Source: Neorhizobium sp. NCHU2750
Lineage (GTDB): Bacteria; Pseudomonadota; Alphaproteobacteria; Rhizobiales; Rhizobiaceae
Assembly: GCF_003597675.1 (NCBI RefSeq)
Contig: NZ_CP030827.1
Coordinates: 2,480,001 to 2,544,000, forward strand
Direction of reading: 5' to 3'
Length of the DNA: 64,000 bases
Below are positions 1-64,000 of this stretch, piece after piece. A program made the translations under genes and the position numbers. Below the pieces are notes generated by a model. It was not told the origin of the DNA. It did not search any database and saw nothing but the letters and a program-made list of their open reading frames with translations. Position 1 is the stretch's first letter, and every line of letters starts with the position of its first letter.

Positions 1-1
1 G

Positions 2-916
2 ATCCTTGTCGTCGATGATGCCCGCAGCGCCCGCTCGGAACTCGTCGGCATCCTGATGCGCCAGAATTTCCAGGTCCTGGAAGCATCGTCGGGACGCGAA
101 GCGCTGGAAATCCTGGCCGCCGACAGCACGATCGAACTCATCATCACCGACCACCACATGGCCGACATGGAAGGATACGAGCTGACCCGCCGTATTCGCC
201 AGACACGCAATTCCGAACAGATGCGCATCATCGGCATCTCTTCCTCCTCCGACAGGCTTCTCTCGGCAAGCTTCCTGAAAGCCGGCGCATCGGACTTCAT
301 CTATCGTCCCTTCGTCGATGAGGAACTGAAATGCCGCATCGACAACAATATCGAGACGCTCACCCAGCTCAGGCACCTGCGCCGTCTGGCAGAGCAGGAT
401 TACCTGACCGGACTTGCCAACCGGCGCCACTTCTTCGCCCACATGCGCAAGCTGGAAAAGACCGGCCTCCATGGCTCGATCGCGCTGCTCGACATCGATT
501 TCTTCAAGACGGTCAACGACACCTATGGCCACGACACTGGCGACATCGTCCTGCGCGCCGTATCCGATGTCATGTCTGCGATGTGCGCCCCGGCTGGCCA
601 TATGCCGGCCCGTCTTGGCGGTGAGGAATTCGCCATCTTCCTGTCAGGGCTGGATGCCTTCCAGGCTCACTCCTTCTGCGAGCAGCTCAGAAAGGCGGTC
701 GAGGAAACGTCGCTGGCAATCGGCGGCCAGAGCATATCGGTCACCATTTCGGCAGGCGTCGTAGAGTTCGAGCCCGACGACACGTTCGACAACCATCTGA
801 GCGCCGCCGACCAGTTGCTCTACATGGCCAAGTCGAACGGCCGCAACCGCGTCTACTCGACGCTCACCATTCCCGAAGCGATGATGAGCGGATCGTCGAG
901 CGCAGCCGGCAACTGA
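2..916 (+). CDS. Response regulator with receiver and GGDEF domains (diguanylate cyclase), 5' end cut by window edge
   Basis: Predicted to make cyclic di-GMP under control of a two-component phosphorelay. The frame is open to the left edge and the first visible residues, ILVVDDARS, are the start of a receiver domain, so little is missing from this domain; an earlier domain cannot be excluded. The acidic pair DD is at fragment residues 5-6, the phospho-acceptor Asp is in IITDHHMAD, and a GGDEF domain with an intact GGEEF motif fills the second half. Two oddities: the Lys expected in the KPF motif of receivers is Arg (YRPF), and the RxxD inhibitory site usually found five residues before GGEEF is missing (PAGH is there). 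Architecture resembles the C-terminal half of PleD. No partner kinase is visible. Family call is secure; the signal sensed is unknown. Confidence 0.88.
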   Translation: MLVVDDARSARSELVGILMRQNFQVLEASSGREALEILAADSTIELIITDHHMADMEGYELTRRIRQTRNSEQMRIIGISSSSDRLLSASFLKAGASDFIYRPFVDEELKCRIDNNIETLTQLRHLRRLAEQDYLTGLANRRHFFAHMRKLEKTGLHGSIALLDIDFFKTVNDTYGHDTGDIVLRAVSDVMSAMCAPAGHMPARLGGEEFAIFLSGLDAFQAHSFCEQLRKAVEETSLAIGGQSISVTISAGVVEFEPDDTFDNHLSAADQLLYMAKSNGRNRVYSTLTIPEAMMSGSSSAAGN

Positions 917-1264
917 TTCTGCCAGTTATATTGTCCATCCGCATGTCGGCAATGCCGCCGAGGCTGAAATCGCCGACGGAACCACCCGCACCCAGACCGG
1001 GCCGAGGTGATCGGGACCGCGCTGATTCTACGTCAGGATCAGCCGATTGACGTCAAAACCGCCAGCGCTGCCCCGAAAAGCGGAGCGGCGAGCAATTTCC
1101 CCAATCATGGCATTTGCCCATAAGCCACTGAAATTAAATAGATAAGATGACAACGTATCACAAATATCGTTGCAAATCGCACCACCTGCGAATTTCTGCT
1201 AGCAATTCAAGATGGTTAGTATATTTATTAACAATAACATAGCTTCCTCGAAAATGAAAATCGA
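917..1264. other. Gene-free gap, AT-rich upstream region of the LuxR gene
   Basis: This 348-base gap between the GGDEF gene and the luxR-type gene holds no convincing reading frame. The second half (about 1120-1264) is clearly more AT-rich than the surroundings and is the likely promoter region of the gene that starts at 1265. I could not pick out a confident -35/-10 pair or operator. Confidence 0.5.
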
Positions 1265-1990
1265 ATGATAACTCACGAACGGCAATCGGTGCTGAGCAGC
1301 GAGATATCTGCGGCCCATTCGCAGGAAGGTCTATTCTTGACCCTGCAGCGGGTTACCTATGAATTTAGCCTGCAGCATGTGACACTTCTTTCACTCAACA
1401 ACCCCGACGAGCGTCTTTTGTCGCGAATGATCGTCGAAACGACCGTGCCTGATGCCTATGTGGCCGAGTTCGACCGCAAGCGGTTGCTGTCAAAATGTCC
1501 TTTCGGGACGATCATCATCAACTCGAAACTCCCCTATTGTTGGTCAATCGGTGACCCTATAGCCATCAGGCCGATTGCATTCGACCCCGACATCGAGGAT
1601 CTGCAGCGCCGCTTCGGGCTGATCACCAGCGTGGCGATGACGCTGCATTCGCTGGAGGGCGAACGTTTCATCATGCGCTTCGATGGCGCCCGCCCCCGCC
1701 TGACCCAGGTGGAGCTCAATGAAATCGGCATGATCACGCTGCATGCTTTCGACATGTTCGAGAAGATAAGGCGCGATGAACGCAAGGCTGCACCCTCGCC
1801 CTTGACCAGCCGCGAACTCGAAGTGGTCCGCTGGACCGCGCAGGGCAAGACCTCCGCCGAGATCGGCCAGATCCTTTCCTTGTCCGATCATACGGTCAAC
1901 GCCTATATGACCAACGCCATAAAGAAGCTCGACTGCGTCAATCGCACTCAGCTAGTGGCGAAAGCGTTGAGACTCAGGCTTATTACCTGA
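1265..1990 (+). CDS. LuxR-family transcriptional regulator (LuxR solo)
   Basis: A 241-residue protein with the layout of quorum-sensing type regulators: an N-terminal autoinducer-binding-like domain (about residues 20-160) and a C-terminal LuxR-type helix-turn-helix (about 175-238) starting with LTSRELEVVRWTAQGKTS. The length is normal for the family. No luxI-type synthase is seen in the window, so it is a solo receptor or responds to a signal made elsewhere. The ligand-contact residues of TraR/LasR are not clearly recognisable to me, so acyl-homoserine lactone binding is not assured. The start was chosen at the first ATG after an AT-rich upstream region. The gene stops just before a dispersed repeat at 2005. 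Confidence 0.85.
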   Translation: MITHERQSVLSSEISAAHSQEGLFLTLQRVTYEFSLQHVTLLSLNNPDERLLSRMIVETTVPDAYVAEFDRKRLLSKCPFGTIIINSKLPYCWSIGDPIAIRPIAFDPDIEDLQRRFGLITSVAMTLHSLEGERFIMRFDGARPRLTQVELNEIGMITLHAFDMFEKIRRDERKAAPSPLTSRELEVVRWTAQGKTSAEIGQILSLSDHTVNAYMTNAIKKLDCVNRTQLVAKALRLRLIT

Positions 1991-2002
1991 TCATGAAGCT
2001 TG

Positions 2003-2072
2003 CAGCATGTCTCCCGGAAGTGCCCCCGCTTTCGCGAACGACACGCGCAAAAACAAGGAGCCGAGGCGTAAG
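2003..2072 (+). repeat. Dispersed palindromic repeat, copy 1
   Basis: It starts GCATGTCTCCCGGAAGTG and ends near GCGCAAAAACAAGGAG, and matches a second copy at 2601-2665 in the same orientation. The element has nested arms (GCATGTC with GACACGC, and CCGGAA with TTTCGCG, imperfectly). Such GCATGTC...GACATGCGCAAAAACA elements are scattered in Rhizobiaceae genomes. The copy overlaps the first codons of the longest frame for the PAS protein, which argues for a later start of that gene. Confidence 0.7.
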
Positions 2073-2124
2073 GGTTGGATCCGAAAGATCCGCAGCACGC
2101 CTTGGGACGAAAGAGAACCTGAAC

Positions 2125-2595
2125 TTGGCATCCTGGATCGAGCATTCGCATAAACCCTATCAGGCCCAGCATCTTCTTGTCGGGCTCAGTGATCGCGAAG
2201 TGCTGGAACTGGTGGCCTCCTTCCGCCTTTGCGGCTTCTGGCGCTTCAATGTCGATACAGGCCACGTATTCGGCACGCCGGAATTTTGCCAGATATTCGG
2301 CATCGACCACAGCGAAGGGCCTTTGGATCTCGTTCGCCTCAGCGCGACGATCCACCCTGACGACCACGCCGCGATGATGGAAACCTTCGAGCGCGCCAGT
2401 GCCGCACGGCTTGCCTACCACAATCTCTACAGGGTGAAGACAGGCACCGCCAAATTCAAGTTCGTCCGCAGCGTCGGTAAATTCCGCGCCAATGAGGACG
2501 GAGAAGGCGACGTGATCGGCATGACCTACGAGCTCTTCCCGCAGAAGAGCTCGATCATCGGTTTCATCCCCGACGAGGAAATGCTGAAGGGCTGA
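2125..2595 (+). CDS. PAS-domain protein (PAS_3-like), signalling
   Basis: A small single-domain sensor-type protein. The core FRLCGFWRFNVDTGHVFGTP, followed by HPDDHAAMMETFERA and a strand pattern ending in GMTYELFPQ, fits a PAS fold of the PAS_3 type. No output domain is fused, so it may act by binding a partner; the LuxR gene just upstream on the same strand is a candidate. The longest frame opens at 1993, but its first 30 or so codons run through a dispersed repeat, so I place the start at the TTG at 2125, which has AAAGAG nine bases upstream. The gene lies between two copies of that repeat in direct orientation. Start is uncertain; the PAS call is moderate to good. Confidence 0.65.
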   Translation: MASWIEHSHKPYQAQHLLVGLSDREVLELVASFRLCGFWRFNVDTGHVFGTPEFCQIFGIDHSEGPLDLVRLSATIHPDDHAAMMETFERASAARLAYHNLYRVKTGTAKFKFVRSVGKFRANEDGEGDVIGMTYELFPQKSSIIGFIPDEEMLKG

Positions 2596-2600
2596 ACGAC

Positions 2601-2665
2601 AGCATGTCTCCCGAAAGTGGTTACCGGTTTCGGGATAAAGACATGCGCAAAAACAGAGAGCTAAA
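2601..2665 (+). repeat. Dispersed palindromic repeat, copy 2
   Basis: A better preserved copy of the element at 2003. Outer arms GCATGTC and GACATGC enclose inner arms CCGAAA and TTTCGG, followed by GCAAAAACAGAGAGC. It lies directly after the stop of the PAS gene and may also fold as a transcript-end hairpin. Confidence 0.75.
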
Positions 2666-2768
2666 GCACAGCAAGCGAAAAGATCTCGACACGCTTTAGT
2701 CCTTCAGCCGGGCGTCAGCAAAGGCACCTCATGCCGCGGCGCTTGGACGGCATTTCGCCGCCCGCCTC

Positions 2769-3962
2769 TCAGCGATCGAGAACCGAGCGGATTTCGACGA
2801 GGTTGGAGCGGATCCTCAGCGTATAGAAGCCCATCACTGCCAGATGGGTCGGCATGATCCAGCCATCCTCTGCGCCATTCGAGATGATCGCCGGCTGAAC
2901 GCGCAGCGCCGCCTGCATCTGCTTCAGCGTATCGCTCCACAAGGTTGTCAGATTACGCTCGCGAATGACCTGCGAGAAATCGGCGCCGACACCCGACAGG
3001 ATGGCATAGTAGCCGTAGATCTGCCCATAGGCGAACCAGAACCGGTCGTCGGCACGCGTATCGAACCAGCCGCCGCCATGGTTCTCGGACCGCTCGCGCA
3101 GGATGGCGGCAGTCGAGCCGAGATCGTTGGCCACCCGGTCGATGAACTGCACCAGATTGTCGGCGCGGCTGTCGAACAGCGCCGTGCAATTGCCGAGATC
3201 GACATTGAAGGCCCGCAGGTTCTTGATCGCGGTGCGATAATAGCTCGGCGTCGGCGTCTTCGGCCCGAACGGGCTCAGGCCGAAATACCAGGAATATTCG
3301 TCGAACTGCAGATTGCTGCGCGCATCCTGCAGGTTGCTGTTGATACCCGACGTGCCGCGAACGCGCGCCAAGGTGTCGACCAGTTCGACAGTCGTGCGGC
3401 GCACCGCCTGGTTCACGCCGCGCTGGAACGAGGCCTTGTTGTCGAGAAACGGCGTATGATCCCAGTCGATGCCGAAAAAGCCCAGCCGGTAGAGAAGCAT
3501 GGAGGATATCCACGCATTCTGGTTGACGCTCATGTCGGTCAGGTCGGCGGCAGCATCTGCAATGGCAGACGTCTGGCACTGTTTCGGCGCAGCAGCTTGG
3601 CTGCCGGCGGCGGTCCCCGAAACCGGGGCAGCCTCGCTGGCCGCTGGAGTTGCGGCTTGGGCAGGAACGCCCGTTTCCGGCAGTTCCTGCCCAGCCGGGA
3701 TGTTGCGCTCGTTCCAGCGATAGGCGTCAACGAAATTCGGATTGAACCCGCTCCACACCTGCGTCTGCCAGACGAAATAGCCATAGAATGCGACAAGCAC
3801 GACGACCACCGCAGCGATCGGCGTCTTCACCCACAGGTGCCGTCCCCTATACCATCCACCTGCCGCCATCAGCGGCCAGACCAGCCAGGCGATCAAGACC
3901 CGCAGCACGCGTCTGGCGGCCGCTGCAAGGCCTCGAAAAACTCCACTGATCCAACCGGGCAT
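2769..3962 (-). CDS. DUF2333 family membrane-anchored protein
   Basis: A 397-residue protein recognised as the DUF2333 family, whose function is unknown. One strong membrane segment lies at about residues 48-65 (IAAVVVVLVAFYGYFVW) after a basic, Arg-rich N-terminus with a weaker hydrophobic stretch. This is followed by an Ala/Pro-rich linker (about 95-130) and a large periplasmic C-terminal domain, so it is probably a bitopic inner-membrane protein. The ATG at 3962 has AGGAGG five bases upstream. It is followed upstream in the same direction by the hypothetical gene at 4109-4960, a gap of 146 bases, so they may be cotranscribed. No catalytic motif is visible. Confidence 0.75.
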   Translation of the reverse strand: MPGWISGVFRGLAAAARRVLRVLIAWLVWPLMAAGGWYRGRHLWVKTPIAAVVVVLVAFYGYFVWQTQVWSGFNPNFVDAYRWNERNIPAGQELPETGVPAQAATPAASEAAPVSGTAAGSQAAAPKQCQTSAIADAAADLTDMSVNQNAWISSMLLYRLGFFGIDWDHTPFLDNKASFQRGVNQAVRRTTVELVDTLARVRGTSGINSNLQDARSNLQFDEYSWYFGLSPFGPKTPTPSYYRTAIKNLRAFNVDLGNCTALFDSRADNLVQFIDRVANDLGSTAAILRERSENHGGGWFDTRADDRFWFAYGQIYGYYAILSGVGADFSQVIRERNLTTLWSDTLKQMQAALRVQPAIISNGAEDGWIMPTHLAVMGFYTLRIRSNLVEIRSVLDR

Positions 3963-4108
3963 CAAGTCCTCCTGAAGCTGCCATCGTTACCGATGAGATA
4001 TGACGCCGGCCGCATGAGTACAACAGCAGCCGGGAACAAAGCCGAAAGATCATGATGGCGAAAACGTCGCAAGCCCCGCGAAAGGGAAAGGCTCGCGCCA
4101 GACCATTC

Positions 4109-4960
4109 TCACCCAGGTGAAAAGCGCTCGGCAAAGGCAAGATCGATGCCGCGGCGACTGTCAGCCAGCCTTGCCCCCGGCAGCACATCCTTTGCCAGCC
4201 GGGCAACGGCATCCCCGAAATAAGGATAGGTGTCAGCCATCAGCTGATGCGCATCCCGGTCGCGTCGGAAGGACAGAAGAACGGCATAGTGATCCAGCAG
4301 TCTTTCGACATCGAAGGTCAATTTATGCAGAAGCAGCGTCAGGTCGCGAACACCAAGATTGAGGGTATCGACGACGCTTGCGGCGAGTGTCGCAACCTGA
4401 ACGACGCCCCCGGCCCCGGCACCCTCCATTTGGTCCGGGCCGCCACGCGTGCGGGGAATGGCGTCAAGCAGCGCCTCGGCCATCGCACGCTGGGCCATCA
4501 CATTGCGTCGCTGCGTGGCGATGCGGCCGGCAAGCCGATCGGCCCGGCCAAGCGACGTCTTCAGCCGCTCGATATCGCCCGCCATCAGCGCCCGCCGCTC
4601 TATCCTCCGCCGCATCGCCTTCTTCGACCAGAAACCGATCAGCGCATCGCTGCGCAGCGGCACTTCACGCCGGTCGAAATTGAGCCTCTCCTTTTCGATC
4701 GTGGCGGCAATGCCCGACACGACCAGCGCCAGCCGGTCATGGACGCTGCGCTGCCGCTCGATCAATCCGAGCCGGATCTCGTCGAGTGCGGCAAACTCTC
4801 CGCTGTCGCCGGCCACGGCGTCCTTCGATGCGCCACCGGTCACATGGCCGAGCACGGCCACCATGTCCGCGCCGGCCGAAAGCACCGCCTTCAACTCCGC
4901 ATCGAGCGTACTGGCCTTATCCTCGAAAGATCCGGAACCGCCCATCCCCTGCCGCTCCAT
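4109..4960 (-). CDS. Conserved-looking hypothetical protein, helical
   Basis: A 283-residue protein that I do not recognise. It is rich in Arg, Ala and Leu with long helical stretches (for example residues 60-170) and has no signal peptide or clear membrane segment. The frame extends 22 codons further upstream to 5026, but the ATG at 4960 has a near-perfect GGAGG seven bases ahead, so I start there. It reads in the same direction as the DUF2333 gene downstream. The reading frame has strong third-position GC bias typical of real genes in this window. Confidence 0.65.
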   Translation of the reverse strand: MERQGMGGSGSFEDKASTLDAELKAVLSAGADMVAVLGHVTGGASKDAVAGDSGEFAALDEIRLGLIERQRSVHDRLALVVSGIAATIEKERLNFDRREVPLRSDALIGFWSKKAMRRRIERRALMAGDIERLKTSLGRADRLAGRIATQRRNVMAQRAMAEALLDAIPRTRGGPDQMEGAGAGGVVQVATLAASVVDTLNLGVRDLTLLLHKLTFDVERLLDHYAVLLSFRRDRDAHQLMADTYPYFGDAVARLAKDVLPGARLADSRRGIDLAFAERFSPG

Positions 4961-5054
4961 TTTCCGCCTCCATGCCTCCCGCAGGGCCCACTGGCATTTC
5001 GGACAAGAAATAGGGCCGCTGCGCAATTTAGCGACAACGGCCCGGCAACAATAT

Positions 5055-5091
5055 TTAGGTGATGAAAAAGAAAATGCTTAGGTAATGAAAA
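5055..5091. repeat. Short direct repeat in the upstream region of the hypothetical gene
   Basis: The 14-mer TTAGGTGATGAAAA at 5055-5068 recurs as TTAGGTAATGAAAA at 5078-5091 with one mismatch, a period of 23 bases, about two helical turns. It lies between the stop of pseudoazurin (5120) and the start of the gene at 4960. It could be a tandem regulator site, but this is inference. Confidence 0.4.
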
Positions 5092-5119
5092 GGGTCTTGT
5101 TTCTTACGTCTTATGAAAA

Positions 5120-5569
5120 TCAGAGACCGAGTTTGGCCACTTCGGCATCCAGCCGGTCCTTGGCCTTCTTCGGCATTTTTGCAGCCTTCACCGCATCCAG
5201 ATTGGCCGGTGCATCACCGACCACCACCAGTGCCACCATGCCCATGCCGAAATGCGGCGTGCACTTGAAGACATAGGCGCCCGGCTTGTCGACGGTGACC
5301 GAAACGTCCTGGCTGATCTTGCCCTTGACGTCCGCCACCCCATCCGGAACGAGGCCGGCAATCGAGGCCACGTCATGCCCCTTGTCGGTGGCGACGAACT
5401 TGATGGTATCGCCGACAGCCGCCTTGACTGCTGCCGGTTCGAACACCATCGCCTCGCCATCGGCACCCTTGTTGAGCATCTTGATCTCGATCTCGGCGGA
5501 GAATGCCGGCATGGCCATGAGGGCAGCAACGGCTGCAAGAATGATGGTCTTGAGGATCGTTCTGCTCAT
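5120..5569 (-). CDS. Pseudoazurin (blue copper protein)
   Basis: A periplasmic type-1 copper protein that carries electrons, usually to copper nitrite reductase or nitrous oxide reductase in denitrifiers. The 149-residue product has a clear signal peptide ending near AFSA. The copper ligands are visible: His in KGHDVAS, then Cys, His and Met in CTPHFGMGM. Length is normal for the family. The frame extends upstream, but the ATG at 5569 with AGGAG ahead and the signal peptide right after it decide the start. An FNR/FixK/NnrR-type box lies about 77 bases upstream. No nitrite reductase gene is in the window. Confidence 0.92.
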
Positions 5570-5639
5570 TAAATTCTCCTGCGAGGGTTCGCGTTTCGAT
5601 CGCGATGACTGCGTTTTAACGCCAAAAGGCCATCGTGCT

Positions 5640-5653
5640 TTGACATTGGTCAA
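5640..5653. promoter_or_regulatory. FNR/FixK/NnrR-type box upstream of pseudoazurin
   Basis: TTGACATTGGTCAA is a perfect TTGAC-N4-GTCAA dyad that fits the TTGA-N6-TCAA pattern of CRP/FNR-family regulators. Its centre is about 77 bases before the pseudoazurin ATG. If the box sits at -41.5, transcription would start near 5605. This would give control by low oxygen or nitric oxide, matching the role of pseudoazurin. Confidence 0.72.
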
Positions 5654-5703
5654 CGGCGGGGGGATAACCCGTATTTTTGGTGGCGTGAGCGCCACCAGGG
5701 GCG

Positions 5704-6285
5704 TCAGTGGCAACGCATCTTGTCTTCCCAATGGCGCCGGCAGAGCGACACATATCGCTCGTTGCCGCCGACCTCGACCTGCGCGCCCTCGCGGATCACT
5801 TCGCCTTCGGCATCGACCCTGACGACCATGGTGGCCTTGCGACCGCAATGGCAGATCGTGCGCACCTCGCGCAATTCGTCGGCAATGGCGAGCAGCTCGT
5901 ATGAACCGGGAAAAAGCTTGCCCTGAAAATCCGTTCTCAGGCCATAGGCCATGACGGGAATGCCGATCCGGTCTGAGATCCGCGCCAGCTGCCAGACCTG
6001 CTCGGCGGAGAGAAACTGCGCTTCGTCGACGAAGACGCAGGCCAGCGGCTCCTCGCCATGCATGGCGGTGATCGCGGCAAAAAGGTCGTCCTCGGAACCG
6101 AAGGGGATGGCATCCGACGACAGGCCGATCCGGGAGGAAACCCTCCCCTTGCCGGCACGGTCGTCGAGCGCGGCGATGAAGATCGCCGTGCGCATGCCCC
6201 GTTCCCGATAGTTATAGGAGGCCTGCAAGAGCATGGTCGACTTGCCGGCATTCATCGTCGCGTAGTGAAAATAGAGCTTGGCCAT
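5704..6285 (-). CDS. tdk: Thymidine kinase
   Basis: Salvages thymidine by phosphorylating it to dTMP with ATP in the cytoplasm. The 193-residue product starts [17 protein letters not shown], with the P-loop of the type II thymidine kinase family near residues 8-18, a Walker B-like VDEAQFL, and C-terminal zinc-site residues in [11 protein letters not shown] and SLCRRHW. Length equals that of bacterial Tdk. A longer frame opens at 6342, but family alignment from memory favours ATG at 6285. It is transcribed toward pseudoazurin with a 134-base gap that holds the FNR-type box, so the two are likely separate units. Confidence 0.93.
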
Positions 6286-6389
6286 GCCGGGCTTTGTCCT
6301 ACTCCCCCGCAACAAGCGGAAGACCGGGCCGCCGATAGTCACAGATATTTACGGCAAGCCGCCTGCTGCCCAACCGAACAGCAAATCAA

Positions 6390-7394
6390 TCAGCCGAACA
6401 GCGAGGCGATGACATAGGTGAGATAGGAGATGATGGCCGCCGCCGGCATGGTGACGACCCATGCGATCACGATATTGCCAGCCAGCCCCCAGCGCACCGC
6501 TGAGACGCGCCGGGCCGCCCCGACGCCGACGATCGCGCCGGTGATCGTGTGCGTGGTCGAAACCGGGATGCCGAGCCATGTCGCGCCGAACAGCGTCAGC
6601 GCCCCACCCGTCTCGGCGCAGAAACCCTGCATCGGGTTGAGCCGGGTGATCTTCGAACCCATCGTGTGGACGATGCGCCAGCCACCAAACAGGGTGCCGA
6701 GCGCCATGGCCGACTGGCAGGAGATCACAACCCAGAACGGCACGTAGAAAGTGCCGCCGAGATGGCCCTGTGTGAACAACAGCACGGCGATGATGCCCAT
6801 CGTCTTCTGCGCGTCATTGCCGCCATGGCCGAGCGAATAGAGCGAGGCGGAGGCGAATTGCAGGATGCGAAACGTCCGGTCGACGGCAAACGGCGTCTGC
6901 TTCACGAAGATCCACGAGACGATGAGGACGAGGACCAGCGCCAGAAAAAAGCCGATCGCAGGCGACATGAAGATCGCGCCAATCGTCTTGAGCAAACCCG
7001 CCCAGACGATTGAATTGAATCCGACTTTTGCCAGTCCCGCCCCGACCAGCCCGCCGACCAGTGCATGCGAGGAACTGGAGGGAATGCCGAACACCCAGGT
7101 GACGATATTCCAGACGATCGCCCCCATCAGCGCCGCAAAGATCACCTGCGGCGAGACGATCGCCGGATCGATGATACCGGTTCCGAGCGTCTCGGCGACA
7201 TGCAGCCCGAAGAACATGAAGGCGATGAAGTTGAAGAAGGCCGCCCAAGCCACCGCATATTGCGGTTTCAACACGCGGGTCGAGACGATCGTCGCGATCG
7301 AATTGGCCGCATCGTGCAAGCCGTTGAGAAAATCGAAGAACAGCGCAATGCCGATCAAACAGGCAAGCAGCGGAAAGGCCAGCGTCACATCCAT
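6390..7394 (-). CDS. pit: Inorganic phosphate transporter, PiT family
   Basis: Low-affinity phosphate (metal-phosphate) symporter of the inner membrane. The 334-residue protein has about ten hydrophobic segments and the two duplicated PiT signature regions: FLNGLHDAANSIATIV near the N-terminus and GGNDAQKTMG in the middle. The start overlaps the stop of the upstream DUF47 gene (TGATG), so the two are translationally coupled. In Sinorhizobium the equivalent orfA-pit operon is known to be repressed by PhoB when phosphate is low, and a Pho box lies upstream here. Confidence 0.93.
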   Translation of the reverse strand: MDVTLAFPLLACLIGIALFFDFLNGLHDAANSIATIVSTRVLKPQYAVAWAAFFNFIAFMFFGLHVAETLGTGIIDPAIVSPQVIFAALMGAIVWNIVTWVFGIPSSSSHALVGGLVGAGLAKVGFNSIVWAGLLKTIGAIFMSPAIGFFLALVLVLIVSWIFVKQTPFAVDRTFRILQFASASLYSLGHGGNDAQKTMGIIAVLLFTQGHLGGTFYVPFWVVISCQSAMALGTLFGGWRIVHTMGSKITRLNPMQGFCAETGGALTLFGATWLGIPVSTTHTITGAIVGVGAARRVSAVRWGLAGNIVIAWVVTMPAAAIISYLTYVIASLFG

Positions 7395-8038
7395 CAGACG
7401 TTCTCGATCACGATGCCGCTGATCTCGTTGGCAACGTCCTCGAAGCGGTCAGCGACCTTTTCCAGTTCGCCATAGATCTCGCTGCCGATCATGTAGGCCA
7501 TCGCATTGCCGGTCCTGCCATGCCGCTGGAACAGATCCTTCAGCCCTTGATCATGCAGTTCATCGGAACGGCCCTCCACGCGGGTGACTTCCTCGGCAAT
7601 CGTGCTCAGCCGCTGCGCATTGGCACCGAGCTTGTCGAGCAGCGGCACCGCTTCGGCGACCAGATGCGCCGCCTTGACGATCTCCTCGCCCATCTGCTTC
7701 ATCAGCGGATCGAAGCTCGTCTGCTCGAACAGGCGGATCGTCTTGACCACCTTGTGCATCATGTCGATCGCATCATCCATCGACTGGATCAGGTCCTTGA
7801 TGTCGCCGCGATCGAAGGGCGTGATGAAACTGCGGCGCACGGCCAAGAGAACGTCGCGGGTGATATTGTCGGCACGATCCTCGAGCGCTACGATACGCTC
7901 GCAATTCTTGGCCACATCCTCTCCGTTCAAAAGATGGCCGAGCGCTTCCGCCGCGTCGACGACTGTCCGCGCGTGCGCCGAGAACATGTCGAAGAACTTG
8001 TCCTCGCGCGGCATCAATTTCCGGAAAACGCTCATCAT
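7394..8038 (-). CDS. DUF47 / PhoU-like protein, Pit accessory protein
   Basis: A 214-residue, all-helical PhoU-like protein of the DUF47 family, which nearly always precedes pit genes and is thought to modulate phosphate uptake. Start PMREDKFFDMFSAHA-like N-terminus (residues 8-20) and charged helices such as EALGHLLNGEDV fit the family. The frame opens earlier at 8071, but ATG codons at 8038 and 8035, with GAGGA about ten bases upstream, fit the family start better. The stop shares a base with the pit start codon. It corresponds to orfA of the rhizobial orfA-pit operon. Confidence 0.88.
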   Translation of the reverse strand: MMSVFRKLMPREDKFFDMFSAHARTVVDAAEALGHLLNGEDVAKNCERIVALEDRADNITRDVLLAVRRSFITPFDRGDIKDLIQSMDDAIDMMHKVVKTIRLFEQTSFDPLMKQMGEEIVKAAHLVAEAVPLLDKLGANAQRLSTIAEEVTRVEGRSDELHDQGLKDLFQRHGRTGNAMAYMIGSEIYGELEKVADRFEDVANEISGIVIENV

Positions 8039-8095
8039 CTGCTGGTCCTCGGTATCGCCCTGGCAGCACATCCCGGTGGATGCGCTGCGGCGCCA

Positions 8096-8113
8096 CTGTC
8101 ACAAAACTGTCAT
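8096..8113 (+). promoter_or_regulatory. Pho box (PhoB site) in the pit / Nudix divergent region
   Basis: CTGTCACAAAACTGTCAT is two 7-bp repeats, CTGTCAC and CTGTCAT, separated by AAAA. This is essentially the consensus Pho box. It lies 58 bases before the DUF47 start codon and 52 bases before the Nudix start codon. The direct-repeat orientation reads toward the Nudix gene, but for the pit operon the expected effect of PhoB is repression, which does not need a fixed orientation. Confidence 0.8.
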
Positions 8114-8165
8114 AAATGCTATCGGGCCGCTGGAATCAACTGTGAAAATCGGCATTTAAACGGGC

Positions 8166-8699
8166 ATGAAACCTGTCAAGAAAGTTTCCCGGCCACCGGA
8201 AGGCAAGCCGAAGACCCTGCTGCAGCAGCTGGCGCAGATGCCGGACAAGCTGTTTTCCGGCGAGTTCCGCCTGCAATATGCGGCACTCTGCTACAGGTTT
8301 CCCGCCAATGCAGACGACGCCGAGATCCTTGTCATCACCTCGCGCGACAGCGGTCGCTGGGTCATCCCCAAGGGCTGGCCGATGAAGAAGAAAAAGGCGC
8401 ATGAGGCTGCTGAAATCGAAGCCTGGCAGGAGGCCGGCGTGCGTGGCAAGGCCAAGAAAACGCCTGTCGGCCGCTACACATATCTCAAATGGCTGGACAA
8501 TGGCGATGTCGCCCCCTGCACGGTCGAAGTCTTCCCCGTCGAGGTGACGGACATCGACCGGAACTTCAAGGAGCGCGGCCAGCGGCAGATCGCCTGGGTC
8601 TCGCCGGAAGAGGCAGCCCACCGGGTTCGCGAGGTCGAGCTCAAATCGATCATCATCGACTTCAAGCCGAAGCGGAAGAAGTCCCCTAAGGCGGGCTGA
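8166..8699 (+). CDS. Nudix-fold protein with degenerate Nudix box
   Basis: A 177-residue protein with the Nudix fold signature region RWVIPKGWPMKKKKAH then EAWQEAGVRG, resembling diphosphoinositol-polyphosphate type hydrolases. Measured against GX5EX7REUXEEXGU, the first Glu is Lys, the Arg is Ile, and the first Glu of the EE pair is Gln; the E of RE and the second E are kept. Hydrolase activity is therefore uncertain. It is divergent from the DUF47-pit operon and shares its Pho box region, so a link to phosphate metabolism is plausible but inferred. The C-terminus is very basic (KPKRKKSPK). Confidence 0.8.
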   Translation: MKPVKKVSRPPEGKPKTLLQQLAQMPDKLFSGEFRLQYAALCYRFPANADDAEILVITSRDSGRWVIPKGWPMKKKKAHEAAEIEAWQEAGVRGKAKKTPVGRYTYLKWLDNGDVAPCTVEVFPVEVTDIDRNFKERGQRQIAWVSPEEAAHRVREVELKSIIIDFKPKRKKSPKAG

Positions 8700-8814
8700 C
8701 CCCCGCCACACCACGGCCGCGCCAGCGGAGAAGGGCTTTGCAGCCGGTCGCGACCGGATGATATGCAGGATGCCGCAGTCGATCAGCCAGCATCCAGCAG
8801 CGAAGGAGCTTCCC

Positions 8815-9519
8815 ATGGCAGTAGAAAAAGTAGCGATCATCACCGCCGGCGGCAGCGGCATGGGGGCAGAATCGGCCCGCAGGCTGAGCGCCGACGGCTT
8901 CAAGGTCGCGATCCTGTCGTCATCCGGAAAGGGCGAGGCTCTCGCTCATGAGTTGGGCGGCATAGGCGTCACCGGCTCCAACCAGTCGCCCGACGACCTG
9001 AAGCGCCTTGTCGACACCGTGATGGAGAAATGGGGCCGCGTCGATGCGCTGGTCAACAGTGCCGGCCACGGCCCGCGCGCCGGGATCACCGCAATCACCG
9101 ACGAACAGTGGCATACGGCACTCGACGTCTACCTGATGAACGTCATCCGCTCGGTGCGCCTTATTACCCCGATCATGCAGGCACAGAAATCCGGCGCGAT
9201 CGTCAACATCTCCACCGCCTGGGCCTTCGAGCCCTCGGCGATGTTCCCCACCTCGGCGGTCTTCCGTGCCGGCCTTGCCGCCTATACGAAGCTCTATGCC
9301 GATACCTATGCGGGCGAGAATATCCGCATCAACAACATCCTGCCCGGCTGGATCGACAGCCTGCCGGCCACAGAGGAACGCATTGATGCCGTGCCGATGA
9401 AACGCTACGGCACCAGCGCCGAAATCGCCGCCACCGTCTCCTTCCTCGTTTCCGAGGGATCCGGCTACATCACCGGCCAGAACCTCAAGGTCGATGGCGG
9501 CCTGATGCGCTCGGTCTGA
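8815..9519 (+). CDS. SDR-family protein lacking the usual catalytic Tyr-Lys
   Basis: A 234-residue short-chain dehydrogenase/reductase fold protein. The cofactor motif TAGGSGMG is at residues 10-17 and NSAGHG stands for NNAG. In the place of YxxxK, aligned on the following AGL, the sequence is SAVFRAGL, so the catalytic Tyr and Lys appear as Ser and Arg. The C-terminal GYITGQNLKVDGG is typical of classical SDRs. The ATG at 8815 with GAAGGAG upstream sets the start; the frame opens 19 codons earlier. The substrate is unknown. It may be a structural homologue or use other chemistry. Confidence 0.8.
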   Translation: MAVEKVAIITAGGSGMGAESARRLSADGFKVAILSSSGKGEALAHELGGIGVTGSNQSPDDLKRLVDTVMEKWGRVDALVNSAGHGPRAGITAITDEQWHTALDVYLMNVIRSVRLITPIMQAQKSGAIVNISTAWAFEPSAMFPTSAVFRAGLAAYTKLYADTYAGENIRINNILPGWIDSLPATEERIDAVPMKRYGTSAEIAATVSFLVSEGSGYITGQNLKVDGGLMRSV

Positions 9520-9561
9520 TGCGTTCGGTCTGAGCCGAAAGACAGGACACCGGTTGCAGCC

Positions 9562-10092
9562 TCACCCCTGCAGCCGGTCCAGTACGAAATCCGCCCGTTC
9601 GCCGACGCTCACCTTCGGCAGCGGCACGACCTCGTAGCCGAGCGCCGGATAGAGGGCCGCAAGCCGTTCGTATTCGGCAACGGCCTCGTCCATTCCATGC
9701 CGCCGCTCGTCGTCGCCCGCATAGATCTCCGGCCAGGGCGGCGTCATGAACACCGTCGGATGATAGGGGTAAGACGCGGCAAGCCGGCAGACAGTCGTCT
9801 CCCCCGTCGCCCATTCGAGAGCGGCAGCGGCATCGACAAGCCCGCGGTCGAAGAAGGTCCAGCCGGCATTGTCGGCAGCAGCCTTCCGGTCGGCAATCGC
9901 CATCGCGATCGCCTTTCGGGCAAAGGCCGCCAGATCCACCCAGGGCAGAGCAAGTCCCTCTCCCTCCTGTTCCTGCCTGACGATGCGCCGCCCCGGCTCT
10001 TCCACGACGGAAAACCCGCGCGCGAAAAGCTCTGCGAGAAGCGTCGACTTGCCTCCCCCCGAACATCCGCTGATCACCACGAAACGGTTCAT
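9562..10092 (-). CDS. AAA-type ATPase / P-loop kinase-like protein
   Basis: A 176-residue P-loop NTPase of the AAA_28 / NadR-like type. The Walker A motif is SGCSGGGKST at residues 6-15, and a DRG motif (FFDRGLVDA) is near residue 75. The family is small and of unknown cellular role. Four consecutive ATG codons (10101, 10098, 10095, 10092) follow GGGGAG, so the exact start is open by three codons; I give the one directly before NRFVVISG. The long upstream extension of this frame is antisense to the racemase gene and is not real. Confidence 0.75.
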   Translation of the reverse strand: MNRFVVISGCSGGGKSTLLAELFARGFSVVEEPGRRIVRQEQEGEGLALPWVDLAAFARKAIAMAIADRKAAADNAGWTFFDRGLVDAAAALEWATGETTVCRLAASYPYHPTVFMTPPWPEIYAGDDERRHGMDEAVAEYERLAALYPALGYEVVPLPKVSVGERADFVLDRLQG

Positions 10093-10222
10093 CATCATCA
10101 TCTCCCCGTGAGCTGCCATCATCCATTGTCGCGAGCGTAATTGACGGATAGCATTACCGAAATTGCAGACGGCCAGGCAAAAGACAGCAATGGTCGCGTG
10201 GAAAAATTCGAGGGAAACACAG

Positions 10223-11254
10223 ATGCGCTCATCCAGGATCATCCATGTCGTCACCTGCCATGCGGAAGGCGAGGTCGGCGATGTCATCGTCGGCGGCGTT
10301 GCGCCCCCGCCGGGCGACACGATCTGGGAACAGTCGCGCTTCATCGCCAGGGACCAGACGCTTCGCAATTTCGTCCTCAACGAACCCCGCGGCGGCGTCT
10401 TCCGCCATGTCAACCTGCTGGTGCCGCCGAAAAACCCGAAGGCACAGATGGGCTGGATCATCATGGAGCCGGAAGACACACCACCCATGTCCGGCTCCAA
10501 CTCCATCTGCGTCTCCACCGTGCTGCTCGACAGCGGCATTATCCCGATGACCGAACCGGTGACGAGAATGGTCCTCGAAGCACCCGCCGGACTGGTCGAG
10601 GTCGAGGCCCAATGCCGCAACGGCAAGGCCGAGACGATCACCGTCACCAACGTCAAGAGCTTTGCCCATAAGCTCGGCGCAGCACTCGACGTGCCGGGCA
10701 TCGGCACGATCACCGTCGACACCGCCTATGGCGGCGACAGTTTCGTCGTCGTCGACCCTGAAGAGATCGGCCTCGACCTCAGCCCGGAAAACGCTCGCCT
10801 GATCGCCGAAACCGGCATCAGGATCACCAACGAGGCCAATCGCCAGCTCGGCTTCTCCCATCCCGAACAGGATGGCTGGAACCATATTTCCTTCTGCCTC
10901 TTCGCCGGCAAGCCCTACCGCGAGAACGGCGAGCTGATGGCGAAATCCGTCGTCGCCATCCAGCCCGGCAAGATCGACCGTTCACCGACCGGCACCGCCG
11001 TCTCCGCCCGCATGGCGCTTCTCAATGCAAAAGGAGAACTGAACAAGGGCGAGACCCTGACCGGCATCTCCATCATCGATACCCGCTTCACCGGAAGGAT
11101 CGTCGAGGAAACCACGGTCGCCGGAGAAAAGGCGATCATCCCGTCGATCACCGGCCGCGCCTGGATCAGCGGCACGTCGCAGCTGATGCTCGACCCCTCC
11201 GACCCCTTCCCCGGCGGCTACAAGCTTTCCGACACCTGGCCGATGCTGAAATAG
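10223..11254 (+). CDS. Proline racemase superfamily enzyme (trans-3-hydroxyproline dehydratase-like) with Ser/Thr catalytic pair
   Basis: A 343-residue member of the proline racemase / hydroxyproline epimerase / trans-3-hydroxy-L-proline dehydratase superfamily. The first catalytic region reads [10 protein letters not shown] where racemases have MCGHG, so the residue is Ser instead of Cys. The second reads [14 protein letters not shown] where racemases have DRSPCGTG, so it is Thr instead of Cys. Cys/Cys enzymes are racemases or epimerases and Cys/Thr enzymes are dehydratases; Ser with Thr points away from two-base racemisation. The ATG at 10223 has GAGGGA upstream and replaces a longer open frame. 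No proline catabolic neighbours are seen. Confidence 0.82.
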
Positions 11255-11433
11255 CGCTTGGCCGTTCTCCAACATGCCCACGCGCCTGCCAGCACCTTGC
11301 GCATCTTTGTCGCAACCGCCCTGAAAAACCCGCCAGCAACACTCGGAAACCTTATTCCTGTTGCGGCCCCTTCCGATCAGCGCCATGAAACAGGCGAGTA
11401 ATCGCCTCCAATGACTGGAGGTTGGAGAGACAG

Positions 11434-11574
11434 ATGAAAGCCCTGATCCGAACGCTTCAGTTCAAGCTGTTGACGTGGCGCGCCGAGCGCTATCGCCGAA
11501 TAGGGGACGAACAGGGATATCTCGTTGCCATGCGCCAGATCCGCACGTTTCAGGGCAAGCCACAGGCCCGATAA
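11434..11574 (+). CDS. Small basic protein, 46 residues
   Basis: A short frame, MKALIRTLQFKLLTWRAE at the start and ending in GKPQAR, preceded by GGTTGGAGAG eight or so bases upstream. It is basic, with an amphipathic N-terminal helix carrying a Trp, reminiscent of but not matching the DUF1127 small proteins of Rhizobiaceae. It follows the racemase-like gene by 180 bases. Too short for strong coding evidence; no known function. Confidence 0.4.
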   Translation: MKALIRTLQFKLLTWRAERYRRIGDEQGYLVAMRQIRTFQGKPQAR

Positions 11575-11622
11575 ACATTTAGCTATCGCCAATGGCCGCC
11601 GCAATCCGAGCACGGCGCAGGC

Positions 11623-11778
11623 TCAGTCGCTGTCCTCGTCGAAAAGATCCGGTCTGATGGCGATCAAAAGGCACACGAACGGCAGGCACAACGCCGCAAC
11701 CACCCGCCCGATCAGGCCTTTTCGTCGCCTGCGACCTGCGGGCGCCACAACGCGCGGCTTGGGTGGCCGGTTATCCAT
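11623..11778 (-). CDS. Small single-span membrane protein, 51 residues
   Basis: A short frame with a Pro/Arg-rich N-terminus (PAGRRRRKG), one hydrophobic segment (VVAALCLPFVCLLIAI, about residues 26-41) and an acidic tail (FDEDSD). The basic-in, acidic-out charge pattern fits an N-in membrane anchor. GAGGAA lies about ten bases before the ATG at 11778. It is not a family I recognise. The gap behind it contains an ACACC-N5-GGTGT dyad at 11824-11838, possibly part of its promoter region. Confidence 0.5.
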   Translation of the reverse strand: MDNRPPKPRVVAPAGRRRRKGLIGRVVAALCLPFVCLLIAIRPDLFDEDSD

Positions 11779-11991
11779 CCTGGTGATTCCTCAAGTAAAT
11801 TATTTTTATGACATATGGATTACACACCCTTAAGGTGTATTTCAATTCCAAACTTGTAACCAAAGGTTTCCGCACAAGACACACTGATCTGATGGTTAAA
11901 GCTCGGCTCACGGAGCACCATCCGTCGCCAAGCGCACACCATCGCGACAGGAAGCGGATGAACCAGCCTCCGATCGGGATCGCACCAACCC

Positions 11992-12945
11992 CTATTCCGC
12001 CTCGCCGAGATGCCGGTGCACCCATTTTGCCTCGTCGGATGCGGTGCGGCCGAAATGCCGCTTGAAATCGCGGGAAAACTGCGCCGCGCTGGCATAGCCG
12101 ACCGAGGCTGCCGCCTGTGCGATCGTCCCGTTGCCGGCAATCTTCAGCCGTGCCTCGTGAAGCCGCATCGCCTTGACATACTGCATCGGGCTGCTGCCCG
12201 TCAGGTCGCGGAAATGAGCATGGTATGAGGGAATGCTCATGCCCGCCTCCCGCGCCAGATCGCCGACCGACACTTCGCCCATATAGGTCTCGCGCAGCCG
12301 CACGAGGCTCTGCACGATCCGGCCCGCCGCTCCGGTCTGCCGCAGCGCCGCCACCATCGCCCCGCCCTGCGGCCCGACCAGAACCCGGTAATGCAGCTCG
12401 CGCAGCAGGCTTTGACCGAGTACCGCGATCTCGACGGGATCGCCGAGCGCCGTCAGCAGCCGCAGCAGCACATCCTCGATCCCGGCATCCATCCGGCTCG
12501 ACATCAGGCCCTTCGGCCGGCCGCTGTCCACGCCCTTGATCTCCGCCACCTGCGCAGCAATCTCACCGGCAAGCGCCATGTCGAAATCCACATAGACGGC
12601 GATGAGCGGATGATCCTTGCTGGCAACCGACCGCATCCGGAAGGGAACCGGCACCGACACGGCAAGATAGTGATCCTCGTCATAGCGATAGACCTCGCGC
12701 TCGAGAATGCCGCGCTTGGCCCCCTGCAGCACGAAGACGGCGCCCGGCCGATAGAGGACCGGCACATCCTGCAGCACCGCCTCGCTTCTCAAAAGCCGCA
12801 CATTGGCAAGCGCCGTCGCATTGTAGCCATGCCGGGGCGCAAGCCTCGACGCAAGTTCGACCAGCATTGGCCGGATCGATGACCCGGAGAGGCTTTTGAT
12901 AGGATCAGGCAAGTCGTTCATAGAAATCGCCATCGAAGAGATCAT
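11992..12945 (-). CDS. AraC-family transcriptional regulator
   Basis: A 317-residue regulator with an AraC-type N-terminal effector domain (about residues 20-180, with RPGAVFVLQGAKRGILER and AVSVPVPFR) and a C-terminal double helix-turn-helix (about 215-310), including GMSIPSYHAHFRDLTGSSP and VGYASAAQFSRDFKRHFG. The family is the AraC_N (PF06719) type. It is divergent from the SDR gene at 12997, with only 51 bases between, the usual arrangement in which the regulator controls the neighbouring dehydrogenase. Start may be ATG 12945, 12933 or 12921. Confidence 0.88.
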   Translation of the reverse strand: MISSMAISMNDLPDPIKSLSGSSIRPMLVELASRLAPRHGYNATALANVRLLRSEAVLQDVPVLYRPGAVFVLQGAKRGILEREVYRYDEDHYLAVSVPVPFRMRSVASKDHPLIAVYVDFDMALAGEIAAQVAEIKGVDSGRPKGLMSSRMDAGIEDVLLRLLTALGDPVEIAVLGQSLLRELHYRVLVGPQGGAMVAALRQTGAAGRIVQSLVRLRETYMGEVSVGDLAREAGMSIPSYHAHFRDLTGSSPMQYVKAMRLHEARLKIAGNGTIAQAAASVGYASAAQFSRDFKRHFGRTASDEAKWVHRHLGEAE

Positions 12946-12996
12946 CCATTCATACTATTTGCCAAGTCCCACAGCAACACATGGGAGAGAAAATCC

Positions 12997-13824
12997 ATGG
13001 CAATGAAGACCTTTTTCATCACCGGCGCCAATTCCGGCTTCGGCCTTGCCATCGCGTCCGCGGCAAGCGCTGCCGGCCACAAGGTGATCGGCACCGTCCG
13101 CTCCGAGGCCGCAAGGGCAAGCCTCGCGGAGAGCCCGCCAGATATTCACACGGTCATCTGCGACGTCACCGAATTCGACCGCGTGGCCGATGTCGTCGAT
13201 GCGGTAGAAGTCGAGCATGGACCGGTCGATGTTCTCATCAACAATGCCGGCTATGGCCATGAAGGCGTGCTGGAGGAATCACCGATCGAGGAAATGCGCC
13301 GCCAGTTCGACGTCAACGTCTTCGGCGCCGTGGCGGTTGCCAAGGCCTTCCTGCCGAGGTTCAGAGAGCGCCGCAGCGGCTTCATCGTCAACGTCACCTC
13401 GATGGGCGGCATGATCACCATGCCCGGCATCGCCTATTACTGCGGCAGCAAGTTCGCGCTGCAGGGCATATCGGAGGTGATGCGCGCCGAGATGGCACCC
13501 TTCGGCGTGCATGTCACGGCACTTTGCCCCGGCTCCTTCCGCACCGACTGGGCGGGCCGCTCGATGGTGCGCAGCGAGCGCTCGATATCAGATTACGACG
13601 CGCTGTTTGATCCGATCCGCACCGCCCGGCAGGAAAAAAGCGGCAAGCAGCTCGGCGATCCGGCAAAGCTTGCGCGAGCCGTCCTCACGCTGATCCAGTC
13701 CGAGAACCCGCCGCCGCAGCTTCTGCTCGGCAGCGATGCGCTGAAATTCGTCTCCGAACGCATCACCCGCATGCAGCAGGAGATCGATGCCTGGAAGGAC
13801 CTGACCGTATCGACGGATGGTTGA
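12997..13824 (+). CDS. SDR-family oxidoreductase
   Basis: A 275-residue classical short-chain dehydrogenase/reductase. The cofactor-binding TGANSGFG is at residues 9-16, followed by NNAGYG, a catalytic Ser in NVTSMGG and Tyr-Lys in YYCGSKFALQG. The C-terminal extension is longer than in minimal SDRs. GGGAGAG lies upstream of the ATG. It is likely the target of the divergent AraC regulator and might reduce a reactive aldehyde or ketone, but the substrate cannot be read from the sequence. Confidence 0.88.
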   Translation: MAMKTFFITGANSGFGLAIASAASAAGHKVIGTVRSEAARASLAESPPDIHTVICDVTEFDRVADVVDAVEVEHGPVDVLINNAGYGHEGVLEESPIEEMRRQFDVNVFGAVAVAKAFLPRFRERRSGFIVNVTSMGGMITMPGIAYYCGSKFALQGISEVMRAEMAPFGVHVTALCPGSFRTDWAGRSMVRSERSISDYDALFDPIRTARQEKSGKQLGDPAKLARAVLTLIQSENPPPQLLLGSDALKFVSERITRMQQEIDAWKDLTVSTDG

Positions 13825-13850
13825 CTGCCAACCTTGGTCCGGCACCTCTG

Positions 13851-14192
13851 TCAGTGGAATTCCCTGACCTCGACCGAAGTCCGACAGGCGATGGCGGCCT
13901 TGCGCCCCCATTCCTCCGCTTCAGCCATATCGGCGGCCTCCAGCACCCAGAAGCCGCCCATATGCTCATGGGTGCCAAGGTATGGGCCATCGGCGATCTC
14001 CACCTCGCCGCCCGGCTGGCGGCGTATCGAGCGGGCGGCCCCCACCGGGGTCAACCCGCCGACAAAGAGCCGTATGCCGGCCGCAACCATCTCCTCGTTG
14101 AGACGGTCGATATCCCGATGCATCGCCGCGTCTTCGAGAAGCGCCGGATCGTAATTGTCGGGATGATGAATGGCGACGAGATAACGGGGCAT
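13851..14192 (-). CDS. YciI-family protein
   Basis: A 113-residue ferredoxin-like-fold protein of the YciI/YCII group, with MPRYLVAIHHPDNYDP at the start and the DGPYLGTHEHMGGFWVLEA region that corresponds to the DGPF signature of the family. The role is unknown; relatives often sit beside ECF sigma factors, but this one stands alone. GGAGG lies nine bases before ATG 14192. It is convergent with the SDR gene, 26 bases apart. Confidence 0.85.
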   Translation of the reverse strand: MPRYLVAIHHPDNYDPALLEDAAMHRDIDRLNEEMVAAGIRLFVGGLTPVGAARSIRRQPGGEVEIADGPYLGTHEHMGGFWVLEAADMAEAEEWGRKAAIACRTSVEVREFH

Positions 14193-14325
14193 AGGCTTGT
14201 CCTCCAGAGTGACGGGACGGCCTGAAACCCTCCCTGCACGATGAAGACGTGTGGCCGGATCGCCATCCGACAACCCCGATAGGCTTATGGCGGGCCCTCC
14301 TGAGGCCCGCCACCGGCAATGGCGA

Positions 14326-15042
14326 TCAGACCGCAGTCTGCAGCGAACCCTGATGCACGACGATGCGGGCATGGTAGGGAACGCGGGTATAGAGGTCGAG
14401 AATGTCCTGGTTGACGAAGCGCACGCAGCCCGAGGATGCCGCCGTGCCGATCGATTGCCATTCCGGCGAACCGTGCAGGCGGTAAAGCGTATCCTGGCCG
14501 TCCTTGAAAATGTAGAGCGCGCGGGCACCGAGCGGGTTCTTCACGCCCGGATCCATGCCGCCGGCTTCAATCGAGTATTTCTTGAGCTTGGGATCGCGCG
14601 CAACCATTTCCGGCGGCACCTTCCAGCGCGGCCAGGGCTGGCGCCACTGGATCACGCCCTCGCCTTCCCAGGCAAAGCCGTCGCGGCCGATGCTGACGCC
14701 GTAGCGCATCGCCGTGCCACCCGGTTCGACGACGTAGAGGAAGCGGCCGGGCGTATCGACGACAACGGTACCGGGCTTTTCGCCGGTCGGGTCGATCACC
14801 CGCTGGCGGTAATATTTCGGGTCGATCTTCTTGTATGGGATCGCCGGCAACAGGTGGCCGCCGTCTTCCACCGCAGCGTAACGCGCCTCGAGCTCGGCCT
14901 CATCGGGCGGACCGATCGGCCGCTGCGCCGCCACCGGAACGACCGTGGGCGTGTTGACGGTGCTGCAGCCGGCGAGCGCCGCGGTCATGGAGACGGAGCC
15001 GATGACAAAGCTGCGCCGCGACAGAAGAAATTCAGAAGACAT
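14326..15042 (-). CDS. L,D-transpeptidase (YkuD domain) lipoprotein
   Basis: A cell-wall enzyme expected to form 3-3 crosslinks or attach proteins to peptidoglycan in the periplasm. The 238-residue product has an Arg-Arg containing signal (LLSRRSFVIG) and a lipobox LAGC near residue 27. The YkuD catalytic motif HGSPEWQSIGTAASSGCVR carries the active Cys. Length and architecture fit the ErfK/YbiS group abundant in rhizobia, where L,D crosslinks dominate. The start is ATG 15042. Confidence 0.92.
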   Translation of the reverse strand: MSSEFLLSRRSFVIGSVSMTAALAGCSTVNTPTVVPVAAQRPIGPPDEAELEARYAAVEDGGHLLPAIPYKKIDPKYYRQRVIDPTGEKPGTVVVDTPGRFLYVVEPGGTAMRYGVSIGRDGFAWEGEGVIQWRQPWPRWKVPPEMVARDPKLKKYSIEAGGMDPGVKNPLGARALYIFKDGQDTLYRLHGSPEWQSIGTAASSGCVRFVNQDILDLYTRVPYHARIVVHQGSLQTAV

Positions 15043-15293
15043 CAATGTGGTCCAGAAAGCAGGTGACGATAAATCTCTATCCGCTTGGCCATGACGCAGA
15101 TCAAGTCACAACGAGGACATCGCGATTCTAAACCGCAAGGTGATGTTTTTTAACCACGGCCTGAGGCGCGAACCGCCACATGAATTGCTCCATGTCGCAA
15201 ATACCCCCTCTCCTGCGGCGTAAACGCGCATGCTTGCTTGCCGCCGACGGATATTGATAATGGCCGGGAACACAAAAAGAACCGGGAGCCATT

Positions 15294-16253
15294 ATGCTGA
15301 TCAATAAAACGCTTGCCTTTACCCTGACACTTTCCGCCGCCGTTGCCGGTCTCGCCGCCAGCGCCTCCGCCGCCGAACCGGCAGCCTGTAGCACGGTCCA
15401 TTTCGCCGAAGTCAGCTGGACCGACATCCAGGCGACGACGGGTACCGCCGTCGATATTCTCGATGCCCTCGGCTACAAGACCGACGTCAAGGATCTCGAT
15501 GTTCCGATCGTCTTCCAGTCGCTCGCCAACAAGCAGCTCGACGTCTTCCTCGGCAACTGGATGCCCTCGCAGGCGCCGCAGATCAAGCAATATGCCGACG
15601 CCAAGCAGATCGACACCGTCCGCGCCAATCTCGAAGGCGCCAAGTACACGCTGGCCACCAACGAATACGGCGCCAAGCTTGGCATCAAGGATTTCTCCGA
15701 CATTCCGAAGCACGCGAAGGAACTGGACGGCAAGATCTACGGCATCGAGCCCGGCAATGACGGCAACAAGCTCGTGCTCGACATGATCAAGGACAAGAAG
15801 CACGGTTTCACCGGCGACGATTTCAAGGTCGTCGAATCCTCCGAGCAGGGCATGCTCTCGCAGGTCACCAAGTTCGACAAGCAGAAGAAGCCGATCATCT
15901 TCCTCGGCTGGGCCCCGCACCCGATGAACACCAAGTACAAGATGACCTACCTCACCGGTGGTGACGACATCTTCGGACCGAACTTCGGCGGCGCGACCGT
16001 CTACACCAACACCCGCGCCGGCTATGTCACCGAATGCCCCAATGTCGGCAAGTTCCTGCAGAACCTGTCCTTCACGCTGCCCATGGAAAACGAGATCATG
16101 GGCCTGATCATGGATGACGGCATGCAGGGCAAGGATGCCGCCAAGAAGTGGCTGAAGGCCCATCCCGAAGTCCTGAAGCCGATGCTGACCGGCGTGACCA
16201 CCAAGGACGGCGGCGACGCCGAGGCGGCGGTCAAGAAGGCCCTCGGCCTCTAA
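15294..16253 (+). CDS. choX: Choline ABC transporter, periplasmic binding protein
   Basis: The periplasmic choline receptor of the ChoXWV uptake system. The 319-residue product has a signal peptide cleaved near ASASAAEP. It is a type-II OpuAC-like fold, with VSWTDIQATT and FLGNWMPS in the ligand-binding regions typical of ChoX, and the aromatic GWAPHPMNTKYKM loop. GGGAG precedes the ATG. The gene is followed by a strong intrinsic terminator at 16267-16296, before choW, which would make choX transcript more abundant than the rest of the operon. Choline taken up feeds glycine betaine synthesis or carbon use. Confidence 0.93.
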   Translation: MLINKTLAFTLTLSAAVAGLAASASAAEPAACSTVHFAEVSWTDIQATTGTAVDILDALGYKTDVKDLDVPIVFQSLANKQLDVFLGNWMPSQAPQIKQYADAKQIDTVRANLEGAKYTLATNEYGAKLGIKDFSDIPKHAKELDGKIYGIEPGNDGNKLVLDMIKDKKHGFTGDDFKVVESSEQGMLSQVTKFDKQKKPIIFLGWAPHPMNTKYKMTYLTGGDDIFGPNFGGATVYTNTRAGYVTECPNVGKFLQNLSFTLPMENEIMGLIMDDGMQGKDAAKKWLKAHPEVLKPMLTGVTTKDGGDAEAAVKKALGL

Positions 16254-16266
16254 GCCCGACGACATA

Positions 16267-16296
16267 AAGGGCGGCCCGGCCGCCCTTCTTTTTTTT
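16267..16296 (+). terminator. Intrinsic terminator between choX and choW
   Basis: AAGGGCGGCC and GGCCGCCCTT form a ten-base inverted repeat around a single C (in practice an eight- or nine-bp stem with a small loop), followed by CTTTTTTTT. This is a textbook Rho-independent terminator. As choW and choV follow in the same direction with no obvious new promoter, it probably acts as a partial terminator that sets binding protein above permease. Confidence 0.88.
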
Positions 16297-16386
16297 GCCG
16301 GAAGGCATGCCCGAACCGATGGCACCGAAGAGAGCCTTCGGCATCGGGCATCCGTCCGTTGATGCAAATTCGAGCGAGGGGATGCT

Positions 16387-17277
16387 ATGGACTGGCTTCA
16401 TACATGGCTGCTTGACGACAATAACAAGATCATGATCGGCAAGGGCGCCCAGGTGGTCGTCGACTGGTTGACCGAAAATCTCAGCGGCTTCTTCGACACG
16501 GTCTCCGCCATTCTGGGCGATGCGATCGACGGCCTGCTCTACATTCTTCTCGGTACTTTCACCGAAGGCACCGCCGCCGAGCCCTACTATCCCTTCTTCA
16601 TGATCGCCGTCTTCTGTCTGATCGCCTGGTTCGTGCGCCGCCATGTCGGTGTCGTCATCTTCACGGCGATTGGCCTGTTGCTGATCTATAACCAGCGCTA
16701 CTGGACCGAGGCGATGGAAACGCTGTCGCTGGTGCTCGCTGCCACCGCCGTTTCGATGGTGATCGGCGTTCCTCTGGGCATTCTGGCTGCGCGGCGTGCA
16801 TGGTTCTATGCCATCCTGCGCCCGATCCTCGACCTGATGCAGACGATCCCGACCTTCGTCTACCTGATCCCCGCCCTGATCCTGTTCGGCCTCGGCGCCG
16901 TGTCCGGCCTGGTCGCGACCGTCATCTTCGCCATCCCCGCGCCGATCCGGCTGACGCGGCTCGGCATCATCTCGACGCCCCCGGCGCTGATCGAGGCCGC
17001 ACAGGCCTTTGGGGGATCACCGCTGCAGATCCTCACCAAGGTCGAATTGCCCTATGCCCTGCCGCAGATCATGGCCGGCATCACCCAGACCATCATGCTG
17101 TCGCTGTCCATGGTGGTCATCGCCTCCATGGTCGGCGCCGATGGTCTCGGTGCGCTGGTGCAGCGCGCGCTCGGCCAGATGAACGTGCCGATGGGCTTCG
17201 ATTCGGGCATGAGCATCGTCATCCTCGCCATCATCCTCGATCGCATGTTCAAGAGCGGAAAGGGAGACGTCGCATGA
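16387..17277 (+). CDS. choW: Choline ABC transporter, permease
   Basis: The inner-membrane permease subunit of the choline importer. The 296-residue protein has a cytoplasmic-type N-terminus, several membrane spans from about residue 75, and the binding-protein-dependent transport signature EAAQAFGGSPLQILTKVELP, where the ATPase docks. It overlaps choV by four bases (ATGA). It resembles the ProW/OpuAB permeases for betaine and related quaternary amines. Confidence 0.93.
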   Translation: MDWLHTWLLDDNNKIMIGKGAQVVVDWLTENLSGFFDTVSAILGDAIDGLLYILLGTFTEGTAAEPYYPFFMIAVFCLIAWFVRRHVGVVIFTAIGLLLIYNQRYWTEAMETLSLVLAATAVSMVIGVPLGILAARRAWFYAILRPILDLMQTIPTFVYLIPALILFGLGAVSGLVATVIFAIPAPIRLTRLGIISTPPALIEAAQAFGGSPLQILTKVELPYALPQIMAGITQTIMLSLSMVVIASMVGADGLGALVQRALGQMNVPMGFDSGMSIVILAIILDRMFKSGKGDVA

Positions 17278-18359
17278 CCGGATCCGTCACGATGGAAACC
17301 TTCGCCAGCGAATGCGTTGCATTCAACAATGTCGATATCGTCTTCGGCAGCAATCCAGGCCCTGCCCTGCCGCTTCTCGAACAAGGCCGCAGCCGCGACG
17401 AGATCGCCAGGGAAACCGGCATCGTCGTCGGCGTGTCCAACGCCTCTCTGTCGATCCGCGAAGGCGAAATCCTCGTCCTCATGGGCCTGTCCGGCTCGGG
17501 CAAATCGACCCTGCTGCGCGCCGTCAACGGCCTGGCACCCGTCGTGCGCGGCAGCGTCAGCGTCGCCACGCCGGACGGTCCGGTCGATCCCTACAAGGCG
17601 AATGCCAAGACCCTGCGTGGCCTTCGCATGCATACCGTGTCCATGGTCTTCCAGCAGTTCGGCCTGCTTCCCTGGCGCACCGTCGCGGAAAATGTCGGCT
17701 TCGGGCTCGAGCTTGCGGGCGTGCCGGATGCCGAGCGCAAGCGGCGCACCGGCGAACAGCTGGAACTCGTCAACCTCACCCAATGGGCCGACCGCCGTGT
17801 CGGCGAACTGTCCGGCGGCATGCAGCAGCGCGTCGGGCTGGCCCGCGCCTTTGCCACCGGCGCGCCGATCCTGTTGATGGACGAACCCTTCTCGGCGCTC
17901 GATCCGCTGATTCGCAACCGGCTGCAGGAGGAACTGCTCGAATTCCAGCGCCGGCTGAAGAAGACCATCCTGTTCGTCAGCCACGATCTCGACGAAGCCT
18001 TCCGCATCGGCAACCGGATTGCCATCATGGAGGGAGGCCGGATCATCCAGTGCGGCACCCCGCAGGAAATCGTCCGCGACCCCGCCGACGACTATGTGGC
18101 CGACTTCGTGCAGCACATGAACCCGATCGCCATGCTGACGGCGAGCGACGTCATGACCAGGGGCATATCCCCCGCAGCAGGCGCAATTCCGGTCTCCGGA
18201 TCGGCCGCGCCGGACACACCCTTGGTTGATATTCTCGATGGCCTCTCGCGTCAGAAAGGCGCCATCGCCATCGTCGACAACGGCGCCGTCGTCGGCTCCA
18301 TCACCTCCGACGACGTCATCGCCGGCCTCACTCGCCATCGCCGGAAAGACAACCTCTGA
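17274..18359 (+). CDS. choV: Choline ABC transporter, ATP-binding protein
   Basis: The ATPase of the choline importer. The 361-residue protein has Walker A GLSGSGKST, Q-loop FQQFGLLPW, signature LSGGMQQRVGLARAFA, Walker B ILLMDEPFSALD and the H-loop in VSHDLDEA. A C-terminal CBS-like region (about residues 285-350, ASDVMTRG and GSITSDDVIAGL) is typical of quaternary-amine transporters and often senses ionic strength or nucleotides. The start codon overlaps the choW stop. Its own stop codon is inside a perfect palindrome, TGATATATATATCA, at 18357-18370. Confidence 0.93.
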   Translation: MTGSVTMETFASECVAFNNVDIVFGSNPGPALPLLEQGRSRDEIARETGIVVGVSNASLSIREGEILVLMGLSGSGKSTLLRAVNGLAPVVRGSVSVATPDGPVDPYKANAKTLRGLRMHTVSMVFQQFGLLPWRTVAENVGFGLELAGVPDAERKRRTGEQLELVNLTQWADRRVGELSGGMQQRVGLARAFATGAPILLMDEPFSALDPLIRNRLQEELLEFQRRLKKTILFVSHDLDEAFRIGNRIAIMEGGRIIQCGTPQEIVRDPADDYVADFVQHMNPIAMLTASDVMTRGISPAAGAIPVSGSAAPDTPLVDILDGLSRQKGAIAIVDNGAVVGSITSDDVIAGLTRHRRKDNL

Positions 18360-18478
18360 TATATATATCAGTATTTCAGAAATAGTGCGCAAACTTGACG
18401 CGCTGGGGTATCTTTTGCTGCGCCGAATTAAATGTTATACAAATAAAGCAAACGCAGATTTCAACCAGCGAGTGACGA

Positions 18479-19195
18479 ATGGCCGAGCAGGCCCAGCTAT
18501 TGCGCCCTACCGACGACGAGGCTCGCGAGCTGGCGTGCATGCTCGTGCGCGGCGCGCGCTACATGTCGCTCGCCGTCCTTGATCCCGTGACCGGTTTTCC
18601 GTCGGTCAGCCGGGCGCTGACGGCGATCGACCTTGATGGCACCCCCGTCATTCTCGTGTCGGCACTCTCTGGCCACACCAAGGGCCTGCTTTCCGATCCG
18701 CGCTGTTCGCTGCTGGCGGGCGAGCCCGGCAAGGGCGATCCTTTGGCGCATGCGCGCATCACCGTGCTGTGTAACGCCGAACCCGTCGACCGTGACGCCG
18801 TCGCCCATCAGCGCATCCGCACACGCTTCCTGCGCCGCCATGCGAAGGCGCAGCTCTATGTCGATTTTCCCGATTTCAGGTTTTTCAGGCTCGCGCCGGT
18901 GCAGGCATCGCTGAACGGCGGATTCGGCCGTGCCTACGCGCTGTCCGCCAACGATCTTGCGGTGCCCCCCGTCGCCGACGAGGCGGCTTGGGTAGCGCTG
19001 CAGCAGGACCTGATCGGAAAGACTGCCGAAGCCGAGGCCCTTGCGGGCCGGCTTGGTCTTGGTAGCAAGAATTGGAGATTCGGACTGGTCGATCCGGCGG
19101 GGATCGATCTTGTTTCCGGAGACGTACTCGTCCGGCACGAGTTTGATCACGTCATGGACTTGCCGGAATCTGTAATACATTATATCTGCGTTTAA
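18479..19195 (+). CDS. HugZ-like / pyridoxamine-phosphate oxidase-fold protein
   Basis: A 238-residue split-barrel flavin-type protein of the HugZ/HutZ family, whose members are linked to haem utilisation. The N-terminal part (about residues 15-150) matches the pyridoxamine 5-phosphate oxidase-like fold with YMSLAVLDPVTGFPSVSR and SALSGHTKGLLSDPRCSLL. The C-terminal part (about 160-235) is the DUF2470-like domain that ends HEFDHVMDLPESV. The 118-base gap upstream is AT-rich. No haem transporter genes are adjacent. Iron control is possible, but I cannot read a convincing Irr or RirA site. Confidence 0.8.
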   Translation: MAEQAQLLRPTDDEARELACMLVRGARYMSLAVLDPVTGFPSVSRALTAIDLDGTPVILVSALSGHTKGLLSDPRCSLLAGEPGKGDPLAHARITVLCNAEPVDRDAVAHQRIRTRFLRRHAKAQLYVDFPDFRFFRLAPVQASLNGGFGRAYALSANDLAVPPVADEAAWVALQQDLIGKTAEAEALAGRLGLGSKNWRFGLVDPAGIDLVSGDVLVRHEFDHVMDLPESVIHYICV

Positions 19196-19322
19196 ACTAA
19201 AATACCCAGGGAACTACCCGAAATTTAGGGGATATACAAATTCTGCCTGTGCCGCCTAACATCACCGAAAAAGAATAACCGGTGAATTGGCGGCCACTTT
19301 GGAGACGAGGTGAAGAGAAGTA

Positions 19323-19643
19323 ATGGACAAGGTAGCACTTTCTGAACATTCGACTGCAGCGGCGGGGCTGTTGTCGGCAATGGCCAACCCCAAGCGGCTG
19401 ATGATTCTCTGCTGCTTGGTAAAGGGTGAAGTCGCGGTGGGAGCACTCGCGACACGCGTTGGCCTGAGCCAGTCAGCCCTGTCCCAGCATCTGTCGAAGC
19501 TTCGGGCGCAAAAGCTCGTGAAGACCCGGCGCGATGCCCAGACGATCTATTATTCCAGTTCGTCGGAATCCGTGCTGAAGATCCTGAGCAGCCTGGAAGA
19601 CATCTACGTAAGCTCGGAACGCAAGACTTCGGCTGCTGCTTAG
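19323..19643 (+). CDS. nolR: ArsR-family winged-helix regulator, NolR-like
   Basis: A 106-residue winged-helix protein. The core MANPKRLMILCCLVKGEVAV then GLSQSALSQHLSKLRAQKLV and RRDAQTIYYSSSSESVLKIL matches my memory of NolR, the rhizobial repressor of nod and other genes, closely along the whole DNA-binding domain. No ArsR-type metal Cys motif is present. It stands as a single gene with its own terminator at 19675. The symbol is given for close similarity; in a non-symbiotic strain it would be a global regulator. The 127-base gap before it is AT-rich and probably carries its promoter. Confidence 0.75.
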   Translation: MDKVALSEHSTAAAGLLSAMANPKRLMILCCLVKGEVAVGALATRVGLSQSALSQHLSKLRAQKLVKTRRDAQTIYYSSSSESVLKILSSLEDIYVSSERKTSAAA

Positions 19644-19674
19644 TAGCCCGGTCTTTTGGATCGATCTAAAAAGT

Positions 19675-19700
19675 GCCCGGGCTCAGCCCGGGCTCTTTTT
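19675..19700 (+). terminator. Intrinsic terminator after the nolR-like gene
   Basis: GCCCGGGC, loop TCA, GCCCGGGC, then TCTTTTT. The stem begins 32 bases after the stop codon. An A-run (CTAAAAAG) just before the stem could make it work weakly in the other direction as well. Confidence 0.88.
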
Positions 19701-20146
19701 GCATGCGATGAAGCTGTGAAGAACAGCTGAAAAGCACAGCGGGCCGAAAAATGCAGGCCGGGCATGTGATGTCGTAGCGGCCGTAAGCCTGGGCCAGACC
19801 GCCATGGGCCACGACATATGCTTGCACGACATTACATCGCCCGACCCGTTTTCGGCCGCTACACAGCGACCACTCGGCACAGTGTTATCGTGACCCGAGC
19901 CCTCCAGCACGTTGAAACATATACATCGAAACGTCGCAGTTTCGGTTATCTTCTTGCGCGACAGCCTCAAGATTTCTAGAAAAATTTCCATCTGCCCTGC
20001 GAGCCAAATATGGCCGCATGCAGGTCGATGCTTTGCCCCGTCTGCTGCCGCACATTTCTCGGCTGGCAAGCAACGGGCCGGGCTTCGTGGACCGACAGGC
20101 TGGGAGGCCTGTGACAGAAATAGAGCATGCCCAAGGAGAGACATAG
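19701..20146. other. Gene-free 446-base region before the amino acid binding protein, with self-complementary segments
   Basis: No convincing reading frame on either strand. Several segments can pair: GTAGCGGCCG near 19773 with CGGCCGCTAC near 19853, and ATGTCGT near 19767 with ACGACAT, which occurs twice between 19812 and 19838. This could be a long structured 5' leader or an unannotated small RNA gene for the gene at 20147, but it may also be chance. The last 200 bases look like an ordinary promoter region. Confidence 0.35.
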
Positions 20147-21262
20147 ATGACGTACAAGAAAGTAACGCTGGCGCTTGCCGCCTCGCTGGCCTTTGCCCCC
20201 TTCGCGGTCACGGCCGCCCATGCGGATATCAGCATCGGCCTCATCGCACCGCTGACCGGCCCCGTCGCCGCCTATGGCGACCAGGTGAAGAACGGCGCCC
20301 AGACGGCGGTCGACGAGATCAACAAGGCCGGCGGCGTTCTTGGTGAAAAACTCGTCCTGGAACTGGCCGACGATGCCGGCGAGCCCAAGCAGGGCGTATC
20401 CGCCGCCAACCAGATCGTCGGCGAAGGCATTCACTTCGTCGTCGGCCCGGTCACCTCGGGCGTTGCAATCCCGGTCTCCGACGTGCTGGCCGAAAACGGC
20501 ATCCTGATGGTCACCCCGACGGCAACCGCCCCCGACCTGACCAAGCGCGGCCTCGACAACGTGCTGCGCACCTGCGGCCGCGACGACCAGCAGGCCGAAG
20601 TGGCAGCCCAGTATGTTCTGGCAAAGCTGAAGGACAAGCGCGTCGCGATCATCAACGACAAGGGCGCCTACGGAAAAGGTCTCGCCGACGCCTTCAAGGC
20701 GACGCTCAATGCCGGTGGCGTCACCGAAGTCCTCAACCAGGCCCTGACGCCCGGCGACAAGGATTTCAGCGCGCTGACGACCCGCCTCAAGGAAGCCAAG
20801 GCCGACGTGATCTATTTCGGCGGCTATCACCCCGAAGGCGGCCTTCTCGCCCGTCAGCTGGCCGACATCTCGGTTCACGCCCAGATCATCGGCGGCGACG
20901 GCCTGTCGAATTCCGAATACTGGACGATCGGCGGCGACACGGCAGCCGGCACGCTCTTCACCAACGCCTCCGACGCACTGAAGAGCCCGGATTCCAAGGC
21001 AGCCGTCGACGCGCTGGCGGCGAAGAACATTCCGGCCGAAGCCTTCACCCTCAATGCCTATGCGGCAGTCCAGGTCATCAAGGCCGGCATCGAGATGGCC
21101 AAGAGCACCGATGACGCCGCAGCCGTCGCCGCAGCACTCAAAGGCGGCGACCCCATCCCGACCGCCATCGGCAAGCTGACCTATGGCGAAACGGGCGACC
21201 TCACCTCGCAGAGCTTCTCCCTCTACAAGTGGGAAGCCGGCAAGATCGTTTCCGCCGAATAA
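20147..21262 (+). CDS. Branched-chain amino acid ABC transporter, periplasmic binding protein (LivJ/LivK type)
   Basis: Captures leucine, isoleucine, valine or related amino acids in the periplasm for a Liv-type importer. The 371-residue product has a signal peptide ending near AHADISIG and a type I binding fold with [27 protein letters not shown] and [14 protein letters not shown], which are typical ligand-contact and hinge regions. GAGAGAC precedes the ATG. It is a single gene with its own terminator; the permease and ATPase genes must be elsewhere, as is common in rhizobia. Confidence 0.92.
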
Positions 21263-21288
21263 GCGGCGAACGCATCGGCATATACGCA

Positions 21289-21317
21289 ACGGGCGCCTTC
21301 AGGCGCCCGTTCTGTTT
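21289..21317 (+). terminator. Intrinsic terminator after the LivJ/K-type gene
   Basis: ACGGGCGCCT, loop TC, AGGCGCCCGT, then TCTGTTT. A ten-bp perfect stem 26 bases after the stop codon, with a moderate T-tract. Confidence 0.8.
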
Positions 21318-21363
21318 CAGGTGACCAGTCGCCAAGGCTGACGGGCCCGGCCGCCACATGCAA

Positions 21364-21690
21364 TCACATGCCGTGGCAGGCCTTCATCATCTTCTGCTTC
21401 TTCATCGCATCCTTCTCCATCCCGGCCTTATGTTCGCAGTCCTTGCGCTTGTCGGCCGTCTTCATCATGCCCTTGTCCATGGTCTTGCCCATCGTCTTGC
21501 CCTGGCTCATATCCGATTTCATCATCGTGCCTCCCTGCATCGATCCTGACTGCATCGATCCCGATTGCATCGTATCCGAGCCGGACATGCCCATGCTCTT
21601 CGACATCGTGTCCTGCGCGCCGGCCGTGCCGGCAAGGAGCGAACCGACGGCAAAAAGGCCTGCGGCAAGGGTGAAAATTGCTCTGGTCAT
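21364..21690 (-). CDS. Met-rich exported protein, possible copper-binding
   Basis: A 108-residue exported protein with a clean signal peptide ending near GTAGAQDT. The mature part is very rich in Met, Lys, Ser and Gly: tandem MQSGS units followed by MSQGKTMGKTMDKGMMK and a tail with two Cys and two His (KDCEHKAGM, KACHGM). It resembles pentapeptide MXKDX-type proteins found near ECF sigma factors. Met-rich periplasmic proteins often bind Cu(I), which fits but is not shown. AGAGGAAAA precedes ATG 21690. Its promoter is a copy of the one before the divergent ECF sigma gene, so it is probably a main target of that sigma factor. Confidence 0.75.
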   Translation of the reverse strand: MTRAIFTLAAGLFAVGSLLAGTAGAQDTMSKSMGMSGSDTMQSGSMQSGSMQGGTMMKSDMSQGKTMGKTMDKGMMKTADKRKDCEHKAGMEKDAMKKQKMMKACHGM

Positions 21691-21754
21691 GATGTTTTCC
21701 TCTCGCTTTTGCGGCGGCCACCCGCCCCATGCCGGTAGCGCGCACCTCCCTTCC

Positions 21755-21779
21755 TTCGCGATTTCGACGATCCGGTTAC
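21755..21779 (-). promoter_or_regulatory. ECF (SigF-type) promoter of the Met-rich gene
   Basis: On the minus strand GTAACC (21779-21774), a 15-base spacer and CGAA (21758-21755). It ends 64 bases before the ATG. The two elements and the spacer length are identical to those at 21831-21855. GTAACC with CGAA is the type described for SigF (ECF16-like) promoters in Caulobacter. Confidence 0.8.
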
Positions 21780-21830
21780 GGGCTCACGCCGGTGTGATAG
21801 TTTCGTCCATGCGTTTTTTTGCCTCGCCGT

Positions 21831-21855
21831 GTAACCGGCGGGTCATATTTGCGAA
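21831..21855 (+). promoter_or_regulatory. ECF (SigF-type) autoregulatory promoter of the sigma gene
   Basis: GTAACC (21831-21836), a 15-base spacer and CGAA (21852-21855), ending 15 bases before the ATG of the ECF sigma gene. Transcription would start within about ten bases of the ATG, giving a very short leader with no room for a normal ribosome binding site. Confidence 0.8.
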
Positions 21856-21870
21856 TGACACTACGAACAC

Positions 21871-22416
21871 ATGACAAGCCAGTATTCGGAAGACACGTTG
21901 AAAGGCCTGATGCTGCTCTCCCTCGACGGGGATGAGGCGGCCTATCGACGGCTGCTTAACAGTGCCCGGACCCTGCTTGTCGGCTATTACGGCCGGCGCA
22001 TGAGTGCCGCGGCGGCCGATACGGAAGACCTCGTGCAGGAGACGCTCATGGCGCTTCACACCAAACGGGCCACATATGACCGCTCCCGGCCGTTTACCGC
22101 CTGGTTTTTCGCCATCGCCCGGCACAAGCTGGTCGATCACCATCGCGCCCGTGGCACGCGCCATTCCGCCGATATCGAACTGGACGACAGCATTGCCGCC
22201 CATGACGAGGAGGATGCCATCAACGCGCAGATCGATGTCGAGCGGCTTCTTGCAGGGCTTCCGGAAAAGCAGCGCGACCTGATCCGCCAGGTGAAGCTGG
22301 AAGGCCAGTCGGTGGCGGATACCGCGGTCCGCATCGGCCAGTCGGAATCGGCGGTCAAGATCGGCGTCCATCGCGGCGTGAAGGCCCTGGCGAAACGATT
22401 GCGGGGTGAAGGATGA
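21871..22416 (+). CDS. ECF RNA polymerase sigma factor, SigF/ECF16-like
   Basis: A 181-residue ECF sigma factor. Region 2 (about residues 15-95) contains DTEDLVQETLMALHTKR and FTAWFFAIARHKLVDHHR; region 4 (about 125-178) contains LPEKQRDLIRQVKLEG and GQSESAVKIGVHRGVKAL. It is followed, with a four-base overlap (ATGA), by a NrsF-type membrane anti-sigma gene, and its promoter matches the promoter of the divergent Met-rich gene. In Caulobacter the SigF-NrsF pair responds to heavy metals, so a metal or redox stress response is the likely role here. Confidence 0.9.
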   Translation: MTSQYSEDTLKGLMLLSLDGDEAAYRRLLNSARTLLVGYYGRRMSAAAADTEDLVQETLMALHTKRATYDRSRPFTAWFFAIARHKLVDHHRARGTRHSADIELDDSIAAHDEEDAINAQIDVERLLAGLPEKQRDLIRQVKLEGQSVADTAVRIGQSESAVKIGVHRGVKALAKRLRGEG

Positions 22417-23075
22417 TGAACAACAGCACCGACGATATCATCGACCGGCTGGTCGCCGACCTCAAACCCGTCCCGCGCCACGCCCTCATCTATCGCTTCG
22501 CGCTTGGGCTTGCGCCGGCGCTGATCCTCGGGCTCCTCGTCCTCGTCCTTTTCATCGGTTTCCGCCGGGACATGCCGCACGCGCTCGTCTTGCCCGTTTT
22601 CTGGATCAAGTCGGCCTATAACGCCGCCCTTGCCATCATCGGCTTCGTCGCCGTGTTCCGCCTGTCGCGTCCCGGCGCCTCGCCCGGCCGGCCTGCGGGC
22701 AACGCCCTGCCGGCGATGGCGCTCGTGGTCGTGGTCATGGCCGTCATCGCCGTCATTCAGCTGGCGATCTCGCCAGCCGCCGCCTATCGGATTCTGATCC
22801 TCGGTTCGTCCGCCCTGCATTGCCCCTTCGTCATCATCGGCTTCGGCCTGCCCTTCCTGCTTGCCTATTCATGGAGCCTGAAGGCCGGCGCGCCCACCAA
22901 TCCGCGCCTCACCGGCTTTGCCGCGGGCCTTGCGGCAGGAGCGGCCGGCGCCTGGGTCTATTCCTGGTTCTGCAACGAAAACGGCATGCCCTTCGTGCTG
23001 ATCTGGTACTCGCTCGGCATCCTGCTCTCAGCACTGATCGGCATGGTCATCGCACCACGCATTTTTCGCTGGTAA
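22413..23075 (+). CDS. nrsF: NrsF-type (DUF1109) membrane anti-sigma factor
   Basis: A 220-residue inner-membrane protein with about six hydrophobic segments starting near residue 25, matching the DUF1109/NrsF family that holds SigF-type sigma factors inactive. The N-terminal cytoplasmic stretch DDIIDRLVADLKPVPR is the likely sigma-binding region. Cysteines in ALHCPFV and WFCNENG are candidates for the Cys residues that sense metal or oxidant in NrsF. Translational coupling to the sigma gene keeps the two in balance. Confidence 0.88.
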   Translation: MMNNSTDDIIDRLVADLKPVPRHALIYRFALGLAPALILGLLVLVLFIGFRRDMPHALVLPVFWIKSAYNAALAIIGFVAVFRLSRPGASPGRPAGNALPAMALVVVVMAVIAVIQLAISPAAAYRILILGSSALHCPFVIIGFGLPFLLAYSWSLKAGAPTNPRLTGFAAGLAAGAAGAWVYSWFCNENGMPFVLIWYSLGILLSALIGMVIAPRIFRW

Positions 23076-23169
23076 ACCATCGCTAAACGGTCAGCGGCTG
23101 GGCCCGGTCGGTTTCCCCGCCCGGCTCATGCCGCTACTATGGCCGAAAATTTGACGCGAAAGATGGACC

Positions 23170-24864
23170 ATGACGAAACGACTTGAGACGCTGATCGACC
23201 AGGGCACCGGCCGCGAACCCGCCGATATCGTGCTGAAAGGCGGCGAATTCTTCGATCTCGTCACCGGTGAACTCGTCTTGTCCGATATCGCCATCTGCGG
23301 CGACCGCATCGTCGGCACCTGCGGCGATTACACCGGCAGGACCGAGATCGACATTTCCGGCAAGATCGTCGTTCCGGGCTTCATCGACACCCATCTGCAT
23401 ATCGAATCATCCCTCGTCACGCCCCACGAATTCGACCGCTGCGTCCTGCCCTATGGCGTGACGACCGTGATCTGCGATCCACACGAGATCGCCAATGTCA
23501 TCGGCGAGGAAGGCATCCGCTTCTTCCTCGATTCGGCCGTCGAGACGATCATGGATATCCGCGTCCAGCTGTCCTCCTGCGTGCCCGCCACCCATCTGGA
23601 AACGGCAGGAGCCGATCTGCCGATCGAAAAGCTCCTGCCCTTCCGCGATCACCCCAAGGTCATCGGCCTTGCCGAGTTCATGAATTTCCCCGGCGTCATC
23701 CACAAGGATCCCGTCTGCCTGGCAAAGCTCGACGCCTTCTATGGCGACCATATCGACGGCCATGCGCCGCTTTTGCGCGGCAATGATCTGAACGGCTATC
23801 TCGCAGCCGGCATCCGCACCGAGCATGAATCGACGACCGCCGAAGAGGCGCTCGAAAAGATCCGCAAGGGCATGCATGTCCTGGTCCGTGAGGGCTCGGT
23901 CTCCAAGGATCTTCAGGCCCTGATGCCGATCATCACCGAGCGCCTGTCGCCCTTCCTGGCGCTCTGCACCGACGACAGAAACCCGCTCGACATCGCCGAA
24001 CAGGGTCATCTCGACTACATGATCCGCACCGCGATCGCAGCCGGCGCCGAACCGCTCGCCATCTATCGCGCCGCGTCGATCTCGGCGGCCAAGGCCTTCG
24101 GCCTCAGCGATCGCGGCCTCGTCGCCCCCGGCTGGCGGGCCGACCTCGTGATCGTCGACACGCTCGAAAACTGCAAGGCCGAGATGGTGTTTGCCGCCGG
24201 CCGCCGCGTCACCGACGAACTGTTTGCCACGCGAAAACCCGTCGCCCCGGTCGGCCTCGACAGCGTCAAGGCCCGCCCCGTCCAGGCCATGCATTTCGGC
24301 GTCCCCTATTCGGAATCGGAAACGCCGGTCATCGGTGTCGTGCCGGGAAAAATCATCACCGAGCATCGCCGCTACCGCCTACCTGCCGCCGGCAACCAGG
24401 CGGGCGTCGATCTGGCCCGTGACATCATCAAGGTCGCCGTCATCGAGCGCCACGGCAAGAATGGCAACCATGCCAACGGCTTCGTTCAGGGCTTTGGCCT
24501 GAACAAGGGTGCAATCGCCTCCACCGTCGGCCATGACAGCCACAATATCTGCGTCGTCGGCGTCTCCGAGGATGACATGGCGCTCGCCGCCAACCGGCTT
24601 GGCGAAATCAAGGGCGGTTTCGTCGTCGTCGAGGACGGCAAGGTCACCGGCGAGATCGCCCTGCCGCTCGCCGGCCTGATGAGCCTTGAACCCTATGAAT
24701 GGGTACGAGACACGCTGCACGACCTAAGGAAATCGGCCTATGCCCTTGGAACGACTCTCGAAGAGCCGTTCCTGCAAGTGGCATTTTTACCGCTGCCGGT
24801 AATCCCGCATCTGAAGATTTCTGATCGGGGCATGGTGGATGTGGACAGGTTCCAGCTGATTTGA
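23170..24864 (+). CDS. ade: Adenine deaminase
   Basis: Converts adenine to hypoxanthine and ammonia in purine salvage. The 564-residue protein is a full-length amidohydrolase of the Ade type: metal ligands in [13 protein letters not shown] (about residue 70), [17 protein letters not shown], and the C-terminal Ade-specific domain with [18 protein letters not shown] and [13 protein letters not shown]. It is a single gene. A purine link to xdhA at the far right is only thematic. Confidence 0.93.
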
Positions 24865-24890
24865 GGGGCGACGGCAAAAGCCTCAGCCAA

Positions 24891-25023
24891 AGTCCCCCTC
24901 TGGCCTACCGGCCATCTCCCCCACAAGGGGGGAGAAGACCCGCGGCACGCGGCTGCCTCGATTGAACATAGACGGCGAGGCCGGGTTAAGCCCTCCCCCT
25001 TGTGGGGAGGGTTGGGAGGGGTC
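24891..25023. repeat. Palindromic intergenic repeat, doublet
   Basis: Left part AAGTCCCCCTCTGGCC, then CCCCCACAAGGGGGGAG; right part CCCTCCCCCTTGTGGGGAG and GGGAGGGG, which is roughly the left part inverted. Elements with CCCCCTCTGGCCT and CCACAAGGGG are widely dispersed in Rhizobiaceae. A second copy lies at the right edge of the window (63948-64000). Here it fills the gap between convergent ade and the alpha/beta hydrolase. Confidence 0.75.
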
Positions 25024-25041
25024 TTTCTGTACCAACCCCCA

Positions 25042-25884
25042 TCACTCCTTAAAAAACGCCAGCAGATCCACGTTGATCAAATCCGCATGGGTCGTCGCCA
25101 TGCCATGCGGCAGTCCCTCATAGACCTTCAGCGTGCCATTGCTCAAAAGCTTCGACGATAGCGGCGCGGAATCCGCAAACGGCACGATCTGGTCGTCGGT
25201 CCCGTGCATGACCAGCACCGGCACGTCGATCATCTTCAGGTCCTCGGTAAAATCCGTCTCCGAAAACGCCTTGATGCAATCGTAATGCGCCTTGGTGCCG
25301 CCCATCATCCCCTGCCGCCACCAGTTGCGGATGACGCCTTCGGAAATCTCCGCCCCTGGCCGGTTATAGCCGTAAAAGGGGCCGGTCGGGATATCGAGGA
25401 AGAACTGCGCCCGGTTGGCCGCCTGCGCGGCGCGAAATCCGTCGAACACCTCGATCGGCAGGCCGCCGGGGTTCTTGTCGCTTTTCACCATGATCGGCGG
25501 CACCGCCCCGATCAGCACCGCCTTGGCAACCCGCCCCAGCGGCTGGCCGTATCTGGCCACATAGCGCGTCACCTCCCCGCCCCCGGTCGAGTGCCCGACA
25601 TGGATGGCGCTTCTGAGATCGAGATGCGCCGCAAGCTCGGCCATGTCCGCGGCATAGGTATCCATCTCGTTGCCGGTCTCCGTCTGGCTGGAACGGCCGT
25701 GGCCGCGCCGGTCATGGGCGATGACGCGATATCCCTGATGCAGGAAGAACAGCATCTGGGCGTCCCAGTCGTCGGCCGACAGAGGCCAGCCGTGATGGAA
25801 GACGATCGGCTGGGCATCCTTCGATCCCCAGTCCTTGTAGAAGATCTGCGTGCCGTCCTTGGTGGTGATGAAACTGCTGCTCAT
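25042..25884 (-). CDS. Alpha/beta hydrolase (non-haem chloroperoxidase-like)
   Basis: A 280-residue alpha/beta hydrolase close to the cofactor-free chloroperoxidase/esterase group: [19 protein letters not shown] at the N-terminus, oxyanion region [13 protein letters not shown], nucleophile elbow GHSTGGG, acid in [10 protein letters not shown] and His in [13 protein letters not shown]. These enzymes act mainly as esterases or perhydrolases. GAGGG precedes ATG 25884; the upstream extension of the frame is not needed. The gene is likely monocistronic. Confidence 0.9.
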
Positions 25885-26293
25885 GATTTTCCCTCGATTG
25901 ATTGATCTGGCAAAATGCATGCGAATGATGAGGCGATGCGGCAGAAACGCTCGGAAGGCTGCCGTCGCGGCGCCACGATATGACGGGATATCGGTTTTGA
26001 AAACCGGGACGAAGGGCTGAAACGCCGCTTGTTTGAGATGCCCGTCAAGGCAAACAGCACGGTGTTGGTAGTCCTTGCGGGGTGCCTTCTGTTCACTGCG
26101 CGAGGCGTCTCCGTCTGACGGCACGTGCCTGCTATTGTCTTGCACAGGCGCAAGACGATGGCGAGACAAGTCGAACGATGATTTTCTGCCATCGCGACAG
26201 CGATATGCCGCCAAATATCAACAATAGGCGGCTTTCGCACTCAACACTCGGAGAGCCATGGGAGTATCGTCAAACCCGCCAAGCCGGAGATTG
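25885..26293. other. Gene-free gap between divergent hydrolase and DUF4160 genes
   Basis: This 409-base gap has no supported gene. It must hold the promoters of the hydrolase (leftward) and of the DUF4160-DUF2442 pair (rightward). One imperfect hairpin, GTCTTGC with GCGCAAGAC around ACAG, lies near 26138-26157. I see no clear operator. Confidence 0.4.
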
Positions 26294-26533
26294 ATGATGC
26301 CCGTTATTTTTCGTCACCGAGGTCTGACATTCTATTTCTACTCCAACGAAGGAGATCCCCGCGAGCCGATCCACGTTCACGTACGTGGCCCCGGTGCCAA
26401 TGCCAAAGTCTGGTTGGAACCGGCCATAGGCGTCGCAGAGAGCGAAGGCTTCAACGGAAAGGAGCTTCTCATCCGTCTCGTGATCGAGCCCCCCCGCATC
26501 AGGACAGCCTGGCATGAGCATTTCGGCAACTGA
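26294..26533 (+). CDS. DUF4160 family protein
   Basis: A 79-residue protein matching DUF4160: PVIFRHRGLTFYFYSNEGDP followed by REPIHVHVRGPG and AKVWLEP. ATG codons at 26294 and 26297 follow GGAG closely. It overlaps the next gene, a DUF2442 protein, by 20 bases. This pairing is common and often behaves like a small toxin-antitoxin-type module, but neither activity nor target is established here. A longer frame from 26258 lacks a ribosome binding site. Confidence 0.82.
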   Translation: MMPVIFRHRGLTFYFYSNEGDPREPIHVHVRGPGANAKVWLEPAIGVAESEGFNGKELLIRLVIEPPRIRTAWHEHFGN

Positions 26534-26759
26534 GGTCAAATTCGACGAGGACACGATGTGGGTCTCGCTGACCGATGGCCGCGTACTTGGCGTGCCCCTC
26601 GCATGGTTCCCTCGCCTCCTTCTCGCCAGCCCCAGTGAACGCCAGCAATTCGAATTGAGCCCCGGTGGAATCCATTGGGATTCGTTGAACGAGGACATTT
26701 CGATCCAAGGCCTGCTGGAAGGCCGTGGCGATCGCAGCTTGAAGCGGCCGGCAGCCTAA
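26514..26759 (+). CDS. DUF2442 family protein
   Basis: An 81-residue protein matching DUF2442: ATEVKFDEDTMWVSLTDGR, LGVPLAWFPRLL, and the C-terminal IHWDSLNEDISIQGLL, which is the family signature. It overlaps the DUF4160 gene, so the two are made together. DUF2442 proteins have a small DNA- or ligand-binding-like fold and are usually the second member of the pair, by analogy the antitoxin. Confidence 0.85.
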   Translation: MSISATEVKFDEDTMWVSLTDGRVLGVPLAWFPRLLLASPSERQQFELSPGGIHWDSLNEDISIQGLLEGRGDRSLKRPAA

Positions 26760-26888
26760 GCTCGATCGCCGAATATCTTTCCGCAAGATTGCTACCGTTT
26801 TCACCTGACCACAGGTCCTTTGCGTTGGTCTGAGCATCAAGCCAAAATCGGCTGGGGTGGAGGAGCGCTCCTCGAGCCAAAAACATTA

Positions 26889-26940
26889 AACCAGTTGGTT
26901 GACAATCATGCCTCACGCGCGTACATTAAACCACATGGTT
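26889..26940 (+). promoter_or_regulatory. Promoter with two ArsR-type operators, predicted leaderless start
   Basis: TTGACA (26899-26904), a 17-base spacer and TACATT (26922-26927) make a near-consensus promoter whose start of transcription falls at about 26934-26935, the A of ATG 26935. Two dyads of the form AACCA-N2-TGGTT lie at 26889-26900, overlapping the -35, and 26929-26940, overlapping the start. Their centres are 40 bases apart and each is embedded in ACATTAAACCA-N2-TGGTTGA. Binding at both would block transcription of the ArsR-SRPBCC operon. Confidence 0.75.
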
Positions 26941-27297
26941 GAATTTCACGCACATCGGATAGACGCTGCTTTCCACGCCCTGAGCGACGCCACGCGTCGC
27001 CGGATGCTGCGAGAACTGTCGGCGGGAGAGCGCACCGTCGGGCAATTGGCCGAACCGCATGCCATGTCGCTTGCGGCGGCTTCCAAGCATATCAAGGTGT
27101 TGGAAGGTGCCGGCCTTGTGCAGCGGGAAATCCGGGGGCGCACGCATGTCTGTCGTCTCGATCCCGGCCCACTCGCCACCGCGCATCAATGGCTGACCTT
27201 CTACGAGCGCTTCTGGACCGGAAGCCTCGATGCGCTTGAAAGACTACTGCGGGAGGAGGATGCCCGAAACGCTGCCGAGGGCGACGTCAAGACTTGA
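26935..27297 (+). CDS. ArsR-family regulator of an SRPBCC operon
   Basis: A 120-residue winged-helix repressor: FHALSDATRRRMLRELSAGE, then AEPHAMSLAAASKHIKVLEG as the recognition helix region and REIRGRTHVCRLDPGPL in the wing. It belongs to the metal-independent ArsR group that pairs with SRPBCC/AHSA1 proteins. No metal-binding Cys is seen. I chose ATG 26935 because the promoter before it predicts a leaderless mRNA starting there; the longer frame from 26899 would run through the -35 and -10 elements. The operator dyads suggest autorepression. The SRPBCC gene follows after 21 bases. Confidence 0.87.
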   Translation: MVEFHAHRIDAAFHALSDATRRRMLRELSAGERTVGQLAEPHAMSLAAASKHIKVLEGAGLVQREIRGRTHVCRLDPGPLATAHQWLTFYERFWTGSLDALERLLREEDARNAAEGDVKT

Positions 27298-27318
27298 ATC
27301 AAAACTGGGAGAAGATCA

Positions 27319-27852
27319 ATGAACGACATGATTTCGTTGAAGGAATACGGGGCCGTGACCGCCCGTTTCGAACTCACCATCCAGCGTAAACTACCCGGAC
27401 CCATCGACCGCATCTGGGCTTATCTCACCGACAGCGATCTGCGGCGCCAATGGCTCGCCTCAGGCATCATGCCGCAGGAACCCGGCGGCTCCTTCGAACT
27501 CGTCTGGCGCAATGACGAATTGACGGAAGGCAACGAGCCCCGTCCCGAAGGATTTCCCGAGGAACAGCGCATGGCGAGCGAGATCATCCTGTTCGACGCC
27601 CCGCACCGCCTTGCCTTCACCTGGCCCCCGCGCGGCGAAGTCTCGATCGAGCTGAAATCCATCGGCGCGGATGTTCTCCTCACCCTCACCCACCGCCGCA
27701 TCTCCGACCGCAAGAACATGACCATGGTCGGCGCCGGCTGGCACATGCATCTCGATATTCTCTCCGCCAAGGCCGCCGGCAGGACACCCGCCCCCTTCTG
27801 GCAGGGTTGGCTGAGCCTTCGGGAGGAATACGAACGGCTCATCCCCGCATGA
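27319..27852 (+). CDS. SRPBCC (AHSA1-like) family protein
   Basis: A 177-residue START/SRPBCC-fold protein with a hydrophobic ligand cavity: IQRKLPGPIDRIWAYLTDSD at the start, the turn GGSFELVWRND, and the C-terminal helix GAGWHMHLDILSAKAAG typical of AHSA1-like proteins. GGGAG precedes the ATG. It is cotranscribed with the ArsR regulator, which likely responds to a ligand handled by this protein. Function is unknown; no HSP90 link is implied. Confidence 0.85.
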   Translation: MNDMISLKEYGAVTARFELTIQRKLPGPIDRIWAYLTDSDLRRQWLASGIMPQEPGGSFELVWRNDELTEGNEPRPEGFPEEQRMASEIILFDAPHRLAFTWPPRGEVSIELKSIGADVLLTLTHRRISDRKNMTMVGAGWHMHLDILSAKAAGRTPAPFWQGWLSLREEYERLIPA

Positions 27853-27929
27853 ACCCCCTTGCCTCCACCGCACGGACGGTGGAGGCTCCCTCGCAACCGA
27901 TATCCACTCAGGTTTAAAATGGAGACGAG

Positions 27930-28349
27930 ATGACGAGCAGACCCTTTCTCGGCGGCTGCGCCTGCGGTGCGATCCGATATCAGGCGAAGGGCGATCCCGT
28001 CGCCATGATCGACTGCCAGTGCCGCCAGTGCCAGCGCGAGACCGGCACCGGCCACACGTCCAACCTTCTCTTCATCGGCGCCGAGGTCGGGATCGAAGGC
28101 CAGCCGAGCTTCTGGAACTCGACCGGGGACGGCGGCACGTCGAAAAGGCGCGCCTTCTGCCCCATCTGCGGCGCTCCGGTCTACATGACCTTTCCCGACA
28201 TGCCCGATTATTTCATCATCCGCGCCGCAAGCCTCGACGAGCCGGAACGCTACAGCCCGCAAATGGCCACCTGGACCGATGCCGCACAGGCTTGGGATCG
28301 CCTCGACCCGGCACTGACCGCATTCTCGAAAATGCCGCCGGCCGGCTGA
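27930..28349 (+). CDS. GFA (CENP-V/GFA) family zinc protein
   Basis: A 139-residue protein of the glutathione-dependent formaldehyde-activating (GFA) family. The zinc Cys motifs are GGCACGAIRY (CxC), CQCRQCQRETG (CxCxxC) and FCPICGAPVY (CxxC). Most members are not real formaldehyde enzymes, so the substrate is open. GGAGACGAG precedes the ATG. It follows the SRPBCC gene by 77 bases and could be in the same transcript. Confidence 0.9.
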   Translation: MTSRPFLGGCACGAIRYQAKGDPVAMIDCQCRQCQRETGTGHTSNLLFIGAEVGIEGQPSFWNSTGDGGTSKRRAFCPICGAPVYMTFPDMPDYFIIRAASLDEPERYSPQMATWTDAAQAWDRLDPALTAFSKMPPAG

Positions 28350-28378
28350 CACGGACTGTCCGGCATCGGGCCCGCCGC

Positions 28379-28420
28379 AATGTCCAAAGGCCCGGCCAAT
28401 TAACCGGTTCTTTGGACATT
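28379..28420. other. Long hairpin between the GFA gene and nspC
   Basis: AATGTCCAAAG (28379-28389) and CTTTGGACATT (28410-28420) are perfect 11-base inverted arms. Inside them CCGG pairs again with CCGG after two mismatches, leaving a loop around CCAATTAA. There is no T-tract, so it is not a standard terminator. It ends 89 bases before the nspC start codon and could be a leader structure or a regulator site. Confidence 0.55.
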
Positions 28421-28509
28421 CTTGTCTTCGGGTCTTGAAGATGTCATCTGCGTCAGGCAATAGGCCCCTTCAAGTTTTAGAAAGACTGTAAGAAGGCCGA
28501 CCGAACGAA

Positions 28510-29607
28510 ATGCTGCAGACCCCCTACTATCTCATCGACAAGTCGAAACTGCTCCAGAACATGGAGAAGATCGCGACCTTGCGTGAGAAGTCGGGCGCCA
28601 AGGCGCTGCTGGCCCTGAAATGCTTCGCCACCTGGGGCGTCTTCGATTTCATGCGCGACTACATGGACGGCACGACCTCGTCCTCGCTCAACGAAGTCCG
28701 CCTCGGCCACGAGCGTTTCGGCAAGGAAACCCACGCCTATTCCGTCGCCTATGCCGATTACGAGATCGACGAGGTCGTCTCCCATGCCGACAAGATCATC
28801 TTCAACTCGATCGGCCAGCTGCAGCGCTTTGAAAGCCAGTCCTCCGGCATCACCCGCGGCCTGCGGCTGAACCCCGGCGTCTCTTCGTCGAGCTTCGATC
28901 TCGCAGACCCCGCCCGCCCCTTCTCGCGGCTGGGCGAATGGGATCTCGCCAAGGTCGAGCCGGTCATGGACCTGATTTCCGGTTTCATGATCCACAACAA
29001 CTGCGAAAACGGCGATTTCGACCTCTTTGACCGCATGCTCGGCCAGATCGAGGAGAAATTCGGCCCGCTTCTGAAAAAGGCCGGATGGGTCTCGCTCGGC
29101 GGCGGCATCCATTTCACCGGTGACAATTACCCGATCGAGAAATTCGCCGAGCGCCTCAAGCGCTTTTCCGGCGAATATGGCGTCCAGGTCTATCTGGAAC
29201 CCGGCGAAGCCTCGATCACCCGCTCGACCACGCTGGAAGTCACCGTGCTCGACAAGCTTTACAACGGCAAGGATCTTGTCGTGGTGGATTCATCCATCGA
29301 AGCGCACATGCTGGATCTTCTGATCTACCGTGAAAGCGCGAAGGTCCACCCCAACCAGGGACCACATCGTTACATGGTCTGCGGCAAGTCCTGCCTGGCC
29401 GGCGACATCTTTGGCGAGTTCGATTTTCCGAGCGAGCTGAACGTCGGCGATCGCCTGTCGATCCAGGATGCCGCGGGCTACACGATGGTCAAGAAAAACT
29501 GGTTTAACGGCGTGAAAATGCCGGCAATCGCCATCCGGGAACTGGATGGCAGCCTCAGGACGGTCCGCGAGTTCGGCTACGCGGACTACGAACAGAGCCT
29601 TTCCTGA
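28510..29607 (+). CDS. nspC: Carboxynorspermidine decarboxylase
   Basis: The second step of the alternative polyamine route: removes CO2 from carboxynorspermidine or carboxyspermidine to give norspermidine or spermidine. The 365-residue protein is a fold-III PLP decarboxylase. The PLP Lys is in ALLALKCFATWG (about residue 38), FMIHNNCEN and GWVSLGGGIHFTG are conserved regions, and the partner-subunit Cys is in CGKSCLAGDIFG. It forms a pair with the dehydrogenase gene downstream, 67 bases away. In rhizobia this pathway replaces SpeD/SpeE for spermidine. Confidence 0.93.
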   Translation: MLQTPYYLIDKSKLLQNMEKIATLREKSGAKALLALKCFATWGVFDFMRDYMDGTTSSSLNEVRLGHERFGKETHAYSVAYADYEIDEVVSHADKIIFNSIGQLQRFESQSSGITRGLRLNPGVSSSSFDLADPARPFSRLGEWDLAKVEPVMDLISGFMIHNNCENGDFDLFDRMLGQIEEKFGPLLKKAGWVSLGGGIHFTGDNYPIEKFAERLKRFSGEYGVQVYLEPGEASITRSTTLEVTVLDKLYNGKDLVVVDSSIEAHMLDLLIYRESAKVHPNQGPHRYMVCGKSCLAGDIFGEFDFPSELNVGDRLSIQDAAGYTMVKKNWFNGVKMPAIAIRELDGSLRTVREFGYADYEQSLS

Positions 29608-29674
29608 TCAGAGCGGGCCAAAGGCCCACAGGACAAGGCTTTCTGACGATTGGACGCAAGGAGTGGTCCCCAGA

Positions 29675-30916
29675 ATGAAGAAGAACGTGCTCATCATCGG
29701 CGCCGGCGGCGTCGCGCAGGTCGTCGCGCATAAATGCGCCCAGAACAACGATGTCCTCGGCGACATCCATATCGCCTCGCGCACCAAGGCCAAGTGCGAT
29801 GCCATCATCGCCTCGGTGAACGAGAAGAAGGCGATGAAACAGCCGGGCGTGCTCGAAGCCCATGCGCTCGATGCGCTGGATATCGAGGCCACCAAGGCGC
29901 TGATCGAAAAGACCGGCAGCCAGATCGTCATCAATGTCGGCACCGCGTTTTTGAACATGTCGGTTCTGCGCGCCTGCATGGATACCGGCGTCGCTTACAT
30001 CGACACGGCGATCCACGAAGAGCCGAACAAGATCTGCGAGACCCCGCCGTGGTACGGTAACTACGAGTGGAAGCGCGCTGCCGAATGCGCCGAAAAGGGC
30101 ATCACCGCCATCCTCGGCGCCGGCTTCGATCCGGGCGTCGTCAACGCCTATGCGCGTCTCGCTAAGGACGAATATCTCGACAAGGTCACCGACGTCGATA
30201 TCGTCGACATCAATGCCGGCAGCCACGGCAAGTATTTTGCCACCAATTTCGACCCGGAAATCAACTTCCGCGAATTCACGGGCGTGGTTTACTCGTGGCA
30301 GGGCGGCGAATGGAACGTCAACAAGATGTTCGAAATCGGCAAGGACTACGACCTGCCGGTCGTCGGCACCCGCCGCGCCTATCTCTGCGGCCATGACGAA
30401 GTACATTCGCTGGCGAAAAACATGGACGGCGCCGACGTGCGCTTCTGGATGGGCTTTGGCGATCACTATATCAACGTCTTCACCGTCCTGAAGTCGATCG
30501 GCCTTCTCTCCGAACAGCCGGTCAAGCTTGCCGACGGTTCCGAAGTCGTGCCGCTCAAGGTGGTCAAGGCCTGCCTGCCCGACCCGTCGTCGCTGGCCCC
30601 GGAATACGAAGGCAGGACCTGCATCGGCGACTTCGTCAAGGGTGTGAAGGACGGCAAGGAACGCACGGTGTTCATCTACAACGTCGCCGACCACAAGGAA
30701 GCCTTCAACGAAGTGGGCTCCCAGGGCATTTCCTACACCGCAGGCGTTCCGCCTGTCGCAGCAGCGATGCTCGTCGCCACCGGCGAATGGGACGTCAAGA
30801 AGATGGCCAATGTCGAGGAACTGGCCCCGCGCCCGTTCCTCAACATCCTCAACAAGATCGGCCTGCAGACCTGCATCCGCGACGAAAACGGCGAACGCGA
30901 ACTGCATTTCGACTGA
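29675..30916 (+). CDS. Carboxynorspermidine / carboxyspermidine dehydrogenase (saccharopine dehydrogenase family)
   Basis: Condenses aspartate semialdehyde with a diamine and reduces the imine with NAD(P)H, the first step before NspC. The 413-residue protein has a Rossmann start KNVLIIGAGGVAQVVAHKCA, GAGFDPGVVNAYAR in the middle and a C-terminal saccharopine-dehydrogenase fold. It follows nspC and is flanked downstream by a strong terminator, so nspC and this gene form one unit. The ornithine/lysine decarboxylase that often neighbours them is not in the window. Confidence 0.92.
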   Translation: MKKNVLIIGAGGVAQVVAHKCAQNNDVLGDIHIASRTKAKCDAIIASVNEKKAMKQPGVLEAHALDALDIEATKALIEKTGSQIVINVGTAFLNMSVLRACMDTGVAYIDTAIHEEPNKICETPPWYGNYEWKRAAECAEKGITAILGAGFDPGVVNAYARLAKDEYLDKVTDVDIVDINAGSHGKYFATNFDPEINFREFTGVVYSWQGGEWNVNKMFEIGKDYDLPVVGTRRAYLCGHDEVHSLAKNMDGADVRFWMGFGDHYINVFTVLKSIGLLSEQPVKLADGSEVVPLKVVKACLPDPSSLAPEYEGRTCIGDFVKGVKDGKERTVFIYNVADHKEAFNEVGSQGISYTAGVPPVAAAMLVATGEWDVKKMANVEELAPRPFLNILNKIGLQTCIRDENGERELHFD

Positions 30917-30948
30917 GATGCGGCGATTGCCGGATGACTGAGATGCCG

Positions 30949-30977
30949 AAAGGCCCGCGAGCGATCGCGGGCCTTTT
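30949..30977 (+). terminator. Intrinsic terminator after the polyamine genes
   Basis: AAAGGCCCGCGA, loop GCGA, TCGCGGGCCTTT, then a further T. A perfect 12-bp stem 33 bases after the stop codon, ending in a run of four T. Confidence 0.87.
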
Positions 30978-30993
30978 CTGCATCCTTTCGACG

Positions 30994-31076
30994 TCATACT
31001 CGGGCTTGTCCCGAGGATCTGCTGTCGTCTCGGTTCTGGTGATGTGGTCAGGTCCTCGGGACAAGCCAGAGGATGA
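30994..31076. repeat. Inverted doublet of a CTCGGGCTTGTCCCGAG palindrome
   Basis: A 27-base unit at 30994-31020, containing CTCGGGCTTGTCCCGAG, recurs inverted at 31050-31076 with about four mismatches. Each unit is itself palindromic. The family is different from the one bounding the GIY-YIG unit 86 bases further on, but has the same head-to-head organisation. Confidence 0.75.
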
Positions 31077-31161
31077 CTATCAACACCGCATCCTCGTCAC
31101 GCCCCCATCATAGCCGCCTCTGGCACAACCGCTCGCTTGTGGCACCACGCCAGCACCAACT

Positions 31162-31619
31162 TCCCTCATTCCTGTGCCTGTCACAGGAATCCAGCCGCCG
31201 TGCGTCCGCACGGCGAGAGGACTCCACACCTTCAAATCGAATGGAGATAGTTGGAAATGTCATCCCACTCCGGATTCATCTGCTCGATCAGATTGAGCTT
31301 CCACTTGCGAGGCCATTTCTTCATCGTCTTCTCGCGGGTTATGGCATCGACGAGAAGATCGTATTCCTCGAACCAGACGAGTGTCTTCACTCCGTATTTA
31401 GAGGTAAACCCTGGGGTGAGCTCATTCTGATGTTCGAATAGGCGGCCAGCCAGATCACGCGTCACGCCGATATACAGCGTGCCGTTTCTCTTCGAAGCCA
31501 GAATGTAAACGTATCCCTTCATGGTTGAAGGATGACAGCTTACTGCGCCTGTTCAAGAGCCTTTCGCGCCGCAGACGCGGCGCTGCTGGATTCCTGTGAC
31601 AAGCACAGGAATGAGGGAG
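31162..31619. mobile_element. Repeat-bounded GIY-YIG unit (candidate mobile element)
   Basis: A 458-base unit with 33-base inverted ends at 31162-31194 and 31587-31619 that differ by one base. Each end contains ATTCCTGTG-N5-CACAGGAAT, a perfect 9-bp palindrome, and is followed inward by a GC-rich hairpin: CGCCGTGCG/CGCACGGCG at 31196-31215, and GCGCCGC/GCGGCGC at 31567-31584. Only the GIY-YIG gene lies between. A gene-less pair of the same ends occurs at 62193-62311. No target-site duplication is obvious. This organisation resembles REP doublets around RAYT transposases; mobility here is inferred. Confidence 0.6.
31232..31522 (-). CDS. Small GIY-YIG nuclease-domain protein
   Basis: A 96-residue single-domain GIY-YIG protein. 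The signature strands are GYVYILASKRNGTLYIGVT, followed by the Arg in DLAGRLFEHQ and the acidic WFEEYDLLVDAITREKTMKKW; the C-terminus ILEQMNPEWDD-type region (IEQMNPEWDDISN) is typical of the small bacterial group related to UPF0213/COG2827. Such domains cut DNA at a metal-dependent single active site. It is the only gene between two inverted palindromic repeat ends, which suggests that the protein acts on or moves those repeats, but this is inference. Confidence 0.88.
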   Translation of the reverse strand: MKGYVYILASKRNGTLYIGVTRDLAGRLFEHQNELTPGFTSKYGVKTLVWFEEYDLLVDAITREKTMKKWPRKWKLNLIEQMNPEWDDISNYLHSI

Positions 31620-31707
31620 AATGGGGCTCCGCTCGTCACCCCATCTGGCCTTTGCAATTCGCATATAGAAATGCGCCAATGCACCGGCTGAGCGCCGCCC
31701 ACGCCCC

Positions 31708-33369
31708 TCACACCCGCGCGCAAAACACGTCGATCGCGTCCAGCATCACAACACCGTTTTCAAGCTTCGACACATAGCCCGGCATGTCCACCGGCATCAC
31801 CGATCCGAAGCGGGCCGGAATGGTGAACTTCTGCGTCTCGCGCGTCATGTTGAAGACGAACAGCAGTCTCTCGCCGCCCTTCTCGCGCAGGAAGGCGAGC
31901 AGGTCCTGGTTGGTCTCGACGAAGGTCATGTCGCCATCGACGAGCGAGGGGTGGCTCTTGCGGAACTGGAGCGTCGCCCGGTAATGCGCCAGAACCGAAT
32001 CCGAAAGCCTCTCCTGCGCATCGACGGCGCGCGCGGCATGTTCGGGCGGCACCGGCAGCCATGTCGACAAACCGTCGGTGAATCCGGCATGCGGGGCCTT
32101 TGCCTCCCACACCATCGGCGTGCGGCATCCGTCGCGGCCCTTGAAGGCCGGCCAGAAGCGGATGCCATAGGGGTCGCGCAGGTCCTCGAAGGAAAGTTCC
32201 GCTTCCGTCAGCCCCAGTTCCTCGCCCTGATAGAGGCAGATCGAGCCGCGCAGCGTGGCGATGATCGAGGCGGAAAGCTTCGCCACCCGGTCCTGCTCGG
32301 CCGGATCCTCGATGAAGCGCGTCACGTGGCGGATCACGTCATGGTTGGAAAACGCCCAGCACACCCAGCCGTTCACCACCGTGTCCAGCACGGTCTGCAT
32401 CACCTTGCGGATATAGGAGGCGGAAAAGGCCGGCCCGAGAAGGTCGAACGTGTAGCACATATGCAGCTTGTCATTGCCGGTCGTATAGAGCGCCAGCGTG
32501 TTGAGCGAGCGCGGCCCGTCGCCCACTTCACCGACCGAAGCACGATCGTCATAGCTGTCGAGCAGAGCGCGAAAACGCTTCAGGAAGCCGATATTTTCCG
32601 GCTGCGTCTTGTCATAGAGATGGTTCTGCATCGAATACGGATTGGTATCCGTCTCCATGCCCGCGCCGTCGGTATCATAGACCATCGGCGGGTTGTTCCG
32701 AAGCTGCTTGTCGTGGAAATAGTAGTTCACCGTATCGAGCCGGAACCCGTCGACGCCGCGCTCCAGCCAGAACTTCACGGTATCCAGCATCGCATCCTGA
32801 ACCTCCGGATTGTGGAAGTTGAGGTCCGGCTGCGAAATCAGGAAATTGTGCATGTAATATTGCTTGCGCACGCCGTCCCATTCCCAGCCCGGCCCGCCGA
32901 AGATGGAGAGCCAGTTGGTCGGCGCCGTGCCATCCGGCTTGGGATCGGCCCAGACGAACCAGTCGGCCTTGGGATTGGTGCGGCTGGTGCGGCTTTCGAC
33001 AAACCATGGATGCCGGTCGGACGTGTGCGAGATCACCTGGTCGATGATGACTTTCAGGCCCAGCCGGTGCGCTTCCTCCATCATCTCGTCGAAATCGGCA
33101 AGCGTGCCGAACATCGGGTCAACATTGCAATAGTCGGAGACGTCATAGCCCATGTCGGCCATCGGAGAGGTGAAGAAGGGCGACAGCCAGATCGCGTCGA
33201 CGCCGAGCGAGGCGACATGCGCGAGACGCTGGGTGATCCCTTTGATATCGCCCAGCCCGTCACCGGTCGTGTCCTGGAAGGAGCGCGGATAGATCTGGTA
33301 GATCACCGCGCCGCGCCACCAGTCCGCACCAGCCTTACCCGTCGACGCCACCTGCATTTCCGTCGCCAT
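31708..33369 (-). CDS. aglA: Alpha-glucosidase, GH13 family
   Basis: Hydrolyses alpha-glucosidic bonds of sucrose, maltose, trehalose-like or related sugars in the cytoplasm. The 553-residue protein is a full GH13 barrel: IYQIYPRSFQDTTGDGLGDI, nucleophile Asp in DGFRLDTVNYY, acid Glu in SVGEVGDG, and the FSNHDVIRH transition-state region. The sequence resembles AglA of the rhizobial aglEFGAK locus, but here no transporter genes adjoin it. ATG 33369 has AGGAG nine bases upstream; the frame opens earlier. The symbol rests on family resemblance. Confidence 0.88.
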   Translation of the reverse strand: MATEMQVASTGKAGADWWRGAVIYQIYPRSFQDTTGDGLGDIKGITQRLAHVASLGVDAIWLSPFFTSPMADMGYDVSDYCNVDPMFGTLADFDEMMEEAHRLGLKVIIDQVISHTSDRHPWFVESRTSRTNPKADWFVWADPKPDGTAPTNWLSIFGGPGWEWDGVRKQYYMHNFLISQPDLNFHNPEVQDAMLDTVKFWLERGVDGFRLDTVNYYFHDKQLRNNPPMVYDTDGAGMETDTNPYSMQNHLYDKTQPENIGFLKRFRALLDSYDDRASVGEVGDGPRSLNTLALYTTGNDKLHMCYTFDLLGPAFSASYIRKVMQTVLDTVVNGWVCWAFSNHDVIRHVTRFIEDPAEQDRVAKLSASIIATLRGSICLYQGEELGLTEAELSFEDLRDPYGIRFWPAFKGRDGCRTPMVWEAKAPHAGFTDGLSTWLPVPPEHAARAVDAQERLSDSVLAHYRATLQFRKSHPSLVDGDMTFVETNQDLLAFLREKGGERLLFVFNMTRETQKFTIPARFGSVMPVDMPGYVSKLENGVVMLDAIDVFCARV

Positions 33370-33530
33370 GCCTCGCTGCTCCTCTTTCACAAATGTTCCA
33401 ATCCCGGCCCAGAACCCCAACCTAGAGCCCCTGCGACAAAAGACAACGCGTATTGAGCCCCCTACACGGGCTTGTCAGACACGATCGTAAAGCTTATGCG
33501 ACGACAGGACTTTTCCGGAGGGATGGAATT

Positions 33531-34445
33531 TTGGCGGGTAAGCTTCTTTCGATCGGCGAATGCATGGTGGAACTGTCGCAGGCGGGCGAAGGCCTGCTGC
33601 GCAAGGGCTTTGCAGGCGATACGTTCAACACGGCCTGGTATGCCCGCGCCTGTTTCCCGGCAGACTGGCAGATCGACTATTTCACCGCCGTCGGCGATGA
33701 TCCGATGTCGTCCGACATGCTGTCGATGATGAATGCTGCCGGCATCGGCACCAGCCTCGTCATCCGCATTCCCGGCAAGACACCCGGCCTTTACCTGATC
33801 ACGCTCAAGGATGGCGAGCGCACCTTCAGCTACTGGCGCGACACGGCTGCGGCAAAGAAGCTCGCCGACGATGCCGATCACCTGCGCGCCGCAATCGAAA
33901 GCGCCGATATCGTCTATTTCTCCGGCATCACCCTCGGTATTTTGGCACCGGAAGCCGTCGACACACTTCTGTCGGAAGCCCGCCGCGCCAAGGCCATGGG
34001 CAAGATGGTCGTCTTCGACCCCAATATCCGCCCGCGCCTGTGGCCGAGCAAGGAATATATGCTGAAGACGATCGAGGATGGCGCCCGCGCCTCCTCGCTC
34101 GCCCTGCCGAGCTTCGATGACGAAAAGGTTCATTTCGGCGACAAGGACGAGCAGGCCACCGTCGCCCGCTACAAGGCGCTCGGCGTTGAAAACGTCGTGG
34201 TCAAGAATGGCCCGGACGGTGTGACGCTCGCCTTCGGGTCAGAGCCCGTCATCCATGTGCCTGCCGTCAAGGTCGACAAGGTGATCGACACGACCAGCGC
34301 CGGCGACAGCTTCAACGGCGGCTTCCTCGCAAGGCTCGTCGAAGGCGGCACGCCGGCCGAGGCGGCAGCCCATGGCGCGGCAGTCGCCGCCCGTGTCATC
34401 TGCCACCACGGCGCCCTGATCAGCCCGGATCTTCTGCCGAAGTAA
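33531..34445 (+). CDS. kdgK: 2-dehydro-3-deoxygluconokinase (PfkB family)
   Basis: Phosphorylates KDG to KDPG, feeding the Entner-Doudoroff pathway. The 304-residue protein is a PfkB/ribokinase-fold kinase: LSIGECMVELSQ at the N-terminus, FAGDTFNTAWYAR as substrate loop, and the C-terminal DTTSAGDSFNGGFLA with the catalytic Asp. The start is probably TTG 33531, which has GGAGGG eight bases upstream; the more upstream ATG at 33453 has none. KdgK is the best fit among PfkB enzymes because of the GECMVE and tyrosine-rich middle region. Confidence 0.82.
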   Translation: MAGKLLSIGECMVELSQAGEGLLRKGFAGDTFNTAWYARACFPADWQIDYFTAVGDDPMSSDMLSMMNAAGIGTSLVIRIPGKTPGLYLITLKDGERTFSYWRDTAAAKKLADDADHLRAAIESADIVYFSGITLGILAPEAVDTLLSEARRAKAMGKMVVFDPNIRPRLWPSKEYMLKTIEDGARASSLALPSFDDEKVHFGDKDEQATVARYKALGVENVVVKNGPDGVTLAFGSEPVIHVPAVKVDKVIDTTSAGDSFNGGFLARLVEGGTPAEAAAHGAAVAARVICHHGALISPDLLPK

Positions 34446-34542
34446 GTTCGCATATCCCATGCGGCGGCCCGCCCGCCGCATCCTGCGCACAGGCGGCCTT
34501 TCTCGTGTCGGCAGTTACAATTCTGCTGCCACGCGAGCCCAC

Positions 34543-35148
34543 TCAGAAACCGATCGTTTCCTCGAACTCGTCCCACGATTTGTACATGGCGTAGCGGCCG
34601 ATGCCGGGGATCGGGATGTGGCCGTAGATCGGCGAGAGCTGCATTTCGGAGAACAGTTCGCTGCGCTTGGCAACGGCGCCGACATAGATCGCCGAGGCGA
34701 GCCCTGTGCGATTGGCGCCGTGTTCGCAATGGATGAGGATCGGCTTTTGCGCCTTGCGCATGATCTCGGCCAGCTCTTCGCTTTCCTCGATAGGCACGAC
34801 CTTGGAGGCACTCAGTGGAAAGTCGATCAGCGTCACACCGTTTTCCGCCGCCGATGCCTGCTCTTCCGCGTACCACGCGCCACGCTTTTCGTTGCGCAGG
34901 TTGATGATCGTCTTGACGCCATATTTCTGCGCCGCCTCGTCGATCACCGCATCACCCGGCTGCGCCGAGCGGTAAAGCTCGCCGGGGATCATTTCATGAA
35001 AATTCCCCATCATCTGGTTGATGCCCATATAGATGCCGAGGGCGGCGATCGGAGCGACGAGAACGGCGGCAATTTTCAGAGGGCGCAACGGCAAGGGCAC
35101 ATACTCACAACTTCGGCTGCGTGATAGATAGAGACTATCTTGTTGCAC
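34543..35148 (-). CDS. Membrane-anchored dual-specificity/tyrosine phosphatase-like protein
   Basis: A 201-residue protein with an N-terminal membrane segment (IAAVLVAPIAALGIYMGI, about residues 25-43) and a cysteine phosphatase domain. The P-loop is HCEHGANRTG, the classical HCX5R, with a general-acid candidate Asp in TLIDFPLSAS. It could act on phosphotyrosine, phosphoinositides or lipid phosphates in the periplasm or at the membrane. The frame begins with GTG at 35148; a GTG at 35100 is also possible. It is divergent from a glycosyltransferase gene that may make glycolipids. Confidence 0.82.
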   Translation of the reverse strand: MQQDSLYLSRSRSCEYVPLPLRPLKIAAVLVAPIAALGIYMGINQMMGNFHEMIPGELYRSAQPGDAVIDEAAQKYGVKTIINLRNEKRGAWYAEEQASAAENGVTLIDFPLSASKVVPIEESEELAEIMRKAQKPILIHCEHGANRTGLASAIYVGAVAKRSELFSEMQLSPIYGHIPIPGIGRYAMYKSWDEFEETIGF

Positions 35149-35345
35149 TGCAAATCAGAAGTTTGCCGGGCTTACTGCGGCACTTGCGACCGCGCCTTGT
35201 CTCGCACTCCAAGGCAGACGGTTCTGCCGGCCCGCTGCATCCATGGGGCGTTTCATTCTCCTGTCATATACTTTCAGGATAGAGGTCTGGAACGTTGGGC
35301 CGGGCAGATTCGGCTCGACATCGGCAACGGGGCACGGGCGGCCGG

Positions 35346-36395
35346 ATGACCAGAATAACCATCGTGACGGATGCCTGGTACCCGCAGGTGAACGGTGTCG
35401 TCCGTTCGATCGAGAACACCAACCGCGAGCTCACCCGCATGGGCGTCGAGGTGTTCATGGTCACGCCGAAGGATTTTGCCAATATCCCCTGCCCCACCTA
35501 TCCGGAAATCCGGCTTTCGGTGACGACCTTCGCCCAGGTCGCCTCGGCCATCGAGAAGACCATGCCGACGGCGGTGCATATTGCCACCGAAGGCCCGCTC
35601 GGCCTCATTGCCCGCCGCTGGTGCCTGAAGAACGGCATGCCCTTCTCCACCAGCTATCACACCCGGTTCCCGGAATATGTCGCCGCCCGCTTTCCGGTGC
35701 CGATCCGCTGGATGCAGGCCTTCGTCCGCTGGTTCCACAATGCCGGCAATGGCTGCATGGTGGCGACGGGAAGCCTCGAGCGGGAACTGTCTAAGATCGG
35801 CATCCACAATCTCCTGCGCTGGAGCCGCGGCATAGACCAGACCGCCTTTCACCCGATGCATATGGAAGAGCGCCCCTTCGACCTGCCTCGCCCGATCTTC
35901 ATGACCGTCGGCCGTGTCGCGGTCGAAAAGAACCTGCCGGCCTTTCTCGATCTCGACCTCCCCGGTTCCAAGGTCGTGATCGGCGATGGCCCGGCGCGCG
36001 CCGACCTGCAGAAACGCTATCCGGACGTGCTGTTCACCGGCATGAAGACGGGAGAGGATCTTGCCCGCGCCTATGCGCAGGCGGACGTCTTCGTCTTTCC
36101 CTCCAGGACCGATACATTCGGCAACACCATTCTTGAGGCGCTCGCAAGCGGCGTACCGGTGGCTGCCTATCCGGTCATGGGGCCGGTCGATATCATCGAG
36201 GAAGGCTCGGGCGCCGGCGCGCTCGACGAGGATCTGCGAACAGCCTGCCTGCGGGCACTCGGCTGCCGCCGCGAGGATGCCAGTCGCCTGGCAAAACGCT
36301 ATACCTGGGAAGAGGCCTCGAAACAGTTTCTCGGCAATGTGCTGACGGCCCAGACGGCGGCAACACGGCCCGGCAGCGCCCTCTCGGCCAGCTGA
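35346..36395 (+). CDS. Glycosyltransferase family 4 (glycolipid-type)
   Basis: A 349-residue GT-B fold glycosyltransferase. The N-terminal acceptor half begins RITIVTDAWYPQVNGVVRSI and contains VHIATEGPLGLIARRWCL and SYHTRFPEYVAAR; the C-terminal donor half contains the E-x7-E region FPSRTDTFGNTILEALASG. This sub-group includes diacylglycerol glucosyl/glucuronosyl transferases of Agrobacterium, so synthesis of glycolipids under phosphate limitation is a reasonable guess, not proven. ATG 35346 follows GCCGG without a strong Shine-Dalgarno. A bidirectional terminator follows at 36444. Confidence 0.87.
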   Translation: MTRITIVTDAWYPQVNGVVRSIENTNRELTRMGVEVFMVTPKDFANIPCPTYPEIRLSVTTFAQVASAIEKTMPTAVHIATEGPLGLIARRWCLKNGMPFSTSYHTRFPEYVAARFPVPIRWMQAFVRWFHNAGNGCMVATGSLERELSKIGIHNLLRWSRGIDQTAFHPMHMEERPFDLPRPIFMTVGRVAVEKNLPAFLDLDLPGSKVVIGDGPARADLQKRYPDVLFTGMKTGEDLARAYAQADVFVFPSRTDTFGNTILEALASGVPVAAYPVMGPVDIIEEGSGAGALDEDLRTACLRALGCRREDASRLAKRYTWEEASKQFLGNVLTAQTAATRPGSALSAS

Positions 36396-36443
36396 AGCCG
36401 CGCCGACCGCGAGCGACTTCACAAACCAGGCAACTCCACGGGC

Positions 36444-36473
36444 AAAGGCCCGGCGGAAAACCACCGGGCCTTT
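36444..36473. terminator. Bidirectional intrinsic terminator
   Basis: AAAGGCCCGG, a ten-base loop, CCGGGCCTTT. It lies between the stops of the convergent glycosyltransferase (36395) and esterase (36497) genes and has A and T ends on both sides, so it can serve both. Confidence 0.82.
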
Positions 36474-36496
36474 GACGGTCATTTCGGGTGAAAAAC

Positions 36497-37522
36497 TTAC
36501 TTCTTGAATGCATCCCGAAGTGTTGCATTGGCAACCGAAATCGCGCTGCGCACGGCCGGTGTTTCGGCGATCGCGTTCAGAAGCACGAAGTCGTGGATCG
36601 TACCGTTGTAGCGCAGCGAGGTGACGCGCACGCCAGCCTGGGACAGCTTGCGGCCATAGGCTTCGCCCTCGTCGCGCAGCACGTCGTTTTCATCGACGAT
36701 GATCAGGGCCGGCGGCAGGCCGTTCAGCTGATCGATCGAGGCCTGCAGCGGCGAAGCGGTCGGCTCGCGGCGCTTGGCTTCATCGGGAAGATAGGCGTTC
36801 CAGAACCACTTCATCGCGTCCTTCGTCAGCCACGGGCCATTGGCGAACTGGTTATAGGAACCCGTGTCGAAATTGGCGTCGGTGACGGGGTAGAACAGAA
36901 CCTGCTGGTCGATCTTCGGGCCGCCGCGTTCCTTGGCAAGCAGCGTGAAGGCCGCTGCCATATTGCCCCCGACGCTATCGCCGACCACGGCAAGCCGGCT
37001 GGCATCGACGCCGAATTCCTTCGGATGCTCGGTCACATACTTGGCGGTGGCATATACCTGTTCGATGGCGACCGGATAACGGGCTTCCGGCGAGCGCTCG
37101 TAATCGACGAAGACGACGGCCGCCTGTGCGCCATTGGCGATTTCGCGAACGAGCCGGTCATGCGTATCGGCATCGCCCAGCACCCAGCCGCCGCCATGAA
37201 CGTAGATGATGACGGGAAGCGTGCCCTTGGCGCCAGCAGGCTTGACGATACGGATCTTGGTGGATCCGGTCGGGCCGATGGGAAGAACCTTGTTTTCCTC
37301 GAAGGCGGCAAGCTTCTTCACGTCGCCCTTCTGTGCATTGGCCAACACGTTGCGGGCATCGGCAGGCGACAGCGTGTAGATCGGCGGCGCACCGGCGAGT
37401 GAATTGATGAAGGCCTGTGTCTTCGGTTCCAGCACCACATCGCCGGCATTGGCAAGGCTCGGGATGACGGCGGATGCAGCGGCAATCGCTGCGGCGGATA
37501 CTGTGTTGGTGATCTTTGACAT
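36497..37522 (-). CDS. Exported alpha/beta hydrolase (HSL-type esterase/lipase)
   Basis: A 341-residue esterase of the hormone-sensitive-lipase group with a signal peptide ending near SLANAGDV, so probably periplasmic. The oxyanion motif is HGGGWVLGD, the nucleophile is in GDSVGGNMAA, the acid in VDENDVLRDEG and the His in GTIHDFVLL. AAGGAG precedes ATG 37522. It is divergent from an OhrR-like MarR regulator; the 231-base gap holds two palindromic operators, so the regulator probably controls this gene. Substrate unknown. Confidence 0.9.
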   Translation of the reverse strand: MSKITNTVSAAAIAAASAVIPSLANAGDVVLEPKTQAFINSLAGAPPIYTLSPADARNVLANAQKGDVKKLAAFEENKVLPIGPTGSTKIRIVKPAGAKGTLPVIIYVHGGGWVLGDADTHDRLVREIANGAQAAVVFVDYERSPEARYPVAIEQVYATAKYVTEHPKEFGVDASRLAVVGDSVGGNMAAAFTLLAKERGGPKIDQQVLFYPVTDANFDTGSYNQFANGPWLTKDAMKWFWNAYLPDEAKRREPTASPLQASIDQLNGLPPALIIVDENDVLRDEGEAYGRKLSQAGVRVTSLRYNGTIHDFVLLNAIAETPAVRSAISVANATLRDAFKK

Positions 37523-37587
37523 GGTCGTGTCTCCTTAGGGATCGTCCGGTTTTCAGATTGTGTCGGCCTCGTTGCTGGCCACACAAT

Positions 37588-37607
37588 TTATATCGCGCAC
37601 GATATAA
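37588..37607. promoter_or_regulatory. MarR-type operator 1
   Basis: TTATATCG, CGCA, CGATATAA: a perfect 8+4+8 inverted repeat in the gap between the esterase and OhrR-like genes. The centre is 76 bases from the esterase start codon. The core resembles the second site 70 bases away. Confidence 0.75.
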
Positions 37608-37663
37608 TCGTTTACAAACAAATATCCCGCAGGTCAGCCATGCAAAAACCTTCGTGGCGATTA

Positions 37664-37679
37664 TTTATCGCGCGATATA
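37664..37679. promoter_or_regulatory. MarR-type operator 2
   Basis: The palindrome ATCGCGCGAT (37667-37676) is flanked by TTT on one side and ATAAA on the other, giving the same TATCG/CGATA pattern as operator 1. It lies about 80 bases before the regulator start codon and probably mediates autoregulation. Confidence 0.7.
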
Positions 37680-37753
37680 AATTAACGCGTTTCGGAACGA
37701 TGCATGGGTCACGGGACCCGGCATGAACACCGATGAAGACGGGAGAACCGACG

Positions 37754-38197
37754 ATGAAGGACGAACTGAAACTCGACACCTTCCTCTGCTTTGCCCTTTA
37801 TACGGCAAACCACGCGATGAACCGTGTCTACAAGCCGCTACTTGAGGAAATGGACGTCACCTACCCGCAGTTTCTCGTTCTCGTCACCCTGTGGGAGGAA
37901 GACGAGCAGACGGTGGGCAGTATCGGCGAAAAGCTGTTTCTGGAATCGAGCACGCTGACGCCGCTTTTGAAACGGCTGGAGGCGGCAGGCTATATCACCC
38001 GCGCCCGCAGCCGCAAGGATGAGCGTCAGGTCATCATTCGCCTGACCGATCAGGGCCGGGCGATGAAGGGCAAGGCCGAAAGCATTCCCGGCAATATCAT
38101 CGCCGCCACCGGCTGCTCCTCCGACGAGGTGCAGCGCCTGCGCCAGGAAATCTCCGACCTCAGGACCGCACTGGACAAGAAGGCCAGCGCCGCCTGA
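37754..38197 (+). CDS. MarR-family regulator, OhrR-like
   Basis: A 147-residue MarR protein. The N-terminal LDTFLCFALYTANHAMNRVY carries the single Cys at the place of the peroxide-sensing Cys of OhrR, and TYPQFLVLVTLWEEDEQTVG then LFLESSTLTPLLKRLEAAGY is the winged helix. It therefore likely senses organic hydroperoxides. No ohr gene is adjacent; instead an exported esterase is divergent, with two TATCG-type palindromes in between. GGGAGAAC precedes ATG 37754. Confidence 0.88.
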   Translation: MKDELKLDTFLCFALYTANHAMNRVYKPLLEEMDVTYPQFLVLVTLWEEDEQTVGSIGEKLFLESSTLTPLLKRLEAAGYITRARSRKDERQVIIRLTDQGRAMKGKAESIPGNIIAATGCSSDEVQRLRQEISDLRTALDKKASAA

Positions 38198-38275
38198 GGA
38201 AAACGGCAGGCATGACGCCGCAGAGGCACGCCGATTGGGGGCGCCTTAGCCGGCACCCGTCATCGGCGGCTACGA

Positions 38276-38362
38276 TCAGCCGCCGTCACGGTCCCGCTGG
38301 CGAAAATAGACGACGCTGCCGACACCCAGACAGATGGCCACGATAAGACCCACGATTGTCAT
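38276..38362 (-). CDS. Single-span membrane microprotein, 28 residues
   Basis: A very short frame starting MTIVGLIVAICLGVGSVVYF and ending in RQRDRDGG. It is a hydrophobic span followed by a basic tail, and it has a near-ideal GGGAGG six bases before the ATG at 38362. It lies in the gap between the MarR gene and the methyltransferase, on the opposite strand. The strong ribosome binding site and the clean membrane pattern argue for a real gene; function unknown. Confidence 0.5.
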   Translation of the reverse strand: MTIVGLIVAICLGVGSVVYFRQRDRDGG

Positions 38363-38589
38363 GATGATCCTCCCGATCAAAGCGGCAAAGCAAAACCTTC
38401 GCCAAGCCCGACTCGCGAGGCCTCCCAACCACGCAAGTCAGAGTAGCAATTCAACACCGACTGTCGGCAATTGCAATCCGGGCGGCAGCCGAAACTCACC
38501 AAAAGCTGCATTAGCCAAATCGCACATTTCCATCCGTCCGCTCCGGGAGTATCCTGATTATACCGCAAGGATCTGCGGCCAAGGCTCGG

Positions 38590-39405
38590 ATGGCTCAAGT
38601 GACACAGGCATCCCGTCATGACGACTGGCGCGCGGGCGAGGGCTATGAACGCTTCATCGGCCGCTGGAGCAGGCGCGTCGCGCCCCGCTTTCTCGATTGG
38701 CTGGAACCGGGAAGCGATCTCGACTGGCTGGAGGTCGGCTGCGGCACCGGCGCCCTGACCGAGGCCATCGTCGCCCATGCCGAACCGCGCTCGGTGATCG
38801 CCATCGACCCGTCCGAAAACTTTCTGCAAAAGGCCCGCCTGGATATTCCGGACCCGCGCGCCGAATTCCGCCCCGGCAACGCCCAGGCGCTGTCGATGAT
38901 GGCCGATACGCGCGACATCGCCGTCTCCGGTCTCGTTCTCAATTTCGTCCCCGACCCCAAGCTCGCTCTGCAGGAAATGCAGCGCGTCACCCGCCCGAAA
39001 GGCATGGTCGGCTTTTATGTCTGGGATTATCCGGGCGGCGGCATGGGCGTGCTGCAGGCCTTCTGGTCGGCAGCGACAGCACTCGATCCGACAGCGGCCG
39101 AGCTTGACGAGAAAACCCGTTTTCCCTTCTGCACCGGCGACGGACTGCTCGAACTCGCCACGGCAGCGGGCCTGACGAAACCCGAGGCAAAGAAGATCGA
39201 GATCGTCACGGCCTTCCAGGATTTCGACGATTTCTGGCAGCCCTTCACGCTTGGCGCAGGCCCCGCCCCCGGCTATTGCGCAAGCCTTGGAGACACCGAA
39301 CGGGAGAGATTGCGGCAAAAGCTGCAGGCCGACCTGCCCGTCTCCGCCGACGGTTCGATCACGCTCGAAGCAAGCGCCTGGGCCATACGCAGCCGCAAGC
39401 ACTGA
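38590..39405 (+). CDS. Class I SAM-dependent methyltransferase
   Basis: A 271-residue methyltransferase with a Rossmann-type SAM domain: motif I LDWLEVGCGTGALTEAI (about residues 40-56), motif II VIAIDPSENFL, then GNAQALSMMADTRDIAVSG and FYVWDYPGGGM. The overall type is Methyltransf_11/25 and the substrate is unknown. It is a single gene, followed by a dispersed repeat. Confidence 0.87.
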   Translation: MAQVTQASRHDDWRAGEGYERFIGRWSRRVAPRFLDWLEPGSDLDWLEVGCGTGALTEAIVAHAEPRSVIAIDPSENFLQKARLDIPDPRAEFRPGNAQALSMMADTRDIAVSGLVLNFVPDPKLALQEMQRVTRPKGMVGFYVWDYPGGGMGVLQAFWSAATALDPTAAELDEKTRFPFCTGDGLLELATAAGLTKPEAKKIEIVTAFQDFDDFWQPFTLGAGPAPGYCASLGDTERERLRQKLQADLPVSADGSITLEASAWAIRSRKH

Positions 39406-39407
39406 GC

Positions 39408-39450
39408 AGTTCCAACAAAAGTGCGTAGCGGTTTTGCGTCCGGAACTGCG
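39408..39450. repeat. Dispersed palindromic repeat (CAGTTCC...GGAACTG family)
   Basis: Outer arms CAGTTCC and GGAACTG enclose inner arms AAAA and TTTT around GTGCGTAGCGG. The nested-arm design and the AAAAGTGCG...GGTTTTGCG core are like the repeats at 2003 and 2601 and are common between genes in Rhizobiaceae. It sits between the stop of the methyltransferase gene and the terminator of der. Confidence 0.7.
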
Positions 39451-39484
39451 TTAAATCAGGGAGATAGCGCAATCTCGCGATTCG

Positions 39485-39517
39485 AAAAAAGTGGAGAAGC
39501 GCAAAATTAGCGCTTCT
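39485..39517 (-). terminator. Intrinsic terminator overlapping the end of der
   Basis: On the minus strand AGAAGCGC, a seven-base loop and GCGCTTCT, then CCACTTTTTT. The loop includes the der stop codon (39507-39509), so the hairpin overlaps the last codons. The T-run lies four bases after the stem. Confidence 0.7.
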
Positions 39518-40934
39518 TCCTGCGGTTCTCGAACGGGTTGTCACCCGCCTTGAAATGGATGCGGATCGGCACGCCGGGCATCTGGAAATCGGCGCGCAAG
39601 CCGTTGATCATGTAGCGGATATAGCTTTCCGGCAGCGCGTCGGGCCGCGTGCACGACACCATGAAGGCCGGTGGGCGGGCCTTCACTTGCGTCATGTATT
39701 TGAGCTTCAGGCGGCGGCCCGAAACGGCCGGTGGCGGATGCTGTACCTGCGTGCCCTCAAGCCATTTGTTGAGCTTCGCCGTCGAGATGCGCTTGTTCCA
39801 CACCCGGTCGGTGGCGATGATTTCCTGCATCAGCTTGTCGAGCCCGTAGCCGGTCTGGCCGGAAATCGGCACCGCACGGATGCCGCGCGCCTGCGGCAGA
39901 AGCCGCTCTGTCTTTTCGCGCAGGTCCGTCAGAAACGCCTGCGGATCCTCGATCAGGTCCCATTTGTTGAAGGCAAGCACCGCGGCCCGGCCTTCGCGCA
40001 GCACCAGATCGGCAAGCTGCAGGTCCTGCTTTTCGAACGGGATCGTCGCGTCGAAGACGATCACGACCGTCTCGGCAAACCGGATGGAGCGCAGCGAATC
40101 GGCCACCGAAAGCTTTTCGAGCTTTTCCGTCACCCGCGCCTTGCGGCGCATGCCGGCCGTGTCGAACATCTTGATCGTGCGGCCGCGCCAGTCCCATTCG
40201 ACCGAGATCGAATCGCGGGTAATGCCCGCTTCCGGGCCGGTGAGCAGCCTGTCCTCGCCGAGAAAGCGATTGATCAGCGTCGACTTGCCGGCATTCGGGC
40301 GGCCGATAATGGCGACCCTGAGCGGCTTGGTCTCATCGTATTCCGCATCGTCGTCGGCCTCGTCGCCGAGAACCGAATCCCTGACGTCGACATCGGTTAC
40401 CGCCTCGTAGTCGTCGCTGTCTTCCGGAAAAGCGCGTTCCTTGCCGATCGCCTCGACGATCGCATCACGAAGATCGATCATCCCCTGGCCGTGTTCGGCC
40501 GAGATCGGCACCGGCTCGCCGAGGCCGAGCGTGAAGGCGTCGTAGAAACCGCCGTCGGAGCCCTTGGCTTCCGACTTGTTGGCGACCAGCACCACCGGCT
40601 TGCCGGAACGGCGCAGAAGCTCGCCGAAGGTCTTGTCGAGCGGCGTCAGGCCGGATTTGGCGTCGACGACGAACAGCGTCAGGTCGGCCTCATCGATCGC
40701 CGCTTCCGTCTGGGCCCGCATGCGGCCTTCCAGCGTATCGGCACCGGCCTCTTCGAGACCGGCCGTATCGATGATGGTGAAGCGCAGGTCGATGAGCTTG
40801 GCATCGCCCGGACGGCGGTCGCGGGTAACACCCGGCGTATCGTCGACAAGCGCCAGCTTCTTTCCGACCAGACGGTTGAAAAGCGTGGACTTGCCGACAT
40901 TCGGGCGGCCGACGATGGCGACGGTGAAGCTCAT
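39507..40934 (-). CDS. der: Ribosome-assembly GTPase Der (EngA)
   Basis: An essential GTPase needed for 50S subunit maturation. The 475-residue protein has the diagnostic two G domains in tandem: [14 protein letters not shown] (residues 9-22) with DTAGLEE and NKSE, and [14 protein letters not shown] (about 212-225) with [11 protein letters not shown] and NKWD. A C-terminal KH-like domain ends in the basic [13 protein letters not shown] 40934 starts [12 protein letters not shown]; the seven-codon extension is not needed. It follows the TPR gene by 51 bases in the same direction, an arrangement conserved in alphaproteobacteria. Confidence 0.95.
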
Positions 40935-40985
40935 ATATCCTTTTCCCTCATGCACCCGCGATGAGCGCTGATTTCTTTGCGGGCC

Positions 40986-41672
40986 TTATCCCTTGGCGGG
41001 GTCAGGCGCCTTGCCGGATGCGGTAATGTTGTCGAGCATGATCTGCGCACGGTTGGCAACGTTGCGCGGCGCCTGCCCGTCATTGGCGATCTGCTGGAAC
41101 CATTCCTTCGCCTGCTTCATGTTGCCGGCCTTGAAGGCCGAAAGGCCGAGAGCCTCGCGTGCCGAATTGGACAGGACATGGCCCTGCGCCGACAGGATCT
41201 CGGCCTGCGCCGCGACCTGCTCATAGGTGCCGGTATCGATCAGGATCCATGCGGCGCGAAGCTTGGCGAGATCGCGCAGCGCCTCAGGCACCGAGCCATC
41301 CTTGCCGATCTTGTCATAGGTCGAGACAGCACCCGCGCTGTCGCCCTTGGCCTGCAGCACGGAAGCGACGCGGAACTGGGCAAGCACCGGATAGGAACCC
41401 GAGCCGTCCTTCTCGATCGTCTCCAATGCCTTCAACGCATCGTCGTTCTTGCCGTCGGCCGCAAGCTGCAGCGCCGCGATGAACTGGTCGCCGGCCTTGG
41501 ACGAATTGCTGTGGCTCCAGTATTCGTAGCCGCGCCATCCGGCGGTGCCGAGCACGATGACAACGGCCACGCCGATCGCGACCTTGCCGTAGCGCGCCCA
41601 GACATATTTCATCTGGTCGGAGCGAAGCTCTTCGTTCACTTCACGGAAAAAACTGTCGTCGTTATGCGCCAT
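40986..41672 (-). CDS. TPR-type membrane protein, YfgM/BamB-operon-like (upstream of der)
   Basis: A 228-residue protein with a cytoplasmic N-terminus (DDSFFREVNEELRSDQMKYVW), one membrane span (YGKVAIGVAVVIVLGTAGW, about residues 28-47) and periplasmic TPR-like helices. It matches the UPF0070/YfgM-type Sec-ancillary domain. In relatives the protein links the SecYEG translocon to periplasmic chaperones. It precedes der with a 51-base gap and is probably cotranscribed with it. Confidence 0.85.
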   Translation of the reverse strand: MAHNDDSFFREVNEELRSDQMKYVWARYGKVAIGVAVVIVLGTAGWRGYEYWSHSNSSKAGDQFIAALQLAADGKNDDALKALETIEKDGSGSYPVLAQFRVASVLQAKGDSAGAVSTYDKIGKDGSVPEALRDLAKLRAAWILIDTGTYEQVAAQAEILSAQGHVLSNSAREALGLSAFKAGNMKQAKEWFQQIANDGQAPRNVANRAQIMLDNITASGKAPDPAKG

Positions 41673-41894
41673 CGAAGTCTCCGGTCCTCGTCAGGACCAA
41701 TCGGGGCGGCTCCTGCAGCAGGCCTTGCCGGCCACGGGATCGCCAATGAATGAGAAAGCGCCTTCTAGCCTATTTTCCCAAGGATGTAAGGCCCCCCGGC
41801 AATTTCATGACATGCTTGTTACGCCTTGTGCGCCGGCAAGGCGATCCTGCTGCCTTTTTAGCCCCTCTCCCAAGCTTCGCCGCATTCGGCGTCC

Positions 41895-43025
41895 ATGAGC
41901 GCAGACGTCATGAAGAATCAGGAAAAAGTAATGCGTCTCGCCGTCCCCTCGGCCACTCCCGTCATGCGTCCCGCAGTTGGCCCCTGGGCCGCCCCCAGGG
42001 CCGCCCTCTGTGCCTCGCGCCTTGCCGCCGCCTGCATGGCGACATTCTGCCTTGCCGCTCCCGCGCTGGCCGACGACGCACCGGCAAAGCCGAAGCAGCT
42101 GGTGATGATCTCGTTTGATGGCGCGGGCTCCAATGCACTGTGGCAGCGCAGCCGCGACTTCGCCAAGGCCAACCACGCGCATTTCACCTACTTCCTCTCC
42201 TGTTCGCTGGTCATCCCGCATGCCGATGCCGCCCGCTACCAGGGCCCCGGCAAGAAGCCCGGCCGTTCCAATATCGGCTTTGCCAAGGATGTGCCGGAAG
42301 CGAAGGAGAGGCTCGGCCATATCTGGCAGGCGCATCTGGAAGGCAATGACATATCGAGCCATACCTGCGGCCATTTCGACGGCAAGGACTGGACCGCCGC
42401 CGAATGGACGCAGGAACTGACCAGCTTCCGCGATATCCTCACCAATGCCTGGACGGCGATCGGCGCCGGCGCGGACGAGCCGCAAGGCTGGCGCGACTTC
42501 GTTGCCCACGACATCCACGGTTTTCGCGCGCCTTATTTTTCCACCAGCGACGGCATGATCGAGGCGGAGAAGAAGGCCGGCTTCACCTATGATGCGAGCC
42601 TCGTCACCAAGGGGCCGATGATGCCTGAGCACAAGGACGGCATGATCCGCTTCGGCCTGCCGCTGATCCCCGAGGGGCCGCAGCAGAAACAGATCATCGC
42701 CATGGACTACAATCTCTATGTCCGCCATTCCGGCGCCGTCGAAAAACCGGAACAATCCGCGCAATTCGAGGAACGCGCCTATTCCGCCTTCAAGGCCGCC
42801 TTCGACAGGCAATATGACGGCGATCGCATTCCCCTGCAGATCGGCCTGCATTTCGTCGAGATGAATTCGGGCGCCTATTGGCGGGCGATGGAACGCCTCG
42901 CCTCCGACGTCTGCAACCGCGCCGATGTCGCCTGCGTCAGCTATTCCGAGGCGATCCGCATGCTCGACGACCACCGCCCGCATCAGGGGGCCGGCAGTGC
43001 CGCCCCCGTCAACTCCGCCGGTTAG
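41895..43025 (+). CDS. Exported polysaccharide deacetylase family protein
   Basis: A 376-residue exported protein with a signal sequence that could start at 41895, 41910 or 41931 and is cleaved near APALADDA. The NodB-like metal site is partly visible: SFDGAGSN in the place of TFDDG, and SSHTCGHFDG giving the HxxxH His pair. The substitution in the Asp-Asp motif leaves one Asp, so activity is likely but the details may differ. The late HFVEMNSGAYWRAM region belongs to a subgroup of unknown substrate. It may remodel a surface glycan. Confidence 0.83.
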   Translation: MSADVMKNQEKVMRLAVPSATPVMRPAVGPWAAPRAALCASRLAAACMATFCLAAPALADDAPAKPKQLVMISFDGAGSNALWQRSRDFAKANHAHFTYFLSCSLVIPHADAARYQGPGKKPGRSNIGFAKDVPEAKERLGHIWQAHLEGNDISSHTCGHFDGKDWTAAEWTQELTSFRDILTNAWTAIGAGADEPQGWRDFVAHDIHGFRAPYFSTSDGMIEAEKKAGFTYDASLVTKGPMMPEHKDGMIRFGLPLIPEGPQQKQIIAMDYNLYVRHSGAVEKPEQSAQFEERAYSAFKAAFDRQYDGDRIPLQIGLHFVEMNSGAYWRAMERLASDVCNRADVACVSYSEAIRMLDDHRPHQGAGSAAPVNSAG

Positions 43026-43141
43026 GCGATTAGGGTCAAGGGCCGCCATCCCCTCGCCGCTCACGCGGTATTTATCATCTGAGTTAAGGGCGTTTGCCGT
43101 TCATGCTTCCAGCCGTCTTCCAGTCACGCTATGACAATTCC

Positions 43142-43504
43142 ATGACAAGCCGTCTCTTCCGGGTTCTCCCCTGGCTGGCACTCGCCGCCATCATCTTCGT
43201 CACCGTTTCGCCGATCCGCATGAGGCCGCATGATTTTGCCGCCGTCGATGTGGATCGCGCCGGGGCCTTCGGCGTCATGGCCCTGCTCTTCGTGCTTGCC
43301 TATCCGCGTCAGTGGATGCTCTGCGCCGCCCTGCTCATTTTGGGCGCAGCCGGTATCGAACTCCTGCAATATCTCTCCCCCACCCGCCATGCCCGTCTGG
43401 AAGATGCCGCGGTCAAGGCTGGCGGCGCGGCGATCGGTTGCCTCTGCGGCCTTATCGCCAACCGCCTCATCGCCCGCCTGCGCGCGCCCACCGCTGCTGC
43501 CTGA
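43142..43504 (+). CDS. VanZ-like membrane protein
   Basis: A 120-residue protein with about four short hydrophobic segments (WLALAAIIFVTVSP, GVMALLFVLAYP, MLCAALLILGAAGIELLQY, GGAAIGCLCGLIANRL) and the VanZ-type pattern ELLQYLSPTRHARLEDAAVK, where E-Q and R-x2-D are the conserved polar residues. VanZ-like proteins are found in many bacteria without glycopeptide resistance, and the function is unclear. An earlier ATG at 43094 or 43103 is possible. Confidence 0.78.
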   Translation: MTSRLFRVLPWLALAAIIFVTVSPIRMRPHDFAAVDVDRAGAFGVMALLFVLAYPRQWMLCAALLILGAAGIELLQYLSPTRHARLEDAAVKAGGAAIGCLCGLIANRLIARLRAPTAAA

Positions 43505-43926
43505 ACGGCAAACGCAAGCCGGATCACCAAAAAAGATCCTTTCCGGTTCAAGATCTTGTGCGATTTTCCCGTCCCGCTTCATCCCCGCCATTCCCGCTTG
43601 CCCGCATAATCAGACCGTCATCGGATGGGAAACCGGCTTCTAGAACCGGCAGACCTCCTCGGGTTCAGGCTCGGTTCCGGTGATGGCATGGCTGCAGAGG
43701 CTCTCGGGGACCTGACAAGTCCGCGACAAGACCGAAGCAGAAAGGCCGGGGCAGGCAAAACCTGAACCACCCATCGCATACCGATACCCGCCTGCCCTCT
43801 TCCCACGGGGCAAACCGCAACGGCCTTTCTTCGACCTTTAGGCTGAAGCGGCAATCCCGAAACGCAAAACCGCGCCGGATTGACAACCCGGCGCGGCCCA
43901 AACTGCTTGCTTATTGAAAGACCGGA
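43505..43926. other. Gene-free gap between VanZ and bacA
   Basis: This 422-base region between convergent genes shows no supported reading frame. Its right end carries the bacA terminator at 43862-43896. The rest has normal base composition and no repeat that I recognise. Confidence 0.5.
43862..43896 (-). terminator. Intrinsic terminator after bacA
   Basis: On the minus strand CCGCGCCGG, a nine-base loop, CCGGCGCGG, then TTTTGCGTT. The stem starts 30 bases after the bacA stop codon. Confidence 0.8.
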
Positions 43927-45198
43927 TCAGGTCGGCTTGTTCGCCGCCATCTCCCCGCCCTGAGCCTCGCGCTCCAGATAATGCTGGTCGATTTCCGGCA
44001 GCGGCCCGCCATCGATCGCCGCCTCGAAGGCCTTGAGACGCTTGTGGATCGACAGAAGCTCGATGATCGTCGTCCAGGAGCTGATCAGGTATTGCAGTGA
44101 GCTTGAGACCTGACCGAAGGCCGTCGAGATCTGCTGCCAGATACCGAGGGTGATCTTGGCGGCGACAATCGTCGGGATCAGCAGGAAGATCAGGAACAGC
44201 GCATCGGCCTGCAGATAGGCGTAGCGGGCGACGTTGAAATAGAGATAGTGCCAGTACATGCGGAAATAGTTTTTCCGCACGTTGGCGAACAGTTCCTTGA
44301 CCGTGACCGGCTGTGCGCGGTTCTCGTTGTCCTCGCCATAGACGAGTTCCTTGCGGTAGGCGGCCTCGACCCGCTGGTTGCGGAAATTGAGGCCCGGCAG
44401 CTTGATACCGGCGAGCGCCAGAAGCAGCGTCCCGAAGATCGACCAGAAGATCGCCATCCAGAACAAGGCATGCGGCAAGGCGCCGATGATCGGGATTTCC
44501 GTGACATAGCTCGACAGGCCGAGCAGGATCGGCAGGAAGACGACGAGCGTCATGACCGAGTTGATGAGCGAGATACCGAGCGTTTCCAGCGTCGAGGAAA
44601 ACCGCATCGTGTCTTCCTGCACGCGCTGCGATGCACCTTCGATATGGCGCAGCCGCTCCCAGTTGGCCGTGTAGAAATTGTTCATCGCCGTGCGCCAACG
44701 GAAAATATAGTGGCTGGTGAAGAAATCGGTCAGGATCGACACGAACATCGACAGGAAGGCTATCTGCGCGAAGATCAGCATCAGCGTATAGAAATCGGTA
44801 TCGGTGATACCCGGCTTCTTGGCGAGCGCATTCTGCATCAGGTCGAAGAACGGCCGGCGCCAGTTGTTGAGGATGACCGAAATCTGGACGCTGAAATAGG
44901 TCACGGCAATGATCAGCAGCGAGCCCCAGACGGACCATGCGATCCAGCTATTATTCTTGGCCAGAAACGACCAGACCGCACCGAACAGCAGCAGGCAGAT
45001 GACGAAATAGGCGTAGAAGTAGAGATTGGCCGGGACGAGGAAATAGCTCAGGTCATACGGTTCCTGTTCCGGCATGACAAAGCCGGCTTTGTCGCCGATC
45101 CCGGCAAAGATGAAATACCAGGCGAGGATCGTCACGACCGACCAGACGGCCGCTGAAATGAAGAACAGTTTCGGGCGGGGGAAGAAGGAATGGAACAC
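43927..45198 (-). CDS. bacA: BacA/SbmA-type peptide transporter
   Basis: A proton-driven inner-membrane importer of antimicrobial peptides and some drugs. In Sinorhizobium and Brucella BacA is needed for chronic intracellular life. The 423-residue protein has the ABC-transporter-like membrane domain without an ATPase: FHSFFPRPKLFFISAAVW at the start, IFRWRTAMNNFYTANWERLRH and EGASQRVQEDTMRFSSTLE as family signatures, and YWHYLYFNVARYAYLQADAL late. The start codon is GTG at 45198. It stands alone with a terminator. Very-long-chain fatty acid modification of lipid A is linked to the family. Confidence 0.93.
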   Translation of the reverse strand: MFHSFFPRPKLFFISAAVWSVVTILAWYFIFAGIGDKAGFVMPEQEPYDLSYFLVPANLYFYAYFVICLLLFGAVWSFLAKNNSWIAWSVWGSLLIIAVTYFSVQISVILNNWRRPFFDLMQNALAKKPGITDTDFYTLMLIFAQIAFLSMFVSILTDFFTSHYIFRWRTAMNNFYTANWERLRHIEGASQRVQEDTMRFSSTLETLGISLINSVMTLVVFLPILLGLSSYVTEIPIIGALPHALFWMAIFWSIFGTLLLALAGIKLPGLNFRNQRVEAAYRKELVYGEDNENRAQPVTVKELFANVRKNYFRMYWHYLYFNVARYAYLQADALFLIFLLIPTIVAAKITLGIWQQISTAFGQVSSSLQYLISSWTTIIELLSIHKRLKAFEAAIDGGPLPEIDQHYLEREAQGGEMAANKPT

Positions 45199-45354
45199 GG
45201 AGCTTGAGCTTTCCTGAGTTTCAGTCTGCGGGGGTGCTGCGTTAAGCTGCGGGGTGCGGTGTTAGGGCGCGAAATTATGGCAATCGCGTGGATGCGGCAA
45301 TGGCTGTGCCGTTTTCTTACCTATTTGTAACCGCTGATAAACGCTGCCGGCTGC

Positions 45355-46554
45355 TCAATCCACCCGGCGCACCACGATTGCCGCAAGCACCACGGCGACG
45401 GCCAGCACACAAGTGGCGATCAGGGTCGGCAGGGTGAAACTGCCGCTTTTTTCCGCCGCCCAGCCGGCCACCAGAGGCCCCGCGATCTGGCCGACACCGA
45501 AGGCCGCCGTCATCGATGACAGCGCCCGGCGCGGGCTTTCAGGCGCAAGCTTGCCGCCGAGCTGCAGTCCATAGGCGGTGATCACCATGAAGGTGGCGCC
45601 GAGCAGAAGGCCGCCGGTCAGCGCACCGGCCGTCGACGGCAGAAGCACCGAGGCGACCACGCCGATCGCAAGCAGCACCAGCGAGGCGACATAGGATCTG
45701 GCAATGCCGGCCCGGACCGCCGCCGGATGCCACAGCACCAGCGAGACGGCAGCCGCCGTGCCGGTGAGGAACCAGGCGAGAAACTCGACCACTGGCCCCG
45801 CATCGCCCTGCCGGGCGATCGTCACAAGGAATGTCGCGGTGATCACGTAGCCGAAACCGAACAGCCCATAGGAGGCCGTCAGCAGCGTCAGCGGCAGCCG
45901 CCATTGAAGCGGTGGCTCGGCCCGGCGCACCGCCGTTGCATGCGGACGCGGCAGAAGCCGCATGACGGCAAATGCCGCAGCCATCGTAATGACCGCGCCG
46001 GCCAGCCAGTCGATCCGCCAGCCATGCGCGGCATCTCCCGCAAGCGTGTTGACGATGAAGGCCAGCGCCGAAGACAGCGCGATCCCGACGCCGACACCGC
46101 CGAAATGCAGGAAATTGACCACATGCCCCCGACTGCCGGCCTCGCGGGCGAAGGGCAGCACGATCGACGATGTCAGGATAAGCGCCAGCGCGCTCGCAAG
46201 CCCCGCCAGGAAACGGATGACGACGAAGGCCGGCACAGAGGTCGTGACCGCCATCGCCGCCAGAAGCACGCTGGTCGAGACGAGCGCACAGAGCGCGATC
46301 ATCCGCTCGCGGCCCGCCGCCCAGCCCTGGCCGGCCAGAATGGCACCGGCGAGATATCCGGCGAAATTGCCGGCCGCGATATAACCCGCATTGGCGGACG
46401 AAAGCGGAATGCCGGCAATCATGCCCGGCAGAACCGGCGTATAGAAGAACCGGCCGAAGCCCATGGCGGCAGCAAGCGTGATCGTGCCGGCAAGGCCGAC
46501 AAGGCGAAGATCGTAACGTGGGGTCATGTCCATGAGAGGCTTATGGCAGCGCAT
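45355..46554 (-). CDS. MFS transporter, YbfB/YjiJ family
   Basis: A 399-residue major facilitator with twelve predicted hydrophobic segments. The N-terminal GLAGTITLAAAMGFGRFFYTPVLP is the characteristic start of the YbfB/YjiJ group, whose GRF(x)YTP motif is easily recognised; GYIAAGNFAGYLAG follows. The substrate is unknown. Alternative starts are ATG 46533 and 46527. It is divergent from the small gene at 46762. Confidence 0.87.
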   Translation of the reverse strand: MRCHKPLMDMTPRYDLRLVGLAGTITLAAAMGFGRFFYTPVLPGMIAGIPLSSANAGYIAAGNFAGYLAGAILAGQGWAAGRERMIALCALVSTSVLLAAMAVTTSVPAFVVIRFLAGLASALALILTSSIVLPFAREAGSRGHVVNFLHFGGVGVGIALSSALAFIVNTLAGDAAHGWRIDWLAGAVITMAAAFAVMRLLPRPHATAVRRAEPPLQWRLPLTLLTASYGLFGFGYVITATFLVTIARQGDAGPVVEFLAWFLTGTAAAVSLVLWHPAAVRAGIARSYVASLVLLAIGVVASVLLPSTAGALTGGLLLGATFMVITAYGLQLGGKLAPESPRRALSSMTAAFGVGQIAGPLVAGWAAEKSGSFTLPTLIATCVLAVAVVLAAIVVRRVD

Positions 46555-46761
46555 CGGCCATAGGACAAATCAGCATTTTTCATAGCGGCTATGAAGTTTT
46601 CCGGGGCTATGGAAATTTGGCAGCCGTCAAATTTGGACAATTCCGCTCAGAAAGCACTGCGACACCGAATTGACGCATTGCAACGATACATTTGTCTTGT
46701 TGTTGACACGAATGATGGTCATGATCCCATCCGTGCCCAAACAAGACGGGAGGCGCAAAAA

Positions 46762-46980
46762 ATGGAACGTGACCTGACCGTATCCGAAGTCCTGGTTGAT
46801 CCGCTGATCGCGCAATTGCGCCAGGCGGACCTGATTGGCCATGCGGCTTTCGCCCAGCTGATGGAAAGCGCTGCCCGCGTGCATGCACGCCGTGCGCTCG
46901 ACCATCTCGGCGAAGAGCGCGCCAGCGCATTCTACTGCGCCATCGAAGCCGCCAAACGCACCGAAAACTGCGTCCGATAA
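46762..46980 (+). CDS. Small hypothetical protein, 72 residues
   Basis: A short helical protein, MERDLTVSEVLVDPLIAQLR at the start and AAKRTENCVR at the end. The ATG at 46762 is preceded by GGGAGG with eight bases between, a strong site, so I prefer it to the ATG at 46591 of the longer frame, whose first 57 codons are poor in coding character. The 200 bases upstream form a promoter region shared with the divergent MFS gene. I do not recognise the family; it looks like a lineage-specific rhizobial protein. Confidence 0.65.
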   Translation: MERDLTVSEVLVDPLIAQLRQADLIGHAAFAQLMESAARVHARRALDHLGEERASAFYCAIEAAKRTENCVR

Positions 46981-47049
46981 TTCCAAAATCACCAGTCGGC
47001 CCGCTGCGGCGTCCGCCATGGACGCGCCGCTGCGGAGGCTGTGTTCACA

Positions 47050-47805
47050 TCAATTGCCGAGCGTGAGAATAAGCGGCCCGTTGCGGGTCGCCACAAGCGT
47101 GTGTTCGTATTGCACGGTCGGTGCGCTCGGGTCGCTGTAGAGCGTCCACGGGTCGTCGTTGTCGCCGTCTTCCGCCCAGGTGCCGCCCATCGACAGGAAT
47201 GGCTCGATGGTGAAGACGAGCCCCTCTTCCATGATCCGCCGCTCGCCCTTTTCCGGCCAGGTCGGAATTTCCTTCGGCTCGTCATGCAGGGTCAGCCCGA
47301 TGCCGTGGCTCGAAAGATTGGTGATCAGCGTATAGCGGTTCTTCTTGGCGAAGGCGCCGATCGCATTGCCGATACCGGCAATGCTGTTGCCGGCCTTGAC
47401 CTGCTGCAACCCGGTCCATAGCGCCCGCTTGCCGTCACGGCACAGTTTCTCGATCTCGCGGCGCACCGGCGGCACCGCATAGGACGAACCGCAATCGCCG
47501 AAAAAACCGTCCTTGACCGCCGAGACGTCGATATTGACGAGATCGCCCGCCTTGATCACCCGCCCGCCGGGAATGCCATGCGCCACTTCCTCGTTGACGC
47601 TGATGCAGGTCGCGCCCGGAAACTGGTAGCAGGTCTCCGGCGCCGACTGCGCCCCGTTATCCTCGAGGAATTTGCGGCCGATATCGTCCAGTTCCTTGGT
47701 GGTGATCCCCGGCTCCAGCGCCTTCGCCATCGTCTCCATCGCCTGAGCGCAGAGCCTGCCGATGACTTTCAGCTTGTCGAGTTCGTCTTCACTGGAAATG
47801 ACCAT
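47050..47805 (-). CDS. map: Methionine aminopeptidase, type I
   Basis: Removes the initiator Met from nascent proteins. The 251-residue product contains the metal ligands of the family: Asp in VNIDVSAVKDGFFGDCG, His in SSHGIGLTLHDEP, Glu in FTIEPFLSM and the C-terminal Glu in VQYEHTLVA; the substrate His is in EVAHGIPGG. Length is normal. Rhizobia often have more than one Map; this one is in a non-ribosomal context, so it may be the secondary copy. Confidence 0.93.
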   Translation of the reverse strand: MVISSEDELDKLKVIGRLCAQAMETMAKALEPGITTKELDDIGRKFLEDNGAQSAPETCYQFPGATCISVNEEVAHGIPGGRVIKAGDLVNIDVSAVKDGFFGDCGSSYAVPPVRREIEKLCRDGKRALWTGLQQVKAGNSIAGIGNAIGAFAKKNRYTLITNLSSHGIGLTLHDEPKEIPTWPEKGERRIMEEGLVFTIEPFLSMGGTWAEDGDNDDPWTLYSDPSAPTVQYEHTLVATRNGPLILTLGN

Positions 47806-47832
47806 GGGGGATCCTGTCCTTGTCCTGTCTTT

Positions 47833-48894
47833 TTATTCAGCCTGCGGTGTGGCCCTCTCAGTCGATCCGGTCAATTCCTTTCTGACGATCGGGGCAACCT
47901 TCGTGCCGTAGAGTTCGATGCCGCGCATGATCTCACCATGCGGCATCAACCCGATCGCCATCTGCAGCAACAGCCGGTCCATCCTGAACACCCTGTGGGC
48001 GGCAATGATCTTCTCCGCCACCAGTTCCGGCTCTCCGACGAAGAGATTGCCGAGCGGCCCGCGGGCCTGGTCGAAATGCGCCCGGCTGGTCGGTCCCCAG
48101 CCGCGCTCGCGCCCCAGCCGGTTCATCACCGCCGATTGCGGCCCGTAGAACTGGTCGGCGGCGGCTTGCGTCGTATCGGCGATGAAACCGTGCACGTTGA
48201 TGCTGGTCTTGAGCATCGCCGGATCGTGGCCGGCATTCTCGCCCGCCTCGCGATAGAGATCGGCAAACGGCTTGAAACGCGGATATTCCCCGCCGATGAT
48301 GGCGATCGCCAGCGGCAGCCCCAGCGACCCGGCGCGTATGACCGATTGCGGCGTGCCGCCGACGGCGATCCACACCGGCAGCGGGCTCTGCAGCGGCCGC
48401 GGATAGACCCCGCGCCCGTTGATCGACGGCCGCATCTTGCCGCTCCATGTCACGATTTCCTCATCGCGAAGCTTGAGAAGCAGGTCGAGATGTTCGGTGA
48501 AGAGCTCGTCGTAATCGCCGAGATCGTGACCGAACAGCGGGAAGGATTCGATGAACGATCCCCGCCCCGCCATGATCTCCGCCCGGCCGCCGGAAATCAG
48601 GTCGACGGTGGAAAACTGCTGAAATATCCGTACCGGATCGTCGGAACTCAAAACCGTGACGGAACTGGTGAGCCGGATCCTTTTGGTGATCGCCGCCGCC
48701 GCCGCAAGCACGGTCGAGGGCGACGAGATCGCATAATCGGGCCGGTGATGCTCGCCGAGCCCGAACACGTCGAGCCCCACCTCGTCGGCAAGCTTGATTT
48801 CCTCAAGCAGGTTGGTGAGCCGCCGATGCGCCTCCGCGCCCTTGTTTGCGGCGTCGGGGTCCATATCGCCGAATGTGTGCAGGCCGAGTTCCAT
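47833..48894 (-). CDS. Luciferase-like flavin-dependent monooxygenase (LLM class)
   Basis: A 353-residue TIM-barrel flavin enzyme. ELGLHTFGDMDPD at the start, GLGEHHRPDYAISSP as the FMN-site region, VTVLSSDDPVRIFQQFSTVD, and IMAGRGSFIESFPLFG match the bacterial luciferase-like superfamily subgroup of the alkanal monooxygenase type. It needs a reduced flavin partner. The substrate is unknown. It is transcribed toward map with a 27-base gap, so the two may share a transcript. Confidence 0.88.
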   Translation of the reverse strand: MELGLHTFGDMDPDAANKGAEAHRRLTNLLEEIKLADEVGLDVFGLGEHHRPDYAISSPSTVLAAAAAITKRIRLTSSVTVLSSDDPVRIFQQFSTVDLISGGRAEIMAGRGSFIESFPLFGHDLGDYDELFTEHLDLLLKLRDEEIVTWSGKMRPSINGRGVYPRPLQSPLPVWIAVGGTPQSVIRAGSLGLPLAIAIIGGEYPRFKPFADLYREAGENAGHDPAMLKTSINVHGFIADTTQAAADQFYGPQSAVMNRLGRERGWGPTSRAHFDQARGPLGNLFVGEPELVAEKIIAAHRVFRMDRLLLQMAIGLMPHGEIMRGIELYGTKVAPIVRKELTGSTERATPQAE

Positions 48895-49195
48895 GGTGGA
48901 CGATCCTCAAATGCGGCAGCGCGCCGAAAAGGGTGGAAATGCAAGGCGGGAATGTTCGGCCTCTCAGATAGAGATCCGCCGATCGGCGCGCAAACCCCAT
49001 TCTATCGAACTCTTCGTTCGACAAACTCGATGGCAGCGCAGCTTGCGGCTGTCCATGACCTGACAAATGCCAACTCTGACGCTAGGATCGCACGGAGAGT
49101 CATCGCCGGCGCAACGATCCCCAAGATGCCGGCCGCATAATTCCACCCGCGCAGTCCCACCCATACAGTCCCATCCATACAGTCCAAGAGGCAGC
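48895..49195. repeat. Gene-free gap with a short tandem repeat before the antiporter gene
   Basis: The 301-base gap between the divergent monooxygenase and antiporter genes has no supported reading frame. At its right end a 14-base unit CAGTCCCACCCATA (49152-49165) is repeated with one change at 49166-49179, followed by a partial CAGTCC to 49185. The repeat ends ten bases before the antiporter ATG and directly abuts the ribosome binding site AAGAGG. Confidence 0.55.
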
Positions 49196-50737
49196 ATGAG
49201 TTTCTTCGAAAGCCTTCTCGTTCTCATCCTGGTGGCGATCGTGCTGCTGCAGCTGTCGAGACGGCTTCGCGTCCCCTACCCGTCCATGCTGGCGCTGGCC
49301 GGTGCGGCCGCAGTCCTCATCCCCGGCGCGCCGGTCATCAATCTCGATCCGGCGACAGCGCTTGCTCTCTTCATCGCCCCCGCCCTTCTCGATGCCGCCT
49401 TCGACTTCCCGCTCGGCATGGCCAAGCGCTTCTGGCTGCCGCTCGTCGTCTTCGCCATCGGCGGCGTCGTCGTCACCTCGGCAATCGTCGCCTGGGTTGG
49501 CTGGGCCTATATCGGACTGCCGGTGGCCGCCGCCGTCGTGCTCGGCGCGATCGTCGCGCCGCCGGATGCCGCAGCCGCCACCGCCATGCTGTCGACCATG
49601 GCGATCCCGCGCGAAACCGACACGATCCTGCGCGGCGAAAGCCTGTTCAACGATGCCGCGGCGCTGCTGATCTTCGATGCAGCCCTCGCCGTGCAGTCGG
49701 CCGGACATCTCGACTGGCAGGTCGGCCTGCATCTGGGGCTTGCCGTGCCCGGCGGCATCCTGTTCGGCATCGTTGCCGCAAGAATTGTCCGCCGGCTGAC
49801 GCAATCGGTCAGCGGCACGCTCGGCGGCAATGTCATGCAGTTCGCCCAGACGTTCCTGCTCTGGATCCTCGCCACCCGCCTGCATCTGTCGGCCGTGCTG
49901 GCCGTCGTCTGCTGCGGCATGACGCTGGCGCAGATGTCGGAGGCGCGCTCCTCGGCGCGCATGCGGGTCCAGTCCTACGCCGTCTGGAGCGTCGCCGTCT
50001 TCGTCCTGAACGTCATGGCCTTCCTGCTGATGGGCATGCAGGCCCGCGCCATCTTGTTCGACATGGCACCGGGGCATCTCGGCGAGGCGATCACCTTCGC
50101 CGGCCTCGTCGTCCTGAGCGTCATCGTCGTCAGGCTCGTCGTCTGCATCGGCTTCAACCGCGTCCATGCCTGGTTCGCCCGCCGCGCCGGCCGCCCGGAA
50201 CCGGCGACCATCAAGCAGGCCATCCTTGCCGGATGGTGCGGCATGCGCGGCCTCGTCACGCTGGCCACCGCCTTTGCCCTCCCCGCCGATTTCCCTCAGC
50301 GTGACATGGTCGTGCTCGCGGCCTTCGCCGTCGTGCTGGCAACCCTCGTCGCGCAGGGCTTGACGCTGGTGCCGCTGATCCGCTTTCTCGGTCTCGATCG
50401 GGGAGACGAAGGCCTGCGCGAACAGGTCGCCATCCGCGCTCATATCGCAAGAGCGGGCTTCATGAAGCTCGAACATGCCGAAGGCCCCGAGGCCGAGCTG
50501 CTGCGCAACAATTTCAAGCTCGAAAAACACGGCAGCCTGCATGACGAGGGTGCCGCGGCACTGTCGAACTATCGCAGGCTGGCGCTTGAGGCGATCGATG
50601 CCCAGCGGAAAGCCCTGGAGGAATTGCGCGAGGACAATCGGCTCACCGTCGACGAATACAATCTCTTCCTCGAGGAAATCGACTGGCGCGAGCTTTCCGT
50701 CCTGCCGGAAGAGGAGCGGCGGATCGAGGAGATCTGA
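49196..50737 (+). CDS. Cation/proton antiporter, CPA1 (NhaP-like) family
   Basis: A 513-residue inner-membrane antiporter. Twelve or so hydrophobic segments occupy residues 1-395. FIAPALLDAAFDFPLG and the ion-site region APPDAAAATAMLS, then GESLFNDAAALLIFD, are the CPA1 signatures with the paired Asp residues. The last 115 residues form a charged cytoplasmic tail (KALEELREDNRLTVDEYNLF). Exchange of Na+ or K+ for protons is expected. A 14-base tandem repeat lies just before its start. Confidence 0.9.
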   Translation: MSFFESLLVLILVAIVLLQLSRRLRVPYPSMLALAGAAAVLIPGAPVINLDPATALALFIAPALLDAAFDFPLGMAKRFWLPLVVFAIGGVVVTSAIVAWVGWAYIGLPVAAAVVLGAIVAPPDAAAATAMLSTMAIPRETDTILRGESLFNDAAALLIFDAALAVQSAGHLDWQVGLHLGLAVPGGILFGIVAARIVRRLTQSVSGTLGGNVMQFAQTFLLWILATRLHLSAVLAVVCCGMTLAQMSEARSSARMRVQSYAVWSVAVFVLNVMAFLLMGMQARAILFDMAPGHLGEAITFAGLVVLSVIVVRLVVCIGFNRVHAWFARRAGRPEPATIKQAILAGWCGMRGLVTLATAFALPADFPQRDMVVLAAFAVVLATLVAQGLTLVPLIRFLGLDRGDEGLREQVAIRAHIARAGFMKLEHAEGPEAELLRNNFKLEKHGSLHDEGAAALSNYRRLALEAIDAQRKALEELREDNRLTVDEYNLFLEEIDWRELSVLPEEERRIEEI

Positions 50738-50810
50738 TCCAGACGGCCCGCCACAGGATGAATCGCCATCTGAGCCTGCCCCGCCAGCCCCTTGGCGGGG
50801 CAAGATAAAA

Positions 50811-51275
50811 TCAGATCGTCTCCGCCACCCTGGCCATTTGCCCGGCGACAATGCCCCAGCCCTCTTCGAAGCCCATCTGCCGATGCGCCTCCATGTCTTC
50901 TTCCGTCCAGTGGACCGCACTTGCCGTATAGCGCGAGCGCCCGCCGCCGAGATCCTCGAATTCGACAATGCCGGTCATGAACGGCTTTTCCGACGGCACC
51001 CAGCCGACCGTATAGGCATCGGTGAAGACGATCTTCCGCCCCGGCACGATCTCCAGATAGACGCCCGGATTGGGCACCTTCTCCCCCTCCGGTCCTTCCA
51101 TCAGCACAAAGCTCTCGCCGCCGGGACGAAGGTCGGCCCGCGCCTCCGTCACCTTCCACGGCAGCGGGCAGAACCACTCCCCGAACCGCTCCGGCGTCGT
51201 CCATACCGTAAACAGCTTCTCGGCCGGAACGTCGAATTCGCGAATGATCTGCAGTCTGTAGTCAGCACGTGTCAT
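50811..51275 (-). CDS. SRPBCC (AHSA1-like) family protein
   Basis: A 154-residue SRPBCC-fold protein: IIREFDVPAEKLFTVWTTPE at the start, GEWFCPLPWKVTEA and the C-terminal GFEEGWGIVAGQMARVAE typical of AHSA1. GGGAG precedes ATG 51275. It lies 113 bases behind an ECF42-type sigma gene, itself coupled to a YciI gene, so the three form a cluster. In such clusters the YciI and SRPBCC proteins are probably the regulated detoxification or sensing functions. Confidence 0.85.
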   Translation of the reverse strand: MTRADYRLQIIREFDVPAEKLFTVWTTPERFGEWFCPLPWKVTEARADLRPGGESFVLMEGPEGEKVPNPGVYLEIVPGRKIVFTDAYTVGWVPSEKPFMTGIVEFEDLGGGRSRYTASAVHWTEEDMEAHRQMGFEEGWGIVAGQMARVAETI

Positions 51276-51388
51276 GGGTCTTCTCCCGTTATCGCGCAAA
51301 GCATCGCATCCGATGATGAACCGAGGACGAATGAAGAAGCGGCAGGCCGACAGGGCCTGGCTCCTTTTTCTCACCACCCGTCCCACAA

Positions 51389-52660
51389 TCATTCACATCC
51401 ACCCAGCCGGTCGATCTGCATCCTGATATGCGCCGCCTCTGCCGGCGAGTTGGCAAGCGCGATCGCCCGGTCGAAGGCCTGCCTCGCCTCGGCCTGCCGC
51501 CCGGCCTGCATCAGCAGCCCGCCGCGCACGCCGTGAAAATAGAAATAGCTGTCGAGTGCTGCACCGAGCGGCGCCACAAGCTCCAGCGCAGCATCCGCAC
51601 CCTTGAGCTTCGACAGCGCCACCGCCCTGTTGAGCGTCACCACGGGTGATGGCGATAGCCTTTCCAGAAGCTCGTAGAGCAGCGAGATCTCGCCCCAATC
51701 GGTCTGTCCGGCCGCGCCGGCACGGGCATGCAGTGCCGCAATCGCCGCCTGTACCTGGTAGGGGCCGGGCTTTCGGTGGCGGATCGCCTTGTCGAGCATG
51801 GCAAGCGCCTCGGCAATCAGCTGCCTGTCCCAGAGACCACGATCCTGATCCTCCAGAAGCACGATCTCGCCGTTGCCATCGAAACGCGCCGCCGAGCGCG
51901 CGTGCTGCAACAGCATCAGTGCCGCAAGCCCCATCACCTCCGGCTCGGATGGAAAGAGGCGCATCAACAGCCGGCAGAGCCGGATCGCCTCGTCGCAGAA
52001 GGCGGCACCGTCCGGGTTATTGATACCGGCGGAATAGCCTTCGTTGAACACGAGATAGATCATCGCCGCGACCGTCGTAAGCCGTCCGGCCCTCTCCTGC
52101 GCATCCGGCGCCTCGAAGGCAATCGCCGGATCGCCCTCCTCGATCCGGCAGGCCTGCGCCTTGGCGATGCGGGCCTTGGCGCGGGTAATCCGCTGCTCCA
52201 TCGCGCTTTCAGAAACGAGAAAGGCACGGGCGATCTGCCCGACCGACAAGCCGCTGATGATCCTCAGCGCCAGCGCGATCTGCTGGGTGTTCGGCAGGTC
52301 CGGATGGCAGCAGATGAACATCAGCCGCAGGATGTCGTCGCGGTAATGCCCGTTGTCGAGCCGCTCGGCGATATCCTCTTCGGCGTCGGAGAGATCGGAA
52401 AAGGCGGCCTCTTCCGGCAGCGGCGCATTCCTGGCCCGTTTGCGGATCTCGTCGACGCCGCTGTTGCGGGCGACAAGGATCAGCCAGGCGGCAGGATCGC
52501 GCGGCGGCCCCTTGTCCGGCCATGTCCGGATCGCCCTCAGGCAAGCCTCCTGAAACGCCTCCTCGGCCATGTCGAGATCCCGAAAATAGCGATAGAGCGC
52601 ACCGAGCGCCTTCGGTCGCGCCGCCGTCAGCTGAAGCTCGATATGGGCGAGATCGCTCAT
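51389..52660 (-). CDS. ECF sigma factor with long C-terminal TPR-like domain (ECF42/DUF6596 type)
   Basis: A 423-residue sigma factor. Region 2 (residues 10-80) contains DMAEEAFQEACLRAIRTWP; region 4 (about 115-180) contains ALRIISGLSVGQIARAFLVS. A long C-terminal extension (about 190-420, DUF6596 and TPR-like) is the hallmark of the ECF42 group, where no anti-sigma factor is used and the extension itself is thought to control activity. The start overlaps the stop of the YciI gene (TGATG), which is the partner conserved in this group. Confidence 0.9.
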   Translation of the reverse strand: MSDLAHIELQLTAARPKALGALYRYFRDLDMAEEAFQEACLRAIRTWPDKGPPRDPAAWLILVARNSGVDEIRKRARNAPLPEEAAFSDLSDAEEDIAERLDNGHYRDDILRLMFICCHPDLPNTQQIALALRIISGLSVGQIARAFLVSESAMEQRITRAKARIAKAQACRIEEGDPAIAFEAPDAQERAGRLTTVAAMIYLVFNEGYSAGINNPDGAAFCDEAIRLCRLLMRLFPSEPEVMGLAALMLLQHARSAARFDGNGEIVLLEDQDRGLWDRQLIAEALAMLDKAIRHRKPGPYQVQAAIAALHARAGAAGQTDWGEISLLYELLERLSPSPVVTLNRAVALSKLKGADAALELVAPLGAALDSYFYFHGVRGGLLMQAGRQAEARQAFDRAIALANSPAEAAHIRMQIDRLGGCE

Positions 52661-53073
52661 CAGGAACCGCCCTCGTCGATCTTGTCGTCTCCCATCCGGC
52701 CGGGATGAAAAACATAGAACGGTCTGATCTCGTAGGAGGTCGAACCCGGATTTGCGACCGAAAGCTCCTTGGAAAACGCCACCGCCGCATCGAGACTGTC
52801 GAACTCGGCGGTATAGAAACCGAGCAGCACTTCCTTCGTCTCGGCAAACGGACCGTCGAGCACCAGCGGCTCCTCCCTGCCGGCGACGGATTTTCCCTTG
52901 CGCACGGTGGTCGCCGCCGTCGTCGGCATCAGCCGCCCGACAGGCCCGAGCCGGCCGGCGCTCATAAGCGGCTCCTGAACCGCAAGAAGCCGGTCCATCA
53001 CCGCCTTCTCCTCCTCCTTCGACCAGGCAAACACCGTTTCCTCGTCGGCATAACACAGGATCGCATAGAGCAT
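52660..53073 (-). CDS. YciI/DGPF-domain protein, partner of the ECF42-type sigma factor
   Basis: A 137-residue YciI-like protein, MLYAILCYADEETVFAWSKE at the start, with the signature LVLDGPFAETKEVLLGFY. It is translationally coupled to the ECF sigma gene. In ECF42 systems DGPF proteins are the main conserved partner and regulon member; their biochemical role is unknown. Confidence 0.88.
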   Translation of the reverse strand: MLYAILCYADEETVFAWSKEEEKAVMDRLLAVQEPLMSAGRLGPVGRLMPTTAATTVRKGKSVAGREEPLVLDGPFAETKEVLLGFYTAEFDSLDAAVAFSKELSVANPGSTSYEIRPFYVFHPGRMGDDKIDEGGS

Positions 53074-53206
53074 CTGTCTCTCCTTCTCCGCTGAAGACGA
53101 AAAACTAACGGCTCAGCCGACAGAACGCAGCATGAAATCTCCTCTTTTCCGGAAGGCACACCCGGCCTAGGTAGAAAGGCAGCATAAACATTCAGGAAAC
53201 TGCCCG

Positions 53207-53914
53207 ATGACCGATCTCTCCGCCTTCCCCATCACCACCAAATGGCCGCCGAAGGATGATACCGTCCTGCAGCTCTATTCGACCCCGACGCCGAACGGCG
53301 TGAAAGTGTCGATCATGCTGGAAGAGACCGGCCTCGCCTATGAGCCGCATTTCATCAATATCGGCGCCGACGAGACCTGGGGACCGGAATTCCTCTCGCT
53401 CAACCCGAACGGCAAGATTCCCGCGATCCTCGATCCGAACGGCCCCGAAAACAAACCGCTGGCGCTGTTCGAGTCGGGCGCGATCCTCATCTATCTCGCG
53501 GAAAAGACGGGCATGTTCCTGCCCGCCGATCCGGCGGCACGCTACGAGACCATCCAGTGGGTGATGTTCCAGATGGGCGGCATCGGCCCGATGTTCGGCC
53601 AGCTCGGCTTCTTCCATAAGTTCGCCGGCAAGGACATCGAGGACAAGCGCCCGCGCGACCGTTACGTCAAGGAAAGCGCTCGCCTGATCCGCGTGCTCGA
53701 AACCCGCCTTCAGGGCCGCCAGTGGATCATGGGCGACGACTATACGATCGCCGATATTTCCATGCTCGGCTGGGTGCGCAACCTTGTCGGCTTCTATGGA
53801 GCTGGCGAACTGATCGCCTATGAAGAGCTGCAGAACGTGCCGGCATGGCTGGCGCGCGGCCTGTCCCGCCACGCCGTGCAGCGTGGCCTGGAAATCCCCA
53901 AACGGCCAGCCTGA
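53207..53914 (+). CDS. Glutathione S-transferase, YfcG/YghU (Nu) type
   Basis: A 235-residue GST-fold enzyme. The N-terminal thioredoxin-like domain has LYSTPTPNGVKVSIMLEE with the Thr-Pro-Asn motif of Nu-class disulfide reductases, LNPNGKIPAIL with the cis-Pro, and FESGAILIYLAEKTG for gamma-glutamyl binding. The C-terminal helical domain has DYTIADISMLGWV. It is likely a glutathione-dependent disulfide or peroxide reductase in the cytoplasm. It stands alone. Confidence 0.9.
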   Translation: MTDLSAFPITTKWPPKDDTVLQLYSTPTPNGVKVSIMLEETGLAYEPHFINIGADETWGPEFLSLNPNGKIPAILDPNGPENKPLALFESGAILIYLAEKTGMFLPADPAARYETIQWVMFQMGGIGPMFGQLGFFHKFAGKDIEDKRPRDRYVKESARLIRVLETRLQGRQWIMGDDYTIADISMLGWVRNLVGFYGAGELIAYEELQNVPAWLARGLSRHAVQRGLEIPKRPA

Positions 53915-53940
53915 CAACCGGCAGCACCGGTCAAGAAGTC

Positions 53941-53975
53941 CTCGGCTCCCCTGATGGAAATCGGGGGGAGCCGAG
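53941..53975. terminator. Hairpin after the GST gene, possible terminator
   Basis: CTCGGCTCCCC and GGGGGGAGCCGAG form a stem of about eleven bp around TGATGGAAATC, 26 bases after the GST stop. There is no T-run behind it, so termination efficiency is doubtful; it could also protect the transcript end. Confidence 0.55.
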
Positions 53976-54339
53976 ACGGTGTAAGGCCAGCTTGCCGAAG
54001 GCCGAAAATAGCCCGCCTCCAACCAACGCATCCCCTCCGCGACGACCGTTTTCGATGGGCGGCTTTCGGCTGCGGTTCATCGCGAGGTTTCGGTTTGCGT
54101 CGCGCAATGTATCGTAACGGCGCACGCATAGAGTTTGTCGCCGCATTCCGTCTCCCGGTTGTTATCCAACGATAACAATGAATTACGGAATTCCACACAC
54201 ATTGACCTCACTCCATTGTGACTGCGGCACCATCGAAATGACACATAAATTAACCTCTCGCTAACCGTCGCGACCTTGAATGGCCGCTCAGCTTAGAAGG
54301 CCCATCTCCCGGGTCTGTTCGTGTTTTTGTGGAGACAAC
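53976..54339. promoter_or_regulatory. Upstream region of the IalB-like gene, with a perfect 20-bp dyad
   Basis: This gap holds no gene. At 54159-54178 TTGTTATCCAACGATAACAA is a perfect 8+4+8 inverted repeat, very likely an operator for a dimeric regulator. At 54250-54265 TTAA-N7-CTAAC is one mismatch from the CtrA consensus TTAA-N7-TTAAC. Both lie upstream of the exported protein gene at 54340, at 162 and 75 bases respectively. Confidence 0.55.
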
Positions 54340-54834
54340 ATGCACACCAAATCTGCAGCCCTTGCACTCGCCCTCACCCTCTTGTCCGTCGCTACGGCCA
54401 CCGCCGCCCAGCCGACCCGGGTCAAGCAGTTCGATGCCTGGGGCGTCTATTCCTATAACGATGACGGCAAGACCAGCTGCTATGCGCTATCCGTCCCGGT
54501 CACCTCCCTGCCGGCCAGTGTCGATCATGGCGACAACTACTTCCTGATCTCGCCGCAGGGCTCTTCCCTCATGCCGCAGGCGATCATGGGTTACGACCTC
54601 AAGCCGGGATCCGACGTGGAAGTCGCCGTCGACAATGACGAATTCGATTTCGTCCCGCGCGACAATGCCGCCTGGGTCAAGGATCAGGGCCGCGAGCCCG
54701 CCGTCGTCAACGCCATGCGCGGCGGCAGCAAGATGACGCTGAAGGCCACTTCCAAGCGTGGCACCCATACCAGCTATTCCTACTCGCTGAGCGGCGTCAC
54801 CGCCGCGCTGCAGGCCGTGCACAAGTGCCGCTGA
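54340..54834 (+). CDS. Exported IalB-like (invasion-associated locus B) family protein
   Basis: A 164-residue exported protein with a signal peptide ending near ATAAQPTR. The mature part resembles the IalB family: FDAWGVYSYNDDGKTSCYAL, NYFLISPQG, and the two conserved Cys residues (TSCYAL and the C-terminal HKCR). IalB-like proteins are periplasmic or surface proteins widespread in Rhizobiales, often with no known function. GGAGAC precedes ATG 54340; the frame opens 20 codons earlier. It is followed by another exported protein gene in the same direction after 85 bases. Confidence 0.82.
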   Translation: MHTKSAALALALTLLSVATATAAQPTRVKQFDAWGVYSYNDDGKTSCYALSVPVTSLPASVDHGDNYFLISPQGSSLMPQAIMGYDLKPGSDVEVAVDNDEFDFVPRDNAAWVKDQGREPAVVNAMRGGSKMTLKATSKRGTHTSYSYSLSGVTAALQAVHKCR

Positions 54835-54919
54835 CGCACAGGCCGGAGAATATGGCGCAAACGGCGTCCGATGCGATCGTCGGTGCCAAGGTCAGGGGCG
54901 ATCGGAGCCGGCAGCGGAA

Positions 54920-55516
54920 ATGACACGCATTAAGTTGAGGCGCAGCCTTACCGTATCCGTCCTTGCCATGCTGGCGGGGCTGCCGCCCTTTGCCCCACTG
55001 AAAGCTGCCGACATCACCCCGGATGCCACGGCAAGCGGGGCAAGCCCCATCACGGGCCCGTCCTCCGGCATCCGCCGAGGCCGCTCGACCGGGTTTCCCA
55101 TCCCGCGCTTCGTGTCGATCAAGTCGAACAAGGCCTATATGCGCGTCGGCCCGTCGATGGACTACGCGACCAAATGGGTCTACTCGGCCCGCGGCCTGCC
55201 GATGGAAATCATCGAGGAATACGGCAACTGGCGTCAGGTGCGCGATCAGGACGGCGTCACCGGCTGGATGCTTGCGCCGCTTCTGTCTGGCCAGCGCACG
55301 GCGGTCGTCGGGCCCTGGTATAAAAAGCCGGTGCCGCTTCATTATTCCCCGTCGAGAACCTCCGGCATTGCGGCAGAACTCGCACCGAAGGTCCGCCTCT
55401 ACCTGAAGCATTGCGACGGGTCATGGTGTGATGTCTCGCTGCAGACGCAGGATCTCGGCGGCTACGTCGCCCAGGCTGCACTCTGGGGCGTCTACCCGCA
55501 GGAGCGGATAGACTGA
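54920..55516 (+). CDS. Exported SH3-domain protein
   Basis: A 198-residue exported protein with a signal peptide (SVLAMLAGLPPFAPLKAAD). The mature protein carries two bacterial SH3-like repeats: FVSIKSNKAYMRVGPSMDYA with WVYSARGLPMEIIEEYGNWR and DGVTGWMLAPLLSG, then a second at about 135-195 with WCDVSLQTQDLGGYV. Bacterial SH3 domains bind peptidoglycan or other wall ligands. It is common in Rhizobiaceae and may be cotranscribed with the IalB-like gene. It is convergent with the FAD oxidoreductase, 16 bases apart. Confidence 0.88.
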   Translation: MTRIKLRRSLTVSVLAMLAGLPPFAPLKAADITPDATASGASPITGPSSGIRRGRSTGFPIPRFVSIKSNKAYMRVGPSMDYATKWVYSARGLPMEIIEEYGNWRQVRDQDGVTGWMLAPLLSGQRTAVVGPWYKKPVPLHYSPSRTSGIAAELAPKVRLYLKHCDGSWCDVSLQTQDLGGYVAQAALWGVYPQERID

Positions 55517-55532
55517 TCACGGTTGTCGGGCC

Positions 55533-56867
55533 TCAGGCCGCCATCTTGAGCGGTGGCGGCATGTCGGCGACATAGCCGGCGACACGTTCCATCTGCCTGA
55601 GCGTCCGCCAGTAGATATCCTCCATCAGGATATGGGCGAATTCGCCGTTGCGGCCGATGCTGTAGAGCCCGTCGATCCCGGTCGAGCGGGCAAAATCGGC
55701 GCGCGCCTGCTCATAGCGGTTGAGATAGACCGGATAGGCGATCGGCGTGCGCACGACACCGCCCAGTCCCAGGCACCGCTGGCGCAGGTTCGGATAGATC
55801 TCGGCAATGCCGTCGAGACATGCCGCGGCCAGTTCCTGGTCCGACATTTCCCAGTAGCGATCACCGATCTGGCAGCCGATGTCGAAGGTGATCAGCGTCT
55901 TGCCGGACGGCGCAAGCCAGGGCATCGAGATCGGCGCTTCCGCCGCGCGGAAGAACGGCTTCGTCCGGTCAGGCACCCACAGCATCGTGTCGGGCAGCAG
56001 GCCGCGGCCTTCGAATTTCAGGTTGACGAAGATCATCGGCCGGTAACGGAACTCGGCCATGTGGTCGAGACGCGAGGACCCGTCGATCAGCTTCGGCAGG
56101 ATATTGACCGGCGCGGTGCTGATGGCGGCCGACACGGCGATTGTTTCGCCCTTCACCCTGACACCGACGACACGCTCGCCCTCAACGATGATCTTCTCGA
56201 CCGGCGAGCTCAGCCGCACGCTGTCGCCCACCATGCGGGCTGTCGGCTCCAGGAGCGCCGCGATGCCGCCCTCGGGATAGACGTGGTAGAGCTTGGCATG
56301 CTCGGGCATCTCGTGCGAATAACCGATGCAGACGGCCTTGTTGGTCACCTTTGCCGCAGCCTTCAGATACATCGACTTCAGCATGCCGCCGCGCATCTTC
56401 TCGCCGACGGAAGGCGCAAGCTCGCAAGCGTCGGCACCCGACCAGGCTTCCGCCAGCGGAATGGCAACCTTGCGGGCCAGTTCGTCGCCATAGGTCTGAC
56501 GGAACCAGTCGGCAGCCGAGTGGATCGGCGTCGGGCGCAGCTGTGCGGCAACGGCGCTGCCGACGAAACGCGGCGACCTCAACAGGCCGAACGGATATCC
56601 ATAGGTGCGGTCGTTGACGCGAACCGCTTCGCCATAGTGATGGACGGTCAGGCAGCTGTCTGCGGCGCCAAGCGCCTCTGCCAGGCGGTTGCTGACGAAA
56701 TGGGCGCCCATGTCGTAGGAAAAGCCCTCGGCATCCTTGAAGGACCCGGCCATGCCTCCGATCGACTTGGCGGCCTCGAACACGATGACGTCGATACCGC
56801 GTTTCTTCAGTTCACGTGCTGCCGTCAGACCGGCAAGACCAGCGCCAAGTATTGCAACCGGATTCAT
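55533..56867 (-). CDS. FAD-dependent amine oxidase / protoporphyrinogen-oxidase-like oxidoreductase
   Basis: A 444-residue flavoprotein. The N-terminal Rossmann motif is AILGAGLAGLTAARELKKRG, followed by VFEAAKSIGGMAGSF, both typical of the amine oxidase superfamily; the C-terminal FAD-contact region is GLYSIGRNGEFAHILMEDIY. This group includes UDP-galactopyranose-mutase-like and protoporphyrinogen-oxidase-like enzymes often found near surface glycan genes. The substrate is unknown. ATG 56867 directly precedes the Rossmann strand. Confidence 0.85.
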   Translation of the reverse strand: MNPVAILGAGLAGLTAARELKKRGIDVIVFEAAKSIGGMAGSFKDAEGFSYDMGAHFVSNRLAEALGAADSCLTVHHYGEAVRVNDRTYGYPFGLLRSPRFVGSAVAAQLRPTPIHSAADWFRQTYGDELARKVAIPLAEAWSGADACELAPSVGEKMRGGMLKSMYLKAAAKVTNKAVCIGYSHEMPEHAKLYHVYPEGGIAALLEPTARMVGDSVRLSSPVEKIIVEGERVVGVRVKGETIAVSAAISTAPVNILPKLIDGSSRLDHMAEFRYRPMIFVNLKFEGRGLLPDTMLWVPDRTKPFFRAAEAPISMPWLAPSGKTLITFDIGCQIGDRYWEMSDQELAAACLDGIAEIYPNLRQRCLGLGGVVRTPIAYPVYLNRYEQARADFARSTGIDGLYSIGRNGEFAHILMEDIYWRTLRQMERVAGYVADMPPPLKMAA

Positions 56868-57102
56868 TCCTGTGCTCCCGCAAAGCCGCAACGACAATAC
56901 GTTGGGTGATCACCGGATAGACGCCAGCGGTCAAAAGTTACTGAATTATGACCATTGCATTTTAGCGATTCCAGGAAAAGTTCACAAATTCACAGAAATC
57001 CCGCAGCGCAGCCGCAAAGCGCCGGCGCGTTATACTGTCCCGGCACAGGTTTTACGCCGCCACGGCGGTAAAAATTGCCGCCTGTGCAGTGATCGCAAGG
57101 TT

Positions 57103-58404
57103 TCAGCGCACGACGAAGCAGTCGATCGACCGTGCCTTGAGCAACGCGCAGGCCCGCGTTGCAGCATCGCGGTCGGCAAAGCCGGCAAGCCTAGCCCGAA
57201 ACACTTGCTTGCCGCCCGATTGCGAGCTTTGGACATTCGAGGCGATCTGGCCGAAATCGGCCATGAGCGGCATGGCGGTGTCGATCGCGCCCGAAGCGGC
57301 GGCCTTGCTGCCGGCCGCGGCGATCTGGATATCCCAGAGCGGCTCGCCCTTCCGGGCAACGCTTGCCACAGGCCCTGCCGCAGCACTCGCCAGACTTTCG
57401 GCCGTCTCGGTCTTCGATGGTTCCGCATAGGGGGTGACGCTTGCCGCACGCGCCGGCATGCCGAGGGTGATCTGCTTGCGCGACCCCGCAGCCAGCGTCT
57501 CGGTCGCAGCCGCAGCGCTACCTGCCGCTGGGCGCTTGTCTCTGACTTTGTCCTGGGCCTTTTCCTTGGCAGTGACCGCTGCAATCACCGGCGCCGGAGC
57601 CACCTGCCTGCCGGGAACGAACTGATCGAGCAGCGCTGCCATCTGGTCGTCACGCTGGCGGGCCGACTTGCCGCCCATCATCACGCCGATGATGCGGCGC
57701 CCGTCGACATTGACGGCGCTGGCGATATTGAAGCCCGATGCGTTGACGAAGCCCGTCTTGATGCCATCCATGCCGGGATAGCGGTACATCAGGTTGTTAT
57801 GGCCGCGGATCCTGCGTCCCCTGAAGACGAAGGATCGCTCGGAAAAGATCTTGTATTCCTCCGGGTAATCCCGGATCAGCGACAGGGCCAGCACCGCAAG
57901 GTCGCGCGCAGTCGTCACCTGCGCATCGTCCGGCAGTCCGGACGCATTCCTGAACACGGTGCTGTTCATGCCGAGCTGATGCGCCTTGTTGGTCATCATC
58001 ACGCCGAACTGGTCTTCCGTGCCGCCGAGACGGTCGCCCATGGCGGCGGCGGCATCGTTTGCCGAGCGGATCGCCATCGCATAGACGGCCTCGCGCACCG
58101 TGATCGTCTTGCCTGCCTGAACGCCGAGCTTGAAGGGAATTTTCGACGCGGCATTGGCGGTCATGACGATCTCGTCGTCCCAGTGCAGCCTGCCGTTATG
58201 CAACGCCTCGAAGGTGAGGTAGAGCGTCATCATCTTGGTCAGCGACGCCGGATGGTTGAGCTCGTCGGAATTTTCCGCCGCCAGAACCTTGCCGCTCTGC
58301 GCGTCATAGATGAAATGCGCATAGCCTGCTTCCGCCGTGCGGCTGGCCATCGACATCGCACCAACGACAAACACGAGTGCAATGATCCGCTGGATAAAAG
58401 GCAT
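57103..58404 (-). CDS. D-alanyl-D-alanine carboxypeptidase with C-terminal SPOR domain
   Basis: A periplasmic low-molecular-mass penicillin-binding protein that trims peptidoglycan peptides. The 433-residue product has a signal peptide, then the serine-peptidase S11 motifs: SLTKM (SxxK), RSANDAAAAMG (SxN) and GIKTGFVNASG (KTG). After a long Ala/Pro-rich linker (about residues 265-340) the last 75 residues form a SPOR domain (PLWDIQIAAAGSKAAA to RSIDCFVVR) that binds denuded glycan at division sites. ATG 58404 follows GAGGGAAG. The fusion of S11 with SPOR is common in Rhizobiales. Confidence 0.92.
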   Translation of the reverse strand: MPFIQRIIALVFVVGAMSMASRTAEAGYAHFIYDAQSGKVLAAENSDELNHPASLTKMMTLYLTFEALHNGRLHWDDEIVMTANAASKIPFKLGVQAGKTITVREAVYAMAIRSANDAAAAMGDRLGGTEDQFGVMMTNKAHQLGMNSTVFRNASGLPDDAQVTTARDLAVLALSLIRDYPEEYKIFSERSFVFRGRRIRGHNNLMYRYPGMDGIKTGFVNASGFNIASAVNVDGRRIIGVMMGGKSARQRDDQMAALLDQFVPGRQVAPAPVIAAVTAKEKAQDKVRDKRPAAGSAAAATETLAAGSRKQITLGMPARAASVTPYAEPSKTETAESLASAAAGPVASVARKGEPLWDIQIAAAGSKAAASGAIDTAMPLMADFGQIASNVQSSQSGGKQVFRARLAGFADRDAATRACALLKARSIDCFVVR

Positions 58405-58519
58405 GCACTTCCCTCTCATGATCGCCGTCCGGTACCATGGCACCGGCTGCACCAGACGGGCATACCCCACCCCCGCCCGCCGGGTCAAACCATGAGTGTG
58501 GAAAAGCTGACGATATGCA

Positions 58520-60040
58520 TCAGGAAAGTGTGCGGCGCACCGCATCGCGCCAGCCGCGGATTTTTGCCTTGCGCATCCGGGCTTCCATCTTCGGCTCGAA
58601 GCGCCGGTCGCTGACCCAGTCCGCGGCAAACGCCTGCCCGTCGGGCCACAGCCCCACCCGCGACCCCGCCAGCCAAGCGGCGCCGAGCGCCGTCGTCTCC
58701 TGGATATGCGGCCGGTCGACCGGCGCGTCGATGAGGTCGGCAAGCCGTTGCATGGTCCAGTCGGATGCCGCCATCCCGCCATCGACCCGCAGCACCGTGC
58801 GCCCCTCACAGCCAGCTTTGTCATGCCGGCGCCAGTCCTTCGTCATTGCCGCAAGCAGGTCGGCCGTCTGGTAGCAGACCGATTCCAGCGCGGCGCGGGC
58901 AAATTCCGCCGGGCCGGTCGAACGCGTCAGGCCATAGATCGCCCCGCGCGCCTTGGCATCCCAATAGGGCGCACCGAGCCCGGTAAACGCCGGCACCAGA
59001 TAGACGTCCTGTCCCGCGCCGATCTCGGCGCTCGCATCTGCATCCTCCGCCAGATCGCCGCTCTGGCCGGCACTGTCGATCACCCCCAGCCCGTCGCGCA
59101 GCCATTGCACCGCAGCACCGGCAATGAAGATCGAACCTTCCAGCGCATAGGTGGTCTTGCCATCGAGCCGATAGGCGATGGTCGAGAGAAGCCGGTTCTT
59201 CGACCGCACCAGATCGCCGCCGGTATTCAGCACGGCAAAACAGCCGGTGCCATAGGTGGATTTCACCATGCCGGGCGAAAAACACGCCTGCCCGATCGTC
59301 GCCGCCTGCTGGTCGCCGGCAACGCCGAGGATCGGGATCTCGGCGCCGAAAACCGCTTTGTCGGTCACGCCGAAATCGTCGGCACAATCCTTCACCTGCG
59401 GCAGCATCGCCGCCGGGATGCCGAGGATGTCGAGAAGCTCCTCGTCCCAGCGGTTGCGGGAAATATCGTAGATCAGCGTCCGCGAGGCATTGGTCGCATC
59501 GGTCGCGAATGTCCGCCCACCGGTCAGCCGGAAGATCAGGAATGTATCGACCGTGCCGAAGCAGAGCCGCCCCTTCGCCGCCAGCGCCCTCGCCCCTTTG
59601 ACATTGGAAAGCACCCAGGAGAGTTTCGTGCCGGAAAAATAGGGATCGAGCAGCAGTCCGGTCCGGGCGGTGAACAGCTTTTCAAGCCCCTCCCTCTTCA
59701 GCCTGTCGCACAGCTTCGCGGTGCGGCGGTCCTGCCAGACGATGGCATTGTGGACCGGCTTTCCCGTCTCGCGGTCCCACACCACGACGGTCTCCCGCTG
59801 GTTGGTGATACCGATCGCCGTAATCGCGCCGATCGCAATCCGCGCCTCCGACAGCGCCCGCTCGACGGTCCACAGCACGCTTTGCCAGATGTCCTCCGGA
59901 TCGTGTTCCACCCATCCCGATTGCGGGAAAATCTGTGGAAACTCCCGCTGCCCCATCCCCACGATCCGCTTGTCCGCGTCGAAGATGATGGCGCGGGTGG
60001 ACGTCGTTCCCTGGTCGATCGCCAGAATATAGCCAGCCAA
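58520..60040 (-). CDS. glpK: Glycerol kinase
   Basis: Phosphorylates glycerol to glycerol 3-phosphate. The 506-residue protein is a FGGY kinase: [15 protein letters not shown] at the start, [15 protein letters not shown], and the C-terminal [14 protein letters not shown]. The best start is TTG at 60040, with GGGAGG six bases upstream, giving [11 protein letters not shown]; the ATG of the longer frame lies 37 codons upstream without support. No glycerol transporter or dehydrogenase gene adjoins it. Confidence 0.92.
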
Positions 60041-60263
60041 GAATGCCTCCCTGCGGGCGATTTCCCTGCGACTGTTTGAGCCGCAGCCGCGCTGCCCGTC
60101 AATCCTGTTCATCAGTTTGTTTCGATTACAGAAATTCCGATCAAATGTCACGAACGGGAAGTCTCTGTGAATGGTCGCATTTTAGCGATTCGATTAACTT
60201 GACCTTTAACGGATGGTTTCTAGCTTCCGCCCCGCGTCACATGTTCAACGGAGGAAACTCGGA
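60041..60263. promoter_or_regulatory. Divergent promoter region of glpK and the diguanylate cyclase gene
   Basis: A 223-base gap. It contains GCATTTTAGCGATTC at 60177-60191, a 15-mer that recurs exactly at 56957-56971 upstream of the FAD oxidoreductase gene. A pair of TTAA blocks (60194-60197 and 60206-60209) just downstream is close to, but one base longer than, the CtrA spacing. Confidence 0.4.
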
Positions 60264-61220
60264 ATGATTCCGATGTCTGCGAAACTGACCCGCATGGTCC
60301 AGACTTCATTGACCATCAAGGTATTTGCGATCTGCTTTCTCTGTGTGCATGTGCCGCTTATCGTCTTCATCGTCTACCTGGCCGGCGGCTATGCAGCCCA
60401 ACCGCAGCCGATCCTGCTCCTGTTGCTAGTCGCAACGGTGGCCGGCACCGGCATCTGCCTGATGAGCCTCTGGTGGATGATCCGCCCGCTCAGTCAGCTG
60501 GCGCAGGCAATCAAGCTCTACCGGGCCAACGGCACGCCGGTACGCATGACGATCGGCAGAAAAGACGAGATCGGCCTTCTGGCCACGACCGTCACCGGCA
60601 TGGTGGCGGAAACGGAAAGCCTGATGGCGAAGCTCCGCCACCAGGCGATGACCGATCCGATGACGGGGCTCGGCAACCGACGCTGGCTGAGCGAGCGCGC
60701 CGCGGAAGAACTGGCGCGCGCCGAGCGGCAGGGCGAAACGGTCTCCGTTCTGGTCCTCGACCTCGATCGCTTCAAGGGCATCAATGACGGCCACGGCCAC
60801 GAGACGGGCGACCGCGTTCTCGTCGCCACCGGCGAAATCGTCCGCACCTGCCTCCGGCCCTATGATCTGGCGGCCCGCATCGGCGGCGAGGAATTCTGCG
60901 TGATGCTGCCGCGCACCTCGCTCGACGAAGCCCAGGCGATCGCCGAACGGCTGCGCAAGGCATTGGCCGCGACCACCGTGCCGCCGCTTCGCCAGGGCCG
61001 CATGACGGCAAGCTTCGGCATCTGCGCTGCAGGTCCAGGTGACCGCCTTTCCGATCTGCTGCTGCGCGCCGATTTCGCCCTCTATGAAGCCAAGCGCGCC
61101 GGCCGCAACTGCGTTCGTCGCGCCGCCGAAAACGACACCGGGCGGGATGGCAATGACGATATGATCGATGTCTCGACCGCCCGCCCTGTCCCCTCGCAGA
61201 CCCGCCCTTCCCCCAACTGA
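60264..61220 (+). CDS. Membrane diguanylate cyclase (HAMP-GGDEF)
   Basis: A 318-residue inner-membrane enzyme expected to make cyclic di-GMP. Two membrane spans (about residues 18-40 and 50-71) are separated by a very short periplasmic loop, then a HAMP-like linker with RPLSQLAQAIKLYRANG and a GGDEF domain with DLDRFKGINDGHG and RIGGEEFCVM. The inhibitory site is present (RPYD five residues before GGEEF), so product inhibition is expected, in contrast to the GGDEF protein at the left edge. GGAGG precedes ATG 60264. The short loop suggests sensing in the membrane rather than of a periplasmic ligand. Confidence 0.92.
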   Translation: MIPMSAKLTRMVQTSLTIKVFAICFLCVHVPLIVFIVYLAGGYAAQPQPILLLLLVATVAGTGICLMSLWWMIRPLSQLAQAIKLYRANGTPVRMTIGRKDEIGLLATTVTGMVAETESLMAKLRHQAMTDPMTGLGNRRWLSERAAEELARAERQGETVSVLVLDLDRFKGINDGHGHETGDRVLVATGEIVRTCLRPYDLAARIGGEEFCVMLPRTSLDEAQAIAERLRKALAATTVPPLRQGRMTASFGICAAGPGDRLSDLLLRADFALYEAKRAGRNCVRRAAENDTGRDGNDDMIDVSTARPVPSQTRPSPN

Positions 61221-61410
61221 CCGCCCTAACTGACCGATTGCCCGCCGGCTATCGGCATCACATGCGGCAGAACCCGGCCGCAAAAAATCCCCCGCAGAAC
61301 CCCGATTGCCAGCCACGCAACCTTGCGGCTAACCTCGCGTTGACGCGGCCATGGAGAAGGCCTCGTCTGCAGCGAATGTTGCGACAGGCAGAACAAGCGG
61401 GAGGAATTGC

Positions 61411-62187
61411 ATGAGCAGGTCCGTCGTCATCACCGGATCCACCAGCGGCATTGGGCTCGGCATTGCCAGAGCCTTCGCCGCCTCTGGCGACAATGTCATC
61501 ATCAACGGCTTTGGTGACAGGGACGAAATCGAGGCGATCCGCGCCTCGCTCGATGCGCAAGGCTCGGGCACGATCCTCTATCACCCCGCCGACATGACGA
61601 AGCCGATCGATATCGAGCACATGATCCTGACCGCCCGCGACCGTTTCGGCGGCGTCGATGTTCTCATCAACAATGCCGGCATCCAGCATGTGGCGAAGAT
61701 CGAGGAATTTCCACCGGAAAAATGGGACCAGCTGATCGCCATCCTGCTGTCCTCGGCCTTCCACACGATGCGCCATGCGATCCCGCTGATGAAATCGCAG
61801 GGCAAGGGCCGCATCATCAACATCGCCTCCGCCCATGGCCTCGTCGCCTCGCCCTTCAAGTCTGCCTATGTCGCCGCCAAGCACGGCATCATGGGCCTGA
61901 CCAAGACCGCCGCACTCGAGCTTGCGCGCGACGCCATCACCGTCAATGCCATCTGCCCCGGCTTCGTGCTGACCCCTTTGGTCGAAAAGCAGATCCCCGA
62001 CCAGGCGCGTGAAAAGGGCATCAGCGAGGCAGAGGTGAAGGATGAGGTTCTGCTGAGGCTGCAGGCCACCAAGGAATTCGTCGCCGTCGAGGAAGTGGCA
62101 GAGGCTGCCATCTATCTGGCAAGCGACGCCGCCCGCAGCATCACCGGCACGCATATCTCCATCGACGGCGGCTGGACGGCGCAGTAA
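61411..62187 (+). CDS. bdhA: 3-Hydroxybutyrate dehydrogenase
   Basis: Oxidises D-3-hydroxybutyrate to acetoacetate with NAD, the first step in use of PHB degradation products. The 258-residue SDR has the cofactor motif TGSTSGIG, NNAGIQH, catalytic Ser in NIASAHGLVASP, Tyr-Lys in SAYVAAKHG and the C-terminal ITGTHISIDGGWTAQ typical of BdhA. GGGAGG precedes ATG 61411. In Sinorhizobium meliloti bdhA is followed by xdhA2 and xdhB2 in one operon; here xdhA also follows, but a palindromic doublet lies between them, beginning five bases after the bdhA stop. Confidence 0.92.
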   Translation: MSRSVVITGSTSGIGLGIARAFAASGDNVIINGFGDRDEIEAIRASLDAQGSGTILYHPADMTKPIDIEHMILTARDRFGGVDVLINNAGIQHVAKIEEFPPEKWDQLIAILLSSAFHTMRHAIPLMKSQGKGRIINIASAHGLVASPFKSAYVAAKHGIMGLTKTAALELARDAITVNAICPGFVLTPLVEKQIPDQAREKGISEAEVKDEVLLRLQATKEFVAVEEVAEAAIYLASDAARSITGTHISIDGGWTAQ

Positions 62188-62192
62188 GCTGC

Positions 62193-62311
62193 TCCCTCAT
62201 TCCTGTGCTTGTCACAGGAATCCAGTCACGCGAAGTCCTTCGCGTGAAAAGACTCTTTTGCGCCGCAGACGCGACGCTGCTGGATTCCTGTGACAAGCAC
62301 AGGAATGAGGG
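62193..62311. mobile_element. Gene-less inverted doublet related to the GIY-YIG unit (MITE- or REPIN-like)
   Basis: A 119-base element. Ends at 62193-62225 and 62280-62311 are the same 32-33-base sequence, inverted, as the ends of the GIY-YIG unit at 31162-31619. Inside each is a hairpin: TCACGCGAA/TTCGCGTGA at 62226-62247 and GCGCCGC/GCGACGC at 62260-62277. The two halves meet at the palindrome AAAAGACTCTTTT (62247-62259). The whole can fold into one long cruciform or RNA hairpin. It sits between bdhA and xdhA and may alter operon expression. Confidence 0.75.
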
Positions 62312-62396
62312 TAGACTACTTTGCCCCGCGTACAGCCAAAGATGGCAACCGGGTGATTCTGGATCAAAAGCCGGCAACGGCGGACGAAGGAGACAT

Positions 62397-63884
62397 ATGA
62401 GTTCAGCCATCCGCTTCATCCTCAACGGGGAAGACGTCATGCTTGGAGATTTTGCCTCCACCGATACGCTTCTCGATTATCTCCGTCTCAAGCGACGGCT
62501 GACGGGGACGAAGGAAGGATGCGCGGAAGGCGATTGCGGCGCCTGCACGGTGCTCATCGGGCGCCTCACCGAACAGGGCCTTCGCTACGAAAGCGTCAAT
62601 GCCTGTATCCGGCTGATCGGATCGCTGCACGGAACCCATGTCGTCACCGTCGAACATCTGGCGGAAAGGGACGGCGAGTTGCATCCGGTACAGCAGGCCA
62701 TGGTCGACTGTCACGGCTCGCAATGCGGCTTCTGCACGCCGGGCTTCGTCATGTCGCTCTACGGCCTGTGGCTTTCCAACGAGAACCCGAACCGCGCCGA
62801 GATCGAAAGCGCGCTGCAGGGCAATCTCTGTCGCTGCACAGGCTATGAGCCGATCGTCAAGGCGGCCGAAAAGGTTGCCGAGAACCGCCCGAGTTCGCTC
62901 TTCGACCCGCTCGAACGCGACCGCACCGAAATCATGGCCAAGCTCTGGTCGATCCGCTCGCAGACGGACACGATCATCGTCGAGGCCGAGGGCGGCCGCA
63001 CCATCGTGCCGGCCACCCTCGAAGCCTTTGCCGAAGCCCTAGCGGCCGAACCGGACGCCGTCATCGTCGCCGGCGCCACCGATGTCGGCCTGTGGGTGAC
63101 GAAGCAGATGCGCCGGCTCGATCCGGTCATCTTCATCGGCCATCTTGCCGAATTGCAGGCCGTCACGATCGATGAGACCGGCATCACCATCGGCGCCGGC
63201 GTCACCTATGCCGATGCCCATGGCTATTTCGATGCGGTCATCCCGGCCCTTGGCCAGTTGCTCGACCGCATCGGCGGCCAGCAGGTGCGCAACATGGGCA
63301 CGATCGGAGGCAATATCGCCAATGGCTCGCCGATCGGAGACACGCCGCCGCCACTGATCGCGCTCGGTTCTCAATTGACGCTGCGCTCCCATTCCGGCCG
63401 CCGCACCATCCCGCTCGAAAGCTACTTTCTCGCCTATGGCAAGCAGGACCGCATGGCCGGCGAATTCGTCGAGAAGATTTTCGTGCCGCGCCCGGACGAT
63501 GACAGTCACTTCGCCGTCTACAAGATATCGAAACGCCGCGACGAGGATATTTCGGCGCTCTGCGGCGCCTTCAATCTGAAGATCGATGCCGATGGACTGG
63601 TCGGCGAGATCCGCATCGCCTTCGGCGGCATGGCCGCCACGCCGAAACGTGCCACCCATGTCGAGGACATGCTGACCGGCAAACCCTGGACCTGGAGCAC
63701 CATCTCCGCCGTGCGCGATCTCTTCGACGAGGATTACCAGCCGCTCACCGACTGGCGCGCGACCGCCGAATACCGCAGCCTGACGGCGAAAAACCTGCTC
63801 ACCCGCTTCTTCCTGGAAACGGCCGGAGCGGAGGCGCAGTTGCAGCGCTTCGAGCGGGATACTGCCGAGATGGAGGAGGTGTGA
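62397..63884 (+). CDS. xdhA: Xanthine dehydrogenase small subunit
   Basis: Carries the iron-sulfur and FAD parts of xanthine dehydrogenase, which oxidises hypoxanthine to urate. The 495-residue protein begins with a plant-type 2Fe-2S domain (CAEGDCGAC), followed by the second cluster domain (CGFCTPGF and CRCTGY), then the FAD domain with GATDVGLWVTKQ and MGTIGGNIANGSPIGD and the CO-dehydrogenase-like C-terminal domain. ATG 62397 has GAAGGAG upstream; the extension to 62205 runs through the repeat doublet and is not real. The large molybdenum subunit should follow but is not visible before the edge. Confidence 0.93.
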   Translation: MSSAIRFILNGEDVMLGDFASTDTLLDYLRLKRRLTGTKEGCAEGDCGACTVLIGRLTEQGLRYESVNACIRLIGSLHGTHVVTVEHLAERDGELHPVQQAMVDCHGSQCGFCTPGFVMSLYGLWLSNENPNRAEIESALQGNLCRCTGYEPIVKAAEKVAENRPSSLFDPLERDRTEIMAKLWSIRSQTDTIIVEAEGGRTIVPATLEAFAEALAAEPDAVIVAGATDVGLWVTKQMRRLDPVIFIGHLAELQAVTIDETGITIGAGVTYADAHGYFDAVIPALGQLLDRIGGQQVRNMGTIGGNIANGSPIGDTPPPLIALGSQLTLRSHSGRRTIPLESYFLAYGKQDRMAGEFVEKIFVPRPDDDSHFAVYKISKRRDEDISALCGAFNLKIDADGLVGEIRIAFGGMAATPKRATHVEDMLTGKPWTWSTISAVRDLFDEDYQPLTDWRATAEYRSLTAKNLLTRFFLETAGAEAQLQRFERDTAEMEEV

Positions 63885-64000
63885 TGATGAGCGCTATCGA
63901 AAAGTCCACCTCTGGCCTGCCGGCCCTGTCCGTTTACAGAGTGCCGCAAGTCCCCCTCTGGCCTGCCGGCCATCTCCCCCACAAGGGGGGAGAGGACTTG
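63884..64000 (+). CDS. Open frame after xdhA running to the edge, repeat-derived (uncertain)
   Basis: An ATG overlaps the xdhA stop (TGATG), where the xdhB start is expected. The 39 visible codons read MMSAIEKSTSGLPALSVYRV and then run through a palindromic repeat (VPLWPAGHLPHKGG). This does not resemble the N-terminus of xanthine dehydrogenase large subunits that I remember. Either the repeat has been inserted near the start of xdhB, or the true xdhB begins beyond the edge and this frame is not a gene. Low confidence. Confidence 0.25.
   Translation, partial: MMSAIEKSTSGLPALSVYRVPQVPLWPAGHLPHKGGEDL
63902..64000. repeat. Palindromic repeat at right edge, with a partial direct duplicate
   Basis: The unit AAGTCCCCCTCTGGCCTGCC begins at 63948 and continues into CCCCCACAAGGGGGGAG, the same family as at 24891. 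A near copy of its first 24 bases (one mismatch) lies at 63902-63925, so the start of the element is duplicated in direct orientation 46 bases apart. CAAGTCC and GGACTTG form its outer arms. Confidence 0.75.

Follow-up and report, generated by a model that had tools for sequence, protein, structure and literature searches.

The stretch of DNA analysed here (the window) comprises 64,000 nucleotides from Neorhizobium sp. NCHU2750 (genome G000) and contains, between positions 31163 and 31617, a minimal unit of 455 bp made of two REPs, two inner hairpins and one gene (Table 1). The two 33-bp ends differ by a single mismatch, located in the loop, and each consists of a 9-bp stem (ATTCCTGTG/CACAGGAAT) and a 5-nt loop; as single-stranded DNA, each end is calculated to adopt a fold more stable than those of 200 out of 200 shuffled sequences (z = -5.47 and -4.53). 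The original prediction had described inverted ends of 33 bases with one difference and a 9-bp palindrome, an inner GC hairpin at both ends and nothing but a 96-residue GIY-YIG gene in between, and all of this was recovered. That the ends are genuine repeats was confirmed as well, but it had been overlooked that they are of a known REP type and that a second dimer lies just outside the unit. This dimer is independent of the unit, since relatives show each without the other.

Table 1. Features of the GIY-YIG unit and REP dimers of the window
Feature	Positions	Strand	Remarks
Left terminal REP, CCTC-headed	31163-31195	+	Head outward, CCAGC tail on the gene side; 9-bp stem at 31168-31190
Left inner GC hairpin, 8-bp stem	31196-31215	+	Position is that of the spacer stem-loops of gene-less dimers
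GIY-YIG nuclease gene, 96 aa, single domain	31232-31522	-	ORF and Pfam match
Right inner GC hairpin, 7-bp stem	31566-31583	-	Folding
Right terminal REP	31585-31617	-	Inverted copy of the left REP; stem at 31590-31612
Neighbouring REP dimer, other CGTC type (CTCGGGCTTGTCCCGAG)	30992-31078		Just left of the unit
Gene-less dimer of the unit's REP	62194-62311		Pattern, folding and comparison with relatives; candidate non-autonomous derivative of the unit

A BLAST search of the unit against its own genome gave 29 matches, one of them full and 28 restricted to the ends (two of the latter are the unit's own ends matching each other). With a pattern consisting of the 30-bp core of the end, and up to two mismatches allowed, 13 copies were found in the 6.35 Mb of the host genome, and the reversed control pattern gave 0 occurrences there at the same tolerance; given these 29 matches and the empty control, the repeat ends are not a product of chance. 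Most host copies of the unit's REP are found in gene-less dimers of about 118 bp, five of which, arranged as tail-inward pairs, occur in the stretches inspected, together with single copies (e.g. at locus L008). The layout of these dimers is REP, hairpin, short spacer, hairpin, REP, the distance between the spacer stem-loops being 13-14 bp in the two host dimers measured. The GIY-YIG unit is built of the same two halves, the gene replacing the short spacer, and by eye a dimer resembles the unit minus an interior excised between the inner hairpins. As single-stranded DNA, the gene-less dimer listed in Table 1 is predicted to close into a single extended hairpin (-57 kcal/mol, z = -16.3).

Repeats of this kind belong to the CGTC group, one of the two REP superfamilies, which is characterized, in the passages of the 2013 paper by Di Nocera, De Gregorio and Rocco (PMC3733652) used here, by a CGTC, TGTC or CCTC head, a stem of 8-9 bp starting with AT, a short loop and a CCA tail. 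The same passages place these REPs mainly in Alphaproteobacteria, list the dRS3 repeats of Neisseria as CGTC-1, report a dedicated enzyme to be absent and deem transposase neighbours only fortuitous; a word search of the paper for the term 'GIY-YIG', as far as its text was available, gave 0 occurrences. The unit's REP has a CCTC head, the ATTCCTGTG stem, a 5-nt loop and a CCAGC tail, and it recurs in the genome, in most cases as one half of an inverted dimer whose spacer is structured, so that it falls within the CGTC superfamily on both counts. From its sequence, it is probably of the family CGTC-3 of Agrobacterium. Head, stem, 5-nt loop, CCA tail and inverted dimers with two spacer stem-loops are shared, but the stem-loops of the CGTC-3 dimers of Agrobacterium are 20-23 bp apart (PMC3733652, same passages), a larger distance than in the two host dimers. 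The other difference is that the published CGTC REPs come without a dedicated enzyme, whereas here a matching GIY-YIG gene lies between the repeats.

The 96-aa product of this gene matches the Pfam GIY-YIG domain over residues 2-77 with 54.3 bits (cut-off 22.6), and neither Pfam nor NCBIfam reveals a second domain; the sole NCBIfam match, to group I intron endonucleases, stays below its cut-off (23 bits versus 56). Residues Y6, Y17, G19, R27, H31, E64 and N83 are 98-100% conserved among 286 intact homologues of 75-140 aa, out of 299 proteins taken. These residues presumably correspond to those of I-TevI, and the protein, having the domain with the catalytic Tyr, Arg and Glu, is a member of the GIY-YIG superfamily. 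Its AlphaFold2 model has a mean pLDDT of 93, and by sequence it is only weakly similar to PDB entries (1YWL and 1ZG2, both UPF0213 proteins, E = 0.16-0.19). The gene is under strong purifying selection, the median dN/dS within the clade of the window protein (clade A, see below) being 0.075 for the 59 usable pairs out of the 91 that 14 sequences form, the other pairs being saturated or too close. Small UvrC-like endonucleases of COG2827 measure 96-123 aa in Caulobacter, where three copies are reported and where they were proposed as repair enzymes, one of them with an SOS box, and the passages of that study used here (PMC1839093) make no mention of repeats beside the genes. The unit's protein, COG2827 and UPF0213 probably form one family at large. 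In the plasmid collection, the nearest matches are those of Rhizobium, in keeping with a probable place of the host in the Rhizobiaceae.

Homologues of the protein were found in 34 of 57 genomes of the genus, at 43 places, which by their shared flanks form 14 site clusters and are not independent loci. With clades and REP types drawn post hoc, on loci that had already been inspected, and with an outlier locus at 40% identity kept apart, type-1 REPs accompany clade A (at least 74% identity to the window protein) in 13 of 15 loci, type-2 REPs clade B in 14 of 16 and type-3 REPs clade C in 9 of 11. This amounts to 36 of the 37 typed loci; the exception is L021, a clade A locus called type 2, and at five loci of these clades no REP was found. 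In terms of site clusters, clade A goes with type 1 in six, clade B with type 2 in five and clade C with type 3 in one. In two of the 14 clusters the species differ, some having clade A and type-1 REPs and others clade B and type-2 REPs, and in one genome (G027) all three clades are present, each with its own REP type; the type of REP thus tracks the gene and not the host or the site. Clade C with its REPs occupies one site in nine species, and much of the inheritance is therefore vertical.

The number of REP copies in a genome follows the same rule. The presence of a clade is associated with the copy number of its own REP type (A with type 1, p = 3.5e-5; B with type 2, p = 5.9e-5; C with type 3, p = 0.0056; one-sided Mann-Whitney tests over 57 genomes, species being treated as independent), and none of the six mismatched combinations gave an association in these genomes (p = 0.078-0.85). 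In these counts, type 1 was allowed up to two mismatches, types 2 and 3 had to be exact, and clade A includes a decayed copy in G010. The match between clades and repeats suggests that the nuclease reads its own REP type. Against a strict link, type-1 REPs persist in 20 of the 43 genomes without clade A. The decayed clade A copy of G010 lies between type-1 REPs and thus illustrates one route to genomes having the REPs but lacking the gene.

It had been predicted that the ends would not be equally frequent beside unrelated genes, and this is borne out in the genus: among the copies listed, all 11 adjacent tail-inward REP pairs with a spacing of 200-1500 bp enclose a GIY-YIG gene (one of the 11 hits is truncated), and in the other 92 tail-inward pairs the starts are under 200 bp from each other, which leaves no room for the gene. 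This analysis used 135, 96 and 67 REP rows among the matches listed for the three patterns, rows without a neighbour on the same contig being omitted. A repeated home of the units, with differing clades and REP types, is the spacer between sufB and sufC (genus clade C loci L038, L040-L043, L121-L123 and L126, L056 of Shinella, L045 of Azospirillum lipoferum 4B, and L090 and L094). In other species of the genus this spacer holds other sequences of 266-320 bp or is short, 77-80 bp. At the sufB-sufC spacer of one genome (G016:C4:76380-76528, in L430), two exact type-3 REPs enclose what, by eye, resembles the short vestige of a unit of clade C type, apparently a further copy that decayed while its REPs remained.

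A wider survey covered 172 homologue loci, i.e. 43 from the genus, 13 from a plasmid collection and 116 from the class, hairpins being required to have an NGTC or NCTC head. The class loci were taken in order of E-value, with seven rows skipped and the worst-matching rows left out, and because of this they lean to better matches. At 133 of the 172 loci, one or both flanks of the gene have a REP-like hairpin no further than about 300 bp away, compared with 3.4 in shuffled flanks, and tail-inward hairpins are present on both sides at 78, compared with 0 in shuffles; 39 loci have none within 300 bp. A usual lack of the ends among homologues, which would have spoken against the original prediction, is thus not what is seen. 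The hairpins cluster at the gene, being found in 263 of 433 gene-touching blocks of 300 bp versus 27 of 479 blocks situated 700 bp or more from it (loci L014-L262; L048 and L051, two plasmid loci from other phyla, are part of this count and of the survey). At the 78 loci with a tail-inward pair, the left and right REPs of a locus have a similarity of 0.917, versus 0.624 across loci, and the right REP starts at a median of 15 nt past the stop codon.

A second score, the best inverted match between the two flanks, assumes no REP shape and was computed for the 293 of 299 loci whose flanks measure 150 bp or more. Values of at least 34 were obtained for 28 of 43 genus loci, 9 of 13 plasmid loci, 73 of 115 class loci, 29 of the 47 from the phylum sample and 36 of the 75 further ones, as against 38 of 879 mispaired flanks. 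The further loci stem from the best 80 matches of a scan with a protein of Planktothrix (a cyanobacterium); five of them are labelled alpha-, beta- or gammaproteobacterial (L316, L318, L322, L324 and L326), four of which pass, and 32 of 70 pass when the five are set aside. The wider sampling comprised 20 stretches, from genomes outside the class only. By their titles, passing further loci come from Chloroflexi, a cyanobacterium, a planctomycete, Zixibacteria, Nitrospirae, Clostridia, Bacteroidetes, Terriglobia, Armatimonadetes and others, many of them being MAGs whose taxon labels may err. The repeats at the wider-phylum loci read (T)GTCATTCTGAG...GAAGAATCTC and similar, and those flanking the gene of Neisseria gonorrhoeae (L044) look like what we take to be dRS3. 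Up to 10 GIY-YIG matches were counted in one genome (G179).

Over 77 loci, protein and REP distances are correlated only weakly (Mantel rho = 0.204, beyond all 999 permutations, the maximum of which was 0.183), perhaps because REP similarity saturates between genera. Some close homologues have no REPs (L016, and L052 and L053 of Rhizobium). The latter two, on plasmids of Rhizobium tumorigenes (L052) and Rhizobium sp. K1/93 (L053), are clade A-like genes of 82-83% identity with the same two neighbours; they may be intact orphan genes whose repeats were lost. In Planktothrix agardhii, the GIY-YIG gene (L048:2489-2773), with GTCATTCTGAG-type repeats nearby, sits between a type IIL restriction enzyme (MmeI) and the DISARM gene drmA, surroundings which look like a defence island.

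The presence and absence of these elements at orthologous sites, which the original prediction had named as a check, could be followed at several places. At the site of the window, compared in five genomes, G000 contains the unit together with the other REP dimer and G041 just the unit, and only the other dimer is present in G003, G024 and G056. A second site, compared in eight genomes, contains the unit in G007 and G034, a decayed unit in G010 and one REP half in G011, and no unit or REP was seen there in G009, G045, G052 and G054; the state of G011 can be read as a loss via direct-repeat recombination or as a pre-insertion state. The site of the gene-less dimer at 62194, compared in 16 genomes, has the dimer in G000, G003, G010, G024 and G040, two dimers in G025, a single hairpin in G029, G043 and G055, and none in G014, G030, G038, G039, G041, G048 and G056. 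Outside the genus, the sufB-sufC unit of A. lipoferum 4B is missing from the other three of four Azospirillum plasmids compared (A. ramasamyi, A. oryzae and B510), and filled and empty alleles both exist on Azospirillum and on Sphingobium plasmids. Between species, then, both the unit and the dimer are present at some orthologous sites and absent from others, as is expected of mobile elements.

Among the sites compared, none is a clean recent insertion whose junctions are exact. The spacers differ also outside the unit, both at the locus of the window and at sufB-sufC as well as in Sphingobium, and on the Azospirillum and Sphingobium plasmids they do so too strongly for exact junctions. At the collapsed sites (G029, G043 and G055), the single hairpin corresponds to the outer arms of both REPs, and likewise in Sphingobium (TomTYG64 and TomTYG74; loci L406 and L408); such hairpins may result from slippage between palindrome arms or represent an excision footprint. 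Direct repeats of 8-12 bp flank 4 of 175 REP pairs (190 before removal of duplicates; control rate 0.0014), all beside further REPs, and 2 of 78 units, and a target-duplication signal at one dimer locus is weak (own mean of 3.0 versus 2.5 when mispaired). From the 78 units, the 175 REP pairs and this one dimer locus, no rule of target duplication emerges. At three places (L244:449-1018, L169:374-499 and L201:530-924), units or dimers stand in tandem with neighbouring REPs, with the same 8-12 bp spacer in between, as if arrival beside an existing REP had copied about 12 bp.

The arrangement recalls several known systems. With the RAYT REPtrons and REPINs, it has in common a small enzyme gene between inverted REPs and many gene-less dimers. 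In RAYT REPtrons, the types of enzyme match the types of repeat, and here too an enzyme gene has inverted REP flanks whose types are matched to enzyme clades. But the REPtron enzyme is RAYT, an HUH tyrosine transposase of the IS200/IS605 kind, whereas GIY-YIG is an unrelated superfamily with another chemistry, and REPtron repeats are GTAG-tagged whereas those of the unit are CCTC/CGTC-headed and of another superfamily. Membership of the unit in the RAYT family is ruled out, there being no HUH gene within it. Classical insertion sequences combine a transposase and terminal inverted repeats with a target duplication of fixed length; the unit has inverted ends, and the duplications looked for gave the mixed picture described above. 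The catalytic domain is that of GIY-YIG homing endonucleases of the I-TevI type, which have an intron or intein host or a fused NUMOD domain, and of Penelope-type elements; unlike in these, neither a group I intron nor a NUMOD DNA-binding domain or reverse transcriptase was found, the protein being a single domain of 96 aa. A group I intron at the unit is rejected, since no Rfam family scores above its gathering score in 30850-31750, the matches having E-values of 0.33-0.97. The repair nucleases UvrC and Cho have a Cys-rich, UvrB-binding or Cho C-terminal domain, from which the 96-aa protein is free.

The simplest reading is probably that of a REPtron-like system with another enzyme. The GIY-YIG family would be the partner enzyme of the CGTC-type REPs, and its co-occurrence with them makes it the best candidate for spreading them. 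We give a probability of roughly 0.6 to the unit at 31163-31617 being autonomous, belonging to a broad class of minimal elements made of a GIY-YIG gene and inverted REPs, and multiplying gene-less dimers in trans. Binding, cutting and mobilisation by the nuclease could proceed as follows. A REP or a dimer would fold as a hairpin or cruciform when single-stranded, e.g. on the lagging strand, as the computed folds allow; the nuclease would bind the matching hairpin and cleave the DNA close to, or directly at, its outer CGTC/GACG head. Cleavage by GIY-YIG enzymes is hydrolytic and leaves no covalent bond between enzyme and DNA, and we know of no strand-joining activity of a stand-alone GIY-YIG domain. 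Joining would therefore be left to the host, whose ligase and repair synthesis may copy the hairpin unit into a cut made elsewhere. The gene may then decay or go missing while the REPs persist, as in the decayed copy of G010 and in the REP-bearing genomes found without the gene, and the gene-less dimers would be non-autonomous derivatives, multiplied in trans by the nuclease of their own type. Of the RAYT-like role which had been attributed to the protein, the association is thus well supported; mobilisation itself is putative, and homing or REP processing would fit much of the evidence likewise.

One alternative is that the gene of a free-standing homing endonuclease invades REP dimers, which the enzyme would cut between their halves, and is copied into them by homologous repair over the REP arms, the REPs being its target and being spread otherwise. 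The position of the gene between the two inner hairpins is as expected for an insertion into a dimer, REP specificity would be expected of a homing enzyme that cuts REPs, the sub-cut-off NCBIfam match points to intron endonucleases, and GIY-YIG is a family of homing endonucleases, as the consulted part of PMC1564403 has it. We nevertheless regard this as unlikely. At the orthologous sites in G003, G024 and G056 there is no type-1 dimer to invade, and at the window locus it is therefore the whole unit with its REPs that is present or absent; second domains and intron families, sought with Pfam, NCBIfam and Rfam, did not appear; and the spread of the REPs would be left unexplained, despite the link between clades and REP copy number.

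Another possibility, which we consider improbable, is that of a host nuclease for REP processing or repair, i.e. a UvrC/Cho-like backup or a cruciform nuclease, with the adjoining REPs serving for control or being relics and nothing being mobilised. Strong purifying selection is in keeping with such a role, and so is the fact that clade C has been passed on vertically at a single site, as is the proposal of repair functions for the Caulobacter homologues, one with its SOS box, in the passages used of PMC1839093. But the patchy distribution, the up to 10 matches in G179 and the decayed copy are untypical of a housekeeping enzyme, the existence of one gene clade per REP type would go unexplained, and a two-sided adjacency of REPs in fixed orientation is needless for this function.

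It is quite unlikely that the gene is a mere passenger of recombination hot spots, a cassette exchanged between core genes where REPs gather. The varying contents of the sufB-sufC spacer, according to species, speak for exchange at this place; however, the other long spacers have, by eye, no inverted REPs, the gene enclosed in the long REP pairs listed is GIY-YIG each time, and clade-specific REP types at shared sites would not be accounted for. Finally, chance or a selection of examples, the ends being unrelated intergenic palindromes, has next to no likelihood: REPs are common in these genomes, but the shuffled flanks, the comparison of near and far blocks and the mispaired flanks lead to its rejection.

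Returning to the reading of an autonomous unit that multiplies REP dimers, the repeats and the protein family were each already known, and it is their pairing that appears to be new. In the open-access literature, the scope of our search, no description of a GIY-YIG/REP pairing was found, in line with the remark of the original prediction that it knew of no established description of such a system; two papers citing the 2013 study of CGTC REPs (PMC12306157 and PMC6006769) gave no 'GIY' in a word search of the text available. The unit, although it seems to work like a RAYT REPtron, differs from one both in its enzyme and in its repeat. At even odds, in our estimate, stand-alone GIY-YIG nucleases drive an unrecognised class of transposition, in which CGTC/GTCAT-headed repeats are spread in trans and the genes themselves in cis, via host repair, from Rhizobiaceae to Neisseria, Chloroflexota, Cyanobacteria, Bacteroidota and candidate phyla; this would account for one of the two great REP superfamilies.

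A matched nuclease makes the spread of CGTC REPs testable, with a protein of 96 aa, a substrate of 118 bp and three specificity classes in one genus. Genes of this sort have so far been filed as 'UvrC-like', 'excinuclease' or 'GIY-YIG nuclease family'. If the enzyme moves the REPs, there would be, across many phyla, mobile DNA that depends on a nuclease acting by hydrolysis and not on a transposase. It would also become possible to assign many uncharacterised GIY-YIG genes systematically to the repeats they go with.
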